Part shown: positions 1 to 64,000 of the stretch, piece by piece | Position numbering within the stretch: position 1 is the first letter of the stretch | How the letters are laid out: each line of letters starts with the position of its first letter | Source of the DNA: Akkermansia muciniphila | GTDB taxonomy: Bacteria; Verrucomicrobiota; Verrucomicrobiia; Verrucomicrobiales; Akkermansiaceae | DNA length: 64,000 nt | Direction of reading: 5' to 3' | NCBI RefSeq assembly: GCF_018709685.1 | Contig: NZ_JABDHQ010000002.1 | Span: 124,001 to 188,000, forward strand | Made by a program: the position numbers and the translations under genes | Notes under the pieces: model-generated | What the model was told of the DNA's origin: nothing | The model's database searches: none | Seen by the model: the letters and a program-made list of their open reading frames with translations, nothing else

Positions 1-734
1 CCGGGAACAAGTTCGAGTTCCGCGCGCCCGGTTCCGCCCAGTCCTGCGCCGGGCCCATGATTACCCTGAACACCATCGTGGCGGAGGCCTTCGATTCCCT
101 GGCGGAAGAACTTTCCTCCTTCGCACCGGAGACTTTCCTGGCCCAGCTTCAGGAAACGCTCAAGCGCCGGATATCCGAACACAGGAGGATCATTTTCAAC
201 GGAGACAATTATTCCGGGGAATGGGTGAAGGAGGCGGAACGCCGCGGCCTGCCCAACCTGAAGAATACGATGAGTGCCCTCCATACTCTGGTTAATGAAA
301 AGAACGTGGCCCTGTTTGAGAAGTACGGCGTGTTTTCCAGAAGGGAGCTGGAATCCCGGTTTGAGATTTTCCTGGAGGAATACCACAGGCGCATCCGCAT
401 TGAAGGGCGCCTGTCCTGGGAAATGGCCGCCACCATTATCCTCCCGGCCTTGCGCAATGAATACAAGCAAACCGTTTCCGCGCTTTCCAGGGCGCTGGAC
501 GCCAAGCAGACCACCGGCACCGTCTCCCTGCGGAAGCTGGCGGACAAGCTGGGCGACGCCCTGGATTCCATCGTGTCCGACCTGGATACGCTGGAAACGG
601 CGCTCACGAGCTGCCATGAGGACATCCTTGCCGGGATGTCCCGATTGAGAACCAGCGTCGACGCAGCAGAAGCCCTGGTGAACGACCGGTCCTGGCCTCT
701 CCCCAAGTACCGGGAAATGCTGTTCATCTATTAG
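1..734 (+). CDS. glnN: Type III glutamine synthetase, C-terminal part (5' end outside window)
   Basis: The open frame runs from base 3 with no start codon required: GNKFEFRAPGSAQSCAGPM precedes the first internal Met at 57, so this is the 3' part of a longer gene. Glutamine synthetase joins ammonia to glutamate using ATP in the cytoplasm. The FEFRAPGS motif is the conserved C-terminal active-site region of GlnN (GSIII), the roughly 700-residue class common in Bacteroidetes and Verrucomicrobia. The rest is the helical GSIII-specific tail, with NTIVAEAFD, RRIIFNGDNYS, RGLPNL and the terminal PLPKYREMLFIY. About 243 residues are visible. A strong inverted repeat follows the stop. Confidence 0.93.
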   Translation, partial: GNKFEFRAPGSAQSCAGPMITLNTIVAEAFDSLAEELSSFAPETFLAQLQETLKRRISEHRRIIFNGDNYSGEWVKEAERRGLPNLKNTMSALHTLVNEKNVALFEKYGVFSRRELESRFEIFLEEYHRRIRIEGRLSWEMAATIILPALRNEYKQTVSALSRALDAKQTTGTVSLRKLADKLGDALDSIVSDLDTLETALTSCHEDILAGMSRLRTSVDAAEALVNDRSWPLPKYREMLFIY

Positions 735-764
735 GGTGCGGACGCCGCTCCGGAGCCGCTCCGC

Positions 765-796
765 CCTCCTGCGGGAAATCTTCTCCCCGCAGGAGG
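765..796. terminator. Strong hairpin downstream of glnN
   Basis: Perfect 11-bp inverted repeat, CCTCCTGCGGG (765-775) and CCCGCAGGAGG (786-796), with a 10-base loop. No T-run follows, so it may act as an mRNA 3' stabiliser or a factor-dependent stop rather than a classical intrinsic terminator. GCTCCGGAGC-type palindromes lie on both sides (747-756 and about 805-816), giving a nested structure. The remainder of the glnN-carB gap is unremarkable. Confidence 0.5.
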
Positions 797-988
797 TCCG
801 GCAGGGCTCCGGAGCCTTGGCGCGCCCCGGTCCGCCCCGCATTTTTCCCGCCGTTTTCCGCCTCGCCCCAACCCCTGAAAAATCCGCGTCATTGGCCGTA
901 AAAAAACTTTCCTCAGGAGCCCTGCGGGCACTTAATTCCCCCGGCGGAAATCTACGGCCCGAACCCGCAAGATTCTTCCATCGCCATT

Positions 989-3900
989 ATGCCTAAAGAC
1001 ACCTCCATCAAAAAAATTCTCGTGATCGGCTCCGGCCCGATCGTCATCGGCCAGGGTTGCGAATTCGACTACTCCGGCACCCAGGCCTGCAAAGCCCTCC
1101 GGGAAGAGGGTTATGAAGTGGTGCTGGTCAATTCCAATCCCGCCACGATCATGACGGATCCGGAGACCGCCCCCCGCACCTACATTGAACCGATCACTCC
1201 GGAGTTTGTGGAGAAGATTATCATCCGGGAGAAGCCGGACGCCCTTCTTCCCACCCTGGGCGGCCAGACAGCCCTGAACTGTGCCATGGAACTCTTCCGC
1301 AGCGGCGTGCTGGAACGGGAGAACGTGCGCATGATCGGTGCCAACGCGGACGCCATTGACCGCGGGGAGGACCGCAGCCTGTTCAAGGAGGCCATGATCC
1401 GCATCGGCCTGGACGTGCCGTGCTCCGGCATTGCCCACACAATGGAGGAGGCCCGGCAGGTGGCCCGGGACATCGGCACCTTCCCCCTCATCATACGCCC
1501 CGCCTTCACGCTGGGGGGCATGGGCGGCGGCGTGGCGTACAACAAGACGGAGTTTGAGGAAATCTGCGCCCGCGGGCTGGACCTCTCCCCCGTTTCGGAA
1601 ATCCTGATTGAAGAATCCCTGATCGGCTGGAAGGAGTTTGAAATGGAAGTCATGCGAGACCGCGCGGACAATTGCGTGGTGATCTGCTCCATTGAGAATA
1701 TCGACCCCATGGGCGTTCATACCGGAGATTCCATTACCGTGGCCCCCATCCAGACCCTGACGGACCGGGAATACCAGGTCATGCGGGACGCCTCCTTCGC
1801 CGTGATCCGGGAGATCGGCGTGGAGACGGGCGGCTCCAACATCCAGTTTGCCATTAATCCGACCAACGGGCGCATGATCGTCATTGAGATGAATCCCCGC
1901 GTTTCCCGTTCCTCCGCCCTGGCCTCCAAGGCCACCGGCTTCCCCATCGCGAAACTGGCCGCCAAGCTGGCCGTGGGCTACACGCTGGATGAATTGCGCA
2001 ACGACATCACGCGGGAAACGCCCGCCTGCTTTGAGCCCACCATTGACTACGTGGTCACGAAAGTTCCGCGCTTTACGTTTGAAAAGTTCAAGCAGGCGGA
2101 CGAGCACCTGACCACCTCCATGAAATCCGTGGGGGAAGCCATGGCCATCGGCCGCACGTTCAAGGAGTCCCTGCAAAAGGCCCTGCGCTCCCTGGAAACG
2201 GGCCGCTGGGGCTGGGGTTTTGACGCCAAGGCTCCCCGCGGCGCGACGGCGGAGGAGATTACCCGGAAGCTGGGCGTTCCCACCGCGGAACGCATTTTCT
2301 GGATCCAGACGGCATTCAGCAACGGCTTTACGCTGGAGGAGGTGCACCAGATCACCCAGATAGACCCCTGGTTCCTGGCCCAGATGCAGGAGTTGGCGAA
2401 GGCGGGAGACCGCCTGGACACGCTGGACCTGCGGGAAGCCAAGAAACTGGGCTTTTCAGACAGGCAGATCGCGCTGGCCCGCGGAACCACGGAAGAACAT
2501 ATCCGGAAGGAACGCGTGGAACAGGGCATCATTCCCGGCTACCGCCTGGTGGACACCTGCGCGGCGGAATTTGAGGCGTATACGCCCTATTTTTATTCCA
2601 CTTACGGGGATGAAAACGAGGCGCGCGACACGGGCCGCAGGAAAATCCTCATTCTGGGCGGTGGACCGAACCGCATCGGCCAGGGCATTGAGTTCGACTA
2701 CTGCTGCGTGCACGCCTCCATGGCCCTGCGGGAGCTGGGTTATGAAACCATCATCGTCAATTCCAATCCGGAAACCGTCTCCACGGACTATGATTCCTCA
2801 GACAAGCTTTTCTTTGAACCCCTGACGCTGGAAGACGTGCTGCACATCTGCGCGCAGGAAAAACCGGACGGCGTCATCGTGCAGTTCGGCGGCCAGACGC
2901 CGCTGAACCTGGCCAACGCCCTGGAGGCTCACGGCGTGCCCATCATCGGCACCAGCCCGAAGGCCATAGACCTGGCGGAAGACCGGGAGCATTTCTCCGC
3001 CCTGCTGAAGGAGCTGGGACTGAAGCAGGCGGATGCGGGAACGGCCACCAACGTGGAGGATGCCGCCGCCATCGCCGCGCGCATCGGCTATCCGGTGCTC
3101 CTGCGCCCCTCCTTTGTCCTGGGCGGCCGCGGCATGATCATTGTGTATGAAGAGAAGGAACTGCGCCGGTACATGACGGAGGCCGTGGAGGCGTCCGAGG
3201 AACGCCCCGTGCTGATCGACCGCTTTCTGGAAAACGCCGTGGAAATTGACGTGGACGTCATCGCGGACCGGGAACGGGCCGTCATCGGCGCCATCATGCA
3301 GCACGTGGAACCGGCGGGCATCCACTCCGGGGACTCCGCCAGCATGATTCCGGCCATGGGCATTTCCATGAAGATGCACAAGGAAATCACGCGGGCCTCC
3401 AAGGAACTGGCGCGCCGCCTGAACGTCTGCGGGCTGATGAACATCCAGTTTGCCGTGAAGGACGAACAGCTTTACGTGATTGAGGTCAATCCGCGCGCCT
3501 CCCGCACGGTGCCCTTCGTCTCCAAGGCCATCGGCAAGCCGCTCGCCAAGCTGGCGGCCCAGATTATGGCCGGAAAGACGCTGGCGGAACTGGGCTTCAC
3601 CCGGGAAATCACGCCGGAATACCACTGTGTGAAGGAGGCCGTCTTCCCGTGGGGCCGCTTCCCGGGCATCGACGTGGTGCTGGGACCGGAAATGAAGTCC
3701 ACCGGGGAGGTCATGGGGATTGACCCGGACCCGGACATCGCCTTCGCCAAGTCCCAGATCAGCGCCTTCAACCCGCTGCCCACGGAGGGCAAGGTGTTCA
3801 TCTCCGTGAATGACCGTGACAAGGAACGGGTGCTCCACATGGCCCGCCAGCTGGTGGACATGGGCTTCATCCTGTGCGCCACGCGCGGCACGATGATCCA

Positions 3901-4192
3901 CCTGCTCCAGCACGACATTGAATGCGAACGCGCCTACAAGGTGAACGAGGAGCGCCGCCCGAACATCGTGGACCACATCAAGAACGGGGAGATCAATTTC
4001 ATCATCAATACCCCCGGCTCCCATGACGCCCGCGCGGACGACATCATCATCCGCTCCTCCGCCATCGCCACCAAGACGTCCTACTGCACGAACCTGGCCT
4101 CCGCCCAGGCCTGCGTGAATGCCATCGAGGCGCTGAAAAACAGGGACCTCCAGGTCCGCACCATCCAGGAATACCACGCTGAAACCCTTTAA
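989..4192 (+). CDS. carB: Carbamoyl-phosphate synthase large subunit
   Basis: 1067 residues, the full length for CarB. It makes carbamoyl phosphate from bicarbonate, ATP and ammonia delivered by CarA, for pyrimidines and arginine. Two homologous halves are visible, each with an ATP-grasp fold: [23 protein letters not shown] near residue 8 and [21 protein letters not shown] near residue 550. Glycine loops ([12 protein letters not shown] and [11 protein letters not shown]) and metal-binding stretches ([18 protein letters not shown] and [18 protein letters not shown]) are intact in both. The C-terminal 140 residues are the MGS-like allosteric domain. Start chosen because [17 protein letters not shown] matches the family N-terminus. 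It precedes carA by 27 bases, the reverse of the usual carA-carB order. Confidence 0.98.
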
Positions 4193-4219
4193 CCCCGCAC
4201 CATACAGAATACCCATATC

Positions 4220-5326
4220 ATGAGAGCCATTCTCGCACTGGAAGACGGCAGCGTCTTTATCGGTTCACACTTCGGAGCCACGGGCACGGAAGTGGGGGAA
4301 GCCTGCTTCAACACCTCCATGACCGGCTACCAGGAAGTCCTGACGGACCCGTCCTACAGCGGCCAGATCGTCACGATGACCTATCCCCTGATCGGCAATT
4401 ACGGCGTCAACCCGGAAGATTACGAGTCCGGCAAGGCGCAGGTCAGCGGTTTTGTGGTGGCGGAGCTGGCGAAGGTCCACTCCAACTGGCGAGCCACGGA
4501 GGCCCTGGGTCCGTGGCTGGAAAAGCAGGGCGTCATCGGCATTGAGGGAGTGGACACCCGCAAGATCGCCAAGCACCTGCGTTCCGCCGGAGCCATGCGC
4601 GCCTGCCTCACCACGGAACTGACGCCGGAGGAAGCCGTGGAAGCGGCCAGAAAGGCCCCCTCCATGGAAGGCTGCAATATCGTGGACAAGATCGGCTCCC
4701 ATCCCATGACGCCGGAGGAAGTGGACGCCCTGGTGACGGACCGGGAACTGCCCCCCGTGGAGTATGACCTCGTGGCCTTCGACTTCGGCATCAAGTACAA
4801 CATCCTGCGCCAGCTGCGGGAAAACGGCTTCCGCGTGACCGTAGTTCCGGCCCACGCCACGGCGGAGGAAGTGCTCGCCATGAAACCGGACGGCGTCTTT
4901 CTTTCCAACGGGCCCGGGGACCCCGCCACGCTGACGGACATCCACCGGGAGGTGGAGTCCCTGCTCGGAAAGGTCCCCATGTTCGGCATCTGCCTGGGGC
5001 ACCAGATCATTTCCCACGCGCTTGGAGCGAAGACCTTCAAGCTCAAGTTCGGCCACCGCGGGGCCAACCACCCGGTGAAAGACCTCCGCACGGGCAAAAT
5101 CAGCATCACGTCCCAGAACCACGGATTCGCCGTGGACCCGGACACCGTGCCGGACGACGTGGAGATCACGCTGGTGAACCTGAATGACAATACCGTGGAA
5201 GGCATTGCCCACAAGACGCTTCCCGTTTTCAGCGTGCAGTACCATCCGGAAGCCGCTCCCGGCCCCAGGGATCCCCAGTACCTGTTCCGGGAGTTCAAGC
5301 AAATGATTGCATCCCGCAAACAATAA
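4220..5326 (+). CDS. carA: Carbamoyl-phosphate synthase small subunit (glutamine amidotransferase)
   Basis: 368 residues. It hydrolyses glutamine and channels ammonia to CarB. The N-terminal CarA-specific domain begins ILALEDGSVFIGSHFGATG and contains FNTSMTGYQEVLTDPSYSGQI. The C-terminal class I glutamine amidotransferase domain has the oxyanion motif SNGPGDPA, the nucleophile elbow MFGICLGHQI with catalytic Cys, and the His-Glu pair in YHPEAAPGPRD. Translation probably shares the carB transcript, since only 27 bases separate them and no promoter is obvious. No terminator-like hairpin follows within the 155 bases before gmd. Confidence 0.98.
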   Translation: MRAILALEDGSVFIGSHFGATGTEVGEACFNTSMTGYQEVLTDPSYSGQIVTMTYPLIGNYGVNPEDYESGKAQVSGFVVAELAKVHSNWRATEALGPWLEKQGVIGIEGVDTRKIAKHLRSAGAMRACLTTELTPEEAVEAARKAPSMEGCNIVDKIGSHPMTPEEVDALVTDRELPPVEYDLVAFDFGIKYNILRQLRENGFRVTVVPAHATAEEVLAMKPDGVFLSNGPGDPATLTDIHREVESLLGKVPMFGICLGHQIISHALGAKTFKLKFGHRGANHPVKDLRTGKISITSQNHGFAVDPDTVPDDVEITLVNLNDNTVEGIAHKTLPVFSVQYHPEAAPGPRDPQYLFREFKQMIASRKQ

Positions 5327-5481
5327 GCGTCCTGCCGGCGCGCCGCCCTCTTCAAAAGCCGGTGCATTTTCCTCGTCATCATGGGAAGAATGCATTATTT
5401 TTGACGGAGGGCATCCATCATGCCTCCGGAGGGTTTCACTCCAGGCCTCCTCAACCAGCAAACACCTGAAGTATACATCAC

Positions 5482-6549
5482 ATGAGCAAAATCGCATTGA
5501 TCTCCGGCATTACGGGGCAGGACGGCTCTTTTCTCGCCGAGTTCCTGATCGACAAAGGTTATGAAGTCCACGGCATCCTGCGCCGCTCCTCTTCCTTCAA
5601 CACGGGCCGCATTGAACATCTTTACCTGGACGAGTGGGTCCGGGACATGAAGAAGAACCGCCTGGTCAACCTCCATTACGGCGACATGACGGATTCCAGC
5701 TCCCTGATTCGCATTATCCAGACCGTGCAGCCGGATGAAATTTACAACCTGGCCGCCCAGAGCCATGTGAAGGTCAGCTTTGACGTGCCGGAATACACGG
5801 CGGAAACGGATGCCGTGGGCACCCTCCGCATGCTGGAAGCCGTCCGCATCCTGGGCATGGAGAAGAAATGCCGCATTTACCAGGCCTCCACCTCCGAACT
5901 CTTCGGCCTGGTGCAGGAAGTCCCCCAGAAGGAAACCACCCCGTTCTACCCTCGCTCCCCCTACGGCGTAGCCAAGCAGTACGGGTTCTGGATTACCAAG
6001 AATTACCGGGAATCCTACGGCATGTTTGCCGTCAACGGCATTCTGTTCAACCATGAGAGCGAACGCCGCGGGGAAAACTTCGTCACCCGCAAGATCACGC
6101 TGGCGGCGGCCCGCATTGCCCAGGGCATGCAGGACAAGCTTTACCTGGGCAATTTGAACGCCCTGCGCGACTGGGGCTATGCCAGGGATTACGTGGAATG
6201 CATGTGGCTGATCCTCCAGCATGACAAGCCGGAAGACTTCGTCATCGCCACCGGGGAGATGCACACCGTCCGTGAATTCTGCACGCTGGCCTTCCGCGAA
6301 GCCGGGATAGAACTGGAATGGGAAGGCGAAGGCGTGGAAGAACGCGGCCGCGACAAAAAGACGGGCAATATCCTGGTGGAAGTGGACCCAAAATATTTCC
6401 GTCCTTCCGAAGTGGAACAGCTGCTGGGAGACCCTACCAAGGCCAGAACCCTTCTGGGCTGGAATCCCACCTCCACGCCGTTTGAGGAGCTCGTGCGCAT
6501 CATGGTGAAGCATGACATGGAGTACGTCAAGAATCCCGTCAATGGCTGA
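5482..6549 (+). CDS. gmd: GDP-mannose 4,6-dehydratase
   Basis: 355 residues, extended short-chain dehydrogenase/reductase. It converts GDP-D-mannose to GDP-4-keto-6-deoxymannose, the first step towards GDP-L-fucose. The NADP-binding loop [14 protein letters not shown] sits at the N-terminus, followed by [15 protein letters not shown]. The catalytic Tyr/Lys motif is in [12 protein letters not shown], and the family signature [21 protein letters not shown] is complete. It overlaps the next gene by 8 bases, so the two are translationally linked. A TATACA box lies only 4 bases before the ATG (5472-5477) with no good -35, so promoter assignment there is weak. Confidence 0.97.
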
Positions 6550-7639
6550 GATGGAAAAAAACAGCGCCATCTTTGTGGCCGGGCACCGCGGCCTGGTAGG
6601 TTTCGCCATCTGGAAATCCCTGGAAAAGAAAGGGTATTCCAACCTGATCGGCCGGACGCACCGGGAACTGGACCTGGAAGACCCGGAGACCGTCCGGGAA
6701 TTTTTTGACCGTGAAAAGCCGGAATACGTCTTTCTGGCGGCGGCGTTTGTGGGCGGCATCATCGCCAACTCGCGCTACCGCGCGGATTTCATCTTCCGCA
6801 ACCTCCAGATTCAGCAGAACGTCATCGGGGAAAGCTTCCGCCACGGCGTCTCCAAGCTCCTTTTCCTGGGGAGCACGTGCATTTATCCGCGTGAGGCCCC
6901 CCAGCCCATGAAGGAGGACGCCCTGCTCACTTCCCCGCTGGAATATACCAACGAGCCCTATGCCATCGCCAAGATCGCAGGGCTGAAGATGTGCGAAAGC
7001 TTCAACCTCCAGTACGGCACCAACTATATTGCCGTCATGCCCACGAACCTGTACGGCCCCAATGACAATTTCCACCTGGAGAACAGCCACGTGCTGCCCG
7101 CCATGGTGCGCAAAATCCATCTGGCCAAATGCCTGATGGAGGGGGACTGGAACGCCGTGCGGAAAGACATGGCCGCCCGTCCCGTGGAACAGGTGGACGG
7201 AACGGCTCCGGAAGAAGCCATCCTGGCCGTGCTGGGCAAGTACGGCATCACCCCCGGTTCCGTGGAACTGTGGGGGACGGGTACGCCCCTGCGCGAATTC
7301 CTGTGGAGCGAGGACATGGCGGACGCCTGCGTCCACGTGATGGAACGGGTGGATTTCAGCAATCTGAAAGGAGAGGGCCGGGAAGTCCGCAACTGCCACA
7401 TCAACATCGGCACGGGGAAGGAAATTTCCATCGGCGATCTGGCGCGGCTCATCGCCGCTACGGAAGGCTACCGCGGAGAACTGGTGTTCAACGCGGACAA
7501 GCCGGACGGCACCATGCGCAAGCTGACGGACGTTTCCAAGCTACACTCCCTGGGCTGGACCCACCGGGTGGAACTGGAGGAAGGCGTGGAACGCATCTAC
7601 CGGTGGTACCTGGACCAGGCGGAAGCCGCCGGACATTAA
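6542..7639 (+). CDS. fcl: GDP-L-fucose synthase
   Basis: Epimerase/reductase that turns the Gmd product into GDP-L-fucose. Start placed at 6542 ([17 protein letters not shown]), with 6551 also possible. An upstream in-frame ATG at 6512 lies inside gmd and adds unrelated residues. The nucleotide-binding motif is GHRGLVG. The active site shows LGSTCIYP (Ser) and the YxxxK motif in YAIAKIAG. The protein is 365 residues, longer than the roughly 320 of E. coli Fcl, because of an insertion of about 40 residues (near 200-240, [20 protein letters not shown] onwards) before the substrate-binding loop [18 protein letters not shown]. The gmd-fcl pair gives the cell its own fucose donor. Confidence 0.96.
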
Positions 7640-7666
7640 CGCCGCCTCCGGCCGCCCGCACCGCCC

Positions 7667-8992
7667 ATGAGCCACTTTCCAGACAGTAATGATACGGCTC
7701 CTGCCAAACCAAGCCTGTGGGCGCTGAGCCCCCTGCTGGTTTTCTTCCTGCTTTACCTGGTGATCTCCGTAACCGTACGGGATTTTTACGCCGTCCCGGT
7801 GACGGTGGCCTTTACGGCTGCGGCTGTCTGGGCCGTGCTCATCACCCGCGGGAAAAGCATGGCGGAGCGGGTGGACCTGTTCTCCTCCGGAGTAGCCAAC
7901 AGGAACATCCTGATGATGATCTGGATATTCGTGCTGGCGGGCGCATTCGCCCAGTCCGCCAGGGACATGGGCGCCATTGACGCCACCGTGCAGCTTACCC
8001 TGCGCCTCCTGCCGGACAACCTGCTGCTTGCCAGCGTCTTCATTGCCTCCTGCTTCATTTCCCTTTCCGTAGGCACCTCCGTAGGCACCATCGTAGCGCT
8101 GGCTCCGGTAGCCGTGGGACTGGCCGAGGCCACGCAGGCCGGCACGGGGATGATGACGGCCATTGTGGTGGGCGGCGCGTTTTTCGGAGACAACCTTTCC
8201 TTTATTTCAGACACTACAATTGCCGCCACCCGGACGCAGGGATGCGCCATGAGGGACAAGTTCCGGGCCAACGTGAAGGTGGTTTTCCCCGCCGCTCTGC
8301 TGGCCCTGGCCTGCTATGTGCTGCTGGGCTGGAACGTGCAGTCTCCCCCCATGGGAGACGCCCCCATTGAATGGATGAAGGTTTTCCCCTACCTGCTTGT
8401 GCTGGCGACGGCGCTGGCCGGAGTCCATGTCATGGTTGTCCTGACACTGGGACTGCTCGCCACGGGACTTGTGGGAGTAGGCATGGGGTATTTTTCCTTC
8501 ATGGCCTGGTTCCGCGCCATGGGCGGGGGCATGACCGGCATGGGGGAACTGATCATCGTCACCCTGCTGGCCGGCGGCGTGCTGGCCCTGATACGCTACA
8601 ATGGGGGCATTGCCTACATCATCGGAAAAATCACGTCCCATATCCGGGGGCGGCGCGGGGCGGAATTCAGCATCGCGGCCCTTGTCTCCATGGCCAATCT
8701 CTGCACGGCCAACAATACGATCGCCATCATCACGGCAGGCCCCATCGCCAAGGAGATCAGCGACAAATTCCACATTCCGCCCAGGCGCAGCGCCAGTATT
8801 CTGGATACATTCTCCTGCCTGGTCCAGGGCGTTATCCCCTACGGGGCCCAGATGCTGATGGCGGCGGGCATCGCCCAGGTTTCCCCGCTCATGATCATGG
8901 AGTACCTGTACTACCCCCTGATTCTGGGGGTTTGCTCCATCGCCGCCATCGCCCTGGCTCCCGGAAGGGCAAGACGGCGCAGGAAAAGCTGA
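7667..8992 (+). CDS. Na+/H+ antiporter, NhaC family
   Basis: 441 residues with about eleven hydrophobic segments, an inner-membrane sodium/proton exchanger by family. The family core is GTSVGTIVALAPVAVGLAEA followed by VVGGAFFGDNLSFISDTTIAATRTQG, containing the conserved Gly-Thr-Ser and Asp-Asn/Ser-Asp residues of the ion-binding region. A short hydrophilic N-terminus (about 18 residues) precedes the first segment and an Arg/Lys-rich tail (GRARRRRKS) ends it. It starts 27 bases after fcl and could be cotranscribed, but has no functional link to fucose. The ion is inferred from family only; proton-coupled amino-acid exchange occurs in related NhaC proteins. Confidence 0.9.
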   Translation: MSHFPDSNDTAPAKPSLWALSPLLVFFLLYLVISVTVRDFYAVPVTVAFTAAAVWAVLITRGKSMAERVDLFSSGVANRNILMMIWIFVLAGAFAQSARDMGAIDATVQLTLRLLPDNLLLASVFIASCFISLSVGTSVGTIVALAPVAVGLAEATQAGTGMMTAIVVGGAFFGDNLSFISDTTIAATRTQGCAMRDKFRANVKVVFPAALLALACYVLLGWNVQSPPMGDAPIEWMKVFPYLLVLATALAGVHVMVVLTLGLLATGLVGVGMGYFSFMAWFRAMGGGMTGMGELIIVTLLAGGVLALIRYNGGIAYIIGKITSHIRGRRGAEFSIAALVSMANLCTANNTIAIITAGPIAKEISDKFHIPPRRSASILDTFSCLVQGVIPYGAQMLMAAGIAQVSPLMIMEYLYYPLILGVCSIAAIALAPGRARRRRKS

Positions 8993-9037
8993 CGGACGTC
9001 CGGCAAACGGGGCTTAACCCGGGGTGCCGCACCTTTT

Positions 9038-9102
9038 TGTTACCGACATGTTATCCTTGTTATCCTCATGTTACTCAACATATGGAGCTCCTGTGTTATC
9101 AT
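9038..9102 (+). promoter_or_regulatory. Helically phased TGTTAYY heptamer array overlapping a promoter
   Basis: Five direct copies of TGTTA(T/C)(C/T) start at 9038, 9049, 9058, 9069 and 9094, the first four spaced 11, 9 and 11 bases apart, about one helical turn. A TATCAT -10 candidate at 9097-9102 overlaps the last copy. TCAACA at 9075-9080 is a possible -35 with a 16-base spacer. The start codon at 9109 is 6 bases after the -10, so the transcript would be leaderless. The array looks like cooperative binding sites for a regulator. Confidence 0.5.
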
Positions 9103-9108
9103 ATATGC

Positions 9109-10356
9109 ATGAGCCTTCATATCGAACCTACAGAAGAAGCAGTAGACACGCTGCGCAAGGAAAGGCGGAAAAATTACATTGCCGCCCTGGCGACATCCTT
9201 TCTCTCCGTCATTCTTGCCGGAGCCATTCTCTATTCCCTGACCATCATCATCGCTCCCCCGGAAGAGCCCAAGGTCGTCGGCTACATTACGCCTGACGAG
9301 GCCCCTCCGGCGGATACGCCTCCCCCGCCGGAAGTGCAGAGGGAAACCTCCTCTTCCTCCCATGCGGAAACGCCCGTCAAGGTAGTGGTGGCCGCGGCGG
9401 CGGCCCCGGTCAGCCTCCCCAAGATTGACATTGATCCTCCGGATGAACCCGTCATGCTGGAGGAAGGAACCGCGCTGGGCATGGGAGACGGATTCGGCCC
9501 CGACCTGGGGGATTCCACCTCTGCCTTCGGCACGTCCCAGCCTTCCGGCAGTACGCTGGTAGGTACCTTTTACGATGCCAAGCAGACGCCCGGAGGACGC
9601 CCTACCAATATGAACATGGAGCAGTACCGCGCCTTTCTTTCCCGCTTTGTCAACAAGGGCTGGAATGAGTCGGAGCTGAACCGCTTTTACAAGGCGCCCC
9701 AGCAGCTGTACGCCGCCCAGTTCTACATCCCCAGAACCCCCGCCAAAGACGCGCCCAAGGCCTACGGATGCGACGACAAGGTCAAACCCAGCCAGTGGCT
9801 TGCCATTTACCGCGGCAAGGTTCGCGCTCCCAAATCCGGAACGTTCCGTTTTGTAGGCCTGGGGGACGACTATCTGGCAGTGCGGTTCAACAACCAGAAC
9901 GTATTCGACTACGGCTGGGAATCCGCCTCCCTGGGAAAAATGACGGCGAATAACGCGCAATGGCTGGATGCCATGGAAGGCAAACCCGGCAACGACGCGC
10001 AGAAAAAGGAACTCAAGGACATCGGCATCAACGTTCCGCCCGTCACGTTCTACAAGTACGGCACCTCCGGACACTGGAACAACACCATGCGCGGCGTAGC
10101 CGCCGGCAAGCCGTTCACGGTGGAGCAAGGCAAGGTATACCCCATTGAAATCCTGGTCAGCGAAGGTCCCGGCGGGGAATTCGGCATGACTCTTCTTCTG
10201 GAGGAAGTGGGGGTGCCCCCCATGAGCAAGGATCCCAAGACGGGCGCGCCCATCCTCCCGCTGTTCCGGACCAATTACGGCGTACCGAAGCCTGATAAAA
10301 GCAAGGAATACGTGCCGTTTGATGAAATCGGCATCGTCTGGGAATCCATCAAATAA
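9109..10356 (+). CDS. Membrane-anchored protein with TonB-like N-terminus and PA14-like domain
   Basis: 415 residues from the ATG at 9109; the frame is open far upstream but that part lies inside the antiporter gene. Residues 1-22 are charged and cytoplasmic, about 23-45 form one membrane helix, and 48-75 are Pro/Glu-rich (EEPKVVGYITPDEAPPADTP), resembling a TonB periplasmic spacer. From about residue 145 a globular region contains WLAIYRGKVRAPKSGTFRF, VGLGDDYLAVRFNNQNVFDYG and YPIEILVSEGPGGEFGMTLL, the pattern of a PA14-type beta-sandwich (carbohydrate or ligand binding). There is no TonB C-terminal domain, so it is not a normal TonB. Function unknown; a periplasmic glycan or ligand sensor is a guess. 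Followed by a clear terminator. Confidence 0.7.
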   Translation: MSLHIEPTEEAVDTLRKERRKNYIAALATSFLSVILAGAILYSLTIIIAPPEEPKVVGYITPDEAPPADTPPPPEVQRETSSSSHAETPVKVVVAAAAAPVSLPKIDIDPPDEPVMLEEGTALGMGDGFGPDLGDSTSAFGTSQPSGSTLVGTFYDAKQTPGGRPTNMNMEQYRAFLSRFVNKGWNESELNRFYKAPQQLYAAQFYIPRTPAKDAPKAYGCDDKVKPSQWLAIYRGKVRAPKSGTFRFVGLGDDYLAVRFNNQNVFDYGWESASLGKMTANNAQWLDAMEGKPGNDAQKKELKDIGINVPPVTFYKYGTSGHWNNTMRGVAAGKPFTVEQGKVYPIEILVSEGPGGEFGMTLLLEEVGVPPMSKDPKTGAPILPLFRTNYGVPKPDKSKEYVPFDEIGIVWESIK

Positions 10357-10384
10357 GCCGGAAGCGCCCTATTGCCCCTCCTTC

Positions 10385-10415
10385 ATGCCCGCAGGCCTCC
10401 TGCGGGCATTTTGCT
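10385..10415 (+). terminator. Intrinsic terminator after the PA14-like gene
   Basis: ATGCCCGCAGG (10385-10395), 3-base loop CCT, CCTGCGGGCAT (10399-10409), then TTTGCTTG. A perfect 11-bp stem with a short interrupted T-tract. Confidence 0.8.
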
Positions 10416-10431
10416 TGTCTGCCCGTAAAAG

Positions 10432-11376
10432 ATGGCCTACGCTCCCTCCACGATCATGCAGCCTTTCCGCTTTCATTCCATCTACCAGCCCCGCATCTGG
10501 GGCGGCCAGCACATGAGAACGTTGCTGGGCCGGGAATTGCCCGACCGGGAAACGGCCTACGGGGAAGCCTGGGAAATCAGCGACCGTCCGGAAGCCATGA
10601 GCGTGGTGCGGGAAGGAGAATGGGAGGGGACGCCCCTGCACCGGCTGTGGGAGGAACGGAGGGAGGAAATTTTCGGCCCCGGCTATGAACGTTTTCCGCG
10701 CTTTCCCCTGCTCTGCAAAATTCTGGATGCCCGTGAAAACCTTTCCGTCCAGGTTCATCCCCCGGAACGCACGGCAGCCGCCCTGAACGGAGAAGTTAAA
10801 AACGAAGTCTGGTACGTGCTGGACGCGGACCAGGACGCGCTGATTTACGGAGGGATGAAAGAAGACGCCACACCCGGAGACATCCGCCGCGCGGCGGAAA
10901 CGGGCCGGATGGAAGAACTGATACGCTCCACCCATTTGAAGGAAGGGGAACATCTTTACATTCCCGCGGGCCTGGTCCACGCCATCGGCGCCGGCCACCT
11001 CATTGCAGAAATCCAGCAGAATAGCGACACTACCTACCGCCTTTATGACTGGAACCGGACGGACGCTTCAGGAAAAGGGAGGGAACTGCACATGGATCAG
11101 GCTCTGGATTCCATCGCGGAATTCCGGAAACTCAGCCGTCAGCCCGGCTACCTGACTGAAATGCCGTACTTCACCATGGAGGAATACCGGTTGGACAGGG
11201 GAGAGCGTTTCACCCAGCCGGACGCTTTCCGCTTTGCCATTTTCACGGTTCTCCGCGGCTCCGTAGCATGGGATGGAAAAACGGCCCGGCAAGGGGAATT
11301 CATCCTTTCCCCGGCCGGCGCGGACGCCGTTACCGCCGCGGAGCCGGGGACCGTTTTGCTTTTAACAACGGTTTGA
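10432..11376 (+). CDS. manA: Mannose-6-phosphate isomerase, type I
   Basis: 314 residues (an alternative start at 10456 gives MQPFRFHSIYQPRIWGG, nearer the family N-terminus). It interconverts fructose-6-P and mannose-6-P, feeding GDP-mannose and hence the Gmd-Fcl route encoded 3 kb upstream. It is a zinc cupin: the first metal-binding pair is in LSVQVHP, the Glu in NEVWYVL, and the last His in PAGLVHAIG. The active-site region AEIQQNSDTTYRLYDWNR is the type I signature. Length matches the short Bacillus/Bacteroides-type enzymes rather than the roughly 390-residue E. coli form. An imperfect stem (11392-11404 with 11425-11438, ending in TTTTT) follows and may terminate it. Confidence 0.95.
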   Translation: MAYAPSTIMQPFRFHSIYQPRIWGGQHMRTLLGRELPDRETAYGEAWEISDRPEAMSVVREGEWEGTPLHRLWEERREEIFGPGYERFPRFPLLCKILDARENLSVQVHPPERTAAALNGEVKNEVWYVLDADQDALIYGGMKEDATPGDIRRAAETGRMEELIRSTHLKEGEHLYIPAGLVHAIGAGHLIAEIQQNSDTTYRLYDWNRTDASGKGRELHMDQALDSIAEFRKLSRQPGYLTEMPYFTMEEYRLDRGERFTQPDAFRFAIFTVLRGSVAWDGKTARQGEFILSPAGADAVTAAEPGTVLLLTTV

Positions 11377-11391
11377 ACAGGCCAATATGAC

Positions 11392-11438
11392 AAAAAGCGT
11401 GAAGAATTCAGCACAAAGCTAAAGCTTTCACACTTTTT
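11392..11438 (+). terminator. Weak stem-loop after manA
   Basis: AAAAAGCGTGAAG (11392-11404) pairs imperfectly with CTTTCACACTTTTT (11425-11438), with one G-T style mismatch and a bulge. It is A/T-bounded on both sides and could end manA. The rest of the gap to 11520 is unassigned. Confidence 0.35.
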
Positions 11439-11520
11439 CGTTGCAAAGAAGGAAAGTGAATCTTAGCTTGAACTAAACTTTCCCCGCACCAGCGCCGTAA
11501 ATTCCCAACCCGGACAGCCC

Positions 11521-12252
11521 ATGAGCAACATTTCCACCATCGCCACTTATCTTGGCCGCGTTTCCGGACAACTCCAGCCCATGCTGGAAAAAGTCCGGGG
11601 CATTGATCGCCGTACCTTCCTGATGGAAGCTGCCGCCCTGCTGGCCCTGACCAGCTGTTCGGAACCCTCCGGCAAGGCCGGGATGGCGCCCATGATCTCC
11701 TTCAAACCCTCCGGCGTTCCCCTGGTGAAACGCTCCCCGCGGCAACTGCTGGCGGAATGCAACGTGCACCCGATGTTCATGCCCAGCTCTTCACCGCTGC
11801 GCCGGCGCTCCTCCCGGATGAAGCCGCGCTTCATCACCATGCACAACACGGAAAATCCGTCCGCAGACGCCATGCAGCACGCCCGCGCCCTGAATAACGG
11901 CGCCCTGCACTGCAACTGGCACTACACGGTAGACCCGTACGTGGCCATGCAGCACATTCCCCTGAACGAAACGGGCCGCCATGCAGACCGCGGCGGCCCC
12001 GGGGACCTGTATTCCATTGGCATTGAAATGTGTGAAAAACGGGGCCAGAGCATCGTGAAAACCTTTGACCGCGCCGCCAAGCTGGCCGCCTATAACATGT
12101 ATGCCCACGATATTCCCCTGCGGAACGTCGTTCCTCACTATTACTGGACGGGCAAACGCTGCCCCCACCTGCTGCTGGACAACGGCAAGCCCGGCTTCAA
12201 ATGGTCCTGGTTCATCTCCCGCGTGGATTATTACTACCGCTGCATCAGCTGA
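11521..12252 (+). CDS. N-acetylmuramoyl-L-alanine amidase (Amidase_2 fold), probable Tat lipoprotein
   Basis: 243 residues. It cleaves the amide bond between MurNAc and L-Ala in peptidoglycan or muropeptides. Zinc ligands fit the AmpD/PGRP pattern: His in FITMHNTENPS, the region HCNWHYTVDP, and the Cys-Pro-His of KRCPHLLLDNG. The N-terminus is unusual: about 29 residues precede DRRTFLMEAAALLALTSCS, which combines a twin-arginine motif (RRTFLM), a short hydrophobic core and a lipobox (LTSC). That suggests Tat export and lipid attachment. The export call is inference; a normal start inside this segment would remove the RR. A hairpin at 12264-12286 (CCATCCC...GGGGATGG) follows the stop. Confidence 0.85.
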   Translation: MSNISTIATYLGRVSGQLQPMLEKVRGIDRRTFLMEAAALLALTSCSEPSGKAGMAPMISFKPSGVPLVKRSPRQLLAECNVHPMFMPSSSPLRRRSSRMKPRFITMHNTENPSADAMQHARALNNGALHCNWHYTVDPYVAMQHIPLNETGRHADRGGPGDLYSIGIEMCEKRGQSIVKTFDRAAKLAAYNMYAHDIPLRNVVPHYYWTGKRCPHLLLDNGKPGFKWSWFISRVDYYYRCIS

Positions 12253-12540
12253 ATACAGCTCCATACCATCCCTCCGCTCCGGGGATGGACACGGGTTGAA
12301 GGCTCCCTTCCTCAGGATGCCCTGCTTCTTTTCTCCGGCATGTGAACATAGGCCGGTGAAGTATTTCGCGCCACTGGCCTCCTTGCACTACCCCAGCCGG
12401 AAAGCCGCCCTGTTGCGGAGCTTGCGTAAAATCATCAAATCCGCAGCATGCCCTGCCGGAAATCTTTTTACAAGAACGGCGGGTCCTGCCCGGCAGCCTC
12501 ACTGACGGGGGAATGAACCGCATGTCCTGGGCCATGCAAA
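12253..12540. other. Intergenic stretch without recognised genes
   Basis: Between the amidase stop and the paired terminators. I see no open frame with family resemblance and no tRNA-like cloverleaf. It includes the small CCATCCC/GGGGATGG hairpin at 12264-12286. Its composition is like the surrounding genome. Confidence 0.4.
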
Positions 12541-12543
12541 AAA

Positions 12544-12580
12544 AACCGGGTCTGCCTATGAGCAAACCCGGTTCTTTTTA
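12544..12580 (+). terminator. Intrinsic terminator, plus strand
   Basis: AACCGGGT (12544-12551) and ACCCGGTT (12566-12573) form an 8-bp stem followed by CTTTTTA, ending plus-strand transcription from the amidase side before the convergent gadB terminator. Confidence 0.75.
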
Positions 12581-12598
12581 CAAAAAGGTGAAGGGAGC

Positions 12599-12653
12599 AA
12601 AAAGAACTCCGCAGCTGCCAGGTCCACGCACAAACCTTGGCAACTGCGGAGCT
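12599..12653 (-). terminator. Intrinsic terminator of gadB, minus strand
   Basis: Arms ACTCCGCAGCTGCCAGG (12606-12622) and CCTTGGCAACTGCGGAGCT (12635-12653) pair over about 16 bp with one mismatch. On the minus strand the stem is followed by TTCTTTTTGC (complement of 12597-12605). It is placed just downstream of the gadB stop. Confidence 0.85.
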
Positions 12654-12704
12654 GCGCTTACACACACTTATTCATCCAACAAAAATCACTCAGCGGAGCT
12701 TCCA

Positions 12705-14105
12705 TCAGGAGTGGTGGAAAGCCGTGCCTTCTTCCGCCGTCATCGGGGAAGTGACCGGGTGCTTCTCGAAGAAGTCGATCATGCGCTTGAAGTCTTCCAG
12801 GAACAGGTCTGCGAGGTCCTTGGTGAAGCCCTGGCGGACCATGACGCGCATCACCACGGTATCCTGGCAATTTGCCGGGAGGGTGAAGGCGGGCACCTGC
12901 CAGCCGCGGGTTCTCAGCTTGTCCGAGAGGTCGAAGAGGGTATAGTTCGTCTTGGCTCCGTCCTTGATGAAGAAGCAGACGGCGGGAATGCCCTTTTCCG
13001 GATCGCCCGTGCAAATGAATTCATACGGCCCCAGCTTGGAAACTTCATCTGAAATGTACTTGGCCACTTCATAGGCCTGGGTATGGATGTTGGTATACCC
13101 TTCCTTGCCCAAACGGATGAAGTCATAGTACTGGCAGATGATCTGCCCGGCCGGCCGTGAGAAGTTAATGGCGAAGTTGGGGATTTCACCGCCAAGATAG
13201 TTGACGTTGAAGATCAACCCTTCAGGCAGGTCGGCGATGTCCCTCCATACCACCCAGCCCACTCCGAGCGGAGCAAGACCGTATTTGTGGCCGGAAGCGC
13301 TGATGGACTTGACGCGGGGAATACGGAAGTCAAAGACAATGTCCGGGGCGCAGAACGGAGCCAGGAAACCGCCGCTGGCGCCGTCCACGTGGATGTCCAC
13401 GCTGATGCCGGTCCTGTCTTCGTAATCGTCCAGGGCCTTGGCAATTTCCGCAGGCAGTTCATAAGCGCCCGTGTAGGTCACGCCGAAAGTGGGAACCACC
13501 ACGATGGTGTTTTCATCAACCTGCTGCAGCATGTTTTCCACATCCATTTTCCACTGTCCGGGAGCCATGGGGATTTCACGCATTTCAATGTCCCAGTAAC
13601 GGCAGAACTTGTGCCAGCAGATCTGGACGGGGCCGCATACCAGGTTGGGCTTGTCAATGGGTTTGCCGGCGGCCTTCTGGCGGGCTCTCCAGCGCCAAAG
13701 GGCAGCCATGCCGCCAAGCATGCACGCTTCACTGGAACCGATGGTGGAACAACCGATGGGCTTTTCATCCTGGCTGGCGTTCCAAAGATTGGCAATGATC
13801 GCAGCGCAGCGCATTTCAATGGCGGCTGTCTGGGGGTATTCATCCTTGTCGATCATATTTTTATTTATGCTGATATTCATCAGCATCCGGACCTGCTTTT
13901 CATCCCATGTCTGGCAGAAGGTTGCGAGGTTCTGGCGGGCGTTGCCGTCCAGCATTAATTCATCGGACACCAGCTGGAAGGCGTCTTCTGCGCGCATGGC
14001 GTAATCCGGGAACTGGTCCTTGGGCAGGAGGTTGTCTGCTTCCGGAGAGCCGAAAATGGAATTTTCCGACCGGGCTGTATCGGGTTTTTGATTTGGATCA
14101 AACAT
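12705..14105 (-). CDS. gadB: Glutamate decarboxylase
   Basis: 466 residues from the Met at 14105, the same length as E. coli GadB; an in-frame extension to 14159 adds unrelated sequence. This PLP enzyme converts glutamate to GABA and CO2, consuming a cytoplasmic proton (acid resistance). Near-identical blocks to the E. coli enzyme are visible: [56 protein letters not shown] and the PLP lysine in [15 protein letters not shown] (about residue 276). It ends AFHHS; the penultimate His matches the C-terminal His of E. coli GadB that closes the site at neutral pH. No gadC antiporter is adjacent, so the exchanger must be elsewhere. Confidence 0.97.
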
Positions 14106-14578
14106 GACGGTATCTATTGTTTCATCGTTTCCGGGCCAGCCGTGAAAGACCGCCCGCATAAAGGATAGAAGCTTTCACGGACAAAAGTGTTCATATTTCT
14201 ATTGTCATTCGCTCCGGCATAACTTTTCTACAAAAATACAGGAACAAGCTTTATTTTATTATCCATGTATTACTCAAAATCATTAAATTACAGAATTTGT
14301 TATATTTACTGACCTACACTCATAAAAGACCCTATGTATGACACAGGCCATATTTTCACAGATGAGGAAGCCGGACATTTTCAGATTCAACGGCGAAGCG
14401 AAATTATATGTTAGAAGAGCCTTCCCATACACCGTGACATTCGTTGAGAAAAAACGTTCTCCGGAGACTCTCATAGTTTCCAGGCAACAGTGCCGGCGCG
14501 CGCACAAGCCCCCACCCGGGCGCCCAGGCAAAAGACGGCTCAGGTCTGGTACCTAACAAAGAACCTTACCGCATATTA
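14106..14578. other. AT-rich divergent intergenic region between gadB and the autotransporter
   Basis: About 470 bases, noticeably more AT-rich than its neighbours at 14200-14340. It must carry the promoters of both divergent genes, but no single sigma70 pair stands out to me. Short frames here (for example 14338-14556 plus) have no recognisable features. It may hold a long 5' leader for the autotransporter mRNA and regulatory sites for acid induction of gadB; neither is demonstrated. Confidence 0.4.
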
Positions 14579-17500
14579 ATGAAACCAACATTTGCAGTAT
14601 CCGCCATCCTTCTCCTGATGACAGCTTCCCTGGTGCAGACGGGAGCAGCCCAGCAGGCTGAAGACCTCTATCAGGGCACCGTTGACACGCGCCAGGAGAC
14701 CCAGGACAGCATCACCTACACCTTGAAGGAGGACCTGAGCTTTTCCGGATTCCGTACGGAAGACACCGTTTACGCAGGGAGCGTCTTCTTCAACCAGCTG
14801 GCGGACCACACCCGTCCCGCCAGCGAGTCCGTCATGACCTTTACCGGCACGGGAATGTCCATGAGCTTTGACGACTGTTCCTCCCTTCACAGCAACCGAT
14901 GGGTCAATGACAACGAAGGCGGAGGCGCCATCCGCGGGGAAACGCTCACCTTCACGGACATGGGCGACCTTTCCTTCAACAATTGCAAGTCCATCGTGAA
15001 TGCAGATACGAACGCGGGGGGAGCCGTGAACGCAAGGGGAGACATCACTTTCTCCCACATGGGCAACATCTCCTTCACCAACAACATGCTGGGTGACGAC
15101 AGCCAGCAGGGGCAGGCCCTGGGGGGAGCCCTGTTTACGTGGGGAAAGATCGACTTTGAAAATACCAAGTCCATCCTGTTCAGCGGGAACTCCACCGGAC
15201 ACTCGCCCACGAGCGCCCACTCCAACATCGGGGGCGCCATTTACGCTGGCGCGCACGACTCCACCTCTACGGCAAGCAAGGCCTACATCCCCGCCGGAGA
15301 ATACGCGCTGACGTTCCAGAACGTCAACGGCAGCATGACCTTTGAAAACAATTCCGCATGGATGGCCGGAGCCATTTACGCCTATGCAGGCGCCGTGGAC
15401 GGTTATGATAATACCGGAGGCGGCATGAAGATAAACGGCGTTACCGGAGACGTGGTTTTCAAAAACAACCGGGCTGATGCCGGTGAACTGGCCTCCGAAT
15501 GGAACGGCAATTTCGGCGCCGTTTATAGCGGCCAGGACCTGGACATCTCCAACGTCGGAGGGGACCTGCGCTTTGAAGGCAACCATGCCAGCAACAGCGC
15601 CGGGGCATTCGGCGTCAGCGGAAGCTTCAACCTCAATAACGTCGCCTCCATCACCTTCATCAACAACCACGCGGACAATACGTATGCCGTGGGCTGGATC
15701 AGCAAGGACTGGAATGTCACCAATACGGGAGACATCACCATTTCAGGAAACAGCTCCAACAAGCAAATGGGCGGCGTGGCCGTCTTCGGCAATACCACAT
15801 TCAGCAATAACGGGAACATCACCGTGGAAGGCAACTCCACCAAAGGTTCCAACGGGGCCCTGCGGTTTTACGGGACGTTCAGCGTTACGGATGCCGGGAA
15901 CATTTCCCTTTCCGGAAACAGCGCGGACCAGTACAACGGCGCCATTGAGGTGACCGGAGATACCTCGTTCACCCGGACCGGAAACATCTCCATGGACAAT
16001 AATACGGCGGGCTGGCACTACGGCGTGGGACAGTTTCACGGGAACCTGTCCTTTGCCAATACGGGGAACATTTCCATTTCCAACAACAAATCCACGGATT
16101 ACGGATTTGGGGCCCTGCTGGTAGATGGCAAAACATCCTTCGTCAATACAGGGAAGGTCACCATTTCCGGCAACTCCGCCAAATGGAACGTTGGCGCCCT
16201 TCAGGGAGCCAACGGGGTGGAATTCATCAATAACCGCGGTGGCGTGCTCATTGAGAACAACTCCGTGGACGGCACTGCCGGAGCCATGCTTCTTTATTAT
16301 AAGGACGCCGTTTTCTCCGCGGACCAGGGAGACATCATCGTGAAAGGCAACACGGAAAAACGCGGAGGGGAGAATCCCATCCTGAACTCCCTTGTGTTTG
16401 GCACCAACGGAAGCGTTTCCATGGATAGCGTGGCGCTCCGCGCGCAGGAAGGAAGAACGGTCACTTTCTATGACCCTTTCCGCAACGCAGGCGACGGAGC
16501 GGAGCATGACAACATCGTCTTTGACTTTAACAAGTCCGAGGGCGTGGACACCACCCCGTATAACGGCGCCGCTCCGGAATTCAAGGGCACCATCCGCTTC
16601 TCCGGGTCGGAGGCGAACAGGCTGATCACCCAGGCAGCAGGAGAATCGGAATCCGACTGGCAGAACCGGCTGGCGGAATCCAAGTACTTCAACGTCAGCG
16701 GCAAGACCACCTTGCATGACGGCACGCTGATCCTGGAAGACGGAGTTACCTACGGCAACAAGGACCTTGCCAAAAACTCCTCCTTCACCGTGAAGAAGGG
16801 CATTCTGGAAATCACGGGGAACAGCTCCGTAAACAGCAAGGACATCACCATTGAATCCGGAGTGACCTTGAGGACCGGAAGAGGAGCCGCCTTCCGCGGG
16901 GATACGATCGACATCAGCAAGGGCGCTATCTTTGACTTCCGCCCCTTCATGGACGATTACAGCTCCGGCCTCACCATTGAGCAGGCAAACAGCCACACGA
17001 TGGGAGGAACGATGGGGGTGGCTGACTCCCTGGAAGACTACGCCCACAAGCGGTGGGCGCAGAAACAGCGCTTCCTGGCCATGTCCATAGAAGATGCTGC
17101 CATTCCCGGCACCTCCGGCGACTTTGACGGCATTTATTCAAGCGCCACCGGCACCGATACCGTCAACTCCCCCTATACCTACGAAGGGTACTGGACGAAG
17201 GAATGGGAAGACCAGGACAATGACGGGATCAACGACCATCTGTATGCCGTCTGGAACCCCACAGACGACATTGAAGAAATACTTCCGGAACTGGCCGGGT
17301 CGGACATCGGCAACTCCATGTGGAGCTCCGCTTCCAACATGAAGTCCGTTTCCAATGCCGCGCTGGGGCAGGTAGGCATCACCCGCTTCCTGATGGGCCC
17401 GAAGAACAACTTCTGGATCAAGGGCATGGGAGACTTCACCTACCATGCAACCCGGGACGGCATTGACGGCTATGATTACAATGGAGGCGGCTATGCCGTG

Positions 17501-18232
17501 GGTGCGGACCGCAGGTTCACCCCGAACACCATTCTGGGCGCCGCCTTCGGCAACCTGTACGGCACCAACAAGAGCCGGACCTGGGCCAGCGAAGTGGACC
17601 AGACCTCCTACGTTGCCCTGCTGTACGGGGCATGGAGGAAGCAGATGGCGCCCAAGGACATGCTGACCATCAGCGGAACCGCCGGCTTCGGCTGGACGAC
17701 CAACAAGCTGGACTCCTATTATGACGGAGGGGCCTCCCACGGCAAATGGCAGAACAGGATGGGCTTCGCCACCCTTCAGGCCACGTGGGACCACAGCCTG
17801 AACAAGGGCTGGACGCTCTCCCCCTTCCTGGGAATCGAGTACACGCAGGTGAACCAGAATTCCTTCACGGAAACGGGATACGACGCCCGGCACTTTGACC
17901 GCGGAAACCTGAAGAACCTGAGCCTGCCGGTGGGCGTGGGCGTCAGCAAGGCGCTGCAATTCAGCAACGGCGTGCTGTGGGTGAACAGCTTGTCCGTGAG
18001 TTACGTTCCGGACGTGATGCGAGACAATCCGGAAACCCGGGCCACCCGCCTGCTGAACGATTACAGCTGGACCGCGAGGGGCTCCCGCCCGGACCGGAAC
18101 GCCGTGCGCCTCAACTATAACAGCACCGTGGTCATCAACCCCAAATGGACGGCCTACGCAGGCTATGAATTCGAAGGTAGAAGCCAGTCAACCTACCACC
18201 GGGTCAACGCCGGTGTAAGCTACGCCTTCTAA
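14579..18232 (+). CDS. Autotransporter with chlamydial Pmp-type repeats
   Basis: 1217 residues. Signal peptide at 1-24 (hydrophobic AVSAILLLMTASLVQTGAA). Residues about 75-600 are a repetitive beta-helix passenger: units of about 27-35 residues alternate a GGAI/GGAV/GGAL or GAx turn with FxxN motifs (SFNNCK, SFTNNM, LFSGNS, TFENNS, TFINNH), the signature of Chlamydia polymorphic membrane proteins. Later units drift to GNITISGNS/GNISMDNN forms. A non-repeat linker spans about 600-930. The last 285 residues (NNFWIKGMGDFTYHATRDG to VNAGVSYAF) form an autotransporter beta-barrel ending in Phe. It is predicted to be surface-exposed and possibly adhesive. No regulator is adjacent; a terminator follows. 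Confidence 0.88.
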   Translation: MKPTFAVSAILLLMTASLVQTGAAQQAEDLYQGTVDTRQETQDSITYTLKEDLSFSGFRTEDTVYAGSVFFNQLADHTRPASESVMTFTGTGMSMSFDDCSSLHSNRWVNDNEGGGAIRGETLTFTDMGDLSFNNCKSIVNADTNAGGAVNARGDITFSHMGNISFTNNMLGDDSQQGQALGGALFTWGKIDFENTKSILFSGNSTGHSPTSAHSNIGGAIYAGAHDSTSTASKAYIPAGEYALTFQNVNGSMTFENNSAWMAGAIYAYAGAVDGYDNTGGGMKINGVTGDVVFKNNRADAGELASEWNGNFGAVYSGQDLDISNVGGDLRFEGNHASNSAGAFGVSGSFNLNNVASITFINNHADNTYAVGWISKDWNVTNTGDITISGNSSNKQMGGVAVFGNTTFSNNGNITVEGNSTKGSNGALRFYGTFSVTDAGNISLSGNSADQYNGAIEVTGDTSFTRTGNISMDNNTAGWHYGVGQFHGNLSFANTGNISISNNKSTDYGFGALLVDGKTSFVNTGKVTISGNSAKWNVGALQGANGVEFINNRGGVLIENNSVDGTAGAMLLYYKDAVFSADQGDIIVKGNTEKRGGENPILNSLVFGTNGSVSMDSVALRAQEGRTVTFYDPFRNAGDGAEHDNIVFDFNKSEGVDTTPYNGAAPEFKGTIRFSGSEANRLITQAAGESESDWQNRLAESKYFNVSGKTTLHDGTLILEDGVTYGNKDLAKNSSFTVKKGILEITGNSSVNSKDITIESGVTLRTGRGAAFRGDTIDISKGAIFDFRPFMDDYSSGLTIEQANSHTMGGTMGVADSLEDYAHKRWAQKQRFLAMSIEDAAIPGTSGDFDGIYSSATGTDTVNSPYTYEGYWTKEWEDQDNDGINDHLYAVWNPTDDIEEILPELAGSDIGNSMWSSASNMKSVSNAALGQVGITRFLMGPKNNFWIKGMGDFTYHATRDGIDGYDYNGGGYAVGADRRFTPNTILGAAFGNLYGTNKSRTWASEVDQTSYVALLYGAWRKQMAPKDMLTISGTAGFGWTTNKLDSYYDGGASHGKWQNRMGFATLQATWDHSLNKGWTLSPFLGIEYTQVNQNSFTETGYDARHFDRGNLKNLSLPVGVGVSKALQFSNGVLWVNSLSVSYVPDVMRDNPETRATRLLNDYSWTARGSRPDRNAVRLNYNSTVVINPKWTAYAGYEFEGRSQSTYHRVNAGVSYAF

Positions 18233-18290
18233 GTCGCGCCAGGCGGCAGCGGGACGGTTCCGTCCTGCTGCCCCGCGCCCCAACCCAGTC

Positions 18291-18330
18291 AACGGGCTGC
18301 ACTCCTCCGGGATTGCAGCCCGTTCGATTT
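18291..18330 (+). terminator. Intrinsic terminator of the autotransporter gene
   Basis: AACGGGCTGCA (18291-18301) and TGCAGCCCGTT (18314-18324) pair perfectly over 11 bp and are followed by CGATTTTTC. A second hairpin just upstream (18244-18272, GGCAGC...GCTGCC) lies right after the stop codon. Confidence 0.88.
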
Positions 18331-18376
18331 TTCATGAAAGGGCACGCCAGAAAAACATGGAAGCCATACGCCGGAA

Positions 18377-18928
18377 TCATCTGTCCGGCGCTTCACTCAT
18401 GTAAAGCACATGGGGATATAAGATAGAATCCGGCATCACTTCGGGATGATTGAATTCCCCGGCTTTATTCATTCCGGCACGCTTCATCACAGCCTCCGAG
18501 GGGAGGTTCACGCAGGCGGTGAAAGAGTACACGCGGTCAAAGCCCAGACGGGAAAAGCCATGTTCCAGGCATGCACGAGCCCCTTCCGTGGCGTAGCCAT
18601 GGCCCCAGGCCTCCGGGACGAGCCGCCAGCCTATTTCCACACAGGGCGTGAATTCCGCGGCAAAATCCGCCCAGTGGAATCCCATCAATCCGATCAGGGC
18701 GCCAGAGGCTTTAAGCTCCACGGCATACAGCCCATACCCTTTTTCATCCAGTTCCGCACGCATGCGGTCCCACATGGAGCGGGATTGCTCCTTCGTCATC
18801 ACGGCCGGGAAGAAGCGCATCACCTGCGGATTGGCATTCATGGCGGCAAAAAAGGGCCAGTCCCTTTCTTCCCATGCCCTGAATGCCAGGCGCTCCGATT
18901 CAGGCAGCAGCATCTTTCCTTCCGGCAT
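18377..18928 (-). CDS. GNAT N-acetyltransferase, RimJ/RimL-like
   Basis: 183 residues, an acetyl-CoA-dependent N-acetyltransferase. The start ESERLAFRAWEERDWPFFAAMN is typical of the Acetyltransf_3 (RimJ/RimL) group. The acetyl-CoA loop lies in EIGWRLVPEAWGHGYATEGARA, and VNLPSEAVMKRAGM is the C-terminal family motif. The substrate cannot be told; these proteins modify ribosomal protein N-termini or small amines. It starts 4 bases after the dnaE stop, so it is almost certainly the last gene of the pyrD-dnaE-GNAT transcript. Confidence 0.88.
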   Translation of the reverse strand: MPEGKMLLPESERLAFRAWEERDWPFFAAMNANPQVMRFFPAVMTKEQSRSMWDRMRAELDEKGYGLYAVELKASGALIGLMGFHWADFAAEFTPCVEIGWRLVPEAWGHGYATEGARACLEHGFSRLGFDRVYSFTACVNLPSEAVMKRAGMNKAGEFNHPEVMPDSILYPHVLYMSEAPDR

Positions 18929-18932
18929 GGCG

Positions 18933-21900
18933 TCAGTTATACATGGAGAGCTCCGTTTCCAACTCCCGGCAGCGGTTGACGCGGAACTGTTCGTCCAGTT
19001 CCAGTATCTGGCTATGGCCCAGGCTGTCCTTAATGGTGAGGTTGACCTTGGAGCGGCCCGGGTATCTTCTCAGGATGTCCCGTATCTGTTCCAGATTCTT
19101 TCTCGTGTGGCGCAGGGGGCTGACAATGATATTCAGCGGGCCCTGGTCTCCGGCCCTGGATTTGCGCCGTTTACCGCCCAGCGGCTCCACGCTCTGCGCG
19201 GCCACGCTCTTGGCGGAGGTGCGGTCATCCTCCCGGATATTGGCGCGCACGGCAACAAAGACGCCCGGTTCCAGCCCTCCTTCCATTTCCAAAGCCTTTT
19301 CATAAACGTCCGACCACAGCAGCACTTCAATGCTGCCGGTGAAGTCTTCCAGCGTCATAACGGCAAATTTTCTTCCGGCCTTGCTGATCTTGGGGATGAC
19401 GGAGCGCACCATCCCGGCGATCTGGTGCTTCTGCTTGAGTTCATGTGATTCCAGCGTGTCAATAAGGCCTATGCGGGTGTATTTTTCCGCATCAATGACG
19501 CCGCGCATGGAGTCAAGGGGGTGGCCGCAGAAGTAGGCGCCCAGCAGGTCCTTTTCATCCCCCATGCGCTGGTCCTTGGGCCATTCCGGAACGGCGGGTT
19601 CATCCTTCACCCTGGGGGCTTCAAAAGTCATGTCAAACAGGGCGCCCTGCCCCAAAGCCTTATCCTTGTGCACCTGTGAAGCGCCGCTCAGGGCCAGGTC
19701 CACGCGTTCAAACAGGGCGCAGCGCGGTTCCAGCGTCCAGTCCAGAGCTCCAGCACGGATCAGGGATTCCAGTATCTTCTTGTTGACGGATTTGGAATCC
19801 AACCTGTTGCAGATGTCCTCCATGCTGGAGAATTCCCCGTTCCGCTTCCGCTCTTCCAAAAGAATCTGCATGGCGCCTTCCCCCACGTTCTTGATGGCCG
19901 CCAGGCCGTAACGCACGGCCAACTTGCCGGAAGGCGTTTTTTCAGGCGTGAATTTAAGCATGGACTTGTTCACGTTGGGCGGGAGGATTTCAATGCCCAT
20001 GCGGTTGGCCTCTTGAATGAACACGCCGATTTTGTCGTTGTTCGCTTCATTGGACATCAGGCCGCAGAGGAATTCCACGGGGAAGTGGGCCTTGAGGTAG
20101 GCCGTCCAGTAGGAGATATGGCCGTAGCAGGCAGAGTGGGATTTGTTGAAGCCGTAGCCGGCGAATTTCTCAATCTTGTCAAAGATGGCCGTAGCCGTCT
20201 TCTCGTCAATCTGGTTGGTTTTCCAGCACCCTTCCACAAAGTGGGCCTTTTCCTTGGCCATTTTTGCGGGGTCCTTCTTACCCATGGCGCGGCGCAGCAG
20301 GTCGGCGCCGCCGAGCGTATAGCCCGCCAGCAGCTTGGCCGCCGCCTGCACCTGTTCCTGGTAGATCATCACGCCGTAGGTCTCTCCGCTGACCTGTTCC
20401 AGCAAGGGATGTTCATATACCACCTGGCGCAGCCCCTTCTTGACTTCAATCATTTCATCCATGAACTGCATGGCCCCCGGACGATACAGGGCCAGCAGGT
20501 CAATGATGTCTTCAATCTTCTGGATACCGTAGCGCCGGCAGGTGTCCACCATGCCGCCGGATTCCAGCTGGAACACGCCCATCGTATCCCCCCTGTTCAG
20601 CAGGTCCAGCGTTTCCTTGTCATCCAGGGGAACGGAGTCCAGCTTGAATTCCGGCACGCGCCAGCGGGCGTATTCTTCCGCATCATGCATGACGGTCAGG
20701 GTTTTCAGGCCCAGGAAGTCCATCTTCAAAAGGCCCACTTCATAAATGGCGCTCATGTCGCACTGGGCGACAACGGCGGCATGCGGGTCGGAAAGGTCGT
20801 CACGGGTGAGTGCCACATGCTCGTCCAGGGGACGGTCACCGATCACGACGCCCGCGGCGTGCACGCCCACGTTGCGGATGAGCCCTTCCAGGCGCGTTGC
20901 ATATCCCCAGAGTTCCGCGTACGTTTCATCAGACGCGATCAGCTCCCGCAGTTCTTCGTTGCTCTTGTAGCTGGACTGGAGGGTTACCTTGGGGCCGGTT
21001 TCAATCAGCTTGGAGATGCGGTCGCCGTCCGCATAGGACATGTCCATCACGCGGGCCACGTCCCTGAGCACGGATTTGGCGCCCATGGTGCCGTACGTGA
21101 TGATGTGGGATACGGCGCGTTCCCCGTACTTCTGCCGCACGTAGTCAATCACCTCCGGACGGCGGGTCTGGCAAAAGTCAATGTCGATATCGGGCGGGCT
21201 GACGCGCTCCGGGTTCAGGAAACGTTCAAAGATCAAGCCGAACCGCAAGGGATCGATGTTCGTGATCTTCATGGAATACGCCACCAGGGAGCCCGCGGCG
21301 GAACCGCGGCCGGGCCCCACGGGAATGTCATGATCCTTCGCCCAGTTGATGAAGTCCGCCGTAATCAGGAAGTAGGAGGGGAATTTCAACTGGTTGATGA
21401 TTCCCAGCTCATAATCCAGGCGGTCGCGGAGCTCCTTGTCCGTAGCCACGCGTTCCTTGCCGTACCGTTCCTCCAGGCCTTCATAGCACACCTTGCGCAG
21501 GTATTCCTCACGCGTGGAGCCGTCCGGAGTGCCGAATTCCGGATACTTTTCCGTACTGGCGGAGTCCAGCTTGATGGTGACGTTGCACCGTTCCGCGATT
21601 TTCAGCGTGTTTTCCACGGCATCCGGGTAGTCCCGGAATACTTCCCGCATTTCCTCAGGAGATTTCAGGTAGACTTCCGTGGAGTAGCGCATGCGCTTGG
21701 GAGAAGCCAGTTTCTCGTTGGTCCCCACGCAAATCAGCACATCGTGCATGTCGTGGTCTTCCTTCCGGAGAAAGTGCACGTCATTGGTGGCCACAATGGG
21801 AGTATTGGTCTTGCGGGCGATGCTCACCAGCCCGGGCAGGCATTTTCTTTCTTCCTCCAGCCCATGGTCCTGAAGCTCCACAAAGATGTTGTCCTCCCCG

Positions 21901-22457
21901 AAGATGTCCTTCAGCGCCAGCAGGGCTTCCTCCGCCTTTTCCGGCTGGTCGTTGAGCAGCCATTCATTCAGCGGCCCGGCGATGCACGCCGTGCAGCAGA
22001 TGAGGCCTTCATGGAATTCCCGCAGGGTATCCATGTCCACACGCGGCTTGTAGTAAAAGCCTTCCAGATGGGAACGGGATACCAGTTTGACAAGGTTCTG
22101 CCAGCCGGTTTCATTTTCCGCCAGAAGAAGCAAATGCGTGTATTTACGGCGCCCGGGAAGCTGCTTTTTCACGCTGATGGGCGTGGGGGAAAGATAGACC
22201 TCACAGCCGAAGATGGGCTTCACCGGCTGTTTCTGCGGCCCTTCCGGGTGCTCCTTGTTCCAGGCGGCTACGGATTTGTTAAGGTTGTTGGCCTCCATCA
22301 CGAGCTCAATGGCTCCGAAGAGGTTGCCGTGGTCAGTGACGGCGACAGCGGGCATGCCCATGCGGGAGCATTCCGCAATGAGGTCCTTGATGTGGACGGC
22401 GCCGTCCAGCAGAGAGTATTCCGTATGGTTGTGAAGGTGTACGAAGGAACCGGCCAT
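18933..22457 (-). CDS. dnaE: DNA polymerase III alpha subunit
   Basis: 1174 residues, full length for replicative DnaE1. The N-terminal PHP domain starts FVHLHNHTEYSLLDG. The palm shows GPGRGSAAGSLVAYS (about residue 380) and the catalytic PDIDIDFC (about 422-429). Fingers include GYGFNKSHSACYG and the helix-hairpin-helix region IKNVGEGAM. An OB-fold (IAGMVRSVIPKISKAGRKFA) is near residue 1000. It synthesises the chromosome with the beta clamp. It lies 32 bases downstream of pyrD and 4 upstream of the GNAT gene, a convenience operon with no shared pathway. Confidence 0.97.
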   Translation of the reverse strand: MAGSFVHLHNHTEYSLLDGAVHIKDLIAECSRMGMPAVAVTDHGNLFGAIELVMEANNLNKSVAAWNKEHPEGPQKQPVKPIFGCEVYLSPTPISVKKQLPGRRKYTHLLLLAENETGWQNLVKLVSRSHLEGFYYKPRVDMDTLREFHEGLICCTACIAGPLNEWLLNDQPEKAEEALLALKDIFGEDNIFVELQDHGLEEERKCLPGLVSIARKTNTPIVATNDVHFLRKEDHDMHDVLICVGTNEKLASPKRMRYSTEVYLKSPEEMREVFRDYPDAVENTLKIAERCNVTIKLDSASTEKYPEFGTPDGSTREEYLRKVCYEGLEERYGKERVATDKELRDRLDYELGIINQLKFPSYFLITADFINWAKDHDIPVGPGRGSAAGSLVAYSMKITNIDPLRFGLIFERFLNPERVSPPDIDIDFCQTRRPEVIDYVRQKYGERAVSHIITYGTMGAKSVLRDVARVMDMSYADGDRISKLIETGPKVTLQSSYKSNEELRELIASDETYAELWGYATRLEGLIRNVGVHAAGVVIGDRPLDEHVALTRDDLSDPHAAVVAQCDMSAIYEVGLLKMDFLGLKTLTVMHDAEEYARWRVPEFKLDSVPLDDKETLDLLNRGDTMGVFQLESGGMVDTCRRYGIQKIEDIIDLLALYRPGAMQFMDEMIEVKKGLRQVVYEHPLLEQVSGETYGVMIYQEQVQAAAKLLAGYTLGGADLLRRAMGKKDPAKMAKEKAHFVEGCWKTNQIDEKTATAIFDKIEKFAGYGFNKSHSACYGHISYWTAYLKAHFPVEFLCGLMSNEANNDKIGVFIQEANRMGIEILPPNVNKSMLKFTPEKTPSGKLAVRYGLAAIKNVGEGAMQILLEERKRNGEFSSMEDICNRLDSKSVNKKILESLIRAGALDWTLEPRCALFERVDLALSGASQVHKDKALGQGALFDMTFEAPRVKDEPAVPEWPKDQRMGDEKDLLGAYFCGHPLDSMRGVIDAEKYTRIGLIDTLESHELKQKHQIAGMVRSVIPKISKAGRKFAVMTLEDFTGSIEVLLWSDVYEKALEMEGGLEPGVFVAVRANIREDDRTSAKSVAAQSVEPLGGKRRKSRAGDQGPLNIIVSPLRHTRKNLEQIRDILRRYPGRSKVNLTIKDSLGHSQILELDEQFRVNRCRELETELSMYN

Positions 22458-22489
22458 GGATGAAACCTGTGTGCGTTGAATAAATCGGA

Positions 22490-23536
22490 TCAGGAGTTAG
22501 CGGGGCATTCGGCCTTCATGGCTTCCACACATTCCCGGATGAGATCCGGCCCGCGGTAGATGAACCCCGTGTAAAGCTGGACGAGACTGGCTCCGGCCTT
22601 GATCTTGGCGACAGCGTCCGCGCCGCTCATAATGCCGCCCACGCCGATAATCGGAATGTGCCCCTTCAACTCGGAAGCAAAGGCTGCGATGACCTCCGTG
22701 GAGCGCTCCGCCAGAGGCGCGCCGGACAGGCCGCCCGCTTCTTCATGGCGCGGATTGGCTTCCACCCCGGCACGGGAAAGCGTGGTGTTCGTAGCGATTA
22801 GGCCGTCCAGTCCTTCATCCAGAAAAACGCGGCTGAGTTCCGCTATGTGTTCAGCCGTCACATCCGGGGCCACCTTCATGAAAATGGGCACATTGCGTCC
22901 GGTTTCCGCGGCAAGGTTGGACTGCTCGGCTTTCAGGGAAGCCAGCAGGCGCGCGGCGGGTTCCGCAGCCTGGAGTTCGCGCAGACCGGGCGTGTTGGGG
23001 GAAGAGAAGTTAATGGCGATGTAATCCGCCACAGGCCATGCCGCACGCAGGCAGGTCAGGTAATCCTGGGCCGCATCTTCATTGGGCGTCACCTTGTTTT
23101 TCCCGATGTTGACGCCAAGGACGCCATGAAAACGGGTGGCGGAGCGGATGTTCTCCACTCCGGCGGCAATGCCGTCATTGTTGAAGCCCATCCGGTTGAT
23201 GATGGCCCGCTGGGGAATCAGGCGAAACAGGCGGGGTTTGTCATTGCCCGGCTGCGGTCGCGGTGTAAGCGTGCCCACCTCCACAAAGCCGAAGCCAATC
23301 TGGCCGAATGCGTTCACCGTGTCCGCCTCCTTGTCCATCCCGGCGGCAAGGCCTACCCGGTTGGGGAATTTCATTCCCAGGATTTCCACGGGATCGGAAG
23401 GAATATCCCCCGTCAGGAGAGGCAGTACGCGCATCTTTTCTGCCAGGCGCAGCCCCCACAAAGTCACATTGTGGGCGGTCTCCGGATTCATTTGAAACAA
23501 TACACTTTTAGCGGCGGAATATAAGGCGGGTGACAC
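22490..23536 (-). CDS. pyrD: Dihydroorotate dehydrogenase (quinone), class 2
   Basis: 348 residues. It oxidises dihydroorotate to orotate with FMN and passes electrons to membrane quinone. Class 2 features: an N-terminal membrane-associating helix (SAAKSVLFQMNPETAHNVTLWGL), VEVGTLTPRPQPGN, and the catalytic Ser of NFSSPNTPGLR. ATNTTLSR, GGLSGAPL and VGGIMSGADA are FMN-site motifs. The start codon is GTG at 23536; homology to the E. coli N-terminus (ALFQLDPERAH) supports it. A TATACT box ends only 9 bases upstream, so the mRNA has almost no leader. It heads the minus-strand pyrD-dnaE-GNAT unit and is divergent from thiE. Confidence 0.96.
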   Translation of the reverse strand: MSPALYSAAKSVLFQMNPETAHNVTLWGLRLAEKMRVLPLLTGDIPSDPVEILGMKFPNRVGLAAGMDKEADTVNAFGQIGFGFVEVGTLTPRPQPGNDKPRLFRLIPQRAIINRMGFNNDGIAAGVENIRSATRFHGVLGVNIGKNKVTPNEDAAQDYLTCLRAAWPVADYIAINFSSPNTPGLRELQAAEPAARLLASLKAEQSNLAAETGRNVPIFMKVAPDVTAEHIAELSRVFLDEGLDGLIATNTTLSRAGVEANPRHEEAGGLSGAPLAERSTEVIAAFASELKGHIPIIGVGGIMSGADAVAKIKAGASLVQLYTGFIYRGPDLIRECVEAMKAECPANS

Positions 23537-23545
23537 GATGCGGGG

Positions 23546-23573
23546 AGTATACTACACCCTCCATTAGGGTCAA
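23546..23573 (-). promoter_or_regulatory. Sigma70-type promoter of pyrD
   Basis: On the minus strand TTGACC (23568-23573), a 16-base spacer and TATACT (23546-23551). With a start site about 7 bases downstream, transcription would begin about 2-3 bases before the GTG at 23536. Confidence 0.7.
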
Positions 23574-23587
23574 GAATGGGAAGCGTC

Positions 23588-23615
23588 TTGCCGGGATGAT
23601 TTTATCCGGTACAAT
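23588..23615 (+). promoter_or_regulatory. Candidate sigma70-type promoter of thiE
   Basis: TTGCCG (23588-23593), a 16-base spacer and TACAAT (23610-23615). The ATG of thiE is at 23624, 8 bases after the -10, leaving room for no TPP riboswitch in the transcript. Confidence 0.5.
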
Positions 23616-23623
23616 TCCCTTCC

Positions 23624-24268
23624 ATGAACAGGAAGGAACGCCTCTCGTCATGCCGCCTGTACGGCATTGTGGATACGGGCTATACTGCTGAAAACCAACT
23701 GCTCTCCGTTACGGAAAAATTGCTGGCGGCCGACTTGGAAATTCTCCAGCTCCGGGCGAAAAACTATGCTCCGGAACGTATTGAGGAGCTGGGCAGCCAG
23801 CTTGCCCCCCTGTGCCGCAAACACGGCTGTCTTTTCATCATCAACGACTATCCTGAAATAGCCCTGAGTACCGGGGCGGACGGCGTTCATCTGGGGCAGG
23901 ACGACGGCGCCCTGGCGCCTGTGCGGGCCATGCTGGGGCCGGACGCCATCATCGGGCGTTCCACGCACAGCCCGGAACAGGCCCTGGCAGCATTCCAAGA
24001 GGAGGCGGACTACATCGGATTCGGCCCCCTGTTTCCCACGGGCACCAAACCGGGGAGGCCCGCCATAGGCCTGGAAGATATTGCAGGCGTGCGGCGGCGT
24101 CTTCCGGAAGAATTCCCGGTCTTCTGCATCGGCGGCGTCAATGGGGACACGCTTCCCTCCGTCCTGAAGGCAGGAGCGGACAGGGTTGTCATCGTCTCCT
24201 GGCTGCTTACGCACCCGAACATCACGGAAACGGCAATGGCGCTTAGAAAAACGCTGGGAGAAATATAG
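23624..24268 (+). CDS. thiE: Thiamine-phosphate synthase
   Basis: 214 residues, TIM-barrel enzyme joining HMP pyrophosphate and thiazole phosphate to thiamine monophosphate. Motifs: LQLRAKN near residue 45, FIINDYPEIALSTGADGVHLGQDD, IGRSTHSPEQA, DYIGFGPLFPTGTKPG (pyrophosphate and thiazole-phosphate loop) and CIGGVNGDTLPSVLKAGADRVVIVS. It is a stand-alone gene here with no thi operon around it. Its own promoter sits directly before the ATG. It is convergent with the TetR gene, with no strong terminator in the 39-base gap. Confidence 0.95.
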   Translation: MNRKERLSSCRLYGIVDTGYTAENQLLSVTEKLLAADLEILQLRAKNYAPERIEELGSQLAPLCRKHGCLFIINDYPEIALSTGADGVHLGQDDGALAPVRAMLGPDAIIGRSTHSPEQALAAFQEEADYIGFGPLFPTGTKPGRPAIGLEDIAGVRRRLPEEFPVFCIGGVNGDTLPSVLKAGADRVVIVSWLLTHPNITETAMALRKTLGEI

Positions 24269-24307
24269 GAGGAAACGCCGTGCCTTTACGGACGCACCGT
24301 TCCATCT

Positions 24308-24982
24308 TCACCGCTTCCCCTGTTCTTCCTCCGGAGAAAGGGCGGGACGTGAAATCAGGAGAACCGCCGTATTCACGATCATTTGCAGAACGCGGTCCTG
24401 ATCCTTCATCCACGGCTCCTTGTCATGAAGTTCCAGCCGGGTGACGTACTTCCCCAGCGTGGCATGGAAAATGGAACTCATGATATGAACGTGCCAGGAG
24501 ATGGAGAGTTCGTCATCCCACGGACAGAACTGGCGTACCCTCTGGGTCATTTCCCGGATGAGCGGAGCATAGAATTCATCGTAAATCTTTCTCCCCAGAT
24601 ATTCCGGTTCCTGAGGCAGCCGCCACAGCAGCCGGGCGTGATCCGGGCCGCCCAGGCTTTTATCCAGAAGCAGCCGGAAAGCGGGTTCAATGAACGCCCT
24701 GGCGTATGCACGCAGGGACGGATGAAGGTCCGCCTCTTTCAGCATCTTCATGCGCGCCTCCATCAGGGGTTCCGCATACTGCCGGAATACGGCAAGGTAC
24801 AGCCCTTCCTTATTTTCAAAATAATAAACAATGGAGGCCAGGTTCACTCCCGCTTCAGAAGCAATGGCCCTCATGGTCACTCCGTCAAATCCTCTGAGAG
24901 CAAAAAGTTTCTGCGCCGCGCGAAGAATCTTGCCGCTGGTTTCAGCAGAACGGTCGGACTGGGATTTGCGGGTGGAGGACAT
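24308..24982 (-). CDS. TetR family transcriptional regulator (CerR-like C-terminal domain)
   Basis: 224 residues. The N-terminal helix-turn-helix is clear: ILRAAQKLFALRGFDGVTMRAIASEAGVNLASIVYYFENKEGLYLAVFRQY. The C-terminal ligand domain resembles the DUF1956/CerR group (YARAFIEPAFRLLL, LLWRLPQEPEY). Regulators of this group commonly control efflux or envelope genes, but no efflux operon adjoins it. The neighbour upstream on the same strand is unrelated in direction (a thioredoxin-like gene ends 28 bases upstream of its start). Target unknown. Confidence 0.88.
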   Translation of the reverse strand: MSSTRKSQSDRSAETSGKILRAAQKLFALRGFDGVTMRAIASEAGVNLASIVYYFENKEGLYLAVFRQYAEPLMEARMKMLKEADLHPSLRAYARAFIEPAFRLLLDKSLGGPDHARLLWRLPQEPEYLGRKIYDEFYAPLIREMTQRVRQFCPWDDELSISWHVHIMSSIFHATLGKYVTRLELHDKEPWMKDQDRVLQMIVNTAVLLISRPALSPEEEQGKR

Positions 24983-25010
24983 CGTTGCAGAACATCAAAG
25001 GTATTTCAGC

Positions 25011-25745
25011 CTAGCGGGAGGAGCGGCTTGAGCCGATAGCCTTTACCAGTTGTTCCATGTCCTGGGAAGACTGGATGGCCTTGCCGTCCTTGTCCACCAG
25101 AATCATTGTGGGAATACCGCGGGGAGCCACTTTTCTGGCCAGCTCCGTCAAATCCTTCTTCAGCAGGACGGGCCACGGCATATTGTTGGCGGCGGCCCAT
25201 TTCTGGGCGGTTTCCAGGTTCTGGTCCAGATTGCACATGATTACCTCCACATCTGGATTATCCTTCACCGCCTTGTTGTAAGCCTCCACGCTGTGGGGGG
25301 CATTCCGGCAGCAGGGGCCGCACCAGCTCGCGCTGAAATACAGGATAAAATGCCGGGAATTCAATTTCCCGTCCTTCTTCTTGAGCTTGCCGTTGTCCAG
25401 CATGTAGGTTTTCCCCTTCATTTCCTCAGCCACGGGGCCAGACGGCACGGAGGACCATTCCGAGAGGGGCTTCCCGATCACCTCCTTGTGTTCCTCCAGC
25501 CATGCCCGGTCTTCCTCTGAAAGCTTTTCCAACGGCATCGTGATGGGCTTTTTGGCCGTAGTCACCAGCTTGACCGTCTTCATATTGAGGGCGATAGGAC
25601 GGGCCTCCACCGTGGTTCCCGTGCCTTTATTCGTCCAGGTACGGAGGGAAGGATCCTCCGCCGCATCAGAAGAACCGGCAAAACAGAAGGAGGTTCCCAG
25701 CAAGAACGCAGACGCCAGCAGAATACGCAAAGGGGAAAATTTCAT
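25011..25745 (-). CDS. Exported thioredoxin-like (TlpA type) protein with SHD1-like N-domain
   Basis: 244 residues from the ATG at 25745; the longer frame to 25868 runs into the cytochrome gene. Signal peptide at about 1-24 (LRILLASAFLLGTSFCFAGSS). Residues about 32-85 (RTWTNKGTGTTVEARPIAL to LEKLSEEDRAWLEEHKE) resemble the SHD1-like module seen in many Verrucomicrobia and Planctomycetes exported proteins. The C-terminal thioredoxin fold carries the active-site motif SASWCGPCCR and the cis-Pro in PRGIPTMILVDKDGK. It starts 25 bases after the octaheme cytochrome stop, so the two are likely cotranscribed. A role in reducing the cytochrome's heme-binding cysteines is an inference. Confidence 0.85.
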   Translation of the reverse strand: MKFSPLRILLASAFLLGTSFCFAGSSDAAEDPSLRTWTNKGTGTTVEARPIALNMKTVKLVTTAKKPITMPLEKLSEEDRAWLEEHKEVIGKPLSEWSSVPSGPVAEEMKGKTYMLDNGKLKKKDGKLNSRHFILYFSASWCGPCCRNAPHSVEAYNKAVKDNPDVEVIMCNLDQNLETAQKWAAANNMPWPVLLKKDLTELARKVAPRGIPTMILVDKDGKAIQSSQDMEQLVKAIGSSRSSR

Positions 25746-25770
25746 GTACACAACGCTGATATACTCTTTC

Positions 25771-28050
25771 CTATCTTCCATGTCGAGAAGCCGATTCCAG
25801 AATTTGCCGGGCCTGGGCATGCCCCGGATCACGGCGCAGGGCTTCTGCTGCTGCTGCCGCCGCGTCACGGTAACGGCCGTTGCGGTAAAGCATCACGGCC
25901 AGCGTGAACGGAATATCCGCATTTTCCTTGTCCAGGGAGGAACAATTCTCCAAGTCCTGGAGCGCTTGCTCCAGCCGTCCCACCTTTTCATTAAGCAGGG
26001 CGCGGTTGAACAGGGCACGGATGAAAGAGGGCTCTATTTTCAGGGCCGCATTAAAGGATTCCAGAGCTCCCGGCTCATCATTGTTCTCAATCTGTCCCAG
26101 CCCCAGCAGATACCACAGGTTGGCATCCTTCGGAGCCAGGCGGACGGCCTCCTTCATCTGCTCCACCGCTTCCCCACTGCGCCCCTGGGAAGCCAGGAAA
26201 ACGGCATAATCCCGGTGTACCACGGAAGATGTGGCATCCCATTTCAGAGCCTTGGCAAACCATTGTTCCGCGGCCTTCGCATCCTTGCGGCTGATAGCTA
26301 TCTGGGCCAGCTTCATTGCCCCGGAGGGCTGGTCTGCCTGATGAAGCGCGGCGGCGGTCAGCTCCTTCATGGCCGGGCTGTCCGGCGGCAGGGAATCCCG
26401 GAGGGCCCATTCCGCCTGCAGGCGGACAACCTTGAATGGGTCATTGAGCAATTTGCCCGCGGCGGGATTGCCCGCGCGGCCCATTACCTTGGCAGCGGCG
26501 GCGCGCGTCAGGGCATCCGGGTCCTTGACCGCCGCAGCGGCCAGTTCCTGAACGGCCGGTTCATGCGCCCAGGCATCCATCAAATCCAGCAGTGTGGCAC
26601 GCCAGGCGCCCACTTCCTCCCTCTTGAAGCATTCCATCAGCAGCGGCAGCACATCCTCCCGTCCTTCATAAGCGCGCTGCACGGCCCTGGTGCGGTCCCG
26701 GTACTGCGCCATCTTGGGATTGGGCCCGTAATATTTTTCCACCGCTTCCGCGGCCCATTCATTGCTCTTTTCCCGGTGGCACATGGTGCAGGCATTGGGG
26801 ATGCCCAGCTCTACGCTCAGGAGGGGGTCAGGAGAATTGAAGGAGTGGTCCCGGCGGGGGTCGCGGGCCATGTACAGGCTTTCCGGCATATGGCATTCCA
26901 CACAGCGGGCGCCCATGCTGGACTGGGGGCACGGCGTATGTTTGGATATGTCAATAACAGGGGCTTTCACCCCGTTCACCGCCTCCCCGGTGCCGTGGCA
27001 CCGCAGGCAGAGCGTGTTGTCTTCCTGCGGAAGCTTCAGCGTTCCCGTATGCGGATCATGGCAATCCAGGCAGGTGACGCCCGCCTTTCCCATGCGGCTC
27101 AGGCGCAGGCCGGTTTCACAATAATCCTCATCCCTCTGCATGCCGTTGGGCCAGAAGACACCGGGCTGCACGGGAAGCACGAGCTGGAAATGATTGTCAA
27201 AACGGTCTCCTATGGCAAAATCGTGATCGAATTCATCCCGCCGGGCATGGCAGGAAGCGCAGTTGTCGTGAATTTGCTCCGGAGTCAGCTTGTTTTTGGT
27301 GGAAATCATGCACCCCGTTCCCGCCTCGGGCTTATCCAGCAGTGGACCGTGGCACTGGATGCAGGTCACGCCGGGTTCCGTCCACGTGGAAGCGTAACGG
27401 TCCTTGACCGGATCATAGTTCTTATGGAACAGGGACATGTGGCACCATGCGCACTGCGTGTTCCAGTTCATGCCGCGTCCCGTCCAGTGCCCCCAGTCTC
27501 CGGGCTGGCGGGCATCCTTGCCGAAAATGTCAAACCACTCCTTGCGGTTTACATCCCACGCAGCGCTCAGGGTGTGGTAGCCCCCGTCCTTTGCGGGAAC
27601 CAGATATTGCACCAGTGGAATCCTCCCCGTAGCCCATTCCGCGCGCCAGGCTGTGTTGGACTGCCCGTCATGCACCATACGGCCCTGGGCATCCGTGGAA
27701 AATTGAAGAATGCTTCCGTGGGCGTCCAGCTTCATGTTATGAAATGCCTCGGACTCCCACTGGTCCCCCAGCTTGCGGAACGCCCAGGCGTGGTCCGAGC
27801 CGGCCCACTGCCGGAATTCCTTTTCATGGCAGGCGCCGCACTGCATGGAGATGGGCACTTCATTCTGGTCCCAGTGCTCACTGCCGCCGGAGAAAACGGC
27901 CGGCTGGGCTTCCGCGCCGGAGCGCCGGTCCATCCATGCCTTCATCATCGTCCCCAGCCCGATCAGCGCCCCGAGAACAATAAGGAGAACCACCCATTTT
28001 TTCATGGAGGATTTGTTCACGGAAGCATCAGTGGACTCGGGCTGGGACAT
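25771..28050 (-). CDS. Octaheme c-type cytochrome with HEAT-like and TPR repeats
   Basis: 759 residues. One membrane helix at about 18-38 anchors it, with the bulk outside. Eight CXXCH heme-binding motifs are present in order: CGACH, CAWCH, CIQCH, CASCH, CLDCH, CLRCH, CVECH, CTMCH (residues about 70-430). The N-terminal part resembles the cytochrome c554 / doubled-CXXCH group. Residues about 460-580 look like HEAT repeats (VKDPDALTRAAAAKVMGRAG). About 590-759 are TPRs (AVRLAPKDANLWYLLGLGQIENNDEPGALESF pattern). It probably transfers electrons in the periplasm; partner and acceptor unknown. The downstream thioredoxin-like gene suggests linked cysteine reduction. No nitrite reductase signature was identified. 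Confidence 0.88.
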   Translation of the reverse strand: MSQPESTDASVNKSSMKKWVVLLIVLGALIGLGTMMKAWMDRRSGAEAQPAVFSGGSEHWDQNEVPISMQCGACHEKEFRQWAGSDHAWAFRKLGDQWESEAFHNMKLDAHGSILQFSTDAQGRMVHDGQSNTAWRAEWATGRIPLVQYLVPAKDGGYHTLSAAWDVNRKEWFDIFGKDARQPGDWGHWTGRGMNWNTQCAWCHMSLFHKNYDPVKDRYASTWTEPGVTCIQCHGPLLDKPEAGTGCMISTKNKLTPEQIHDNCASCHARRDEFDHDFAIGDRFDNHFQLVLPVQPGVFWPNGMQRDEDYCETGLRLSRMGKAGVTCLDCHDPHTGTLKLPQEDNTLCLRCHGTGEAVNGVKAPVIDISKHTPCPQSSMGARCVECHMPESLYMARDPRRDHSFNSPDPLLSVELGIPNACTMCHREKSNEWAAEAVEKYYGPNPKMAQYRDRTRAVQRAYEGREDVLPLLMECFKREEVGAWRATLLDLMDAWAHEPAVQELAAAAVKDPDALTRAAAAKVMGRAGNPAAGKLLNDPFKVVRLQAEWALRDSLPPDSPAMKELTAAALHQADQPSGAMKLAQIAISRKDAKAAEQWFAKALKWDATSSVVHRDYAVFLASQGRSGEAVEQMKEAVRLAPKDANLWYLLGLGQIENNDEPGALESFNAALKIEPSFIRALFNRALLNEKVGRLEQALQDLENCSSLDKENADIPFTLAVMLYRNGRYRDAAAAAAEALRRDPGHAQARQILESASRHGR

Positions 28051-28143
28051 GGCGGAAATATTCTGCCATATCCTACGCGCTCCACCAAGGAACTTTTACA
28101 CAAAGCGGACCCGTTCCGGAGGTTTTCCCCGGACTCCCGCAGC

Positions 28144-29469
28144 TTAATCCTCCTCTTCCAGGGCTTCCTCCCGCATCAGCGGAGTAATCCGGGTCACGGT
28201 GCAGCGCTCCACGCCGCCGTTCTCCGTACGGGTCACCCTGAATTCCAGACCCAGGTAACCCACGGTGTCCCCTTCCTCCGCCGGAGCTTCCAGCAAATTG
28301 AGAATCAGACCGCCCACGGTGTCAATCTCCTCATTCTGCAAGTCCATGTCCATGGCTTCCCCCAGCTCCTCAATTCGGGCCAGACCGGAAACATCGCAGG
28401 AGAAGCCCACGGCGTCCCGGGGCAGCTCCGTCAATACTCTGATGCGGCCGCGGTCCCAGCCCATCACCTCGGAAAACACGTCCGTCAGGGTCAGCAGGCC
28501 GGAAGTCCCGCCGTGCTCGTCCAAAATGATGGCAAGGCGCACATTGTCCTTCCTCATGATCTCCACCACATTATCAAACTTGACCGTCTTGGGCACCTTG
28601 GGAATGGCGTGGATGTATTCAGGCGTCAAGGCCTTCCCGCGGAACATGATGCGGAACAGGTCGCGGGCATGCACCATGCCGACCACGTGGTCCAGATCAC
28701 CGCGGTAAACGGGGTAGCGGGTGCGGCGGGTGCGGCGGACAATCTCCCGTATTTTCTCATGCCCCGCTCCTTCCGGAATGGCGTCTATCCGGACGCGCGG
28801 AGTCATGACCTGGTGAACGTACAGGTCCTCCAGGTCAAACAGGCCATCCATGATGCGCCCGGATTCCTGCGGCAGGGCGCCGTTTTCATGACTCTCCTCA
28901 ATGATGTACTGGAGTTCTTCCGCAGAATGGTAGTGAGACTTGGATTCATTCCTGTCCACGCCCAGCAGCCCCAGGAAAAAGTTGCCCAAGGTGTTCATGC
29001 CCACCACCAGCGGATACAGGCAGAGCTGGACTACGTACATGGGCATCGTGATGATGAGGCAAAGCTTCGTGGCATACTGGAGGGAAAGCGCCTTAGGCAC
29101 CATTTCCCCGAGGACAATGTGCAGGTACGTCAGCACCGCCACGGACAGGACGCTGGCCGCGCCGTGCGCCACAAGCCAGGAGGCCCACCCGTACTGGGCG
29201 AGCCATTCGTGAAGCCATCCGGCCACGGCATGCTCCCCGTACATGCCCAGCCCCAGACTGGCGAATGTAATGCCGAGCTGGGCCGTGGCAATGTAGCGGT
29301 CCTGCAACCGCGGCGTTTTCAAGATATGGGAGACGCGGCGCGCCACCATATTGCCGGACGCCCCCATTTGCTCCAGCGCCGCGCGGGGCGCGCCAAGCAA
29401 TGCAAATTCCGCGGCCACAAACAGGCCGTTCAGCACAATCAGCAGCAGAATAATAAAAACCGTCATCAT
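28144..29469 (-). CDS. CNNM transmembrane/CBS/CorC-domain protein (hemolysin family), copy 2
   Basis: 441 residues. The N-terminal CNNM (DUF21) domain has about four membrane segments (MMTVFIILLLIVLNGLFVAAEFALLGAPRAAL, then LGEMVPKALSLQYATKL). Two CBS motifs follow (VHQVMTPRVRIDAIPEGAGHEKI and the region with GMVHARDLFRIMF). A C-terminal CorC_HlyC domain includes DVSGLARIEELGEAM and TVGGLILNLLEAPAEEGD. Related proteins move or regulate Mg2+/Co2+; the hemolysin name is historical. The start overlaps the stop of the upstream paralogue in an ATGA (29466-29469), so translation is coupled. Confidence 0.9.
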   Translation of the reverse strand: MMTVFIILLLIVLNGLFVAAEFALLGAPRAALEQMGASGNMVARRVSHILKTPRLQDRYIATAQLGITFASLGLGMYGEHAVAGWLHEWLAQYGWASWLVAHGAASVLSVAVLTYLHIVLGEMVPKALSLQYATKLCLIITMPMYVVQLCLYPLVVGMNTLGNFFLGLLGVDRNESKSHYHSAEELQYIIEESHENGALPQESGRIMDGLFDLEDLYVHQVMTPRVRIDAIPEGAGHEKIREIVRRTRRTRYPVYRGDLDHVVGMVHARDLFRIMFRGKALTPEYIHAIPKVPKTVKFDNVVEIMRKDNVRLAIILDEHGGTSGLLTLTDVFSEVMGWDRGRIRVLTELPRDAVGFSCDVSGLARIEELGEAMDMDLQNEEIDTVGGLILNLLEAPAEEGDTVGYLGLEFRVTRTENGGVERCTVTRITPLMREEALEEED

Positions 29470-30800
29470 GAGTCCACCCCGCTTTCCATGGCAGGTTCAT
29501 TCTCCTTTTTCTCCGGAGGCAACAGCAGAATGGAGGAGACGCGGTTGTGGTCCATCTTCTCCACCACCAGAACGCGCCCGGCAATAATCAGGCGGTCCCC
29601 CTCCTTGGGAATGCAGGACATGTGCTTGATCACGGAGCCCCCCACGGTAGCGGCGCCGTTCATTAGGAAAGGCACCAGGCACTCCGCCTTATGGGCGCGC
29701 ATCATGCCGGGAATGCGCACGGTACCGTCCGGCAGGGTTTCCACTTTTTCCCCGGAGCGGATGAATTCCTCATCTATGTCCCCCACCATTTCACCCAGCA
29801 GGCGTTCCAGCGTCACCAGCCCCACAAACTTGCCGTATTCATCCAGCACAAAAGCTTCCTTGGCCTTGTCCTCCCGGAGCCGGGACACCAGCATCTCCAC
29901 TGTCTGCATCTCCATCACGCACGGCACCTCCCGCAGCATGGAGCGCAGGGGAGGCAGAACGCCCTTTTCCGCATACGCGGCCACCATGTCCTTGATATGC
30001 AGCATGCCGATCACGGACTCACGGTTTCCTTCATACACCGGAATATGAGTATGGGGCTTGTCCGCAATCATATTCAGAATATCCTCCTCCGTAGCGTCCA
30101 CATCCAGGCAAACCAGCCGGAAACGGGGAATCATGATCTGCTCCACCGTGCGTTCCGCAAAGGAAAGCGCGCTGTGCAGCCGCTCATGCTCATCCTCCTC
30201 CAGCAGGCCCCCCTGATGGCTTTCATCCAGCAGCATGTTGATCTCCTGCTGGGTGTGGATGTGCTGGTGGCCTCCCGGCGGCAGGCGGAACAGTTTGAGA
30301 AGCAGCAAGCCGCTTCCGTTCAGGAAGTCAATGAACCACGCGAAGAAGGTCAGCGTCCAGCGCATGGGGTAATACGTGTACAAAGCCGCCTGCCGGGGAA
30401 ATTGCAGCGCCAGGGACTTGGGCATCAATTCCCCCAGAATCACCTGCAGCACCGTCAGACCAACCAGCACCACAATGGCGGCTACGGAATTGGCCATCAC
30501 GGAATCCATGCCGCCAAACCGTTCAAACAGAGGGAGCAGATAAGCGGACAGTTCCACCTGCCCGTAGGCGCCCAGAATCAGGCTGGAGATGGTAATGCCG
30601 AACTGGCAGGCCGCAATGTAGCGGTCCAGCTCCCTGGTATTCTCCAGAATTTTGAGCAAATGCGCCGCCACCTTGCTGCCGCCCTCCGCCATTTCACGAA
30701 TCATGTTGCGGCGCACGCTCACGGCGGCAAATTCTGCGGCAACGTAAAAGGCGTTGATCAGAATCAGAAAAAGAATAACGAAAATGATAAAAAGAATCAT
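29466..30800 (-). CDS. CNNM transmembrane/CBS/CorC-domain protein (hemolysin family), copy 1
   Basis: 444 residues, same architecture as the gene that follows it: CNNM membrane domain (MILFIIFVILFLILINAFYVAAEFAAVSVRRN, LGELMPKSLALQFPRQAALY), a CBS pair (VEQIMIPRFRLVCLDVDATEEDIL; VIGMLHIKDMVAAY; AFVLDEYGKFVGLVTLERLLGEMVGDI) and a CorC_HlyC tail ending near LLPPEKKENEPAMESGVDS. The pair probably arose by duplication, with marked divergence. It is divergent from the M42 peptidase across a 166-base gap. Confidence 0.9.
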   Translation of the reverse strand: MILFIIFVILFLILINAFYVAAEFAAVSVRRNMIREMAEGGSKVAAHLLKILENTRELDRYIAACQFGITISSLILGAYGQVELSAYLLPLFERFGGMDSVMANSVAAIVVLVGLTVLQVILGELMPKSLALQFPRQAALYTYYPMRWTLTFFAWFIDFLNGSGLLLLKLFRLPPGGHQHIHTQQEINMLLDESHQGGLLEEDEHERLHSALSFAERTVEQIMIPRFRLVCLDVDATEEDILNMIADKPHTHIPVYEGNRESVIGMLHIKDMVAAYAEKGVLPPLRSMLREVPCVMEMQTVEMLVSRLREDKAKEAFVLDEYGKFVGLVTLERLLGEMVGDIDEEFIRSGEKVETLPDGTVRIPGMMRAHKAECLVPFLMNGAATVGGSVIKHMSCIPKEGDRLIIAGRVLVVEKMDHNRVSSILLLPPEKKENEPAMESGVDS

Positions 30801-30930
30801 GTATGGAGGGGGTGTCCGTAGAACGCAACGGGCATCCGCATCATAGGAACCAAGAAAATCCTGTCAAGAACGGGAAACAAAAAATCCTGCCATCCGGAAA
30901 ATCACATTTTCCCATGCGTCCCTTCCGCCA

Positions 30931-30960
30931 TTGCTTCCCCTTCCCTCCCCATGTTATGGT
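30931..30960 (+). promoter_or_regulatory. Candidate promoter of the M42 peptidase gene
   Basis: TTGCTT (30931-30936), an 18-base spacer and TATGGT (30955-30960). The ATG at 30967 is 6 bases past the -10, predicting a leaderless message. Confidence 0.45.
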
Positions 30961-30966
30961 GAGGCC

Positions 30967-32178
30967 ATGCCCGCTATCCGCATCCTGCTGCTCCCCCTGC
31001 TTTTTCTGAACTTTTGCATGGCCTCCGTGCCGGAAGACGCGCTGCCTTTCAGCGGCCAGTCCATGGAACGCCTGACAACCCTGCTGGGCATTCCGTCCTC
31101 CTCCGGAGCGGAAACCCCTTTCCAGCAATGCTGGCTGAAACACGTGGCGCCCCTGGCGGACAGCTCCGGCACGGACGCGCATCAAAATGCCTGGGCAACA
31201 TTCCGTAGCCCGGACCCGGACGCTCCCGAATTGTTGATAGACGCCCATGCGGATGAAGTGGGCGTGGTCATTGCAGGCATCACGCCCAACGGGTTCCTGA
31301 AGGTGAAGCCTGTCGGGTTCCCGGATTTCCAGTCCATGCTTTCCTGCCCCTACCGCTTTGACGGGGCCCATGGTCCCGTCACCGCCTTTGCGGGCGCAGT
31401 GCCCGGCTGGTGGTTGAACCGCGCCCCGCTCCCGGCAGGAAAGGAATACGTCCTGTTTGACGCGGGAGCGTCCAGCGCGGAGGAGGCCCGGAACATGGGC
31501 CTGAGCACAGGCCAGCGCGGCGTTCCCGCCACCAGGCCGGAATTGCTGCACGGTTCCCGCCTGATGGCCCACGGCCTGGACTGCCGCCTGAATTCCTTCA
31601 TGCTGATGGAGCTGGCCTCTTTCCTGTCCCAACATCAAAAAGACCTGAAATACCACGTGACGCTGCTTTCCTCCTCCCAGGAGGAAATAGGCCTCATCGG
31701 AGCCACGGCGTATTGTGAGAAGAACCGCCCCCGGCTGGCTATCGTCATTGACTGCACGCTGGATACCGTCCAGCTCGACGACCTTCCATCCCGTGAAGAA
31801 AACGGAAGGCTGACCCGCCAGGCCATGGGAAAAGGCCCCGTCATTTTCACCCAGGACAAGATCTTTTACCAGCCCATCACTGAGCAGCTTCTCCAGCTGG
31901 CGGAAGAACACGGTATTCCCTTGCAAAAGGACGCCACCTTCCCTCCCGGCATGGCCAATTTTGTCCCCGTCAAGCTTTACGGCGGCCAGGCCGCCTTCCT
32001 GGGACCGCCCATCCGCTACATGCACTCCCCGCGGGAACTGGCGGATCTGAAGGATGTAAAAGCCACGCTGGACCTGCTGGGCCGTTTCCTGTGCACCCCT
32101 CCCTCCCCGGAAGTGAAAGCCGCATCCGCGCAGGAAAAGAAACAACCGCCACAACCGGAACCCGTGAGCGCAAGATAA
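30967..32178 (+). CDS. Exported M42 family aminopeptidase
   Basis: 403 residues from 30967; an open frame back to 30931 runs through the promoter. M42 enzymes are cobalt/zinc aminopeptidases (glutamyl aminopeptidase or endoglucanase M families). Metal and catalytic residues are all visible: His-Asp-Glu in IDAHADEVG, bridging Asp in HGLDCRLNS, Glu-Glu in SSSQEEIGLIGA, Asp in IVIDCTLD, and the last His in PIRYMHSPRE. Unlike most M42 enzymes, which are cytosolic, it begins with a signal-like segment (AIRILLLPLLFLNFCMASVP). Export could place it in the periplasm to trim mucin-derived peptides. A perfect hairpin follows the stop. Confidence 0.88.
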   Translation: MPAIRILLLPLLFLNFCMASVPEDALPFSGQSMERLTTLLGIPSSSGAETPFQQCWLKHVAPLADSSGTDAHQNAWATFRSPDPDAPELLIDAHADEVGVVIAGITPNGFLKVKPVGFPDFQSMLSCPYRFDGAHGPVTAFAGAVPGWWLNRAPLPAGKEYVLFDAGASSAEEARNMGLSTGQRGVPATRPELLHGSRLMAHGLDCRLNSFMLMELASFLSQHQKDLKYHVTLLSSSQEEIGLIGATAYCEKNRPRLAIVIDCTLDTVQLDDLPSREENGRLTRQAMGKGPVIFTQDKIFYQPITEQLLQLAEEHGIPLQKDATFPPGMANFVPVKLYGGQAAFLGPPIRYMHSPRELADLKDVKATLDLLGRFLCTPPSPEVKAASAQEKKQPPQPEPVSAR

Positions 32179-32200
32179 AAGCTCCCGTCCAAATTCAAAC

Positions 32201-32233
32201 AGCCCCGTTCCCGGAACAACCGGGAACGGGGCT
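32201..32233. terminator. Perfect 14-bp hairpin between convergent genes
   Basis: AGCCCCGTTCCCGG (32201-32214), a 5-base loop, CCGGGAACGGGGCT (32220-32233). It separates the M42 gene from the convergent pnp and can serve both. T-runs are short on either side. Confidence 0.75.
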
Positions 32234-32261
32234 GGAAGTTTAAGGGTTCAACGGGCAACCG

Positions 32262-34406
32262 TTATTCCGTAATGCCAGCGGCTTCCGCTTCAGCAGCCTT
32301 GGCGTCGCGCAGAGCGGCGCGGACAGACATCTTCACACGGCCCTTGTCGTCAATGCCGATGCACTTGGCAGTCACCACGTCTCCCACGCTCACGACGTCT
32401 TCCGTCTTGGCGGTGCGGCCTTCGGCCAGCTCGGAGATGTGAATCAGACCGTCCTTGCCGGGAAGCACTTCCATGAACGCGCCGAAGGTGGTCGTGGAAA
32501 CGATCTTGCCGGTGTACAGTTCACCAATTTCAATGGTCTTGAACATGCGGGTGACGAGATCCAGCGCGCGGTCCAGGCCTTCCTGCTTGGCGGCGTAGAT
32601 GTGCACGGTACCGTCTTCCTCAATGTTGATGTCGGCGCCGGATTCAGCCTGGATGGCCTTGATGTTCTTGCCGCCGGGGCCAATCAGCTCGCCGATGCGG
32701 TCGGCGGGAATCTTGGTGGTCTCAATGCGGGGAGCATTCGGGCTCATCTGGGCCGGAGCGGCAATGGCGTCATTCATGACCTTCAGCACGTCCGTGCGGC
32801 CGGTCTTGGCCACGTGGATGGCTTCTTCCAGAATGGAGAGGGGGATGCCGGGGAGCTTGAGGTCCAGCTGGTAGCCCGTCACGCCTTCAGACGTGCCGCA
32901 AAGCTTGAAGTCCATGTCACCGTAGAAGTCTTCGGAACCGATGATGTCCAGAAGGGTCTTGTACGTAGTGATTTCATGCTGGTCATTCTGTTCCGTCACC
33001 AGGCCCACGGAAATGCCCGCCACGGGGCGCTTGAGGGGCACGCCGGCCGCCAGAAGGGACATCGTGCCCGCACAGACGGAGGCCATGGAGGTGGAACCGT
33101 TGGATTCCATGATTTCAGAAGAAATGCGGATGGCATACGGGAATTCCTGTTCGTCCGGCACTACGGGAGCGATGGAACGTTCCGCCAGGGCGCCATGACC
33201 GATTTCACGACGGTTCTGGCCGCCGAAACGGCCGGTATCACCTACGGAGAAGGGAGGGAAGTTGTAGTGCAGGATGAAGCGCTTTTCATTCACGCTGCCC
33301 GTGTAGTTGTCCATGTACTGGCGTTCTTCCATCGGAGCGAGCGTCGCCAGGCAGAGGGACATCGTTTCACCGCGGGCAAACATCGCGGAGCCGTGCACCA
33401 CGGAAGGCAGCACGTTGATTTCCGCGGTCAGGGGGCGCAGTTCCTTGAGGGCGCGGCCATCGGCACGCTTGTCCTTGTCCATGATGGAGATGCGGAAGGC
33501 CTTCTTCTGAATGTATTCAAAGACCTGCTCCACGTCAAAATCGGTGGCTTCCGGATGGCGTTCCTTAATGGCGGCTTCCACTTCGTCGCGCAGGGCGCCC
33601 ACCTTCTTCTGGCGTTCAACCTTGGAGGCGGCATAGATGGCGTCTTCAATGCGGTCACCGGCGATTTCATAGCCGATTTCCAGCAGTTCCGGCTTGGCAA
33701 GGCAGAGTTCGTAAGAACGCTTTTCCTTGCCACAGACGGCACGGAGTTCTTCCTGCTTTTCGCAAAGAACCTTCACGTTTTCCTGAGCCAGGCGCAGTGC
33801 GGCGATGAAGTCTTCTTCCGGCAGTTCGTTGGCGGAACCTTCAATCATGATTACCTGGTCCTTCGTCCCGGCAAACACCAGGTCAAGCTGGCTGTTTTCA
33901 CGCTGGGAGTTGGTCGGGTTGATGATGAACTGGCCGTCAACACGGCCCACGCGGACGGCGCCCACGGGTTCGGCAAAGGGGAGGTCGGAAACGACGCAGG
34001 CGGCGGAAGCGCCGTTGATGCTCAGAATATCCGGTTCATTTTCACCATCGGCGGAGAGCAGAAGGGTGATCACCTGCGTGTCATAGAAGTAACCCTTGGG
34101 GAACATCGGGCGCAGGGGGCGGTCCGTCATGCGGCACGTCAGGATTTCCTTTTCCGTGGGGCGGCCTTCACGCTTGAAGTAGCCGCCGGGGAACATGCCC
34201 GCGGCAGCGGCCTTTTCCTTGTATTCCACAGACAGGGGAAAGAAGGTCTGGCCTTCCTTTACTTTGGTGGCGCTCACCACGGTCACGAGAACCACGGTGT
34301 CGCCGCTGCGGACGACAACCGCCCCGTCTGCAAGACGGGCCATTTTTCCGGTTTCAATCGTGATGGGATTCGTACCAACGTTGCATTCAACTGAATGTAT
34401 GCTCAT
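32262..34406 (-). CDS. pnp: Polyribonucleotide nucleotidyltransferase
   Basis: 714 residues, full length. A phosphorolytic 3'-5' exonuclease of the RNA degradosome. Two RNase PH-like domains flank a helical domain: the first includes MFPGGYFKREGRPTEKEIL and RMTDRPLRPMFPKGY. The second holds the active site (RRDITGHG-like NRREIGHGALAERSI, SSEIMESNGSTSMASVCAG, GDMDFKLCGT). C-terminal KH (IGPGGKNIKAIQAESGADI) and S1 (GELYTGKIVSTTTFGAFMEV) domains are complete. It follows rpsO as in many bacteria, but with a 459-base spacer. Confidence 0.98.
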   Translation of the reverse strand: MSIHSVECNVGTNPITIETGKMARLADGAVVVRSGDTVVLVTVVSATKVKEGQTFFPLSVEYKEKAAAAGMFPGGYFKREGRPTEKEILTCRMTDRPLRPMFPKGYFYDTQVITLLLSADGENEPDILSINGASAACVVSDLPFAEPVGAVRVGRVDGQFIINPTNSQRENSQLDLVFAGTKDQVIMIEGSANELPEEDFIAALRLAQENVKVLCEKQEELRAVCGKEKRSYELCLAKPELLEIGYEIAGDRIEDAIYAASKVERQKKVGALRDEVEAAIKERHPEATDFDVEQVFEYIQKKAFRISIMDKDKRADGRALKELRPLTAEINVLPSVVHGSAMFARGETMSLCLATLAPMEERQYMDNYTGSVNEKRFILHYNFPPFSVGDTGRFGGQNRREIGHGALAERSIAPVVPDEQEFPYAIRISSEIMESNGSTSMASVCAGTMSLLAAGVPLKRPVAGISVGLVTEQNDQHEITTYKTLLDIIGSEDFYGDMDFKLCGTSEGVTGYQLDLKLPGIPLSILEEAIHVAKTGRTDVLKVMNDAIAAPAQMSPNAPRIETTKIPADRIGELIGPGGKNIKAIQAESGADINIEEDGTVHIYAAKQEGLDRALDLVTRMFKTIEIGELYTGKIVSTTTFGAFMEVLPGKDGLIHISELAEGRTAKTEDVVSVGDVVTAKCIGIDDKGRVKMSVRAALRDAKAAEAEAAGITE

Positions 34407-34803
34407 TATATTTCTTGTCTTTCAGTCACCCGCAGCCTCATCAGCCCATTCAGGCCGGCTCCGGGCGGGAAGCCTGAATGGCGTCAGGTACGGGCAGTGC
34501 CTCAGGAAGAGTGTTATCCGCAGCAGCTTTTTCCCAAAAATGAAGGGGAACACTGTCTGCGCGGCAGGGCGCACATCCCAGATGGATCAAACGCTCCGGC
34601 CCAGTCTTACCGGCTTGACAGCCTGTGAAAATCCGAAAATTTCTCAAGGCATGCCCGACAGAAACGCACCGGGAAACGAATCCCCGAACGTCGGATGCCA
34701 GCATAAGCCCTGTCAAGGAGAATGCAAGTAAATAGTTTGATAGCCCGCTGTTCCGGGCTTTTCCACGCCTCCTGCCGGGAGAACCGCCCTTCCCCCCACG
34801 GCG
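34407..34803 (-). other. Long rpsO-pnp spacer with a perfect leader hairpin
   Basis: No convincing gene. Near the pnp start, CCATTCAGGC (34446-34455) and GCCTGAATGG (34472-34481) pair perfectly over 10 bp in the mRNA leader, about 40 bases upstream of the ATG. A second small stem (AGCCCG/CGGGCT) lies at 34743-34760. Such a leader stem could be the site for RNase III/PNPase autocontrol, known for E. coli pnp; that role here is inference. A minus-strand frame of 135 codons crosses the rpsO terminator and looks non-coding. Confidence 0.45.
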
Positions 34804-34838
34804 CAAAAAAACGACCGCTGCGGAAAACCGCAACGGCC
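34804..34838 (-). terminator. Intrinsic terminator of rpsO
   Basis: GACCGCTGCGG (34813-34823), loop, CCGCAACGGCC (34828-34838). On the minus strand the stem is followed by a run of seven T (complement of 34805-34811). Confidence 0.85.
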
Positions 34839-34865
34839 GAATCAAACGGGAATACACTCCGCCGT

Positions 34866-35120
34866 TTAGCGGCGAAGGCCAAGACGCTGAATCAGGCTCT
34901 GATACTGGGCCAGATCTTCACGCTTGACGTAATCAAGAAGCTTGCGGCGCAGAGCCACCATTTTCAACAACCCGCGGCGGGAAGAAACATCGTGCTTGTT
35001 CGTGCTCAGGTGGTCGGTCAGGTGGGCGATACGCTGGGTCAGGTGGGCGATCTGGTAGCTGGAGCTACCGGAATCCTTTTCGTGCATCTTGAATTCCTGC
35101 AAATTGATTTCGTTACTCAT
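34866..35120 (-). CDS. rpsO: 30S ribosomal protein S15
   Basis: 84 residues, slightly shorter at the N-terminus than the usual 89. It binds 16S rRNA in the central domain. Family blocks: [42 protein letters not shown] and [13 protein letters not shown], ending [10 protein letters not shown] strong terminator follows directly, so most transcripts should stop before pnp. Confidence 0.97.
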
Positions 35121-35221
35121 AAGTGTTTTCTTTGAATGTATTTAGCTCGTGGCAGCGGCTAATCGACACTGTGAGGGCGCCAACTATGCACCATCCGTTC
35201 CCAAAAGCAATTCAAATTTCA

Positions 35222-35863
35222 TCATGCGGGAGAATTTGACTCCGTTCCTGAGGATGCAGCCTCATCACCTTTTCCCGCCGTACCCCATATCTCGCGGTCC
35301 TTTTCCGTCACGGGCCGCATCACGCGGCAGGGGTTTCCTACGGCCACCACGTTGGCGGGAATGTCCTTCGTCACCACGCTTCCCGCGCCTATCACGGAAT
35401 TCCGGCCGATGCGCACGCCCGGTCCAATGGCCGTATGGCCGCCTATCCATACGCCGTCCTCAATGGTGACGGGCAGCGCAAATTCCAGCCCGTCCCGCCT
35501 CAGCCCCGGGTCCACGGGATGCGTGGCGGTGTAAATCCCCACATTGGGGCCTATCAGCACGTCATTGCCGATTGTGACGGCGGCGCAGTCCAGCACCACC
35601 AGGTTGAAGTTGGCATATACGCGGTCCCCCAGCAGGATATTCGTTCCATAGTCGCACCGCAGGGGAGGCTCCAGGTAGCAATTGTCCCCCATGCGGCCGA
35701 AGAGCTCCCGCGCCACTTCCCGCCGCAGACTTTCCTCCTCCGGAGCGGACTGATTGTAACGGAAGAGAAGCTTGCGCGCCCTCAGGCGCCCGGCAGTCAA
35801 TTCGGAATCCTGGGCATTATACAAACGCCCGGCCAGCATGTTATTCCAGTCCTTCGAGGCCAT
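35222..35863 (-). CDS. Hexapeptide-repeat O-acetyltransferase (maltose/galactoside acetyltransferase type)
   Basis: 213 residues. It transfers acetyl from acetyl-CoA to a sugar hydroxyl by family (Maa/LacA/NodL). The N-terminal Mac domain is seen in MLAGRLYNAQDSELTAGR. The left-handed beta-helix has repeats such as VTIGNDVLIGPNVGIYTATHPVDP (catalytic His), WIGGHTAIGPGVRIG, NSVIGAGSVVTKDIPANVVAVGNPCRVMRP. A Ser/Gly/Glu-rich tail of about 25 residues extends past the usual end. Its start overlaps the end of the L,D-transpeptidase gene by 23 bases. The sugar is not identifiable. Confidence 0.9.
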   Translation of the reverse strand: MASKDWNNMLAGRLYNAQDSELTAGRLRARKLLFRYNQSAPEEESLRREVARELFGRMGDNCYLEPPLRCDYGTNILLGDRVYANFNLVVLDCAAVTIGNDVLIGPNVGIYTATHPVDPGLRRDGLEFALPVTIEDGVWIGGHTAIGPGVRIGRNSVIGAGSVVTKDIPANVVAVGNPCRVMRPVTEKDREIWGTAGKGDEAASSGTESNSPA

Positions 35864-36704
35864 TGGTTGAAGAGGGGTTCACGGCATCCGCGCCGGAAGA
35901 AGGCAGCGGCATGATCTCCCGTTCTTCAACAGACGGCACGGTCGCGGCATCCTTCCCCACGGATGCCTCCGACTCTACAAGCTCCTTCTTCCCGGAGGAA
36001 GAGGAATTTGCGCCAGCCCGGGCAGGGGACGGCCTGTGCACCGTCCTGAAAATGCCGGACGGCTTTTTCTGAAGTTCATGAATGCTCCAGCTCCCGTCCC
36101 GGACAATCACGCGGGTTCCCACGGGAGCCACTTCAAACAGGTTCCTTGCAATCAGGTGGGGGATGCGGATGCAGCCATGGGAGGACGGGCGCCCGGGCAG
36201 ATAACCTTCATGAATGCCCACAGCCCCGTTCACCCTCATGAAATAGGGCATCTTGGCTGCTTCAAACCGTTCTCCGGGACGCGCGGCGTCCTTCCGTATA
36301 TCCCCGTCCCGCTGCTCTCCGGCGGCATTGATGAAAGCGCCGTAATAGGAATGGTGGTCCGCGTCCTTGGAGGAAATCCGGAAGTAGCCCGCAGGCGTCA
36401 TGCCCGGGCTCCTGCCGGAACTGATGGGGCCGTACCCAATGCGGTGCGTTCCACGGTACACGTACATCATCTGCTTTTTCTTATCCACCACAACCAGCAG
36501 CTTTCCGGGCAGTGAAGGGTCATCCTCCCACTTGAGCAGATGCCCCGGAATGGTTCCCGTTTCCTCAAAATACCCGGTCAGTTCCTCCACCGGAACGCTG
36601 GACGAGGAGGACAGGGAGGCATCCCCGCCCGTCGTGCCGCAGGAAGAAAACAGAACGGGCACGCACAGGCAGGGAACCAGCAAATGGAAAAGGGATAACT
36701 TCAT
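35841..36704 (-). CDS. L,D-transpeptidase (YkuD) lipoprotein
   Basis: 287 residues from the ATG at 36704 (36719 and 36734 are in-frame alternatives). The hydrophobic start ends at a lipobox, VLFSSC, so it is probably a lipoprotein. The YkuD domain begins at GKLLVVVDKKKQMMYVYRG. The catalytic motif HEGYLPGRPSSHGCIRIP holds the active His and Cys that form 3-3 cross-links or attach proteins to peptidoglycan. The C-terminal 75 residues are low complexity (Ser/Pro/Glu-rich). It overlaps the acetyltransferase gene by 23 bases, implying coupled translation. Confidence 0.92.
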   Translation of the reverse strand: MKLSLFHLLVPCLCVPVLFSSCGTTGGDASLSSSSSVPVEELTGYFEETGTIPGHLLKWEDDPSLPGKLLVVVDKKKQMMYVYRGTHRIGYGPISSGRSPGMTPAGYFRISSKDADHHSYYGAFINAAGEQRDGDIRKDAARPGERFEAAKMPYFMRVNGAVGIHEGYLPGRPSSHGCIRIPHLIARNLFEVAPVGTRVIVRDGSWSIHELQKKPSGIFRTVHRPSPARAGANSSSSGKKELVESEASVGKDAATVPSVEEREIMPLPSSGADAVNPSSTNGLEGLE

Positions 36705-36761
36705 TTCGGGGAGTCGCATCACTGCGTTAGACAACGGAGGGCCGGAAAAAAGAACCGCTTT

Positions 36762-36777
36762 TTGACAAAACTGTCAA
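36762..36777. promoter_or_regulatory. Perfect TTGACA-AAAC-TGTCAA palindrome upstream of the L,D-transpeptidase gene
   Basis: Two 6-bp arms around a 4-base centre in the 111-base gap between the terminase stop (36816) and the transpeptidase start (36704). Read on the minus strand it also supplies a consensus TTGACA -35, but no good -10 follows at 16-18 bases. It could be an operator overlapping the promoter. Confidence 0.4.
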
Positions 36778-36815
36778 CCATCAATCAAAAAAATTCCTTT
36801 TCCCGCTCCGCGTCC

Positions 36816-38447
36816 CTACCACATCCGGGCTCGTCTGCCGCGCCCGCCGTCATTCCCTGGGCCGTGGAGCAGACCGTGGGACCACGCTTCCGCAAAGGTC
36901 CGCGCGGCATCCGCCGTATGGGAATGTCCGTCATGTACGGGGCTTTCCGCCACGGCGCCTCCCGCGCCGGGCGGCCTGGACCGGTACAGCTCCAGATGCT
37001 CCACCCCGCCCGGTTCCTCTCCCCCGCGCCCGTTGCGCATCCTTTCCTGGGTGCGGGCATGGAAGAAACTGCGCTCCAGCAGTTCCCGCAGCGTATTGAT
37101 GCCGCGCCAGACGTCCGTTGTCCTGGGAACGACGCGCACATTAGCCAATCCAAGCCGCGCCATGCTCTCCACGTAGGAAACGCCGTGGGCATCCCTCCGC
37201 GCGGCATCATGCGGCAGCAGGTGGGCCGTCACCGTCACGCCGTGCCGCTTCTCCCATTCCCTCATTTTTTCCACGTAATGGGCCAGGGGCTCCTGGCTGG
37301 CGGCATAATGGTCCAGCCAGTGGAAACTGTCCCCCAGCACCTGCACCAGCCAAATGGCCGTATGGTCGCTCAGGCCCAGGTCCCACGCCGTGAAGGACGG
37401 GGCTTCCGGCTCCGCCTGAAACTCCATCCCCACGCGCCCCTGTTCCCGGAGGGCCATGATGCGGCTGCCGTAAATGCTGCCTTCCTCCCCGGTGGCAAAC
37501 GCCTCCTGCGGCGTTCCGGGGTACTCCTGCTTCATGGAGGCTCCCATCACGCGGGCCATCCGGGCGTACCATCTTTTCTGCCCCGCGTCCAGCACCACCC
37601 CGGTGTCCCGCTCCAGGGAAAGGAAATACTCGTCCAGCTCCCGGCTCCATCTGCCGCGCCCGGGCAAGGTGTATTCCTCCTGGTCAAACCAGCTGAAAAA
37701 GAAAAACCGGAAGTCCAGCGGAGACAACTCGCCCTTGCCCATGTTCTCCATGGCTTGGCGCGTCAGCTCGTAATTCACGCCGTACCGCCCCCCTTCATGG
37801 GTGCTCTCCTTCAGGATAAAACCGCCGGGGGGCACCGTATTGATCGCCCCCGTACGTATTTCCCTGGCACGCCACGGGGCATGCACGGAAACGTGCGCCA
37901 GCTCGGAGACGTGCAGGAACTGCATGGTGCCGCCGCGCAGGTTCGTTCCCACGCGCACATCGCTTCCGTTGGCAAAAGCCAGACGGGTGCGCGCAGACGT
38001 ACAGGGACGCCATACCCCCTTTTTCTCCACGCCGGAGAGGCTTTTGATTCTCTCTCCCAGCCGGGCCAGGGCCACATCCATCGCGGAAGGATTGGGCGGA
38101 ACGTAATCCAGATGGTCCCAGGCGAAGTGCAGCTTGGCAAGCTTCTGCTGGGCGTCCGGCAGGCTTTTGTCAATGATGCCGCAGTGGAAATTGGACCGGA
38201 ACAGGCTCATATCCAGCATCAGCATGGCCACATACGTGGAAATGCCAAGCTGGCGGGCCTTCAGGATGTCGTTCCTGTACCACAGCCGCTCATGAAGCCG
38301 CCGCTGCGCCCTGTTCAGGGAAAAACGCTGGAGCTGCCCCGCCTTGTTCTCAATCCAGTACAGGTGTTCCAGCCGCCAGAGCTGGCTGGACAGCACGGAC
38401 CGCCACGGCAGGCTCCAGGACTCCGTCAGATGATCAGAAGTTTCCAT
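36816..38447 (-). CDS. Phage-type terminase large subunit, all catalytic motifs intact
   Basis: 543 residues. TerL is the DNA-packaging motor: an N-terminal ATPase and C-terminal RNase H-like nuclease. Visible in order: adenine-binding Q motif LNRAQ (about 45), variant Walker A KARQLGIST (about 63-71), Walker B in FLHVSELAHV (about 180), coupling motif ESTHEGG (about 213), nuclease acidic residues in TAWDLGLSDHT (about 355), LPHDA (about 411-415) and HTADAAR (about 509-515). No frameshift or stop. Its start overlaps the end of the 1728-codon gene by 14 bases. It is the last gene of a three-gene unit with no small terminase, portal or capsid nearby. Gly/Arg-rich stretches lie near the C-terminus (about 470-540). 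Confidence 0.88.
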   Translation of the reverse strand: METSDHLTESWSLPWRSVLSSQLWRLEHLYWIENKAGQLQRFSLNRAQRRLHERLWYRNDILKARQLGISTYVAMLMLDMSLFRSNFHCGIIDKSLPDAQQKLAKLHFAWDHLDYVPPNPSAMDVALARLGERIKSLSGVEKKGVWRPCTSARTRLAFANGSDVRVGTNLRGGTMQFLHVSELAHVSVHAPWRAREIRTGAINTVPPGGFILKESTHEGGRYGVNYELTRQAMENMGKGELSPLDFRFFFFSWFDQEEYTLPGRGRWSRELDEYFLSLERDTGVVLDAGQKRWYARMARVMGASMKQEYPGTPQEAFATGEEGSIYGSRIMALREQGRVGMEFQAEPEAPSFTAWDLGLSDHTAIWLVQVLGDSFHWLDHYAASQEPLAHYVEKMREWEKRHGVTVTAHLLPHDAARRDAHGVSYVESMARLGLANVRVVPRTTDVWRGINTLRELLERSFFHARTQERMRNGRGGEEPGGVEHLELYRSRPPGAGGAVAESPVHDGHSHTADAARTFAEAWSHGLLHGPGNDGGRGRRARMW

Positions 38448-41400
38448 GTTCGTCCACCAGTTCCTTCAGCAGGGCGCCCTCGCCCGTCATTCCCCTCAGG
38501 GCCTCCGTCCCCTTGTCCAGGGGCAGGCGGTACGCCAGGGGATCGTTCAGCACGTGGGAGACAAAGCGCAGAGCCTGCACCATGACGGGGTCAAGCAGGT
38601 CCAGCCTGCCGCGCAAATAACTTTCCCGCACGCCCAGCTCCTCATACAGCCGGATGACGTCCTCCATGAAGCATCCCACGGCCTGTTCCCTGTTCCACCA
38701 GAAGCGTTCCTGCGCATCCGCATCCCCCAGCGTTTCCAGAATCCGGCCCAGGGACCGCGCCCGGCTCTCCCTCGCGGTCTCCGGAGTGGGCTCCTCTCCG
38801 GCCCCCGTAAAGCACTCCAGTGGAATATAGGAATCCCGTCCGGCACCCGCGGGCAGACCGTGCCTGTCCAGATAGGCACCGTTCCACGCATGCACCACGT
38901 ACGGAGCGCGCGCCTGCCGCACGGGGCTCTCCGGAATGCCCGGCATCAGGCGCACGGTATGCCCCGGGTCGTCCGGGTCACGGTAAATCACGCAATTGGC
39001 ATACATCGCGCGCGCCTCCTCCGGATCAGGCAGGAAGGGGAGCATGCCGCCCCTCACTTCATCCTGCCGATGGTCCAGGACATCAATCAGGGTGGCGGCT
39101 TCATCCAGGGGGACCTCCCGGCTCCACCACGCGGGCACCCCCTCGGGAACCGCGGCGGAATCAATGCGGTAAGTTTTGCCCCGCCAGACGATGCCGGACT
39201 CCGCTGCTTCCGGGCGGTCCGCAAAGTTGCGCCTCACCTCGTCCAGCGTCTCCACCGCACGGACCACGTCCGGACGGCTGCGCCACGCGGCAGGGGCAGC
39301 CACGCCGCGCCTGACGGAAAACTCCTCCTCCACATAGGAGGGAGCATCCAGAACGGGCTCCGGGAGGGGGTCGCCCATCGCGGACAGGGAAACGCCTTTA
39401 GCCCGCAGGGTTCCGTGCCCGGCCCGGAACGGGCGCTTCACCAAATGCAGGTACAGGCCGGGATGCTCCGGATCCGCACGCCATGAATTCAACTGGGGAA
39501 ACTCCCGGAGCGCCCGGGCCAGTTCCGCCATGCGGTGTTCCGCCAGCCGCTCCATCCGGCGCGTTGAGCCGCCGCCGTATCCATCCAGTGCAGCCAGGGC
39601 GCGCACCAGGTCTTCCTTCACGTGGTCCGGGGCCGTAGATAAAAGCCTCCCGGTCATCAGGCTGTGGGCATACCTTTCCATCATGGGGAGGCGCACCTCC
39701 GCGCCGCCGGCATTCCAGGCGCGTTCCGCCCGTATCCGGTCGTTCATCCCCACGGTTTCATGAAGCATGCCCATGAACTCGGCAGTCTCCGGCCCCTCCT
39801 TCAGCGTTTTCTTCAATTCCGCGGCACGGAGCACCAACCCCTCAAGGGGTTCAGGAGCCCTGTCCGGACTTGCGGCCCCGTAACGCGCCCATGAAGCTAC
39901 CGTTTCCGGAACGGCGTCATGATCCAGATGTGCAAAGAAGTACTCTTTGGAAAGCTGGGACAGTTCTTCAATCAGTTCCGTCTCTCCCGGCAGCTTCCGG
40001 CGCCGCGGCACACGGCCCAGGCGCTTCAGCATCTCCCACGCGCCCTCCGGAGAGAGCTGGTCCGTGCGCATCAGCCGGTCCCAGACAACCTCCGCCTTGT
40101 CCTCAATCAGGGCCAGGGGGTTGTCCGTGTTATGGAGGCGCAGCCGGTGCATCACCAGCCCCTTGGCCGTGGGAACGGGCATATTGTCCGCATCCACCCC
40201 CAGCCGCTGCGCCTCGCCCACATACTTGCCGTGAATGTCCATGCGTTCCTTCAGGGCATCCGGGCTCATCAGCGTTTCAGCGGCTACGCGTCCCCTGCCC
40301 GTCACCTCCAGGCGGTCACCGGAGCCCACGGCCCCGCGCACGCCGTAACCGGCTTTCAGCATATCCGCCACCGCCATGGACGACAGGCTGTCGTACAGGC
40401 AGGAGAGACGTTCCCCATGCGCGTTTTCCAGCCCTGAAGTCAGCCGCAGGTAGTTGGTATCCCATTCCGGATGCCCGCTGCGGGCATGCCACTCCCAGCT
40501 CCGGATCAAATCCTTCTTGGCCGTGCAGGCCGGGGAAAACATCATGGAGACATGGGCCATCAGGTCCGCCCCGGCAGCCTCCCGCGAAGGGTGCCAGTCC
40601 GACCACCTGCCGTTGGGGTATTTCACCCTCCACAGCCTTTCTCCTTCCCTGTTTCCGCGCGATGACTGGAACAGGCGCGGCGTCAGGCGCGACAGGTTCT
40701 CCACCGCCTTCTCCGTACCCGGATAGACGCGCGGCGCGGCCTGCGCCGGCCCGGCATCCAGACGTGAAGCATCCAGAACGGAGGCATACCGGGCCACATG
40801 CTCCGGCTCCACTTCCAGAAAGCGGGACAGCAGCCGGCCATAGCTCTCCACCGGCGTATAGCCGCGCCCCACATGAACGTCAAACTCCTTCATGTTGGGA
40901 AGCACCTGGAACAAACTGTTCACGTCCGCCTGGGTTCCCCACACAAAACGGTTCATTTCCCGCAGTTCCGGACTCACCCCGTGGCGCTCCCGGTCCCCCA
41001 GGGAAGCCATCATGGAACTCATCCGGGACAGGGCGGACGGAAGCCCGTCCGGTCCGGAAGCCTGTTCCAGCAGCTCCGGAGCGCGCAGCAGGGCGCTGCC
41101 TTCCTCCAGCCAGCGGCGCGCCCTGGAGCAAGCCTCCCCGTTACGGCAGAACGACTCCCACAAACGAAGGGCCACATGGGCGGACACCTCCTCATGGGAA
41201 GCGCCGTGCACCCGCTCCATCACCCCCTCATAAACATTCGCGCGCGTCCGGCGGTCCATCTCCACCGTAAGAGCATCCCAATCCGTGCCGGAAAAGCCCG
41301 CGCCGCGGCCGGCTTCCTCCGGATAAGCCAGCAGCAGCATCCTATACGGACGGTAGGCGCGCCTTTTGAGCCTGTCTTCCACAAACGCCCGGCGCAAGCC

Positions 41401-43620
41401 GTCCGCATGCACGTCATAATCCGCCGCATTCCTCAAACGCCACGGAATTTCCCGGCCGTTCCTGTTCCGGGCCAGCCCCAGGTCTTCCTCCTCCATACGG
41501 CACAGGGCCTCATACCAGGAGGAAAGGGCCTCCTCCACGGAATGGCGGCCCTGCGTCCTCTTCATTTCCACGCCGGGCGCGGGGTCCGCCTCATAAACGC
41601 GCCGTCCGTCCGCCCCGGCGGATTCTCCCACGCGCGGCAATCCGGCCCGCAGCAGCCATTTGGTCCTGGCCTCCGCATGGTCCGGGTGCGGAAAAAGCTT
41701 CTTCAACACCGCTTCCGCCTCCGGAAAATCCCTCATCTTCCAGGGCTTCGTCCGGACGGGGGAAGGCATTTCCAGAAAATCCCGCACGTCCTGCTCCGTC
41801 CTTAAAAAGGGTTCTCCGGCCTCATCCAGCACACGGGACCATTCCATGGCCTTCCGGGAAATGTACAGGGACCCCCACAGGGGGGAATCACGCAGGGACT
41901 TTTGGAGCAGCTCCCCGGCGCGGCGTACGTCCTTCTCCCGCAGGATGCGGGCCGCCGCTTCATCCGGAATGCCGAACGCCTTCAGCGGCGCGCCATCACC
42001 CAGCAGCGTTCCGGCATGGCGGAAATGGTGGAGGGAAGCCTTCCCGGCTCCAATCAGCAGGAAGGGCATCATCATGGCGGCCTCCCTCAACTGGTCGTCC
42101 AAGGATACCTGCCTTTCCCTCCAGCCTTCCCAATCCACGCCGGACTCCTTGCCCGTAGCCGCTCCCACGCCTTCCTGAACCACCATGGGCGTCAGCTCCA
42201 TCAGCTTGTTCTCCGCCGCCATCTTCACGGCATCAGCCGCCATGGAGCCCGTTCCGGAAAGAACCGCCCCCATGCCGCCGGAGGCGGATCTCACGGCCCG
42301 GAAGGCGCGCATTCCCTGCCCCAGCATACGCTGGCCCAGCTTCGTCATCCCGAAGGAAAGCAGGGTATTTATCCCCCCGGACGCCACGGCCCCGCCCATC
42401 TGCGCGTCAAACACGCCTTCCGGATTCATGCGGCGCGCATCCGCCATATGACGCCCCGTTTCCCCGGCCATCAGAACGCCCAGCCCCGCCGGGCCGCCAA
42501 ACGCCAGCGCCGTGGACGCGCCCTGCTGGGCCATGTCCACCAGCAGTTCCCGGAACCAGGGGGCATCCTTTCCTCCGCGCAGGGGGGCGAACTCCATCCT
42601 GGCAAAATTCCGCAGCTCCTCAAAGCTTCTGGAATACCTGTCCAGCGTCTCCTTCTCACTTCCTTCCGGGAGGGTCCAGGCCGCACCGTTCACGGCCAGC
42701 TGGACCACATTCTCCGCCATCTCCGCCGCGCCGCGCTTCAGCGCCCTTCCCAGGGCATCCCGGAAATCGGGGCGGGAGCGCAGGCTGGAGGCCATCATGC
42801 GGTATACCTTCTGCCGGTCCCCCTCCTCCAGCGACGCCAGGCAATCCACGGCACGCACCACATCCGGAACACCGGCGGCTACCTTCCGGTTCACTTGCAC
42901 GGCGGGGAAATCTCCCGAGGCGGGAGCTTCATTGGCTAGCAGCCCCTCCAGCCCCTTCCGGATCATTCCGGCGGCATCTTCCAGCCGGTTCCTGTCATCC
43001 AGGGCATCGGACACGGCCCGGTTCTTCAATTGTTCCGCTACGGCCTGCAAATCCTCCGGCCAGGCGGAAACGGCCTTCCGGAGCCGTTCATCCGGAGCCT
43101 CCCTGTTTCCGGCCAGCGTCCGGTCATACTCCTCCTGATACAGTTCAAACAACGTTTCCCGCTGGGAAAGGCGCACCTGGTTGTGCATGGAGACGGCCAC
43201 AAACAATTCGTCATCAGACTTGCCGGACGCGCCGTACTGCCGCGCCACCTGCTCCCGTATTCCCTTCCAGTCCCGCCGGATGCGTTCACGGGGAATCTCC
43301 CCTGAATCCGCCACCCAGGACTGCATCACGCATGCGGCCACCCGCTCCCGGTCAGCCGTTCCCGCCGGATACACGGCTTCCGCCTTGCGCCTCACTTCCA
43401 GGGGAATCGTCATCACGTCCCCCGTCAGCACGCTGTTCCAGTATTCTTCACGCGCCGCCGCCTCACGCTCCGGGCTCTCCCGCGTGCCGTAAGCTTCTCC
43501 GGAGGGCCCGGTCACTGCCGGAGCGGAACTTTCCTCCCTGTGCACGGGAGCCCTTTCCGGTGCTCCATCTTCCAGCGGCAGGGTTCCTGCCTTTTCCCGA
43601 TTCATCTCATTTTCCATCAT
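38434..43620 (-). CDS. Giant phage-like protein, probable internal/ejection protein
   Basis: 1728 residues in one uninterrupted frame. I recognise no catalytic family. The composition is helical, rich in Arg, Glu and Ala, with no signal peptide. Residues about 305-490 form a Gly/Ala-rich hydrophobic belt (STALAFGGPAGLGVLMAGETG, GGAVASGGINTLLSFGMTKLG, GGMGAVLSGTGSMAADAV) resembling membrane-inserting segments of phage ejection proteins. Near residue 1000, RLWRVKYPNGRWSDWHPSREA resembles a small module found in very large phage proteins. Its start (ATGATGG) overlaps the upstream TAA by one base, and its end overlaps terL by 14 bases. An internal virion protein is the best guess. Function unproven. 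Confidence 0.6.
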   Translation of the reverse strand: MMENEMNREKAGTLPLEDGAPERAPVHREESSAPAVTGPSGEAYGTRESPEREAAAREEYWNSVLTGDVMTIPLEVRRKAEAVYPAGTADRERVAACVMQSWVADSGEIPRERIRRDWKGIREQVARQYGASGKSDDELFVAVSMHNQVRLSQRETLFELYQEEYDRTLAGNREAPDERLRKAVSAWPEDLQAVAEQLKNRAVSDALDDRNRLEDAAGMIRKGLEGLLANEAPASGDFPAVQVNRKVAAGVPDVVRAVDCLASLEEGDRQKVYRMMASSLRSRPDFRDALGRALKRGAAEMAENVVQLAVNGAAWTLPEGSEKETLDRYSRSFEELRNFARMEFAPLRGGKDAPWFRELLVDMAQQGASTALAFGGPAGLGVLMAGETGRHMADARRMNPEGVFDAQMGGAVASGGINTLLSFGMTKLGQRMLGQGMRAFRAVRSASGGMGAVLSGTGSMAADAVKMAAENKLMELTPMVVQEGVGAATGKESGVDWEGWRERQVSLDDQLREAAMMMPFLLIGAGKASLHHFRHAGTLLGDGAPLKAFGIPDEAAARILREKDVRRAGELLQKSLRDSPLWGSLYISRKAMEWSRVLDEAGEPFLRTEQDVRDFLEMPSPVRTKPWKMRDFPEAEAVLKKLFPHPDHAEARTKWLLRAGLPRVGESAGADGRRVYEADPAPGVEMKRTQGRHSVEEALSSWYEALCRMEEEDLGLARNRNGREIPWRLRNAADYDVHADGLRRAFVEDRLKRRAYRPYRMLLLAYPEEAGRGAGFSGTDWDALTVEMDRRTRANVYEGVMERVHGASHEEVSAHVALRLWESFCRNGEACSRARRWLEEGSALLRAPELLEQASGPDGLPSALSRMSSMMASLGDRERHGVSPELREMNRFVWGTQADVNSLFQVLPNMKEFDVHVGRGYTPVESYGRLLSRFLEVEPEHVARYASVLDASRLDAGPAQAAPRVYPGTEKAVENLSRLTPRLFQSSRGNREGERLWRVKYPNGRWSDWHPSREAAGADLMAHVSMMFSPACTAKKDLIRSWEWHARSGHPEWDTNYLRLTSGLENAHGERLSCLYDSLSSMAVADMLKAGYGVRGAVGSGDRLEVTGRGRVAAETLMSPDALKERMDIHGKYVGEAQRLGVDADNMPVPTAKGLVMHRLRLHNTDNPLALIEDKAEVVWDRLMRTDQLSPEGAWEMLKRLGRVPRRRKLPGETELIEELSQLSKEYFFAHLDHDAVPETVASWARYGAASPDRAPEPLEGLVLRAAELKKTLKEGPETAEFMGMLHETVGMNDRIRAERAWNAGGAEVRLPMMERYAHSLMTGRLLSTAPDHVKEDLVRALAALDGYGGGSTRRMERLAEHRMAELARALREFPQLNSWRADPEHPGLYLHLVKRPFRAGHGTLRAKGVSLSAMGDPLPEPVLDAPSYVEEEFSVRRGVAAPAAWRSRPDVVRAVETLDEVRRNFADRPEAAESGIVWRGKTYRIDSAAVPEGVPAWWSREVPLDEAATLIDVLDHRQDEVRGGMLPFLPDPEEARAMYANCVIYRDPDDPGHTVRLMPGIPESPVRQARAPYVVHAWNGAYLDRHGLPAGAGRDSYIPLECFTGAGEEPTPETARESRARSLGRILETLGDADAQERFWWNREQAVGCFMEDVIRLYEELGVRESYLRGRLDLLDPVMVQALRFVSHVLNDPLAYRLPLDKGTEALRGMTGEGALLKELVDEHGNF

Positions 43621-44918
43621 TACTTGCCTTCCTTTCCCTTGTTCATATCCCTGAATCCCACCCAGCCCTCATCCTGAAGCCGGTTTTCCTTTTCAAAAAC
43701 TTTCTCAAGCTCCGCCTCAGGCTGCTGCGGGGCTCTTCTGACCGCCTCCATCAATTCCATCTGGACGCGTTTCCATTCCTCCACGGCGCGCGCGTCCTCC
43801 GATGGCCCCCAGGCTCCGCTGCGGAACAGGGAGGACAAGCGGCGGGAAGCCGCGCGGCGCGTCTCCTGCGGAACCTGCATCATCACCTCCCGCCTCCGGA
43901 GGAGCCTTTCCACCTGCGGAGCAGGCAGCCCGGAAGTAGCCACTTCAATCATGGCGTCCGCATCCCCCTCCCCACCGCAATCCTCATCAACCAGGCAGGT
44001 CATGCGGCACAACAGTCTATCGTCCTCCGGTACGCTGACGCCGGAAAACTCCGCCTCCCGCCTCCGGTCCCGGGACTCCGTATAACGCCTCAATTGCCCG
44101 GAACTGATCAAGCCGTACTTTTCCGCATTCGCCAGCCCTTCATCCCGGAGCAGGCCTCCCCCGGACACCGTGCGCGCCACGGATTCCGCATAACGCCGCT
44201 TCAGCTCTCCATACGCCGTAACGGCCTCCTGCGCCACTTTCCTTTCCTCCGGGGTCTGCGGCGGTTTCCCGCCACCGGAAACAAGACGAACCGCCCGGAC
44301 CGGATCGCGCCGCACCTCCTGCACCGCCTGGTTCAGGGCCACGCGGCTGCGGGCATCCTCCACCATGCGGGCGGCCTCCTCCCCGGTCACAAAAACGCCG
44401 CGGCCTTCCTCAATCCTGCGTTCAGCCAGTCCGGCCTCTCCCTGCTCCACGGCGTATTCCACCCCTCCGGTCCAGGCCCGCCGCGCTTCCTCCAACTGCC
44501 CCAGGCGGGACATCTTCTGCAAATAAATGCTTCCGGCAGACTCCAGATTCTCCCTCGCCAGCTCCACCCTCTCCCGTACCGGAGCGGACATCCTGCCGGG
44601 CAGATAGGAGGGAAGCCGCTCCGCGAGCGCCTTTTTCCATCTTTCCTGAACGTGCTCCGGCTCCCCCCCGGCCTCCAATTCCCGCATCACGTCCTGTTCA
44701 AAACGGTACAGGCCGTTGCGGGCCTCCGCCCACTGTCCGGCGTCCCTCACCTCCTGCATCTCCTTCACGGCGGTTCCCGCCGTTCCGGCCAGTTCCATCA
44801 CGCCCGCAGCCAGGTTCCGCACTCCGGCGGCCTGCGCTTCAAACGCGTTCAACGGAACCACGCCGGACAAATCCGGCGCCACATGCAGCATCCCAAAATC
44901 CTGTATTCGTATAGCCAT
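43620..44918 (-). CDS. Helical phage-like protein at the head of the terminase unit
   Basis: 432 residues from the ATG at 44918 (MAIRIQDFGMLHVAPDLSG; AGGCCATTAAAG upstream is a possible ribosome site). A longer frame to 44966 adds 16 residues. Almost entirely predicted helix and coiled coil: an Ala-rich stretch near residues 30-60 (AGVRNLAAGVMELAGTAGTA), then long charged helices (RRRREAEF-type, EAELEKVFEKENRLQDEG). No catalytic motif seen. Size and composition fit a smaller internal virion protein paired with the 1728-residue one, but homology is not established. Stop and next start overlap as TAATG. Confidence 0.6.
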   Translation of the reverse strand: MAIRIQDFGMLHVAPDLSGVVPLNAFEAQAAGVRNLAAGVMELAGTAGTAVKEMQEVRDAGQWAEARNGLYRFEQDVMRELEAGGEPEHVQERWKKALAERLPSYLPGRMSAPVRERVELARENLESAGSIYLQKMSRLGQLEEARRAWTGGVEYAVEQGEAGLAERRIEEGRGVFVTGEEAARMVEDARSRVALNQAVQEVRRDPVRAVRLVSGGGKPPQTPEERKVAQEAVTAYGELKRRYAESVARTVSGGGLLRDEGLANAEKYGLISSGQLRRYTESRDRRREAEFSGVSVPEDDRLLCRMTCLVDEDCGGEGDADAMIEVATSGLPAPQVERLLRRREVMMQVPQETRRAASRRLSSLFRSGAWGPSEDARAVEEWKRVQMELMEAVRRAPQQPEAELEKVFEKENRLQDEGWVGFRDMNKGKEGK

Positions 44919-45032
44919 CTTTAATGGCCTCCAAGCTAGGAAGGGGACGGAAGGCCCGGCATCCATTCCAAACCGTTACCGTCCGGCACTTGCCTCTTGC
45001 CAAAACCGGACCGTTCCAACACAATCAGCCCC

Positions 45033-45824
45033 ATGCCCCGCATCCGTTTCACCGCCGCGTACGATGGACGCCCGTACCTGGGCTGGCAGAGCCAGCCGGG
45101 GGGCCGTACCGTACAGGATGTCCTGGAACGCGCCTTTTCCGCCCTCTTCGGCTCTCCAGTCCGCATCCACGGTTCCGGCAGGACGGATGCCGGCGTGCAT
45201 GCCCTGGGCCAGGTTTTTCATGTGGACGCGCCGGATACCCACCGCATTCCGGCGGACAAATGGCCCACCGCCCTCAACACCCGCCTTCCCCATACCATCC
45301 GGGTCATGCACGCGGAATACGCAGCCCCCGGCTTTCATGCCAGGTTCAGCGCCGCCGGAAAAACCTACCGCTACTGCATCTCCCGCGCGCGCATCCTCAG
45401 CCCGTTTGACGCGGGGCTGGCCTGGCACCGTCCGCTAGCCTGGAGCGTGGAAACCCTGGAACAAGCCGTGCTCCTTTTTACGGGAACGCATGACTTCAGG
45501 GCCTTCGCGGCCCTTCGCGGCAATGAACCGCGCCCCATCCCGGAAGACCACTTCCGCCGCACGATCACGCGGGCGCAAGTGGAGCAAAAGGGAGACCACG
45601 TCTTCATCACCTTCACCGGAACGGGCTTCCTCTACAAGATGGTGCGCCTCATGGCAGGCGCCGCCCATGAAGCGGCCAGGGGGAAAATCACGCTGGACGA
45701 GCTGGCGCGCCTCATCAACTCTCCGCGCCCGCAGGATAAAAGCCCGTTCTGCGCTCCGCCGGACGGCCTCACGCTGATGCGGGTCCACTACCCGGCGGAA
45801 CCCCAGGAAAACCGGCCTAAATAA
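45033..45824 (+). CDS. truA: tRNA pseudouridine(38-40) synthase
   Basis: 263 residues from the ATG at 45033 (the frame extends to 44997). It isomerises U38-40 in tRNA anticodon arms. Start RIRFTAAYDGRPYLGWQSQPGGRTVQDVLE and the catalytic Asp in GSGRTDAGVHALGQVFH are typical. FHARFSAAGKTYRY and FTGTGFLYKMVRLMAG complete the fold. It is convergent with nadD, 20 bases apart, and divergent from the terminase unit. Confidence 0.96.
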   Translation: MPRIRFTAAYDGRPYLGWQSQPGGRTVQDVLERAFSALFGSPVRIHGSGRTDAGVHALGQVFHVDAPDTHRIPADKWPTALNTRLPHTIRVMHAEYAAPGFHARFSAAGKTYRYCISRARILSPFDAGLAWHRPLAWSVETLEQAVLLFTGTHDFRAFAALRGNEPRPIPEDHFRRTITRAQVEQKGDHVFITFTGTGFLYKMVRLMAGAAHEAARGKITLDELARLINSPRPQDKSPFCAPPDGLTLMRVHYPAEPQENRPK

Positions 45825-45844
45825 GCCAAAGACGGCCCGCAGCC

Positions 45845-46420
45845 CTATCTCCGTTTCACGCCGTACAGACCCTCCCGCCGGATCAGCGCCTCCACCTCCG
45901 GATTCAAATGAGGCACCGGACATACGCCCGCGCGCAGGTCATGCCGCACGCGGGTGGAGGAGGAGGGTTCATCCCCCTCAATAAAAACGGCGCGCACCCC
46001 CTCCCTGGGGAGAGGCTCGCCGCCGCGGTGGTACACAATAAACGTCACCAGTCCGGCCAGATGCTCCCAGCGGCCCCACTGTTCCAGGGAATCCCACTGG
46101 TCCTTTCCCATAAGCCAGAAAAGCTCCGCTCCGGGATAACGCTCCGCAGCGCACTCAGCCACCCTCCACGACCATGAGGGAGGGGGAAGAGTCAAATCCG
46201 TACGGTCCAGCACAGCCCAGTCCAGCCCCCGGAGCGCCAGCTCAATCATCCGGCAGCGCTGGTCATCCGTTACGGCGGGAGCCTGCTCCTTCAACGGAGA
46301 CAAGGAACACGGCATGAACAGAACGCGGTCCAGCCCGCAATAGTCACGGGCATGGGCGGCCACGCGAACATGCCCCTCATGCACGGGATCAAACGAACCG
46401 CCGAAAATGCACAATTTCAC
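45845..46420 (-). CDS. nadD: Nicotinate-nucleotide adenylyltransferase
   Basis: 191 residues. It adenylates NaMN to NaAD in NAD synthesis. The nucleotidyl transferase motif CIFGGSFDPVHEGHVRVA (GSFDPxHxGH) starts the protein; LFMPCSLSPLKEQAP, LFWLMGKDQWDSLEQW and the SSSTRVR phosphate-binding motif follow. It lies 22 bases downstream of the M23 peptidase gene on the same strand. Confidence 0.95.
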   Translation of the reverse strand: MKLCIFGGSFDPVHEGHVRVAAHARDYCGLDRVLFMPCSLSPLKEQAPAVTDDQRCRMIELALRGLDWAVLDRTDLTLPPPSWSWRVAECAAERYPGAELFWLMGKDQWDSLEQWGRWEHLAGLVTFIVYHRGGEPLPREGVRAVFIEGDEPSSSTRVRHDLRAGVCPVPHLNPEVEALIRREGLYGVKRR

Positions 46421-46442
46421 CGTCCGTCATTCATCAAAAACA

Positions 46443-47120
46443 TCAAAGACCTTCCGTGCCCTTGTAAGGCAGGAACCCGCCGATAGGCACGCGCACCATC
46501 CTCTTTTCCAGAGGCAGGCGGCGGAAACGGGTGATAAAATCCGTCAGTCGCCCGTAATTGCGCTCCGTCTTGGGAATCCCCTGCTGGCCGCAATTCACGT
46601 CCGGATTGTAATGCAATTCAATGTGAAGGTGGGCCGGATACATCCCGCGGTTCGTGCCGATGGTGCCCACCTGCGTGCCGCGCAACACCAGCTGGCCCAG
46701 CACTACGTTAATATCGTTCAAATGGGCGTAAAGCGTCTGGCAGCAGAGCACCTTTCCGGACTTGGGCTCCCGGAAGGCATGGCGGACGATCACCACCTTC
46801 CCCCATGCGCCGCGGGCGTCCGCCGCGTAAGTCACCACACCGTGGCCAACGGAATAAACGGGATCGCCCAGATCGGAATTGCCCCCGCTGTTGCCGTTCC
46901 AGTCCTCGCCCATGTGGCGGGGGCTTTTCACGCGCAGGCCGCGGGACCGGTAATAGCCGTTGCCGTCAGGCTTGCCTACCGGAAAATCAAAACCGTCGCA
47001 AAGGGGGACGAGCGCGAACTTGCTGTCCCGCCGGGCCATGTAGACGGGAGCGCTCTCGCTGATAAACGCGGACCCGGTCAGAAGAACCAGCGCCAGCAGT
47101 AAAAAACGGAAATAGGACAT
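46443..47120 (-). CDS. Exported M23 family metallopeptidase (LytM fold)
   Basis: 225 residues from the ATG at 47120 (the frame continues to a TTG at 47168). Signal peptide FRFLLLALVLLTGSAFISESA. The zinc site is HMGEDWN (His, Asp) with HLHIEL supplying the last His pair; AWGKVVIVRHAF and TLYAHLNDINVVLGQLVLRGTQVGTIG are the typical LytM strand order. It probably cleaves peptidoglycan cross-bridges in the periplasm. Divergent from the fucosidase gene. Confidence 0.9.
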   Translation of the reverse strand: MSYFRFLLLALVLLTGSAFISESAPVYMARRDSKFALVPLCDGFDFPVGKPDGNGYYRSRGLRVKSPRHMGEDWNGNSGGNSDLGDPVYSVGHGVVTYAADARGAWGKVVIVRHAFREPKSGKVLCCQTLYAHLNDINVVLGQLVLRGTQVGTIGTNRGMYPAHLHIELHYNPDVNCGQQGIPKTERNYGRLTDFITRFRRLPLEKRMVRVPIGGFLPYKGTEGL

Positions 47121-47312
47121 AGGAGCAAAAGTCCTCCGTATGCTAAACGGGCGCCAGTCCCGGATCAAGCCGAATTCCCCGTATGTCGAAGTTAGAAGTT
47201 ACTAACCCCTTCCGCCCCCTTTGCGCGAAACCCTTTCAACTTGACAGCCAGCCCCCCGTATGAAAGAAAGAATGAGTTTTTCCCGTATTTGGCAACACAC
47301 GTTTTTTTCTGC

Positions 47313-49391
47313 ATGAACAAGCTTACCTCCCTCTTCCTTGGAACAATTCTCTCCTCTTCCATGCTGCCCGGATGGGCCGCGGACCCTCCCAAGCCCTACG
47401 GAGCGGTGCCCACCCCCGCACAGGTCAACTGGCAGCGCATGGAATTCTACGGCTTCATCCACTTCGGCCTGAACACCTTCACGGGCAGGGAATGGGGATA
47501 TGGGGACGAAAATCCGAAAATCTTCAACCCGACGGACTTCAATGCCTCCGACATCGTCTCCACCTTCAAGAAAGGCGGCATGAAGGGGATGATTTATACG
47601 GCCAAGCACCATGACGGCTTCTGCGCATGGCCCACCAAGTCCACGGACCACAATATCACCAAGAGCCCGTGGAAAAACGGCAAGGGGGACGTGGTCAAGG
47701 AATTCGCCCAGGCCTGCAAGAAAAACGGCATCAAATTCGGCACTTACCTCAGCCCGTGGGACCGCAACAATGCGGACTACGGCAAGGAAGGCTACCTGGA
47801 CGTTTACTACAAGCAGATCCGCGAACTGCTGACCAATTACGGCCCCGTCTTTGAAATCTGGTTTGACGGAGCCAACGGGGGGGACGGCTACTACGGCGGA
47901 GCCAGGGAAAAGCGTAACATCGGCGATGCGGAAAAGTACTACAACTTTGAAAAAATCGTGGAAATGATCCGCAAAATCCAGCCCAACTGCATCATCTGGG
48001 GCGCGGGCCACTACGGCGACGCCCGCTGGGGCGGATCTGAAAAAGGCCACGTCAACTATCCCCACTGGAGCACGGTGGGACTGAATGGCGGAGGCGGAGG
48101 CACCGGCAGGCGCGGCGGAGAACGCTGGGTGCCGGCGGAAGGGGATACCACCATCAACCATTCCGGCTGGTTCTGGCACCAGGGGCAGGCGTCCCGCGTC
48201 AAATCCCCGGAAGAGCTCATGCAGGTGTGGTTTGACTCCGTAGGCCGCGGAGCCAACCTTATCCTGAACGTGGCGGCGGACAAGACCGGCAAGCTGGACC
48301 CCGCGGACGTCAAATCCCTGATGGAATTCAAGGAACTGCGCGACAAGCTGTATGCCAGGGACTACGCCCTGGGCGCCACTGTCACGGCCAGCCAGACGCG
48401 CGGCAATGACAAGAAATTCGCCCCTTCCAACATGACGGACGGCAACATGGAGACCTACTGGGCCGTGGAGGACGACAACCTGACGCCCACCGCCTTCATT
48501 ACCCTGCCCAAGCCCGCTACCTTTGACGTCATCCGCCTCCGCGAACAAATCCGCCTGGGCCAGCGTGTAGACTCCTTTAACATTGACGCCTTCATCAACG
48601 GCAAATGGGTCTGCATCGACAATGAAGGAAAAACCATCGGCAACCAGGTCATGCGCCGCCTGAACCGCCCCATCACCACCCAGAAGCTGCGCCTGCGCAT
48701 CACGGGAAGCCAGGCGACGCCCTGCATTTCTGAATTCTCCCTCTTCCGCCAGCCGGCAGGCGCGGTGCGGCCCTCCATCTTCCGCCGTGGAGACAACCTC
48801 ATCATCCTGGCGGACGGCAAGAACAAGATCCTGTACACGACGGACGGAAGCGAACCCAAGGCAGGTTCCCCCGTCTACAGCCAGGGTGCCAAATTCGAGG
48901 AAAGCGGCACCGTCAAGGCACGCTGCCAATTCTCCAATGGCAAGCTGGGTCCCGTCAGCCAGGCCAAGTTCGGCATCAGCAAAACCGGTTGGAAGGTGAA
49001 AAACGCCACCTCCGGCAACGCCGCAGCGGCTATTGACGACAACCCGGAAACCTCCTGGTTCGCCAAAGCGGAAACGCCTCAATCCTTTGTTGTGGACATG
49101 GGCAAGCCCTACCAGGTCTCCAGCTTCTCCTACCTGCCCAGGCAGGACGGGAAAACGTCCGGAATGACGGACAAGTACCGGTTTGAAGTGAGTCCGGACG
49201 GAAAAACCTGGACGAAGGCGGCGGAAGGGGAATTCTCCAACCTCCGCGCCAATCCCATTGAACAATCCGTCAACCTTAAGAACGTCAACGAACCCGTGCG
49301 CTATTTCCGCTTCACCGGCACCAATTCTCTGGACGGCAACAGCGCTTCCGCCGCGGAAATCAACGTATTCGGCGCTCCGGCAGGCAAATAA
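47313..49391 (+). CDS. Secreted GH29 alpha-L-fucosidase with two F5/8-type modules
   Basis: 692 residues from 47313; an in-frame TTG at 47241 adds unrelated sequence. Signal peptide NKLTSLFLGTILSSSMLPGWA. The GH29 barrel spans about 28-340: MEFYGFIHFGLNTFTGREWG, YTAKHHDGFCAWPT, and the catalytic Asp nucleophile in FEIWFDGANGG (about residue 186). A first galactose-binding-like module (about 345-480: NMTDGNMETYWAVEDDNL), a chitobiase C-terminal-like strand set (NKILYTTDGSEPKAGSPVYS) and a second F5/8 type C module (about 565-690) follow. It removes alpha-fucose from mucin or milk glycans. A clear terminator follows. Confidence 0.94.
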   Translation: MNKLTSLFLGTILSSSMLPGWAADPPKPYGAVPTPAQVNWQRMEFYGFIHFGLNTFTGREWGYGDENPKIFNPTDFNASDIVSTFKKGGMKGMIYTAKHHDGFCAWPTKSTDHNITKSPWKNGKGDVVKEFAQACKKNGIKFGTYLSPWDRNNADYGKEGYLDVYYKQIRELLTNYGPVFEIWFDGANGGDGYYGGAREKRNIGDAEKYYNFEKIVEMIRKIQPNCIIWGAGHYGDARWGGSEKGHVNYPHWSTVGLNGGGGGTGRRGGERWVPAEGDTTINHSGWFWHQGQASRVKSPEELMQVWFDSVGRGANLILNVAADKTGKLDPADVKSLMEFKELRDKLYARDYALGATVTASQTRGNDKKFAPSNMTDGNMETYWAVEDDNLTPTAFITLPKPATFDVIRLREQIRLGQRVDSFNIDAFINGKWVCIDNEGKTIGNQVMRRLNRPITTQKLRLRITGSQATPCISEFSLFRQPAGAVRPSIFRRGDNLIILADGKNKILYTTDGSEPKAGSPVYSQGAKFEESGTVKARCQFSNGKLGPVSQAKFGISKTGWKVKNATSGNAAAAIDDNPETSWFAKAETPQSFVVDMGKPYQVSSFSYLPRQDGKTSGMTDKYRFEVSPDGKTWTKAAEGEFSNLRANPIEQSVNLKNVNEPVRYFRFTGTNSLDGNSASAAEINVFGAPAGK

Positions 49392-49413
49392 AATCCCGCC
49401 TCTTTTCCGCATC

Positions 49414-49450
49414 AAGGCGTTCCGGTTTTTCAAGGCCGGAACGCCTTTTT
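49414..49450 (+). terminator. Intrinsic terminator of the GH29 gene
   Basis: AAGGCGTTCCGG (49414-49425) and CCGGAACGCCTT (49436-49447) form a perfect 12-bp stem ending in TTTTT. Confidence 0.9.
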
Positions 49451-49578
49451 CATGATCCTGCCTGTTACGGGCCGTAACCCTGCATTGCCCATGCTTGGGA
49501 GAAGGGAGAAACCATGCCGCCCTTCCCGCCCGGATAAAGGGCATGGGAAAAACGGACCGGATAACCGGAACGGAACGA

Positions 49579-50439
49579 TTAATTTCTCCTGCGCCGCATC
49601 AGCAGGCAGGCAATGCCAAACGCCCCCAGCATGGCCGAAGAAGGTTCCGGTACGGGTGCCGCCTTCAAGTTGTTGGCCAGACGAAGTTTTTTGGGTTCAA
49701 GGGATGGAGCCTCAAGGGCATCTCCCGTGATCAGGGATTCCAGGGAAAGTTCCTTCTCACCGGAATCAACGATGGCGTCATTCTCATCCTGTTCCGGATC
49801 AGCGGAAGGACCGGCCCCCGGATTTTTATCCGGAACAGAGGGCTTGCCCTTGTCATCTGACGGTTTGGAACTTACTCCGCTGTCCGGCACCTCAGGCTTG
49901 ACATGGTCTGCGGCAAATCCACCCGCTATTCTGGGAGGGCCGCCGTAAAAACCGCCCCCGCCGCCACGGGACACCAGTGATCCGGACAGAGGGCCGTACA
50001 CGGCCTCACGGGCCATGACTTCCTCGCTATGGGGCATATAGGACTTGCCGTAGGAAAACATGGCCGCTATTTCCCGTTCCAGCTTCCAGGAAACATCCTC
50101 ATTCAGAATCCCCCTGGCCTTCACCTGCACGGGCAAAGCCATTCCCACCCCCTGGAGCGGTTTTCCGTCTACCACGGAGAAGGCTTGCACCACATCCCCG
50201 CGGGAAGAAACAAAACGGTAAACGATGTAATAACCGGAGGGAAAGGCGGGGGAAGAAACGGCCAGGGCTCCGCCGTCATTAACCGCCTTCACCATCTCGC
50301 GGGAAAGGGGGAGCACGGCATCCATTTTAATAACCGCCTCATCACCGGGAACCGGGGCTCCGGGACTTGAACTGGCAGGCACGGCGGCGTACACCAGCGG
50401 CGCGGTCAATGATAACAGGGCAATGGCAATCTTGGTCAT
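49579..50439 (-). CDS. PEP-CTERM sorting-domain protein
   Basis: 286 residues. Signal peptide at 1-18 (TKIAIALLSLTAPLVYA). The C-terminus is a textbook PEP-CTERM tail: VPEPSSAMLGAF, hydrophobic helix, then RRRRN, the recognition signal for exosortase processing. The middle has an unstructured Pro/Asp/Gly/Lys-rich section (about 175-225) and a Gly-rich GGGGGFYGG stretch. Lipid-free surface or exopolysaccharide association is inferred from the sorting family. No exosortase gene is in the window. A weak CCGG-TTAT-CCGG stem with GTTTTT lies just after the stop. Confidence 0.85.
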   Translation of the reverse strand: MTKIAIALLSLTAPLVYAAVPASSSPGAPVPGDEAVIKMDAVLPLSREMVKAVNDGGALAVSSPAFPSGYYIVYRFVSSRGDVVQAFSVVDGKPLQGVGMALPVQVKARGILNEDVSWKLEREIAAMFSYGKSYMPHSEEVMAREAVYGPLSGSLVSRGGGGGFYGGPPRIAGGFAADHVKPEVPDSGVSSKPSDDKGKPSVPDKNPGAGPSADPEQDENDAIVDSGEKELSLESLITGDALEAPSLEPKKLRLANNLKAAPVPEPSSAMLGAFGIACLLMRRRRN

Positions 50440-50738
50440 GATAAGTGTATTGAAACCGCCGCGGTTCCGTATTGCACAACAGATGACCCATAAATGACAC
50501 TGGCCCCGAAAGGAAGACCCGGCCCCCAGCCCCGCCGGGAAAGCACGTCCGGAAAAACAAAAAACGAGCCAATCAGCCTCCCGTTAAATCACAAGGTAGA
50601 ACTCCAACAATATTTCCCCTCCGGGAAACCGCTCCGTATACGCTTTTTTTCTCCTTTTTCCCCTCCCGGCCCTCTCTGTCATACCGCGATTTCCGGCCGT
50701 GGGGAGCGGGCCAGTTTACAAATAAAATTCCATTAAAA
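50440..50738. other. Intergenic region between PEP-CTERM gene and pseudopilin terminator
   Basis: About 300 bases carrying the PEP-CTERM promoter region: TACACT (50444-50449, minus) sits 4 bases before its ATG without a good -35. I see no gene and no RNA fold of note. Confidence 0.35.
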
Positions 50739-50764
50739 AGGGCGCATCCCGGAGGATGCGCCCT
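50739..50764 (-). terminator. Intrinsic terminator of the pseudopilin gene
   Basis: AGGGCGCATCC (50739-50749) and GGATGCGCCCT (50754-50764) form a perfect 11-bp stem. On the minus strand it is followed by TTTTAATG (complement of 50731-50738). Confidence 0.88.
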
Positions 50765-50789
50765 GTGCAAATCATGCTGGTGGAAAAAC

Positions 50790-51548
50790 TTATTCCTGGC
50801 CGCTGAAATCAGGCGTAAGAATCAGGAACTGGTCGCTGACATCCTTGCCCCTTCTCTTGGGGATGAAGGTGTCCTGGAGGTTGTCGTTGTCGTCCAGTTC
50901 CAGGGTCTTGGCGCTCTGGGCGGTCGTGAAGATCAGAACCTTGCCGCGGAAGCTTTCCGGGTCAAAGCGGACGGCGTTGCCGGCCACGACAGTGCCGCCG
51001 TCTTCACCGGGAAGCACGGAAGTAACCATCAGGGGGTATTCACCCACGGAGCTGCCGATGCCCACCTTCTTGTTGTTGTCACCCTTGCGCATGACGTAGG
51101 AAATGCCCACTTCACCGGGGGTCAGGGCCTTGCCGTCATAAATTTCACCGTCGGGGGTGACGGTGGAACCGCCGGAAGGAGTCTGCACCTTGGCGTAGAA
51201 GTTGCTTTCGGAAACGGATTCGTTGCCCAGAAGCTGGCGGAAGTAGTCATTGGAGGTGTCTCCCTGGAGAGCGCCCAGGCCCGTCATGTAGTTGTGCTGC
51301 GCCACCACGCGGTCTGCGGTGATGTCATCCGGGAAGTTGCCCAGCTTGCTGTTGGACTTGAACTCGTTCATCGCCACGCCCACGTTCTTCATGTTGGTCA
51401 GGGCCTGCATCTGGTCGCCCTTGTTGATCTGGTTCAGAATCGGACCATACGCCACGGAAGCCAGCAGGGCGATAATGGCGATAACAACCAAAAGTTCGAT
51501 CAGGGTGAACCCCCTGCGTAACTGGCGTGTTGCAAAAGATACTTTCAT
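50790..51548 (-). CDS. Type II secretion/type IV pilin-like pseudopilin
   Basis: 252 residues. The prepilin cleavage motif RRGFTLIELLVVIAIIALLA lies at residues about 11-30, with Gly before Phe and Glu at +5, so it is cut and N-methylated by a prepilin peptidase. The rest is a globular head, including a long central loop (GSTVTPDGEIYDGKALTPGE) and a C-terminal Asp-rich segment. It is isolated, with no secretion ATPase or assembly genes nearby. Many Verrucomicrobia and Planctomycetes have numerous such orphan pseudopilins. Confidence 0.85.
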   Translation of the reverse strand: MKVSFATRQLRRGFTLIELLVVIAIIALLASVAYGPILNQINKGDQMQALTNMKNVGVAMNEFKSNSKLGNFPDDITADRVVAQHNYMTGLGALQGDTSNDYFRQLLGNESVSESNFYAKVQTPSGGSTVTPDGEIYDGKALTPGEVGISYVMRKGDNNKKVGIGSSVGEYPLMVTSVLPGEDGGTVVAGNAVRFDPESFRGKVLIFTTAQSAKTLELDDNDNLQDTFIPKRRGKDVSDQFLILTPDFSGQE

Positions 51549-51746
51549 TGTTGGATATGATGGAATGTTTACAGTTTAAGAAAACCGTACGTGGTTATCT
51601 ATGTTCGTCTCTACTATTAACGTGATTTCCCAGTCAGGACAAGCATATTCTCATAAAAATGTTGGGCCTGGAAAGGCGCCGGACTTCCTCCGCGCGCCCC
51701 GTTTTCCGGGGGGGCGGAAAAATCCCGCGCCATGGGAAATCCATGC

Positions 51747-52532
51747 CTACCTGCCGCTGCCGAAAAAGGCGCTCAGGCCTTCCAGCGCTCCGGCTTCCGG
51801 CTTGTCCGCCTCGGCAATGACCTGGCGCTGAAGCTCCGCAATCTCGTCCAGGCCCTTGCGGCCCAGTTCCAGCATCCGGTTCATCTGGTCCGCCGTAAAC
51901 ACGGCCTCCTCCCCGGAACCCTGCACTTCCACAAACTCTCCGTGATCCGTCATCACCAGGTTCATGTCCACCTCCGCGTCCTTGTCCTCCACATAGCAGA
52001 GGTCCAGCAGGGCCTCCCCGTCCAGCATGCCCACGGAAACGGCGGAAACCAGCCTCTTCAGGGGGGATTCCGCCAGCTTCCCGGCGGCCATCAGCTTGTT
52101 CACGGCAATGGCCAGAGCCACGGAAGCCCCGGTGATGGAAGCGGTGCGGGTGCCGCCGTCAGCCTGCAGCACATCGCAATCCACCCAGATCGTGCGCTGG
52201 CCGATCTTGCCCAGATCCACGGCGGCCCTCAGGGAACGGCCGATCAGGCGCTGAATCTCGCTGGAACGCCCGTCCAGCTTCCCTGCCGTAATATCACGGC
52301 GCTTGCGGTCAAGCGTGGAATACGGAAGCATGGAATACTCCGCCGTCAGCCACCCGCCCTCCACGCGCTGAACCTTCATCCAGCGGGGCACATCCTCCTC
52401 AATCGTAACGGCGCAAATCACCTTGGTGCGGCCGAAGGTCACCAGCACGGAGGCCGTGGCGTTCGGGGCAATGCCCGTTTCAAAGCTGATCGGGCGCAAC
52501 TGGTCCACAAGTCGTTTATCCTGACGTTCCAT
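51747..52532 (-). CDS. rph: Ribonuclease PH
   Basis: 261 residues from the Met at 52532 (MERQDKRLVDQLRPISFE); the open frame continues to 52769 over the divergent gene. A phosphorolytic tRNA 3'-end exonuclease. Active-site blocks: SVLVTFGRTKVICAVTIEEDVP, GWLTAEYSMLP, RRDITAGKLDGRSSEIQRLIGRSLRAAVD, TIWVDCDVLQADGGTRTASITGA and DLCYVEDKDAEVDMNLVMT. The C-terminal tail of about 25 residues is a little longer than usual. Confidence 0.96.
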   Translation of the reverse strand: MERQDKRLVDQLRPISFETGIAPNATASVLVTFGRTKVICAVTIEEDVPRWMKVQRVEGGWLTAEYSMLPYSTLDRKRRDITAGKLDGRSSEIQRLIGRSLRAAVDLGKIGQRTIWVDCDVLQADGGTRTASITGASVALAIAVNKLMAAGKLAESPLKRLVSAVSVGMLDGEALLDLCYVEDKDAEVDMNLVMTDHGEFVEVQGSGEEAVFTADQMNRMLELGRKGLDEIAELQRQVIAEADKPEAGALEGLSAFFGSGR

Positions 52533-52598
52533 GCGCGGAATCATGACGGATGCGGGCGGTTTTTTCAAATGGAAAGTGGAATTCCCGCGCCAAACCGC

Positions 52599-52604
52599 TA
52601 ATAT
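52599..52604 (+). promoter_or_regulatory. Candidate -10 of the phosphodiesterase-like gene
   Basis: TAATAT 7 bases before the ATG at 52612, again predicting a message with almost no leader. The -35 region (GTGGAA at 52576-52581, 17-base spacer) is poor. Confidence 0.3.
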
Positions 52605-52611
52605 CCCCTCC

Positions 52612-53991
52612 ATGAAACTCCCCAGCACCCGCGTGGCCGTCATTGACGTGGTGGCCCTTTCCCGCCAGATGATGGAACACATGCCCAGGCTCACCGCGTG
52701 GGCGGAGGGGCGGCGCGTTTCCTCCTTCCCCCCCGCCTTCCCGGCCCTTACCTGCACGGCGCAGAGCACCTATGTAACGGGGCTTTCCCCGCGGGAGCAC
52801 GCCATTCCCGCCAACGGATGGTACAACCGGAACATGAGTGAAATCCAGTTCTGGAAGCAGTCCAACAAGCTGGTGCAGGGACCGCGCCTCTGGGAAAAAC
52901 TGCGGGAACGGTACGGCCCCGGCTTCACCTGCGCCAAGCTCTTCTGGTGGTACAACATGTACTCCACGGCAGACTGGACCATCACGCCGCGTCCCATGTA
53001 CCCGGCGGACGGCCGCAAGGTCTTCGATATTTACACCCAGCCCATGGAACTCCGGGAAACCATTAAAAAGGACCTGGGGGAATTCCCCTTCCCCACCTTC
53101 TGGGGGCCGATGGCGGGCATCCAGTCCTCCCGCTGGATAGCGGACTCCGCCCGGTGGGTGGAACGGAAGCACCGCCCCAGCCTCAGCCTCATCTACCTGC
53201 CCTACCTGGACTATGACCTTCAGAAATTCGGTCCCTCCTCCATGCAGGCGGCACGGGCGGCGGAGGCCATGGACGGCCTCCTGTGCGACCTGATCGGCTT
53301 TCTGGAACAGGAGGGCGTCACCCCCGTTATCCTCAGTGAATACGGGATTTCCGACGTCTCCCGCAGCATTGCCCTCAACCGCCTCTTCCGGGAACGGGGC
53401 TGGATCACCGTGAAACCGGAAATGGGTACGGAAATGCTGGACTGCGGCGCCTCCCGCGCCTTTGCCGTGGCGGACCACCAGACGGCCCTGGTTTACATCA
53501 ACGATCCCTCCGTGAAGGAGGAGGCAAGGGCCCTGCTCTCCGCCGTCCCTGGCGTGGAGGAAATCCGGGAAACGGACTTCTCCGGGCTGAATCCCGCGGC
53601 GCAGGAACGCCTGCCGGACTTCACCGCCATCGCGGCGCCGGACGCATGGTTCACCTACTACTACTGGCAGGATGACGCCAAGGCGCCGGACTTCGCCCGC
53701 TGCGTGGACATCCACCGCAAACCGGGCTATGACCCCGCGGAAATGTTTTTTGACCCCGCCCTCTCCTTCCCCATGCTTCATGCCGCCGCCTTCCTGTTGA
53801 AAAAGAAGCTGGGGTTCCGCGCCCTGATGAAAGTCATCCCGCTCAACGGAGACCTGGTAAAAGGCTCCCACGGCCGGGACAAGGTGCCCGCACACCAGCA
53901 GCCCGTATTCATCGGTCCTGCTTCCCTGCCGGAAATCCGTTCCGCGCAGGATGTGCATGAGGCCATTCTCTCCGCCTTCGCGGAAGACTGA
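52612..53991 (+). CDS. Alkaline phosphatase superfamily protein, NPP-like, with altered metal ligands
   Basis: 459 residues from the ATG at 52612, leaving 79 bases to the rph start. The fold is that of nucleotide pyrophosphatase/phosphodiesterases: first Asp in VAVIDVVALS, nucleophile Thr in LTCTAQSTYVTGLSPREHAI, and NGWYNRNMSEIQFWKQSNKL. By eye the second metal site differs from canonical enzymes: PDxxGHxxGP is LDYDLQKFGP (His to Gln), SDHGM is SEYGI (Asp-His to Glu-Tyr), and the late GYHG is GYDP. No signal peptide, so cytoplasmic. Such changes look like a subfamily, not decay. Substrate unknown. Confidence 0.75.
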   Translation: MKLPSTRVAVIDVVALSRQMMEHMPRLTAWAEGRRVSSFPPAFPALTCTAQSTYVTGLSPREHAIPANGWYNRNMSEIQFWKQSNKLVQGPRLWEKLRERYGPGFTCAKLFWWYNMYSTADWTITPRPMYPADGRKVFDIYTQPMELRETIKKDLGEFPFPTFWGPMAGIQSSRWIADSARWVERKHRPSLSLIYLPYLDYDLQKFGPSSMQAARAAEAMDGLLCDLIGFLEQEGVTPVILSEYGISDVSRSIALNRLFRERGWITVKPEMGTEMLDCGASRAFAVADHQTALVYINDPSVKEEARALLSAVPGVEEIRETDFSGLNPAAQERLPDFTAIAAPDAWFTYYYWQDDAKAPDFARCVDIHRKPGYDPAEMFFDPALSFPMLHAAAFLLKKKLGFRALMKVIPLNGDLVKGSHGRDKVPAHQQPVFIGPASLPEIRSAQDVHEAILSAFAED

Positions 53992-54008
53992 ACCCGGGCG
54001 CGAGCCCG

Positions 54009-56177
54009 TCAGCGGGCGTCCGGCCTGGGATCGTACTTCAAACCTGGAACCTCCCGGTAATGGATGCCGTCCCACAGGACGGGAATGCAACAGAAAAACC
54101 AGCTTCTCTGCCCGCCGTCCCCCTTCCAGTGGCCGAATACGCTGCGTACCAGCACACGGTTCAACCCCTTGCGGAGCTTTACCTTCACGGGAGGGCGGAA
54201 AAAATACCCCTCCCAGGTCAGGGGAGCCTCCTCAATGCGCCCCTTGCCCCAATCCGTCCAGGGCAGGCTCTTGAACGGCCACTTGGGGGGATTCACGCGC
54301 TTTCCGTTCAGCCACACGTCCCCGCCGGAAAAATCCCAGCTCCCCTGCTCCGGAGCACGCGCGCTGCGGTATCCCCCGGAATGCCCCCACATGCCGTTCA
54401 GGCCAACCATCAGCCACACTTCCTGATCCTTCGGGCTGCGGATGGAAGTCAGCGCGTAACAGGTCCCGCCGCTCTTCCCCACATCCCCTGACATCAGCGT
54501 AGGCCAGTGCTCCAGCCGGTACTGGTTCCGGTGCATGTTGAACATCGCAAAAAGGTGCCTGATATGCACGGCTCCGCCGTAAACGGGCGTGCTCTTCCAC
54601 TCCAGCGTCCTGTCCCCGTTCCGGTAGGAAGGAGCAATCTTTCGCTCCGGTTCAAAGGACGTATCATTCTTCCCCCGGTGGTCAAACGGGCCCACCAGGC
54701 TCCAGGCCATATCCGCCTGTTTCACATACGCAAAGGGAACGCCCCGGAAAAACCTGTCACGGTGGGAGGCCAGGCGCTGTTCAAACTCCCGAAACTCCGC
54801 CCATCCGGCCGTTCCTTTGGGGGGAAGCTGCGCCATGTAATCCTTCCTCTTGGTGGCGCCTCCGCGCCAGACGCGTTCCGCAAACGTCAGCACGCAGGGA
54901 TAAAGGGGATACTGTTCCAGCACCCTCTTCTCACTGCTCAGATTCCCGTCGCACCACACGGGCAGGATGGCTCCCAACGCCTTTTCATCCCCCCGGGGAA
55001 CTTCGCACGGCTGCTGGAAAAACACCTGGTATACGCCGGACTGGGAATCCGCCCAGTCAATGTAAAAGCCATTGCTGTCTATGCGCTTCTTTCCCTTGTC
55101 CATCCGAGCTCCGGCCTCGCTCTCCCCCCAGCACATCAGCACGGAATCCTTGTCGTGAGGACCGCCCGGCGACCATACAATCACTTCCTTCCCCTTCCCC
55201 CGGAGATACTCCGCCATGCGCGGAATAAAATCCTTCATGGTAATATGCACCTCGTCGGACCCCATATGGAAATACCTACCGGGAAAGAGGGGAACAACCT
55301 CGTCCAGCACCTCCTTCAATATGGAAACGCCCTTCTCCGTCTGCATCCCCGTCTTCATGGCCTTGGCGAAGGGCTGGCTGTGCCCCGGCATGTCGATCTC
55401 CGGAATCACCTGGATATTCAGCCCGGCGCAATAATCCACCAGCTCCTTCAACTGTTCCTGCGTATAAAACTTGCCCGGCAGCCGTGACTTCCAGTGAAAG
55501 GCGCGGTCCGTCAAGGCCGGGTACTTCTTCACTTCCAGCCTCCACGCGGGATCATCCGTCAGATGCAGATGAAGCGTATTAATCTTGTAGCGGGAAACCC
55601 GGCGCATCAGCTCCTTGATAAACGCGGGAGACATGTAATAACGCCCCACGTCCAGCATCATGCCCCGCAGGGCGAAGGCGGGTTCGTCACTGATCTGCAC
55701 GGACGGCATGAAAAAACCTTCCTTCTCTTTGGAAACCAGCTGCCGCAGCGTTTGCAGGGCATTGAAAAAACCGCCAAAGCTCCCAGCCCTGACAGTTGCC
55801 TTTTCCGGTGCGACGGACAGAGCATATGCTTCCCCCTCAATTCCGGTGTCCAGGCTCAACTCCCATGTCAGGGAACCTTCCTCAACAACATCCTTGCTCA
55901 CGGAAGCCGGAATGCCGGACATCCTGAACACATCCTTCATTTCCTTCACCAGGTCATCCCTGCGGGGAACATCCCGGCCCAAATGCACATGAACGCTTTT
56001 GAAACGCGCCCCACCCGTACCCCTGACGACTTTGGAAGGATATGGAATCAGCGCAGGAGAGGAAAACTCCGGCACAGGCGCAGTTACCACCTCCCCGCCC
56101 ATCAGCCCCCACGGGGAACAAACCAGCAGGGCGGCAAAAAACCATACAGGAACGCTGAAAACTATGGGCAAAAACAT
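54009..56177 (-). CDS. Secreted GH20 beta-N-acetylhexosaminidase
   Basis: 722 residues from the ATG at 56177 (a GTG at 56204 is the upstream limit). Signal-like N-terminus (LPIVFSVPVWFFAALLVCS). A GH20b domain (about 40-165) precedes the catalytic barrel: ALRGMMLDVGRYYMSPAFI, INTLHLHLTDDPAWRLEVK, PEIDMPGHSQPFAKAM, and the catalytic Asp-Glu in RYFHMGSDEVHI (about 308-309). The C-terminal 260 residues (about 460-722) look like a separate beta-sandwich (VWLNGKRVNPPKWP, VKVKLRKGLNRVLVRSVFGHW). It removes terminal GlcNAc/GalNAc from mucin glycans, complementing the GH29 enzyme 5 kb away. Confidence 0.94.
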   Translation of the reverse strand: MFLPIVFSVPVWFFAALLVCSPWGLMGGEVVTAPVPEFSSPALIPYPSKVVRGTGGARFKSVHVHLGRDVPRRDDLVKEMKDVFRMSGIPASVSKDVVEEGSLTWELSLDTGIEGEAYALSVAPEKATVRAGSFGGFFNALQTLRQLVSKEKEGFFMPSVQISDEPAFALRGMMLDVGRYYMSPAFIKELMRRVSRYKINTLHLHLTDDPAWRLEVKKYPALTDRAFHWKSRLPGKFYTQEQLKELVDYCAGLNIQVIPEIDMPGHSQPFAKAMKTGMQTEKGVSILKEVLDEVVPLFPGRYFHMGSDEVHITMKDFIPRMAEYLRGKGKEVIVWSPGGPHDKDSVLMCWGESEAGARMDKGKKRIDSNGFYIDWADSQSGVYQVFFQQPCEVPRGDEKALGAILPVWCDGNLSSEKRVLEQYPLYPCVLTFAERVWRGGATKRKDYMAQLPPKGTAGWAEFREFEQRLASHRDRFFRGVPFAYVKQADMAWSLVGPFDHRGKNDTSFEPERKIAPSYRNGDRTLEWKSTPVYGGAVHIRHLFAMFNMHRNQYRLEHWPTLMSGDVGKSGGTCYALTSIRSPKDQEVWLMVGLNGMWGHSGGYRSARAPEQGSWDFSGGDVWLNGKRVNPPKWPFKSLPWTDWGKGRIEEAPLTWEGYFFRPPVKVKLRKGLNRVLVRSVFGHWKGDGGQRSWFFCCIPVLWDGIHYREVPGLKYDPRPDAR

Positions 56178-56353
56178 TCCCTTATCTACGGCAGCTCCCT
56201 GCACTTCCTGTCAAAACAGGCCTGCCGGAGTTGCCTCCTTCTTCTGGTCTTTTTAACACTGCATGCCGGCTCCTTCACGCCGCTTTTCACCCCCTGAAAC
56301 GGACGGGAAGGAAAAAATCTTTCCCTTCTTCATACGTCAAACCGCTCCCGCGC

Positions 56354-56995
56354 TCAGCGCAGGCGTTCCAGAAGGGCGTCAATATCCATGAAATCCTGTC
56401 CGTGGATCAGCTCTCCGAGAATGGGCGCATCGGAAAACTCCTCCACCATGCTCCTGTTCGTCACGCAGGCGGTATCCCACTCATCCTTCACGTTATTGAA
56501 CACAATGCCCAGGCATTCCAGGCCGCGCGCCTTGATCGCATTCAGCGTCAGCAGGGCATGGTTGATGGCTCCCAGCTTGTTGCCGATCACCAGCAGGACG
56601 GGCAGCTTGTAATCCGCCGCCAGGTCGCTGAAATTCCGTCCGGGGCCGATCGGGACTTCCCAGCCGCCCACCCCTTCCACCAGCACGCACTCATGAGCGG
56701 CGGCCAGGGCGTCATAGCCGCGGCGGATGGCGTCCTCATCCACCGCCGTATTCTCCAGCCGTGCGGCCACATAAGGGCACGTGGCGTTCTTCAGGAAAAC
56801 GGGATTCAACTGGTCCAGCGTCAGGCCTTCCGGTCCGGCTTCACGCAAAAGGCGCGCGTCCTGCCTGTCTCCGCACGCCACGGGCTTGAACCCTGCGGCA
56901 TTAATACCCGCTTCTCTCAGGGCCTTGACAATCAGGCAGCTCACGTAAGTCTTGCCTACTTCCGTATCCGTTCCGGTAACAATGAAATTCCTCAT
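56354..56995 (-). CDS. bioD: Dethiobiotin synthetase
   Basis: 213 residues from the ATG at 56995. ATP-dependent closure of DAPA with CO2 to dethiobiotin. P-loop FIVTGTDTEVGKTYVS, substrate region KPVACGDRQDA, and VEGVGGWEVPIGPGRNFSDLA are family motifs; LVIGNKLGAINHALLT gives the second nucleotide-site region. It starts 14 bases after the mini-CdaR gene stop, so it rides on the cdaA transcript. No other bio genes are in the window. Confidence 0.95.
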   Translation of the reverse strand: MRNFIVTGTDTEVGKTYVSCLIVKALREAGINAAGFKPVACGDRQDARLLREAGPEGLTLDQLNPVFLKNATCPYVAARLENTAVDEDAIRRGYDALAAAHECVLVEGVGGWEVPIGPGRNFSDLAADYKLPVLLVIGNKLGAINHALLTLNAIKARGLECLGIVFNNVKDEWDTACVTNRSMVEEFSDAPILGELIHGQDFMDIDALLERLR

Positions 56996-57009
56996 ATCAA
57001 TATTCAATT

Positions 57010-57162
57010 TCAGGGATGGGACCTTCTGATCTCCTCAAGCTGCCCCCGTGTGGACACGCCGTCGGGAGTGGTCACCCAGTGATTGATGAAAGACCAGATG
57101 ATCACGGCCAGCACCAGGCAGAACAGCTTGGCCGGCCAGTTAAGCAATAGCAGTTTTTTCAT
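57010..57162 (-). CDS. 50-residue single-pass membrane protein resembling the N-terminal helix of CdaR (YbbR)
   Basis: 50 codons and a TGA, ATG at 57162. It reads MKKLLLLNWPAKLFCLVLAV then IIWSFINHWVTTPDGVST and a short charged tail. NWPAKLFCLVLAVIIWSFIN matches the pattern of the single N-terminal helix of CdaR (n-W-x-K-x-x-x-L-x-L-A-x-x-x-W-x-x-x-N), the activator encoded after cdaA in Firmicutes, but all YbbR repeats are missing. It overlaps the 3' end of cdaA by 23 bases and precedes bioD by 14, so it is positioned exactly where cdaR belongs. Too short for most automatic calls. Function as a CdaA partner is inference. Confidence 0.75.
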   Translation of the reverse strand: MKKLLLLNWPAKLFCLVLAVIIWSFINHWVTTPDGVSTRGQLEEIRRSHP

Positions 57163-57931
57163 TGGAAGAAGAAATATTCAGCAGTTCTTCAAGGCGTCCC
57201 TTCAACTGTTCCGGCGTCAGATTGCGTTCCAGCTTGCCGCCCACGGCCAGGGCGATGGCCCCCGTTTCCTCGGACACCACCACCACCACGCAGTCGCTCT
57301 CCTCCGACATGCCCACGCCCGCCCGGTGGCGCAGCCCCAGGGTGCGGTCGCTCATCTCCTTCTGGGACACCGGGAACACGCAGGCGGCGGCGGAAATGCG
57401 GTCGCCGGAAATCACCACGCCCCCGTCGTGCAGCGCCGTTTTGGTATGGAAAATCGTCAGGGCCAGTTCAGGAGAAAAAATGGCGTCCAGCTTCACGCCG
57501 GAATCCTCAATGGGCTTCATGCTGATGCTCCGCTCAAAGGCGAACAGAGCCCCGAACCGAAGGTTGGAAAGCTTGCTCACCGCCTTGCAGAAATTGTCCA
57601 GGAAATCCACCCGCTGGAGCTTGGCGAAGGAGGAGAAAAACGGATGGCTGCCCAGCTTCGCCAGCCCCACGCGCAGCTCCGGCTGGAAAATCACCACGAG
57701 CGCCAGCGCCAGGCCGGGGGCGAAAATGCGCGTCAGGATCCATGAAATCACGTTCAGCTGGAAGAAAAAGGCCAGCACCACCAGGGCCAGGAAGCAGGCA
57801 AACAGGCCCACCATGATGCGCGCGCCGCGCGTCGCGTGGAAAGCGCGGTAAATCTGGTACAGGAATACCCACAGGATGAAAATTTCAACGATCGCCCGGA
57901 GCGCATCCTTGATCATAATCCAGTCCCACAT
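57140..57931 (-). CDS. cdaA: Diadenylate cyclase CdaA
   Basis: 263 residues from the ATG at 57931 (57916 possible); the frame runs on to 58279 through non-conserved sequence. It makes cyclic di-AMP from two ATP at the inner membrane. Three membrane segments occupy about residues 10-90 (AIVEIFILWVFLYQIYRAF, GLFACFLALVVLAFFF, ISWILTRIFAPGLALALVVI). The DAC domain has the two active motifs: LHDGGVVISGDRI (DGG in place of the usual DGA) and LGLRHRAGVGMSE (RHR). SEETGAIALAVGGKLERNLT follows as in B. subtilis CdaA. A TTGCAA-17-TAGCTT element lies 7 bases before the ATG (57939-57967), a weak promoter candidate. Confidence 0.93.
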   Translation of the reverse strand: MWDWIMIKDALRAIVEIFILWVFLYQIYRAFHATRGARIMVGLFACFLALVVLAFFFQLNVISWILTRIFAPGLALALVVIFQPELRVGLAKLGSHPFFSSFAKLQRVDFLDNFCKAVSKLSNLRFGALFAFERSISMKPIEDSGVKLDAIFSPELALTIFHTKTALHDGGVVISGDRISAAACVFPVSQKEMSDRTLGLRHRAGVGMSEESDCVVVVVSEETGAIALAVGGKLERNLTPEQLKGRLEELLNISSSNEKTAIA

Positions 57932-58261
57932 GCGCAACAAGCTACACAACAACCCGCATGATTGCAATACCGATCCTTTCGCGTTACGGCCGGGCACCGG
58001 AAATTTACCCTCAACCTCCAGCCACTCGAATCCAGAGGCATCGCTGCACGTTCCGAATACAGGCAAGAGCTTTTGAAAAAAATAACGGCTCCTTGAAAAA
58101 TGAACAATAACAACAGGTGGAAATTGGCTTAAATTAACGATGCGAATCCGCCTTAGGCAAGGTTCTAAAACCGGAAATTCCCTCTGGCTTACGGTACGGA
58201 CTTGCAACGGAGAACCCGAAAATCCGGACATGAAAAAGAGTAGGAAAATAATAATCGTAAG
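57932..58261. other. AT-rich intergenic region between cdaA and the orphan gene
   Basis: 330 bases, lower in GC towards 58261 than surrounding genes. It holds the cdaA promoter region and presumably that of the divergent orphan. A 11-codon frame at 58230 ends just before 58262. No riboswitch-like or repeat structure was recognised. Confidence 0.4.
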
Positions 58262-58750
58262 ATGATAACAATTGCACAATTAAAAGGAGTAGGAAAAATA
58301 TGGCTCGCCCTGGTGAAGCTTCAAGATGAAGATCCTGCTAAAGTCAGTAAAATATTTGAACAGCTTAAAGGAGAACTCACTGTGAAATTAGGAAGAGGCT
58401 GGCAAAAATATGATCCCGTAATAAGACAGGGAAGGCCCCAATCATATAAAGCGCTCTTTCAAGAATTGGATAAAAATAGTCAAGAATCTGCATCGGAATT
58501 CATAGAATACTGTACAAACGAGATTCCAGAAGATTCTCTTCTCTCGCCAACGATATACCTCATTCTTATCTTATGCGTCTGTGAAGTAGGACGTGGATAT
58601 GGACAGGCACCGGACAATATGCTGGCTTATGCGCATGATCTTGTTAAAGACCCCGGTCTTACATGGGGAAAACTGTTGGATGAAGCAGGAAGCTCTCCGG
58701 ATTTCGCATTTCTCTGCAAGGGAGATTCCGATGAAGATTATGAGGAATAA
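58262..58750 (+). CDS. Orphan AT-rich cytoplasmic protein of unknown function
   Basis: 162 residues, not recognised. It has no signal peptide; one hydrophobic stretch (LSPTIYLILILCVCEVGRGYG, residues about 94-114) looks more like a buried helix than a membrane anchor. The C-terminus is acidic (GDSDEDYEE). Codon use and base composition are clearly more AT-rich than any other gene in the window (many ata, aaa, tta-type codons), suggesting recent acquisition. Size, acidity and orphan status would fit an immunity or inhibitor protein, but no cognate toxin is next to it. Function unassigned. Confidence 0.7.
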   Translation: MITIAQLKGVGKIWLALVKLQDEDPAKVSKIFEQLKGELTVKLGRGWQKYDPVIRQGRPQSYKALFQELDKNSQESASEFIEYCTNEIPEDSLLSPTIYLILILCVCEVGRGYGQAPDNMLAYAHDLVKDPGLTWGKLLDEAGSSPDFAFLCKGDSDEDYEE

Positions 58751-58823
58751 TGCATGACCGCCGTCCGTAACCGGATGCGGCTGTAATAATTCCATACGTC
58801 ACAACTCTCATTACATATTGAAG

Positions 58824-58851
58824 TTGTCACCACAGGGGAGAATGCTATAAA
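58824..58851 (+). promoter_or_regulatory. Sigma70-type promoter of the M28 peptidase gene
   Basis: TTGTCA (58824-58829), a 16-base spacer and TATAAA (58846-58851). The ATG at 58858 is 6 bases past the -10, so the start site should fall on or next to the A of the ATG. The intervening GGGAGC is too close to act as a Shine-Dalgarno. Confidence 0.7.
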
Positions 58852-58857
58852 GGGAGC

Positions 58858-59844
58858 ATGAAACTCCGGGTTTATCTCTCTCTGTTCTCGGTCGCCCTCA
58901 TCCTCACCATTTCCACGGGCTGCATCATTTCCCACTGCACCACCCCCGCGGACGGCGGCGCTCCCGCCGCTGCCGTCCGCCCGGGGCTGGAGCAGGAGCT
59001 GAAAAAGGACGTCCGCTACCTGTCCAAAGACTGCCACCCGCGCCCGGCGGGGTATGAAAAGAACCAGGCCAGGGCGGTCCAATACATCGCCCGGTCCCTG
59101 GCGGACTCGGGAGCCACGGTCACGTACCAGCCTTTCACGGCGGACAAGCGCACCTTCGTCAACGTCAGCGCCGTTTTCCCCGGTAAATCCGCCAAAAGAA
59201 TCATCGTCGGCGCTCATTACGACACCTGCGGGGACACCCCCGGAGCGGACGACAACGCCAGCGGCGTGGCCGGACTGCTGGCCCTGGGGCGCATGCTCAA
59301 GGGCGTCTCCCCCCACTGCACCATTGAGCTTATCGCGTATGCCAATGAGGAACCGCCCTACTTCGGCACGGAACAGATGGGCAGCGCACAGCACGCCCGG
59401 AAACTCTATACGGAGCAGATAGGGGTGAAAGCCATGATCTGCCTGGAAATGATCGGCTACTTCTCGGACAAGGAAAACAGCCAGTCCTACCCCGCCGCGG
59501 GCATGGGCGCCCTGTATCCGGACAAGGGGGACTTCATCGCCATCGTCGGCAACTGGGACAGCGTCAGGCTGGCGCGTACCATCCAGAAAAACATGCAGGC
59601 CTTCCTTCCCACCGTCCGCCTGAACCTGCCGGAAATCAAGGGCATGTGCATGGACTTCTCCGATCACCGCAACTTCTGGGCCAAAGACCTGCCCGCCGTC
59701 ATGATTACGGACACCTCCTTCTTCCGGAACCCGAACTACCACCAGCCCGGAGACCTGCTGGAAACGCTGGACTACGCCTGCATGGCGCAGGTGGTCCGGG
59801 GCGTGCACCAAGCCGTGCTGCATCTGGCGCAAGACGGCAAATAA
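58858..59844 (+). CDS. M28 family metallopeptidase, probable lipoprotein
   Basis: 328 residues. Signal peptide with lipobox (ALILTISTGC). Two-zinc aminopeptidase motifs: His-Asp in GAHYDTCGD, bridging Asp in PGADDNASGVAG, catalytic Glu-Glu in YANEEPPYF, Asp/Glu region LEMIGY, and the last His in NPNYHQPGDLLET. All ligands are present, so it should be active in the periplasm or at the outer membrane. Substrates are peptides of unknown sequence, plausibly mucin-derived. Convergent with the ABC ATPase gene. Confidence 0.92.
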   Translation: MKLRVYLSLFSVALILTISTGCIISHCTTPADGGAPAAAVRPGLEQELKKDVRYLSKDCHPRPAGYEKNQARAVQYIARSLADSGATVTYQPFTADKRTFVNVSAVFPGKSAKRIIVGAHYDTCGDTPGADDNASGVAGLLALGRMLKGVSPHCTIELIAYANEEPPYFGTEQMGSAQHARKLYTEQIGVKAMICLEMIGYFSDKENSQSYPAAGMGALYPDKGDFIAIVGNWDSVRLARTIQKNMQAFLPTVRLNLPEIKGMCMDFSDHRNFWAKDLPAVMITDTSFFRNPNYHQPGDLLETLDYACMAQVVRGVHQAVLHLAQDGK

Positions 59845-59880
59845 AACGGAGAGATAAAAAACTCCCCGGAACGGACAGCC

Positions 59881-60534
59881 TCAAACGGCGTTTCCGTCCA
59901 TGATCGTGATGATGCGGTCTCCCCGGCGGGCCAGGTGCTCGTCATGCGTCACGATCACCAGCGTCTTGCGGGACTCGTCCGCCAGGCCGAACAAAAGGTC
60001 CAGCACCTCCGCGCCGTTCTTCCGGTCCAGGTTCCCGGTGGGTTCATCCGCAAAAATGATGGGAGCGTCATTCGCCAGCGCACGGGCGATCGCCACGCGC
60101 TGCTGCTCCCCGCCGCTCAGCTCGCTGGGCAGATGGTTCAGGCGGTGGGAGAGGCCCACGCGCTCCATCAGCTTCGTCACGTATTCCACGCGCGGCCTCC
60201 TGCCGATGGAGGAGGCCAGGCAAGCGTTTTCCAGCGCCGTCAGCTCCGGCATCAGCAGGTAATTCTGGAAAATGAACCCCATGTTCCGGTTCCGGAACAC
60301 GGACCGCGCCGTGGCGGACAAGGCGTAAATATCCGTGCCGTCAATCGTCACGGTCCCCTGCTGGGGCGTTTCCAGCCCGGCCAGCGTGTACATCAGCGTG
60401 GTCTTTCCGGCTCCGCTGGGGCCGCACAGGAACACCTTTTCCCCGGCGGCGATGTGCAGGTCCACCCCGTGCAGAATCTCAATGGACTTCTTGCCGATAG
60501 AATAGCTGCGGTGGAGGTTGGCGGCGGTAATCAC
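59881..60534 (-). CDS. Orphan ABC transporter ATPase, LolD/MacB group
   Basis: 217 residues, GTG start at 60534. Walker A GPSGAGKTT, Q-loop region NYLLMPELTALENA, signature LSGGEQQRVAIARAL, Walker B IIFADEPTGNLD and the His switch VTHDEHL are complete. The group (LolD, MacB, FtsE-like) powers extraction of lipoproteins or efflux rather than import. No cognate FtsX-type permease adjoins it: panC lies upstream and the M28 gene is convergent. A TATACT box 6 bases before the GTG suggests its own leaderless transcript. Confidence 0.92.
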   Translation of the reverse strand: MITAANLHRSYSIGKKSIEILHGVDLHIAAGEKVFLCGPSGAGKTTLMYTLAGLETPQQGTVTIDGTDIYALSATARSVFRNRNMGFIFQNYLLMPELTALENACLASSIGRRPRVEYVTKLMERVGLSHRLNHLPSELSGGEQQRVAIARALANDAPIIFADEPTGNLDRKNGAEVLDLLFGLADESRKTLVIVTHDEHLARRGDRIITIMDGNAV

Positions 60535-60540
60535 GGGCGC

Positions 60541-60568
60541 AGTATAAGGGAATCCGTACGGGATTAAA
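60541..60568 (-). promoter_or_regulatory. Candidate promoter of the ABC ATPase gene
   Basis: TATACT on the minus strand (60541-60546), 6 bases before the GTG at 60534. The -35 (TTTAAT, 60563-60568, 16-base spacer) is weak and overlaps the panC stop. Confidence 0.5.
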
Positions 60569-61409
60569 GTTCTATGTTGTCAATAAGACGCACGTCGCCG
60601 AAATAGACGGCGGCGGCCATCAACGCCGGATCCCGGTTCTCCGCCAGAGGCTGCATGGTCTCCGCATCCACAATCTCCAGATAATCGATGCGCGTGCCGG
60701 GCACCGCCTCAATCATGGCGGCGGCATGCTCCTTCACCGCTTGCACATCCGTTCCGGCGCGGAACTCCTCCCGCGCCTGAAGCATGGCCTTCCGTATCAC
60801 CACGGCCTGTTCCTTCTGCTCCGGCGTCAGCCGGGCGTTCCGGGAGGAGTAGGCCAGGCCGTTCCCGTGCCTCACGATCTCCGCCCCGTGGATGTGCACC
60901 GGAAAATCCAGGTCGCGCACCATGCGGCGGATAATCGCCAGCTGCTGGTAATCCTTTTTGCCGAAAATGGCGTCCGTGGGCTGCACCAAGTTGAACAGCT
61001 TGGCAAGCACCGTGCAGACGCCGGAAAAATGCCCGGGACGGGAGGCTCCGCACAGGGTGGCGGATAAACAGCCCTCCTCCACGGTGATGCTGCGCTCCCC
61101 GGCATACATCTCCTCCGGAGCGGGGGAAAACACGTAATCCACGCCCGCGCCCTCGCACACTTCCAAATCCTTTTCAGGGGTGCGTGGATAGGTCTGGAGG
61201 TCGGAGGAATTATTGAACTGGATGGGGTTGACGAAAATGCTGGCCACTACCACGCCGTCTTCTCCCGCCAGCTTGCGGGCCTGTTCCAGCAGGGCGCGGT
61301 GCCCGTCGTGGAGGGCTCCCATCGTGGGAACCAGAACCACATGGTCATGCTTGCGGTGGTGCTTCAGCAGGGCGCCCTTTAACTGGGCCTTGGTGGAAAA
61401 TGTTTGCAT
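60564..61409 (-). CDS. panC: Pantothenate synthetase
   Basis: 281 residues from the ATG at 61409. ATP-dependent joining of pantoate and beta-alanine. Motifs: VPTMGALHDGHRALLEQA (HIGH-type), SIFVNPIQFNNSSDLQTYPR, RPGHFSGVCTVLAKLFN, FGKKDYQQLAIIRRMV and the KMSKS-type loop YSSRNARLTPEQ. The pan genes for the rest of the pathway are not adjacent. Confidence 0.96.
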   Translation of the reverse strand: MQTFSTKAQLKGALLKHHRKHDHVVLVPTMGALHDGHRALLEQARKLAGEDGVVVASIFVNPIQFNNSSDLQTYPRTPEKDLEVCEGAGVDYVFSPAPEEMYAGERSITVEEGCLSATLCGASRPGHFSGVCTVLAKLFNLVQPTDAIFGKKDYQQLAIIRRMVRDLDFPVHIHGAEIVRHGNGLAYSSRNARLTPEQKEQAVVIRKAMLQAREEFRAGTDVQAVKEHAAAMIEAVPGTRIDYLEIVDAETMQPLAENRDPALMAAAVYFGDVRLIDNIEL

Positions 61410-61466
61410 GCGCTTAAAGTGGCCCCATGATGACAAAAGTTCAATCCTGAAATATACCTAGAAGAT

Positions 61467-61494
61467 TGACGCATGTTTTTCGGCATGTAAACTG
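61467..61494 (+). promoter_or_regulatory. Sigma70-type promoter of the skp-lpxD unit
   Basis: TTGACG (61467-61472), a 16-base spacer and TAAACT (61489-61494). The start site would be near 61501, giving about a 19-base leader before the ATG at 61520. A GCATG direct repeat (61472-61476 and 61484-61488) lies in the spacer. Confidence 0.65.
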
Positions 61495-61519
61495 GCAAAG
61501 TCAGAAGACGCTAAAAATT

Positions 61520-62155
61520 ATGAGATTCTTCAAAACAGCATTATGTGTATCCGCTGCAATGGCATTGAGCGCCACTGCCAACGCCGAGCTGAAAGTAGCA
61601 ACGGTGGACGTGCAGAAACTCTTTGCCGATTACTATAAAACCCATGAAGCCCAGGCTGAAGTGGACAAGGCCGCCCAGACCGTGCAGGAAACCAACAACA
61701 CCCGCGCGGAAACCATCAAGAAGATGGAAGCGGACTTCAATGACATGGTCAAGAAGCTTCAGGACCCCATGCTGAATGAAAAGGACAAGAAGGAACTGGA
61801 ACAGAAAGCCCAGATCAAGCGTCAGGAAGTCATTGCGCTGGAACAGGAACGCCGCGGCTTCGTGGAACGCCAGCTCAAATCCCTCCAGGAACAGATGAAG
61901 GTGCGCTCCACCAAGATCATGGGTGAAATCACCAAGATCACGGAAGGCATCGCCACCAAGGGAAATTATGACCTTGTTCTGGACAAGAGCGCCCAGGCCC
62001 TCCGTTCCAACCAGGTCTTCGTCTACACGAAGCCCAGCATGGACATCACCCCCACCGTGATGAAGGAACTCAACAAGGACGCACCCAAGGGCTTTGACCC
62101 CACCAAGAAAAAGACCCCGGCCGTTCCCGCCGCTCCCGCGGCCCCGGCCAACTAA
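61520..62155 (+). CDS. OmpH/Skp family periplasmic chaperone
   Basis: 211 residues from the ATG at 61520 (the open frame begins at 61466, over the promoter). Signal peptide MRFFKTALCVSAAMALSATANA. Mature start ELKVATVDVQKLFADYYKTHEAQ is the Skp signature. Residues about 60-150 form the long coiled-coil arms, followed by a beta core (GNYDLVLDKSAQALRSNQVFVYTK). The Pro/Ala-rich tail (AVPAAPAAPAN) is an addition to the E. coli form. It carries outer-membrane proteins across the periplasm; pairing with lpxD is the usual order. Confidence 0.92.
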   Translation: MRFFKTALCVSAAMALSATANAELKVATVDVQKLFADYYKTHEAQAEVDKAAQTVQETNNTRAETIKKMEADFNDMVKKLQDPMLNEKDKKELEQKAQIKRQEVIALEQERRGFVERQLKSLQEQMKVRSTKIMGEITKITEGIATKGNYDLVLDKSAQALRSNQVFVYTKPSMDITPTVMKELNKDAPKGFDPTKKKTPAVPAAPAAPAN

Positions 62156-62194
62156 CCCTTGACATTACCCCCGGGAAGGCGGAATCATACTCCC

Positions 62195-63232
62195 ATGAAG
62201 CTTACACTTGAAGCCGTGGCCGCCCTTACCGGGGGAAAAATCCTTTCAGGCGACCCCGAACTGGCTGTGTTCGGGGTCGCTTCCCTTCTCGACGCCACCC
62301 GTGAGGAAGCCTCCTTCCTCGGCAATGAGAAATACTTTCAGGACTTCCTGCACACCTCCGCGGGAATCGTCCTGGTGCCTCCGGGTCTGCCCGCATACCC
62401 GGAAAACACCGCCTTTGTGGAAGTGGACAACCCTTCCATGGCGTTCAACGCCCTGGTGAAATACTTCATGGCCTCCGCCTACCGGTTCGCCCCCGGCATC
62501 CATCCCACGGCCATCATTGACCCCTCCGCCAGCTTCAACCCGGATAAAATCCATGTGGGGGCCTATACCTGCATCGGCGCGCACTGCGTGATCGGAGACG
62601 GTACGGACATCGGCAACGGCTGCGACATCGGGGACGGCGTCACGATGGGGGAAAACTGCCGCCTGTACGCCCATGTCACCATCCGTGAACGCTGCAAGCT
62701 CGGCAGCCGTGTGACCATCCAGCCCGGAGCCGTCATCGGGTCCGACGGATTCGGCTTCCTGATGGGGGACAATGGCCGCTACGTGGGCATTGACCAAGTG
62801 GGCATCGTGGAACTGGGGGATGACGTGGACGTAGGCGCCAACACCACCATTGACCGCGCCAGGTTCGGCCGCACCATCGTGGGGGAAGGCACCAAGATTG
62901 ACAACCTGATCCAGCTCGGCCACAACGTCGTCGTCGGTAAACACTGCGTCATTGCCGCCCAAACAGGCATCGCGGGCAGCACCAAGGTTGGCGACTATGC
63001 CACCATCGCCGCACAGGTCGGCATCTCCGGCCACCTTAAAATCGGTTCAAAATCCGTCATGGGCGCAAAAACGGGAGTCATCGCGGACATTCCGGAAAAC
63101 GTCACCTACTGGGGCTTCCCGGCATCTCCGTTCAGGGACGCCAGCCGGCAATACGCCTGCCTCAGAAAGCTTCCGGCACTGATCAAGGAATTCAATGCCC
63201 TCAAGAAGGGCCTGGAAAACCCCGGCAAGTAA
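62195..63232 (+). CDS. lpxD: UDP-3-O-acylglucosamine N-acyltransferase
   Basis: 345 residues from the ATG at 62195. It adds the second acyl chain to UDP-glucosamine in lipid A synthesis. N-terminal uridine-binding domain (LTLEAVAALTGGKILSGDPEL), then the left-handed beta-helix: FGRTIVGEGTKIDNLIQLGHNVVVGKH contains the catalytic His, and QPGAVIGSDGFGFLMGDNG is the family motif. Its start is 39 bases after the skp stop on the same transcript. It shows that the cell makes an LPS-type outer membrane. Confidence 0.97.
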   Translation: MKLTLEAVAALTGGKILSGDPELAVFGVASLLDATREEASFLGNEKYFQDFLHTSAGIVLVPPGLPAYPENTAFVEVDNPSMAFNALVKYFMASAYRFAPGIHPTAIIDPSASFNPDKIHVGAYTCIGAHCVIGDGTDIGNGCDIGDGVTMGENCRLYAHVTIRERCKLGSRVTIQPGAVIGSDGFGFLMGDNGRYVGIDQVGIVELGDDVDVGANTTIDRARFGRTIVGEGTKIDNLIQLGHNVVVGKHCVIAAQTGIAGSTKVGDYATIAAQVGISGHLKIGSKSVMGAKTGVIADIPENVTYWGFPASPFRDASRQYACLRKLPALIKEFNALKKGLENPGK

Positions 63233-63289
63233 CGGACCTGCCGGCGCCGGAAAACCTGCGTGCCTCCCGTCTCTGGAAGGCGCGCCTTT

Positions 63290-64000
63290 TTACGCCTGCC
63301 CCGTCCCCCAGCGGCGGTGCAGGAACCGTTCCAGCGGGGAAAACAGAATCTTGTCAGATAAAAGGCCGATCACCACGATTACGAACATGATGCCCACCAC
63401 CTGGTTCATCGCGTTCAGCTCACGCCCGTAATGCAGGAGCTGTCCCAGGCCGAACCCGGTCAGAATGGGCACGAAAATTTCCGCCGCCATCAGGGAGCGC
63501 CACGCAAAGGCCCAGCCCTGCTTCATGCCGCTCACCACAAAGGGGGCGGAAGCGGGCAGAGTCACGTGAATCAGGCAGTAAAAGGGCCCCGCGCCCATCG
63601 TGCGCGCCGCCCGGGCGTAAATGGGCGGCACATTCCGCATGCCGTTGGCCGTCGCCAGAATCACGGACCACAGCGTCCCCATGATCACCACGAACAGCAT
63701 GGCCCCCTCCGTCTGGCCGAACCACAAGGTAGCCAGCGGAACCCAGCACACGCTGGGAAGGGCCTGAAACCCCAGGGAAACGAGCCCCAGGGTATTTTGA
63801 ATCAACTGGAAGCGGGAGCACAGCATGCCCAGCGGAATACCCATGACAAGCCCTATTCCGTACCCCATGACCAGCCTCTTCACGGTAATCCAGGAAGACT
63901 CTTCCAGAGACCCGTCCATAAAGGAGGAGCGCAAATACTCCCACACCTCAAGCGGAGAGGGAAACAAATAGGGCTTCCACACCTTCTGGTCGCTCAAATA
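63290..64000 (-). CDS. ABC transporter permease, SsuC/TauC type (5' end outside window)
   Basis: The frame is open to the window edge; the visible part is 236 residues, starting within LSDQKVWKPYLFPSPLEVW. The permease of an aliphatic sulfonate, taurine or nitrate-type importer. Features: YLFPSPLEVWEYL near the usual start of the mature domain, five to six membrane helices, and the EAA-type loop (ARAARTMGAGPFYCLIHVTLPASAPFV) that contacts the ATPase. Partner ATPase and binding protein should lie beyond the window. Confidence 0.9.
   Translation of the reverse strand, partial: YLSDQKVWKPYLFPSPLEVWEYLRSSFMDGSLEESSWITVKRLVMGYGIGLVMGIPLGMLCSRFQLIQNTLGLVSLGFQALPSVCWVPLATLWFGQTEGAMLFVVIMGTLWSVILATANGMRNVPPIYARAARTMGAGPFYCLIHVTLPASAPFVVSGMKQGWAFAWRSLMAAEIFVPILTGFGLGQLLHYGRELNAMNQVVGIMFVIVVIGLLSDKILFSPLERFLHRRWGTGQA

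Follow-up and report, generated by a model that had tools for sequence, protein, structure and literature searches.

A phage terminase locus between core genes of Akkermansia as a probable part of a dispersed, domesticated T7-type particle

Why would a bacterial chromosome keep a phage terminase gene together with the genes of two large phage-like proteins, with no capsid or tail gene at their side? The question is raised by a locus in a 64,000-nucleotide stretch of an Akkermansia genome (G000, contig C12, positions 124001-188000), hereafter the window. The locus consists of the genes for TerL, for a very large protein that we call the giant, and for P3 (Table 1). Their frames are all open and uninterrupted and overlap by 14 bases (TerL/giant) and 1 base (giant/P3), in agreement with the initial annotation of an intact three-gene unit. 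They are flanked by core genes, as it had also proposed, with an L,D-transpeptidase gene (PF03734) on one side and truA (PF01416) on the other; the flanks of the trio differ between lineages. A longer P3 frame of 448 codons, from 44966, is present, and the family alignment favours the start at 44918 (MAIR...). No portal, capsid or tail gene was found near the trio among the neighbourhood genes examined, and no integrase was seen beside it. The gap between P3 and truA shows strong similarity among four close genomes. When the regions ahead of six transcription starts were scanned, short words, GGTCCGG among them, were more frequent than in plain shuffles that kept base composition only; no convincing common motif was found upstream of the loci, and the word of the trio is not kept in genome G004.

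TerL falls below the Pfam cut-off for PF17289, and the terminase call comes from the PHROGs family phrog_2; comparison of its profile with solved structures by sequence gave no match. All seven motifs first read in it (LNRAQ, KARQLGIST, HVSELAHV, ESTHEGG, TAWDLG, LPHDA and HTADAAR) are contained in the translation. Across 39 genomes, KARQLGIST, ESTHEGG and LPHDA are identical throughout, WDLG, ADAAR and SEL(A) are likewise retained in all 39, and LNRAQ, the first motif, is variable except for N and AQ. The Walker A residues and the other catalytic residues are conserved in 39/39.

The genus was searched with portal, capsid and nozzle queries taken from related prophages in genomes G057, G017 and G053 (for the capsid, three prophage seeds were used, of which that from G053 is itself near the genus type). 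T7-type portal, capsid, adaptor and nozzle are all present (PF12236, PF19821, phrog_394 and phrog_376), and a fifth site was located in G000 by way of a gp14-like gene that adjoins the trio in G015. The five G000 sites lie on five contigs, with one match each for TerL, giant, P3, portal, capsid, nozzle and gp14-like. The trio had been described as lacking any other virion gene: this holds for its neighbourhood and fails for the genome, four other sites of which carry such genes, so that an isolated trio was ruled out. Its resemblance to the late region of a T7-like phage stood, with one correction: the middle genes, supposed to be gone, are kept elsewhere, in the form of portal, scaffold, capsid, adaptor, nozzle and gp14-like genes. 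In this way, a seemingly solitary 'orphan' terminase can belong to a system whose other genes are scattered over the chromosome, and software that looks for clusters of phage genes would probably overlook such a system.

Table 1. Features of the trio locus (positions in the window) and of the other virion gene sites of genome G000 (positions on its contigs)
Feature	Location	Strand	Length	Basis or remark
TerL, large terminase subunit (ATPase + nuclease)	36816..38447	-	543 aa	phrog_2, E 2.2e-16
Giant, internal virion protein	38434..43620	-	1728 aa	gp16-like by position in related prophage
P3, all-helical internal virion protein	43620..44918	-	432 aa	gp15-like by position
Gap from P3 start to truA start	44919..45032		114 bases	putative promoter region of the trio
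Portal	C34:154502-155992			PF12236, E 2.2e-141
Major capsid	C2:25942-26850			PF19821, E 1.5e-99, tested on same-species G057 copy
Nozzle	C44:75633-77633			phrog_376, E 4.2e-131; matched in two pieces
gp14-like internal protein	C8:17789-18259			fifth site; frame at L372:1444-1980
Bbp19-like	portal locus			PF25181, E 1.4e-6
Scaffold	portal locus			phrog_3742 (family without named function); phrog_458 'protease' weaker
Adaptor	portal locus			phrog_394, tested on first 144 aa; divergent

The neighbours of the capsid gene encode a Cu-oxidase_4 domain and a ThuA domain, methyltransferase-like genes lie near the nozzle, and the portal locus is adjoined by a thioredoxin-like gene, a tRNA-Val and a Cas3-like gene accompanied by a CRISPR array. 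'Scaffold' is our reading, since the corresponding gene of the G053 prophage precedes that of the capsid. In the portal locus the adaptor gene is followed by a winged-helix gene and a gene for 85 amino acids, the last two overlapping by a few bases; the product of the latter, which has no PHROGs or Pfam match, may resemble a small terminase. The genes that were examined around these sites included none for replication, integration or lysogeny, and neither a lysis gene, a receptor-binding fibre nor a proven small terminase was identified.

The set is not a peculiarity of one strain. The giant was found in 46 of the 59 genomes of the genus, and so was P3; TerL, at an identity of at least 59%, was found in 45, one of them partial (G012). 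The 46 giant-bearing genomes contained P3 (46), TerL (45), portal (45), capsid (43), nozzle (44) and the gp14-like gene (44), this last counted from every match at E < 1e-5, any of prophage origin included, and leaving out weaker matches in G013, G025 and G048 (E above 1e-3). The other 13 genomes had no genus-type copy of giant, P3, TerL, portal, capsid or nozzle, and weak gp14-like matches only, in three of them. Genus-type copies were assigned by hand, from gaps in identity and bit score, and copies on contigs with prophage-type genes were dropped; thus a portal match of G013 (contig C1) was provisionally counted as prophage-type and its nozzle match (C21) was dropped likewise. Extra copies were seen for the capsid (G049 and G058) and for the nozzle and gp14-like genes (G015). 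The three frames are side by side and open in all 33 trio loci that were fetched, and among 48 loci from named records, 44 hold the whole trio and four are cut by contig ends; the titles of these 48 are Akkermansia, Akkermansiaceae, uncultured Verrucomicrobiales or uncultured bacterium. Among the 244 family genomes that were searched, TerL matches above 900 bits occurred solely in this genus, and lower ones (up to 531.5 bits) in eight genomes of three other genera. The sites are far apart: in four single-contig genomes 81-1476 kb separate trio, portal, capsid and nozzle (the gp14-like site was not included). Elsewhere some of them are close, since the nozzle adjoins TerL in G022, the capsid is about 7 kb from TerL in G038, and the gp14-like gene is near TerL in G015.

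The trees of these genes follow that of the host. Distances correlated with those of rpoB at r 0.94-0.96 for TerL, portal, capsid and nozzle, at 0.86 for P3 and at 0.83 for the giant, and none of 500 permutations reached as high a value; 13-20 splits were common with rpoB, versus at most 3 in shuffles (tree sizes, in genomes: TerL 39, giant 38, portal 36, P3 33, capsid 31, nozzle 30, rpoB 46). Median dN/dS among nine close genomes (36 pairs, those with dS of 0.05 or less left out) was 0.032 for the capsid, 0.036 for the portal, 0.067 for TerL, 0.117 for the nozzle and 0.158 for the giant, with 0.018 for rpoB. For four of the nine (6 pairs, same cut-off) it was 0.051 for the adaptor, 0.129 for the scaffold, 0.138 for the Bbp19-like gene and 0.180 for P3. 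The selection suspected from the intactness of the trio is borne out by medians of 0.03-0.18 and by retention across the genus.

On the rpoB tree, a quick build in which 16 rows were under half filled, 11 of the 13 system-less genomes group in a single clade, while G034, the closest row outside it, carries the system, and two presence/absence changes explain all 46 rows. Presence and absence thus reflect few independent events, and for that reason Fisher values of co-occurrence overstate the evidence. A single event on this tree touches several unlinked loci together, and a virion set at five sites that selection holds together and that one clade lacks as a whole speaks strongly for a role in the host. 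The set has been inherited mostly vertically and has diversified together with the host. All ten virion genes are present in G000, each intact and single; they evolve under purifying selection, pass down with the host and for the most part occur, or are lacking, as a set.

The two partners of TerL are more difficult to place. The giant had no match in Pfam or PHROGs and none in 50,697 phage records, and 72 pattern matches in IMG/VR yielded no confirmed relative. In the prophage of G053, however large its frames, the giant profile finds a counterpart in a giant frame (E 1.5e-29, profile positions 9-545). The nearest match of a model of its N-terminal part, of modest confidence (pLDDT 69), was a large polyvalent-type phage protein (E 2.8e-8); against solved structures the best rows were unrelated, with Z of 4.7 or less, and none was significant. 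For P3, Pfam and PHROGs gave nothing useful, an hmmsearch of 86 phage stretches, among them that of the G053 prophage, gave no match, and comparison with an internal protein of 869 aa from the G017 prophage gave none either (probability 0.5). Its profile did align with a single 567-aa protein of the G053 prophage (probability 86.6, 313 columns, pair E 4.5e-6). Seven of the 10 top structural matches of the P3 model (pLDDT 83) were podophage core or ejectosome chains (Z 5.8-7.8), a suggestive likeness below the level that proves a common fold; a Foldseek search of the PDB had no hit at E <= 0.001, and the best match in a viral library was an unnamed phage protein (E 3.7e-8). Of a T7-type core of three internal proteins, the order is seen in the G053 prophage; as to fold, P3 has core proteins as its nearest structures, at Z 7.8 at most, and the giant model gave no significant solved structure.

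The closest whole phage found is a temperate podophage, present as the G053 prophage and as IMG/VR UViG_2850260673_000003. Identities to the G053 prophage were 44% for TerL, 38% for portal, 35% for scaffold, 47% for Bbp19-like, 29-39% for nozzle and 70% for capsid; the IMG/VR capsid was 68% identical, over a stretch that covered scaffold, capsid and nozzle only. Plain tblastn with the adaptor, P3 and gp14-like sequences of G000 found no match in the G053 prophage. After its nozzle gene come a gp14-like gene, the 567-aa protein and the giant frame. In T7 the gene order is gp14-gp15-gp16, to which this succession corresponds. Of the larger prophage in which the trio was to be sought, G053 offers related TerL, giant and P3-like frames, the match of P3 being a profile-to-single-sequence one. 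In the capsid tree, the 70% identical G053 copy branches at the base of the system's capsids, where the order is unresolved, so that gene exchange with phages is possible: this phage may lie near the ancestor, or its capsid may have been swapped with the host set. In the portal tree, with two prophage copies, the split between system and phage was poorly supported (SH-aLRT 23). The system's TerL copies form a single clade, separate from 10 phage copies (SH-aLRT 99, with long branches present). The best IMG/VR TerL was 37% identical among the matches listed (80 of 242 relatives), the listed named phages reached at most 36%, and all 422 matching records were below 60%. Three induced prophages have been reported in A. 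muciniphila YL44 (PMC10197239).

From these observations, we consider that the trio is probably one part of a T7-type podovirus particle, known from its genes alone, that was domesticated at at least five chromosomal loci and works as a gene transfer agent (GTA). The trio would be its packaging-plus-ejection locus. The gene products would assemble a short-tailed capsid, and TerL would pump fragments of host DNA into it by way of the portal; the gp14-like protein, P3 and the giant would be ejected first and form a channel, and the DNA would pass into another Akkermansia cell. Six features of GTAs have been put forward, which include tailed-phage-derived proteins, random host DNA and a multi-locus endogenized genome and, further, an own genome that is not fully packable, vertical inheritance and delivery of DNA to other cells (PMC9662315). 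Three of these can be looked for in sequences, and all three are seen here: phage-derived proteins (TerL, portal, capsid, nozzle, adaptor and scaffold are homologous to phage families), an endogenized multi-locus genome, and vertical inheritance. The particle is also likely to be unable to pack its whole gene set, because the genes are spread over the chromosome. On balance, we also favour, a little less firmly, the wider view of an independently domesticated T7-type GTA, confined to the genus as searched, whose five or more loci are kept by selection alone and which exchanges chromosomal DNA in the gut.

Other explanations have to be weighed against this one. An active prophage or virus does not fit dispersed sites, cellular neighbours and trees that track the host. 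The initial annotation had offered a prophage remnant, a capsid-borrowing satellite and a domesticated device for DNA transfer or delivery, of which the last is the best. A decaying prophage, scattered by rearrangement, would account for the phage origin of every part and for flanks that vary between lineages; it is very improbable in view of genus-wide vertical inheritance, the joint presence of the genes across genomes, the open adjacent frames in 33/33 fetched and 44/48 named-record loci, and dN/dS medians of 0.032-0.180. A satellite that borrows the capsids of helper phages was suggested by the trio, which taken alone has no capsid gene. With the genome's own capsid gene inherited along with the trio, trees that track the host and no integrase seen beside the trio, this is the least probable reading.

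Two alternatives that also involve use by the host are less easily dismissed. A killing particle of the type of PBSX in Bacillus subtilis (PMC12946183) may pack host DNA and serves as a weapon against related strains, without delivering DNA. The parts that would face a target do evolve fastest (P3, giant and nozzle, compared with capsid and portal), which may equally be structural freedom, and a full gp14/P3/giant-type internal set with an intact terminase fits DNA delivery, so that we hold such a particle to be unlikely. Some other host use without a particle of its own, for instance interference with resident prophages or help for them, is rather more doubtful. Related temperate podophages do exist in the genus, one of them with the 70% identical capsid, but the whole virion set is kept, also in G000, where no further TerL, portal, capsid or nozzle gene was found. 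If the GTA reading is true, then a widely studied commensal of the human gut produces particles of its own for DNA exchange, and GTAs have one more origin, in a phylum without one in the literature searched. In the listed titles and abstract openings on GTAs and domesticated prophages of Akkermansia and Verrucomicrobiota, no account of such a system was found, and the words Akkermansia and Verrucomicrobi- are absent from the main text of the paper on the GTA of Faecalibacterium, FpGTA (PMC12946183).

Among known systems, the G053 podophage has the same gene set, including gp14-like, P3-like and giant frames after the nozzle, in one contiguous prophage of about 37 kb, whereas the Akkermansia set is dispersed. 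The T7-type Pelagibacter phage HTVC010P has a capsid 33% and a portal 27% identical to those of the system, and P3 finds its closest structures among T7 core and ejectosome chains, at a match below fold-proof level; T7 and the T7-type podophages are autonomous viruses, unlike the Akkermansia set. RcGTA has a main structural cluster and a siphovirus-like tail. In contrast, the capsid, portal and nozzle genes of Akkermansia are mutually unlinked and of T7 type. Like the Akkermansia set, the RcGTA-type GTAs of alphaproteobacteria are endogenized, multi-locus and inherited with the host, and, as they are described and at the Akkermansia loci examined, both show no sign of self-replication genes (PMC9662315). 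FpGTA is described as near-ubiquitous in its genus, with podovirus-like virion genes in two operons about 125 kb apart (PMC12946183). It belongs to a Gram-positive phylum and has most of its genes in one 10.5-kb operon, the second operon carrying lysis and fibre genes, whereas the Akkermansia genes, in another phylum, occupy at least five sites; its particles and packaged DNA have been demonstrated (PMC12946183), and those of Akkermansia are predicted. Both are found in gut commensals, and both are podovirus-like, split between sites and widespread in the genus (PMC12946183).

Between positions 36000 and 47000 of the window, the G+C fraction was 0.62-0.66 across the trio and truA versus about 0.58-0.60 on either flank. 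Relatives of TerL were found by a family-wide genome search, with scores of 448-532 bits, in other genera of the same family: genomes G092, G175 and G187 belong to one genus and G180 to another.

The features located at other sites are listed in the table below. At all of the portal loci examined for this order (10/10), the adaptor gene is followed by a winged-helix gene, possibly encoding a regulator, and by an 85-aa gene, the product of which we take to be a possible candidate for the small terminase. The CRISPR array next to the portal locus of G000, the genome of the window, contains 29 spacers (30 exact repeats, by repeat count), none of which (0/29) matched the sequences gathered in this analysis.

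Features at other sites
Feature	Location	Remark
Winged-helix gene and 85-aa gene	about 20279-20826 of joined L078/L079 stretch (G000:C34)	after adaptor
CRISPR array	L079:1007-3035 (G000:C34)	adjoins portal locus; Cas3-like gene alongside
3200-aa open frame	L023:4961-14563 (G017:C1)	in related prophage
Second nozzle-like and second gp14-like matches	G015:C1:20256-23448	near each other
Temperate podophage of Akkermansia	L026, L027 (G053:C1:2443244-2483243)	also seen as L378 (IMG/VR UViG_2850260673_000003)
Extra capsid-like copy	G049:C1:560390-561307	stop codons inside
Extra capsid-like copy	G004:C1:47617-48067	stop codons inside

In the G017 prophage, the 3200-aa open frame adjoins a protein of 869 aa whose C-terminal part resembles an endolysin. 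The nozzle-like and gp14-like pair of G015 may represent a further prophage or a second set of these genes, and the two interrupted capsid-like copies are possibly decayed duplicates or phage pieces. The chromosomal capsid gene itself is 70% identical to that of the temperate podophage in G053 and 68% to that of its IMG/VR copy, whereas the other podophage proteins are far more distant from the chromosomal set; genes may have been exchanged between phage and host set.
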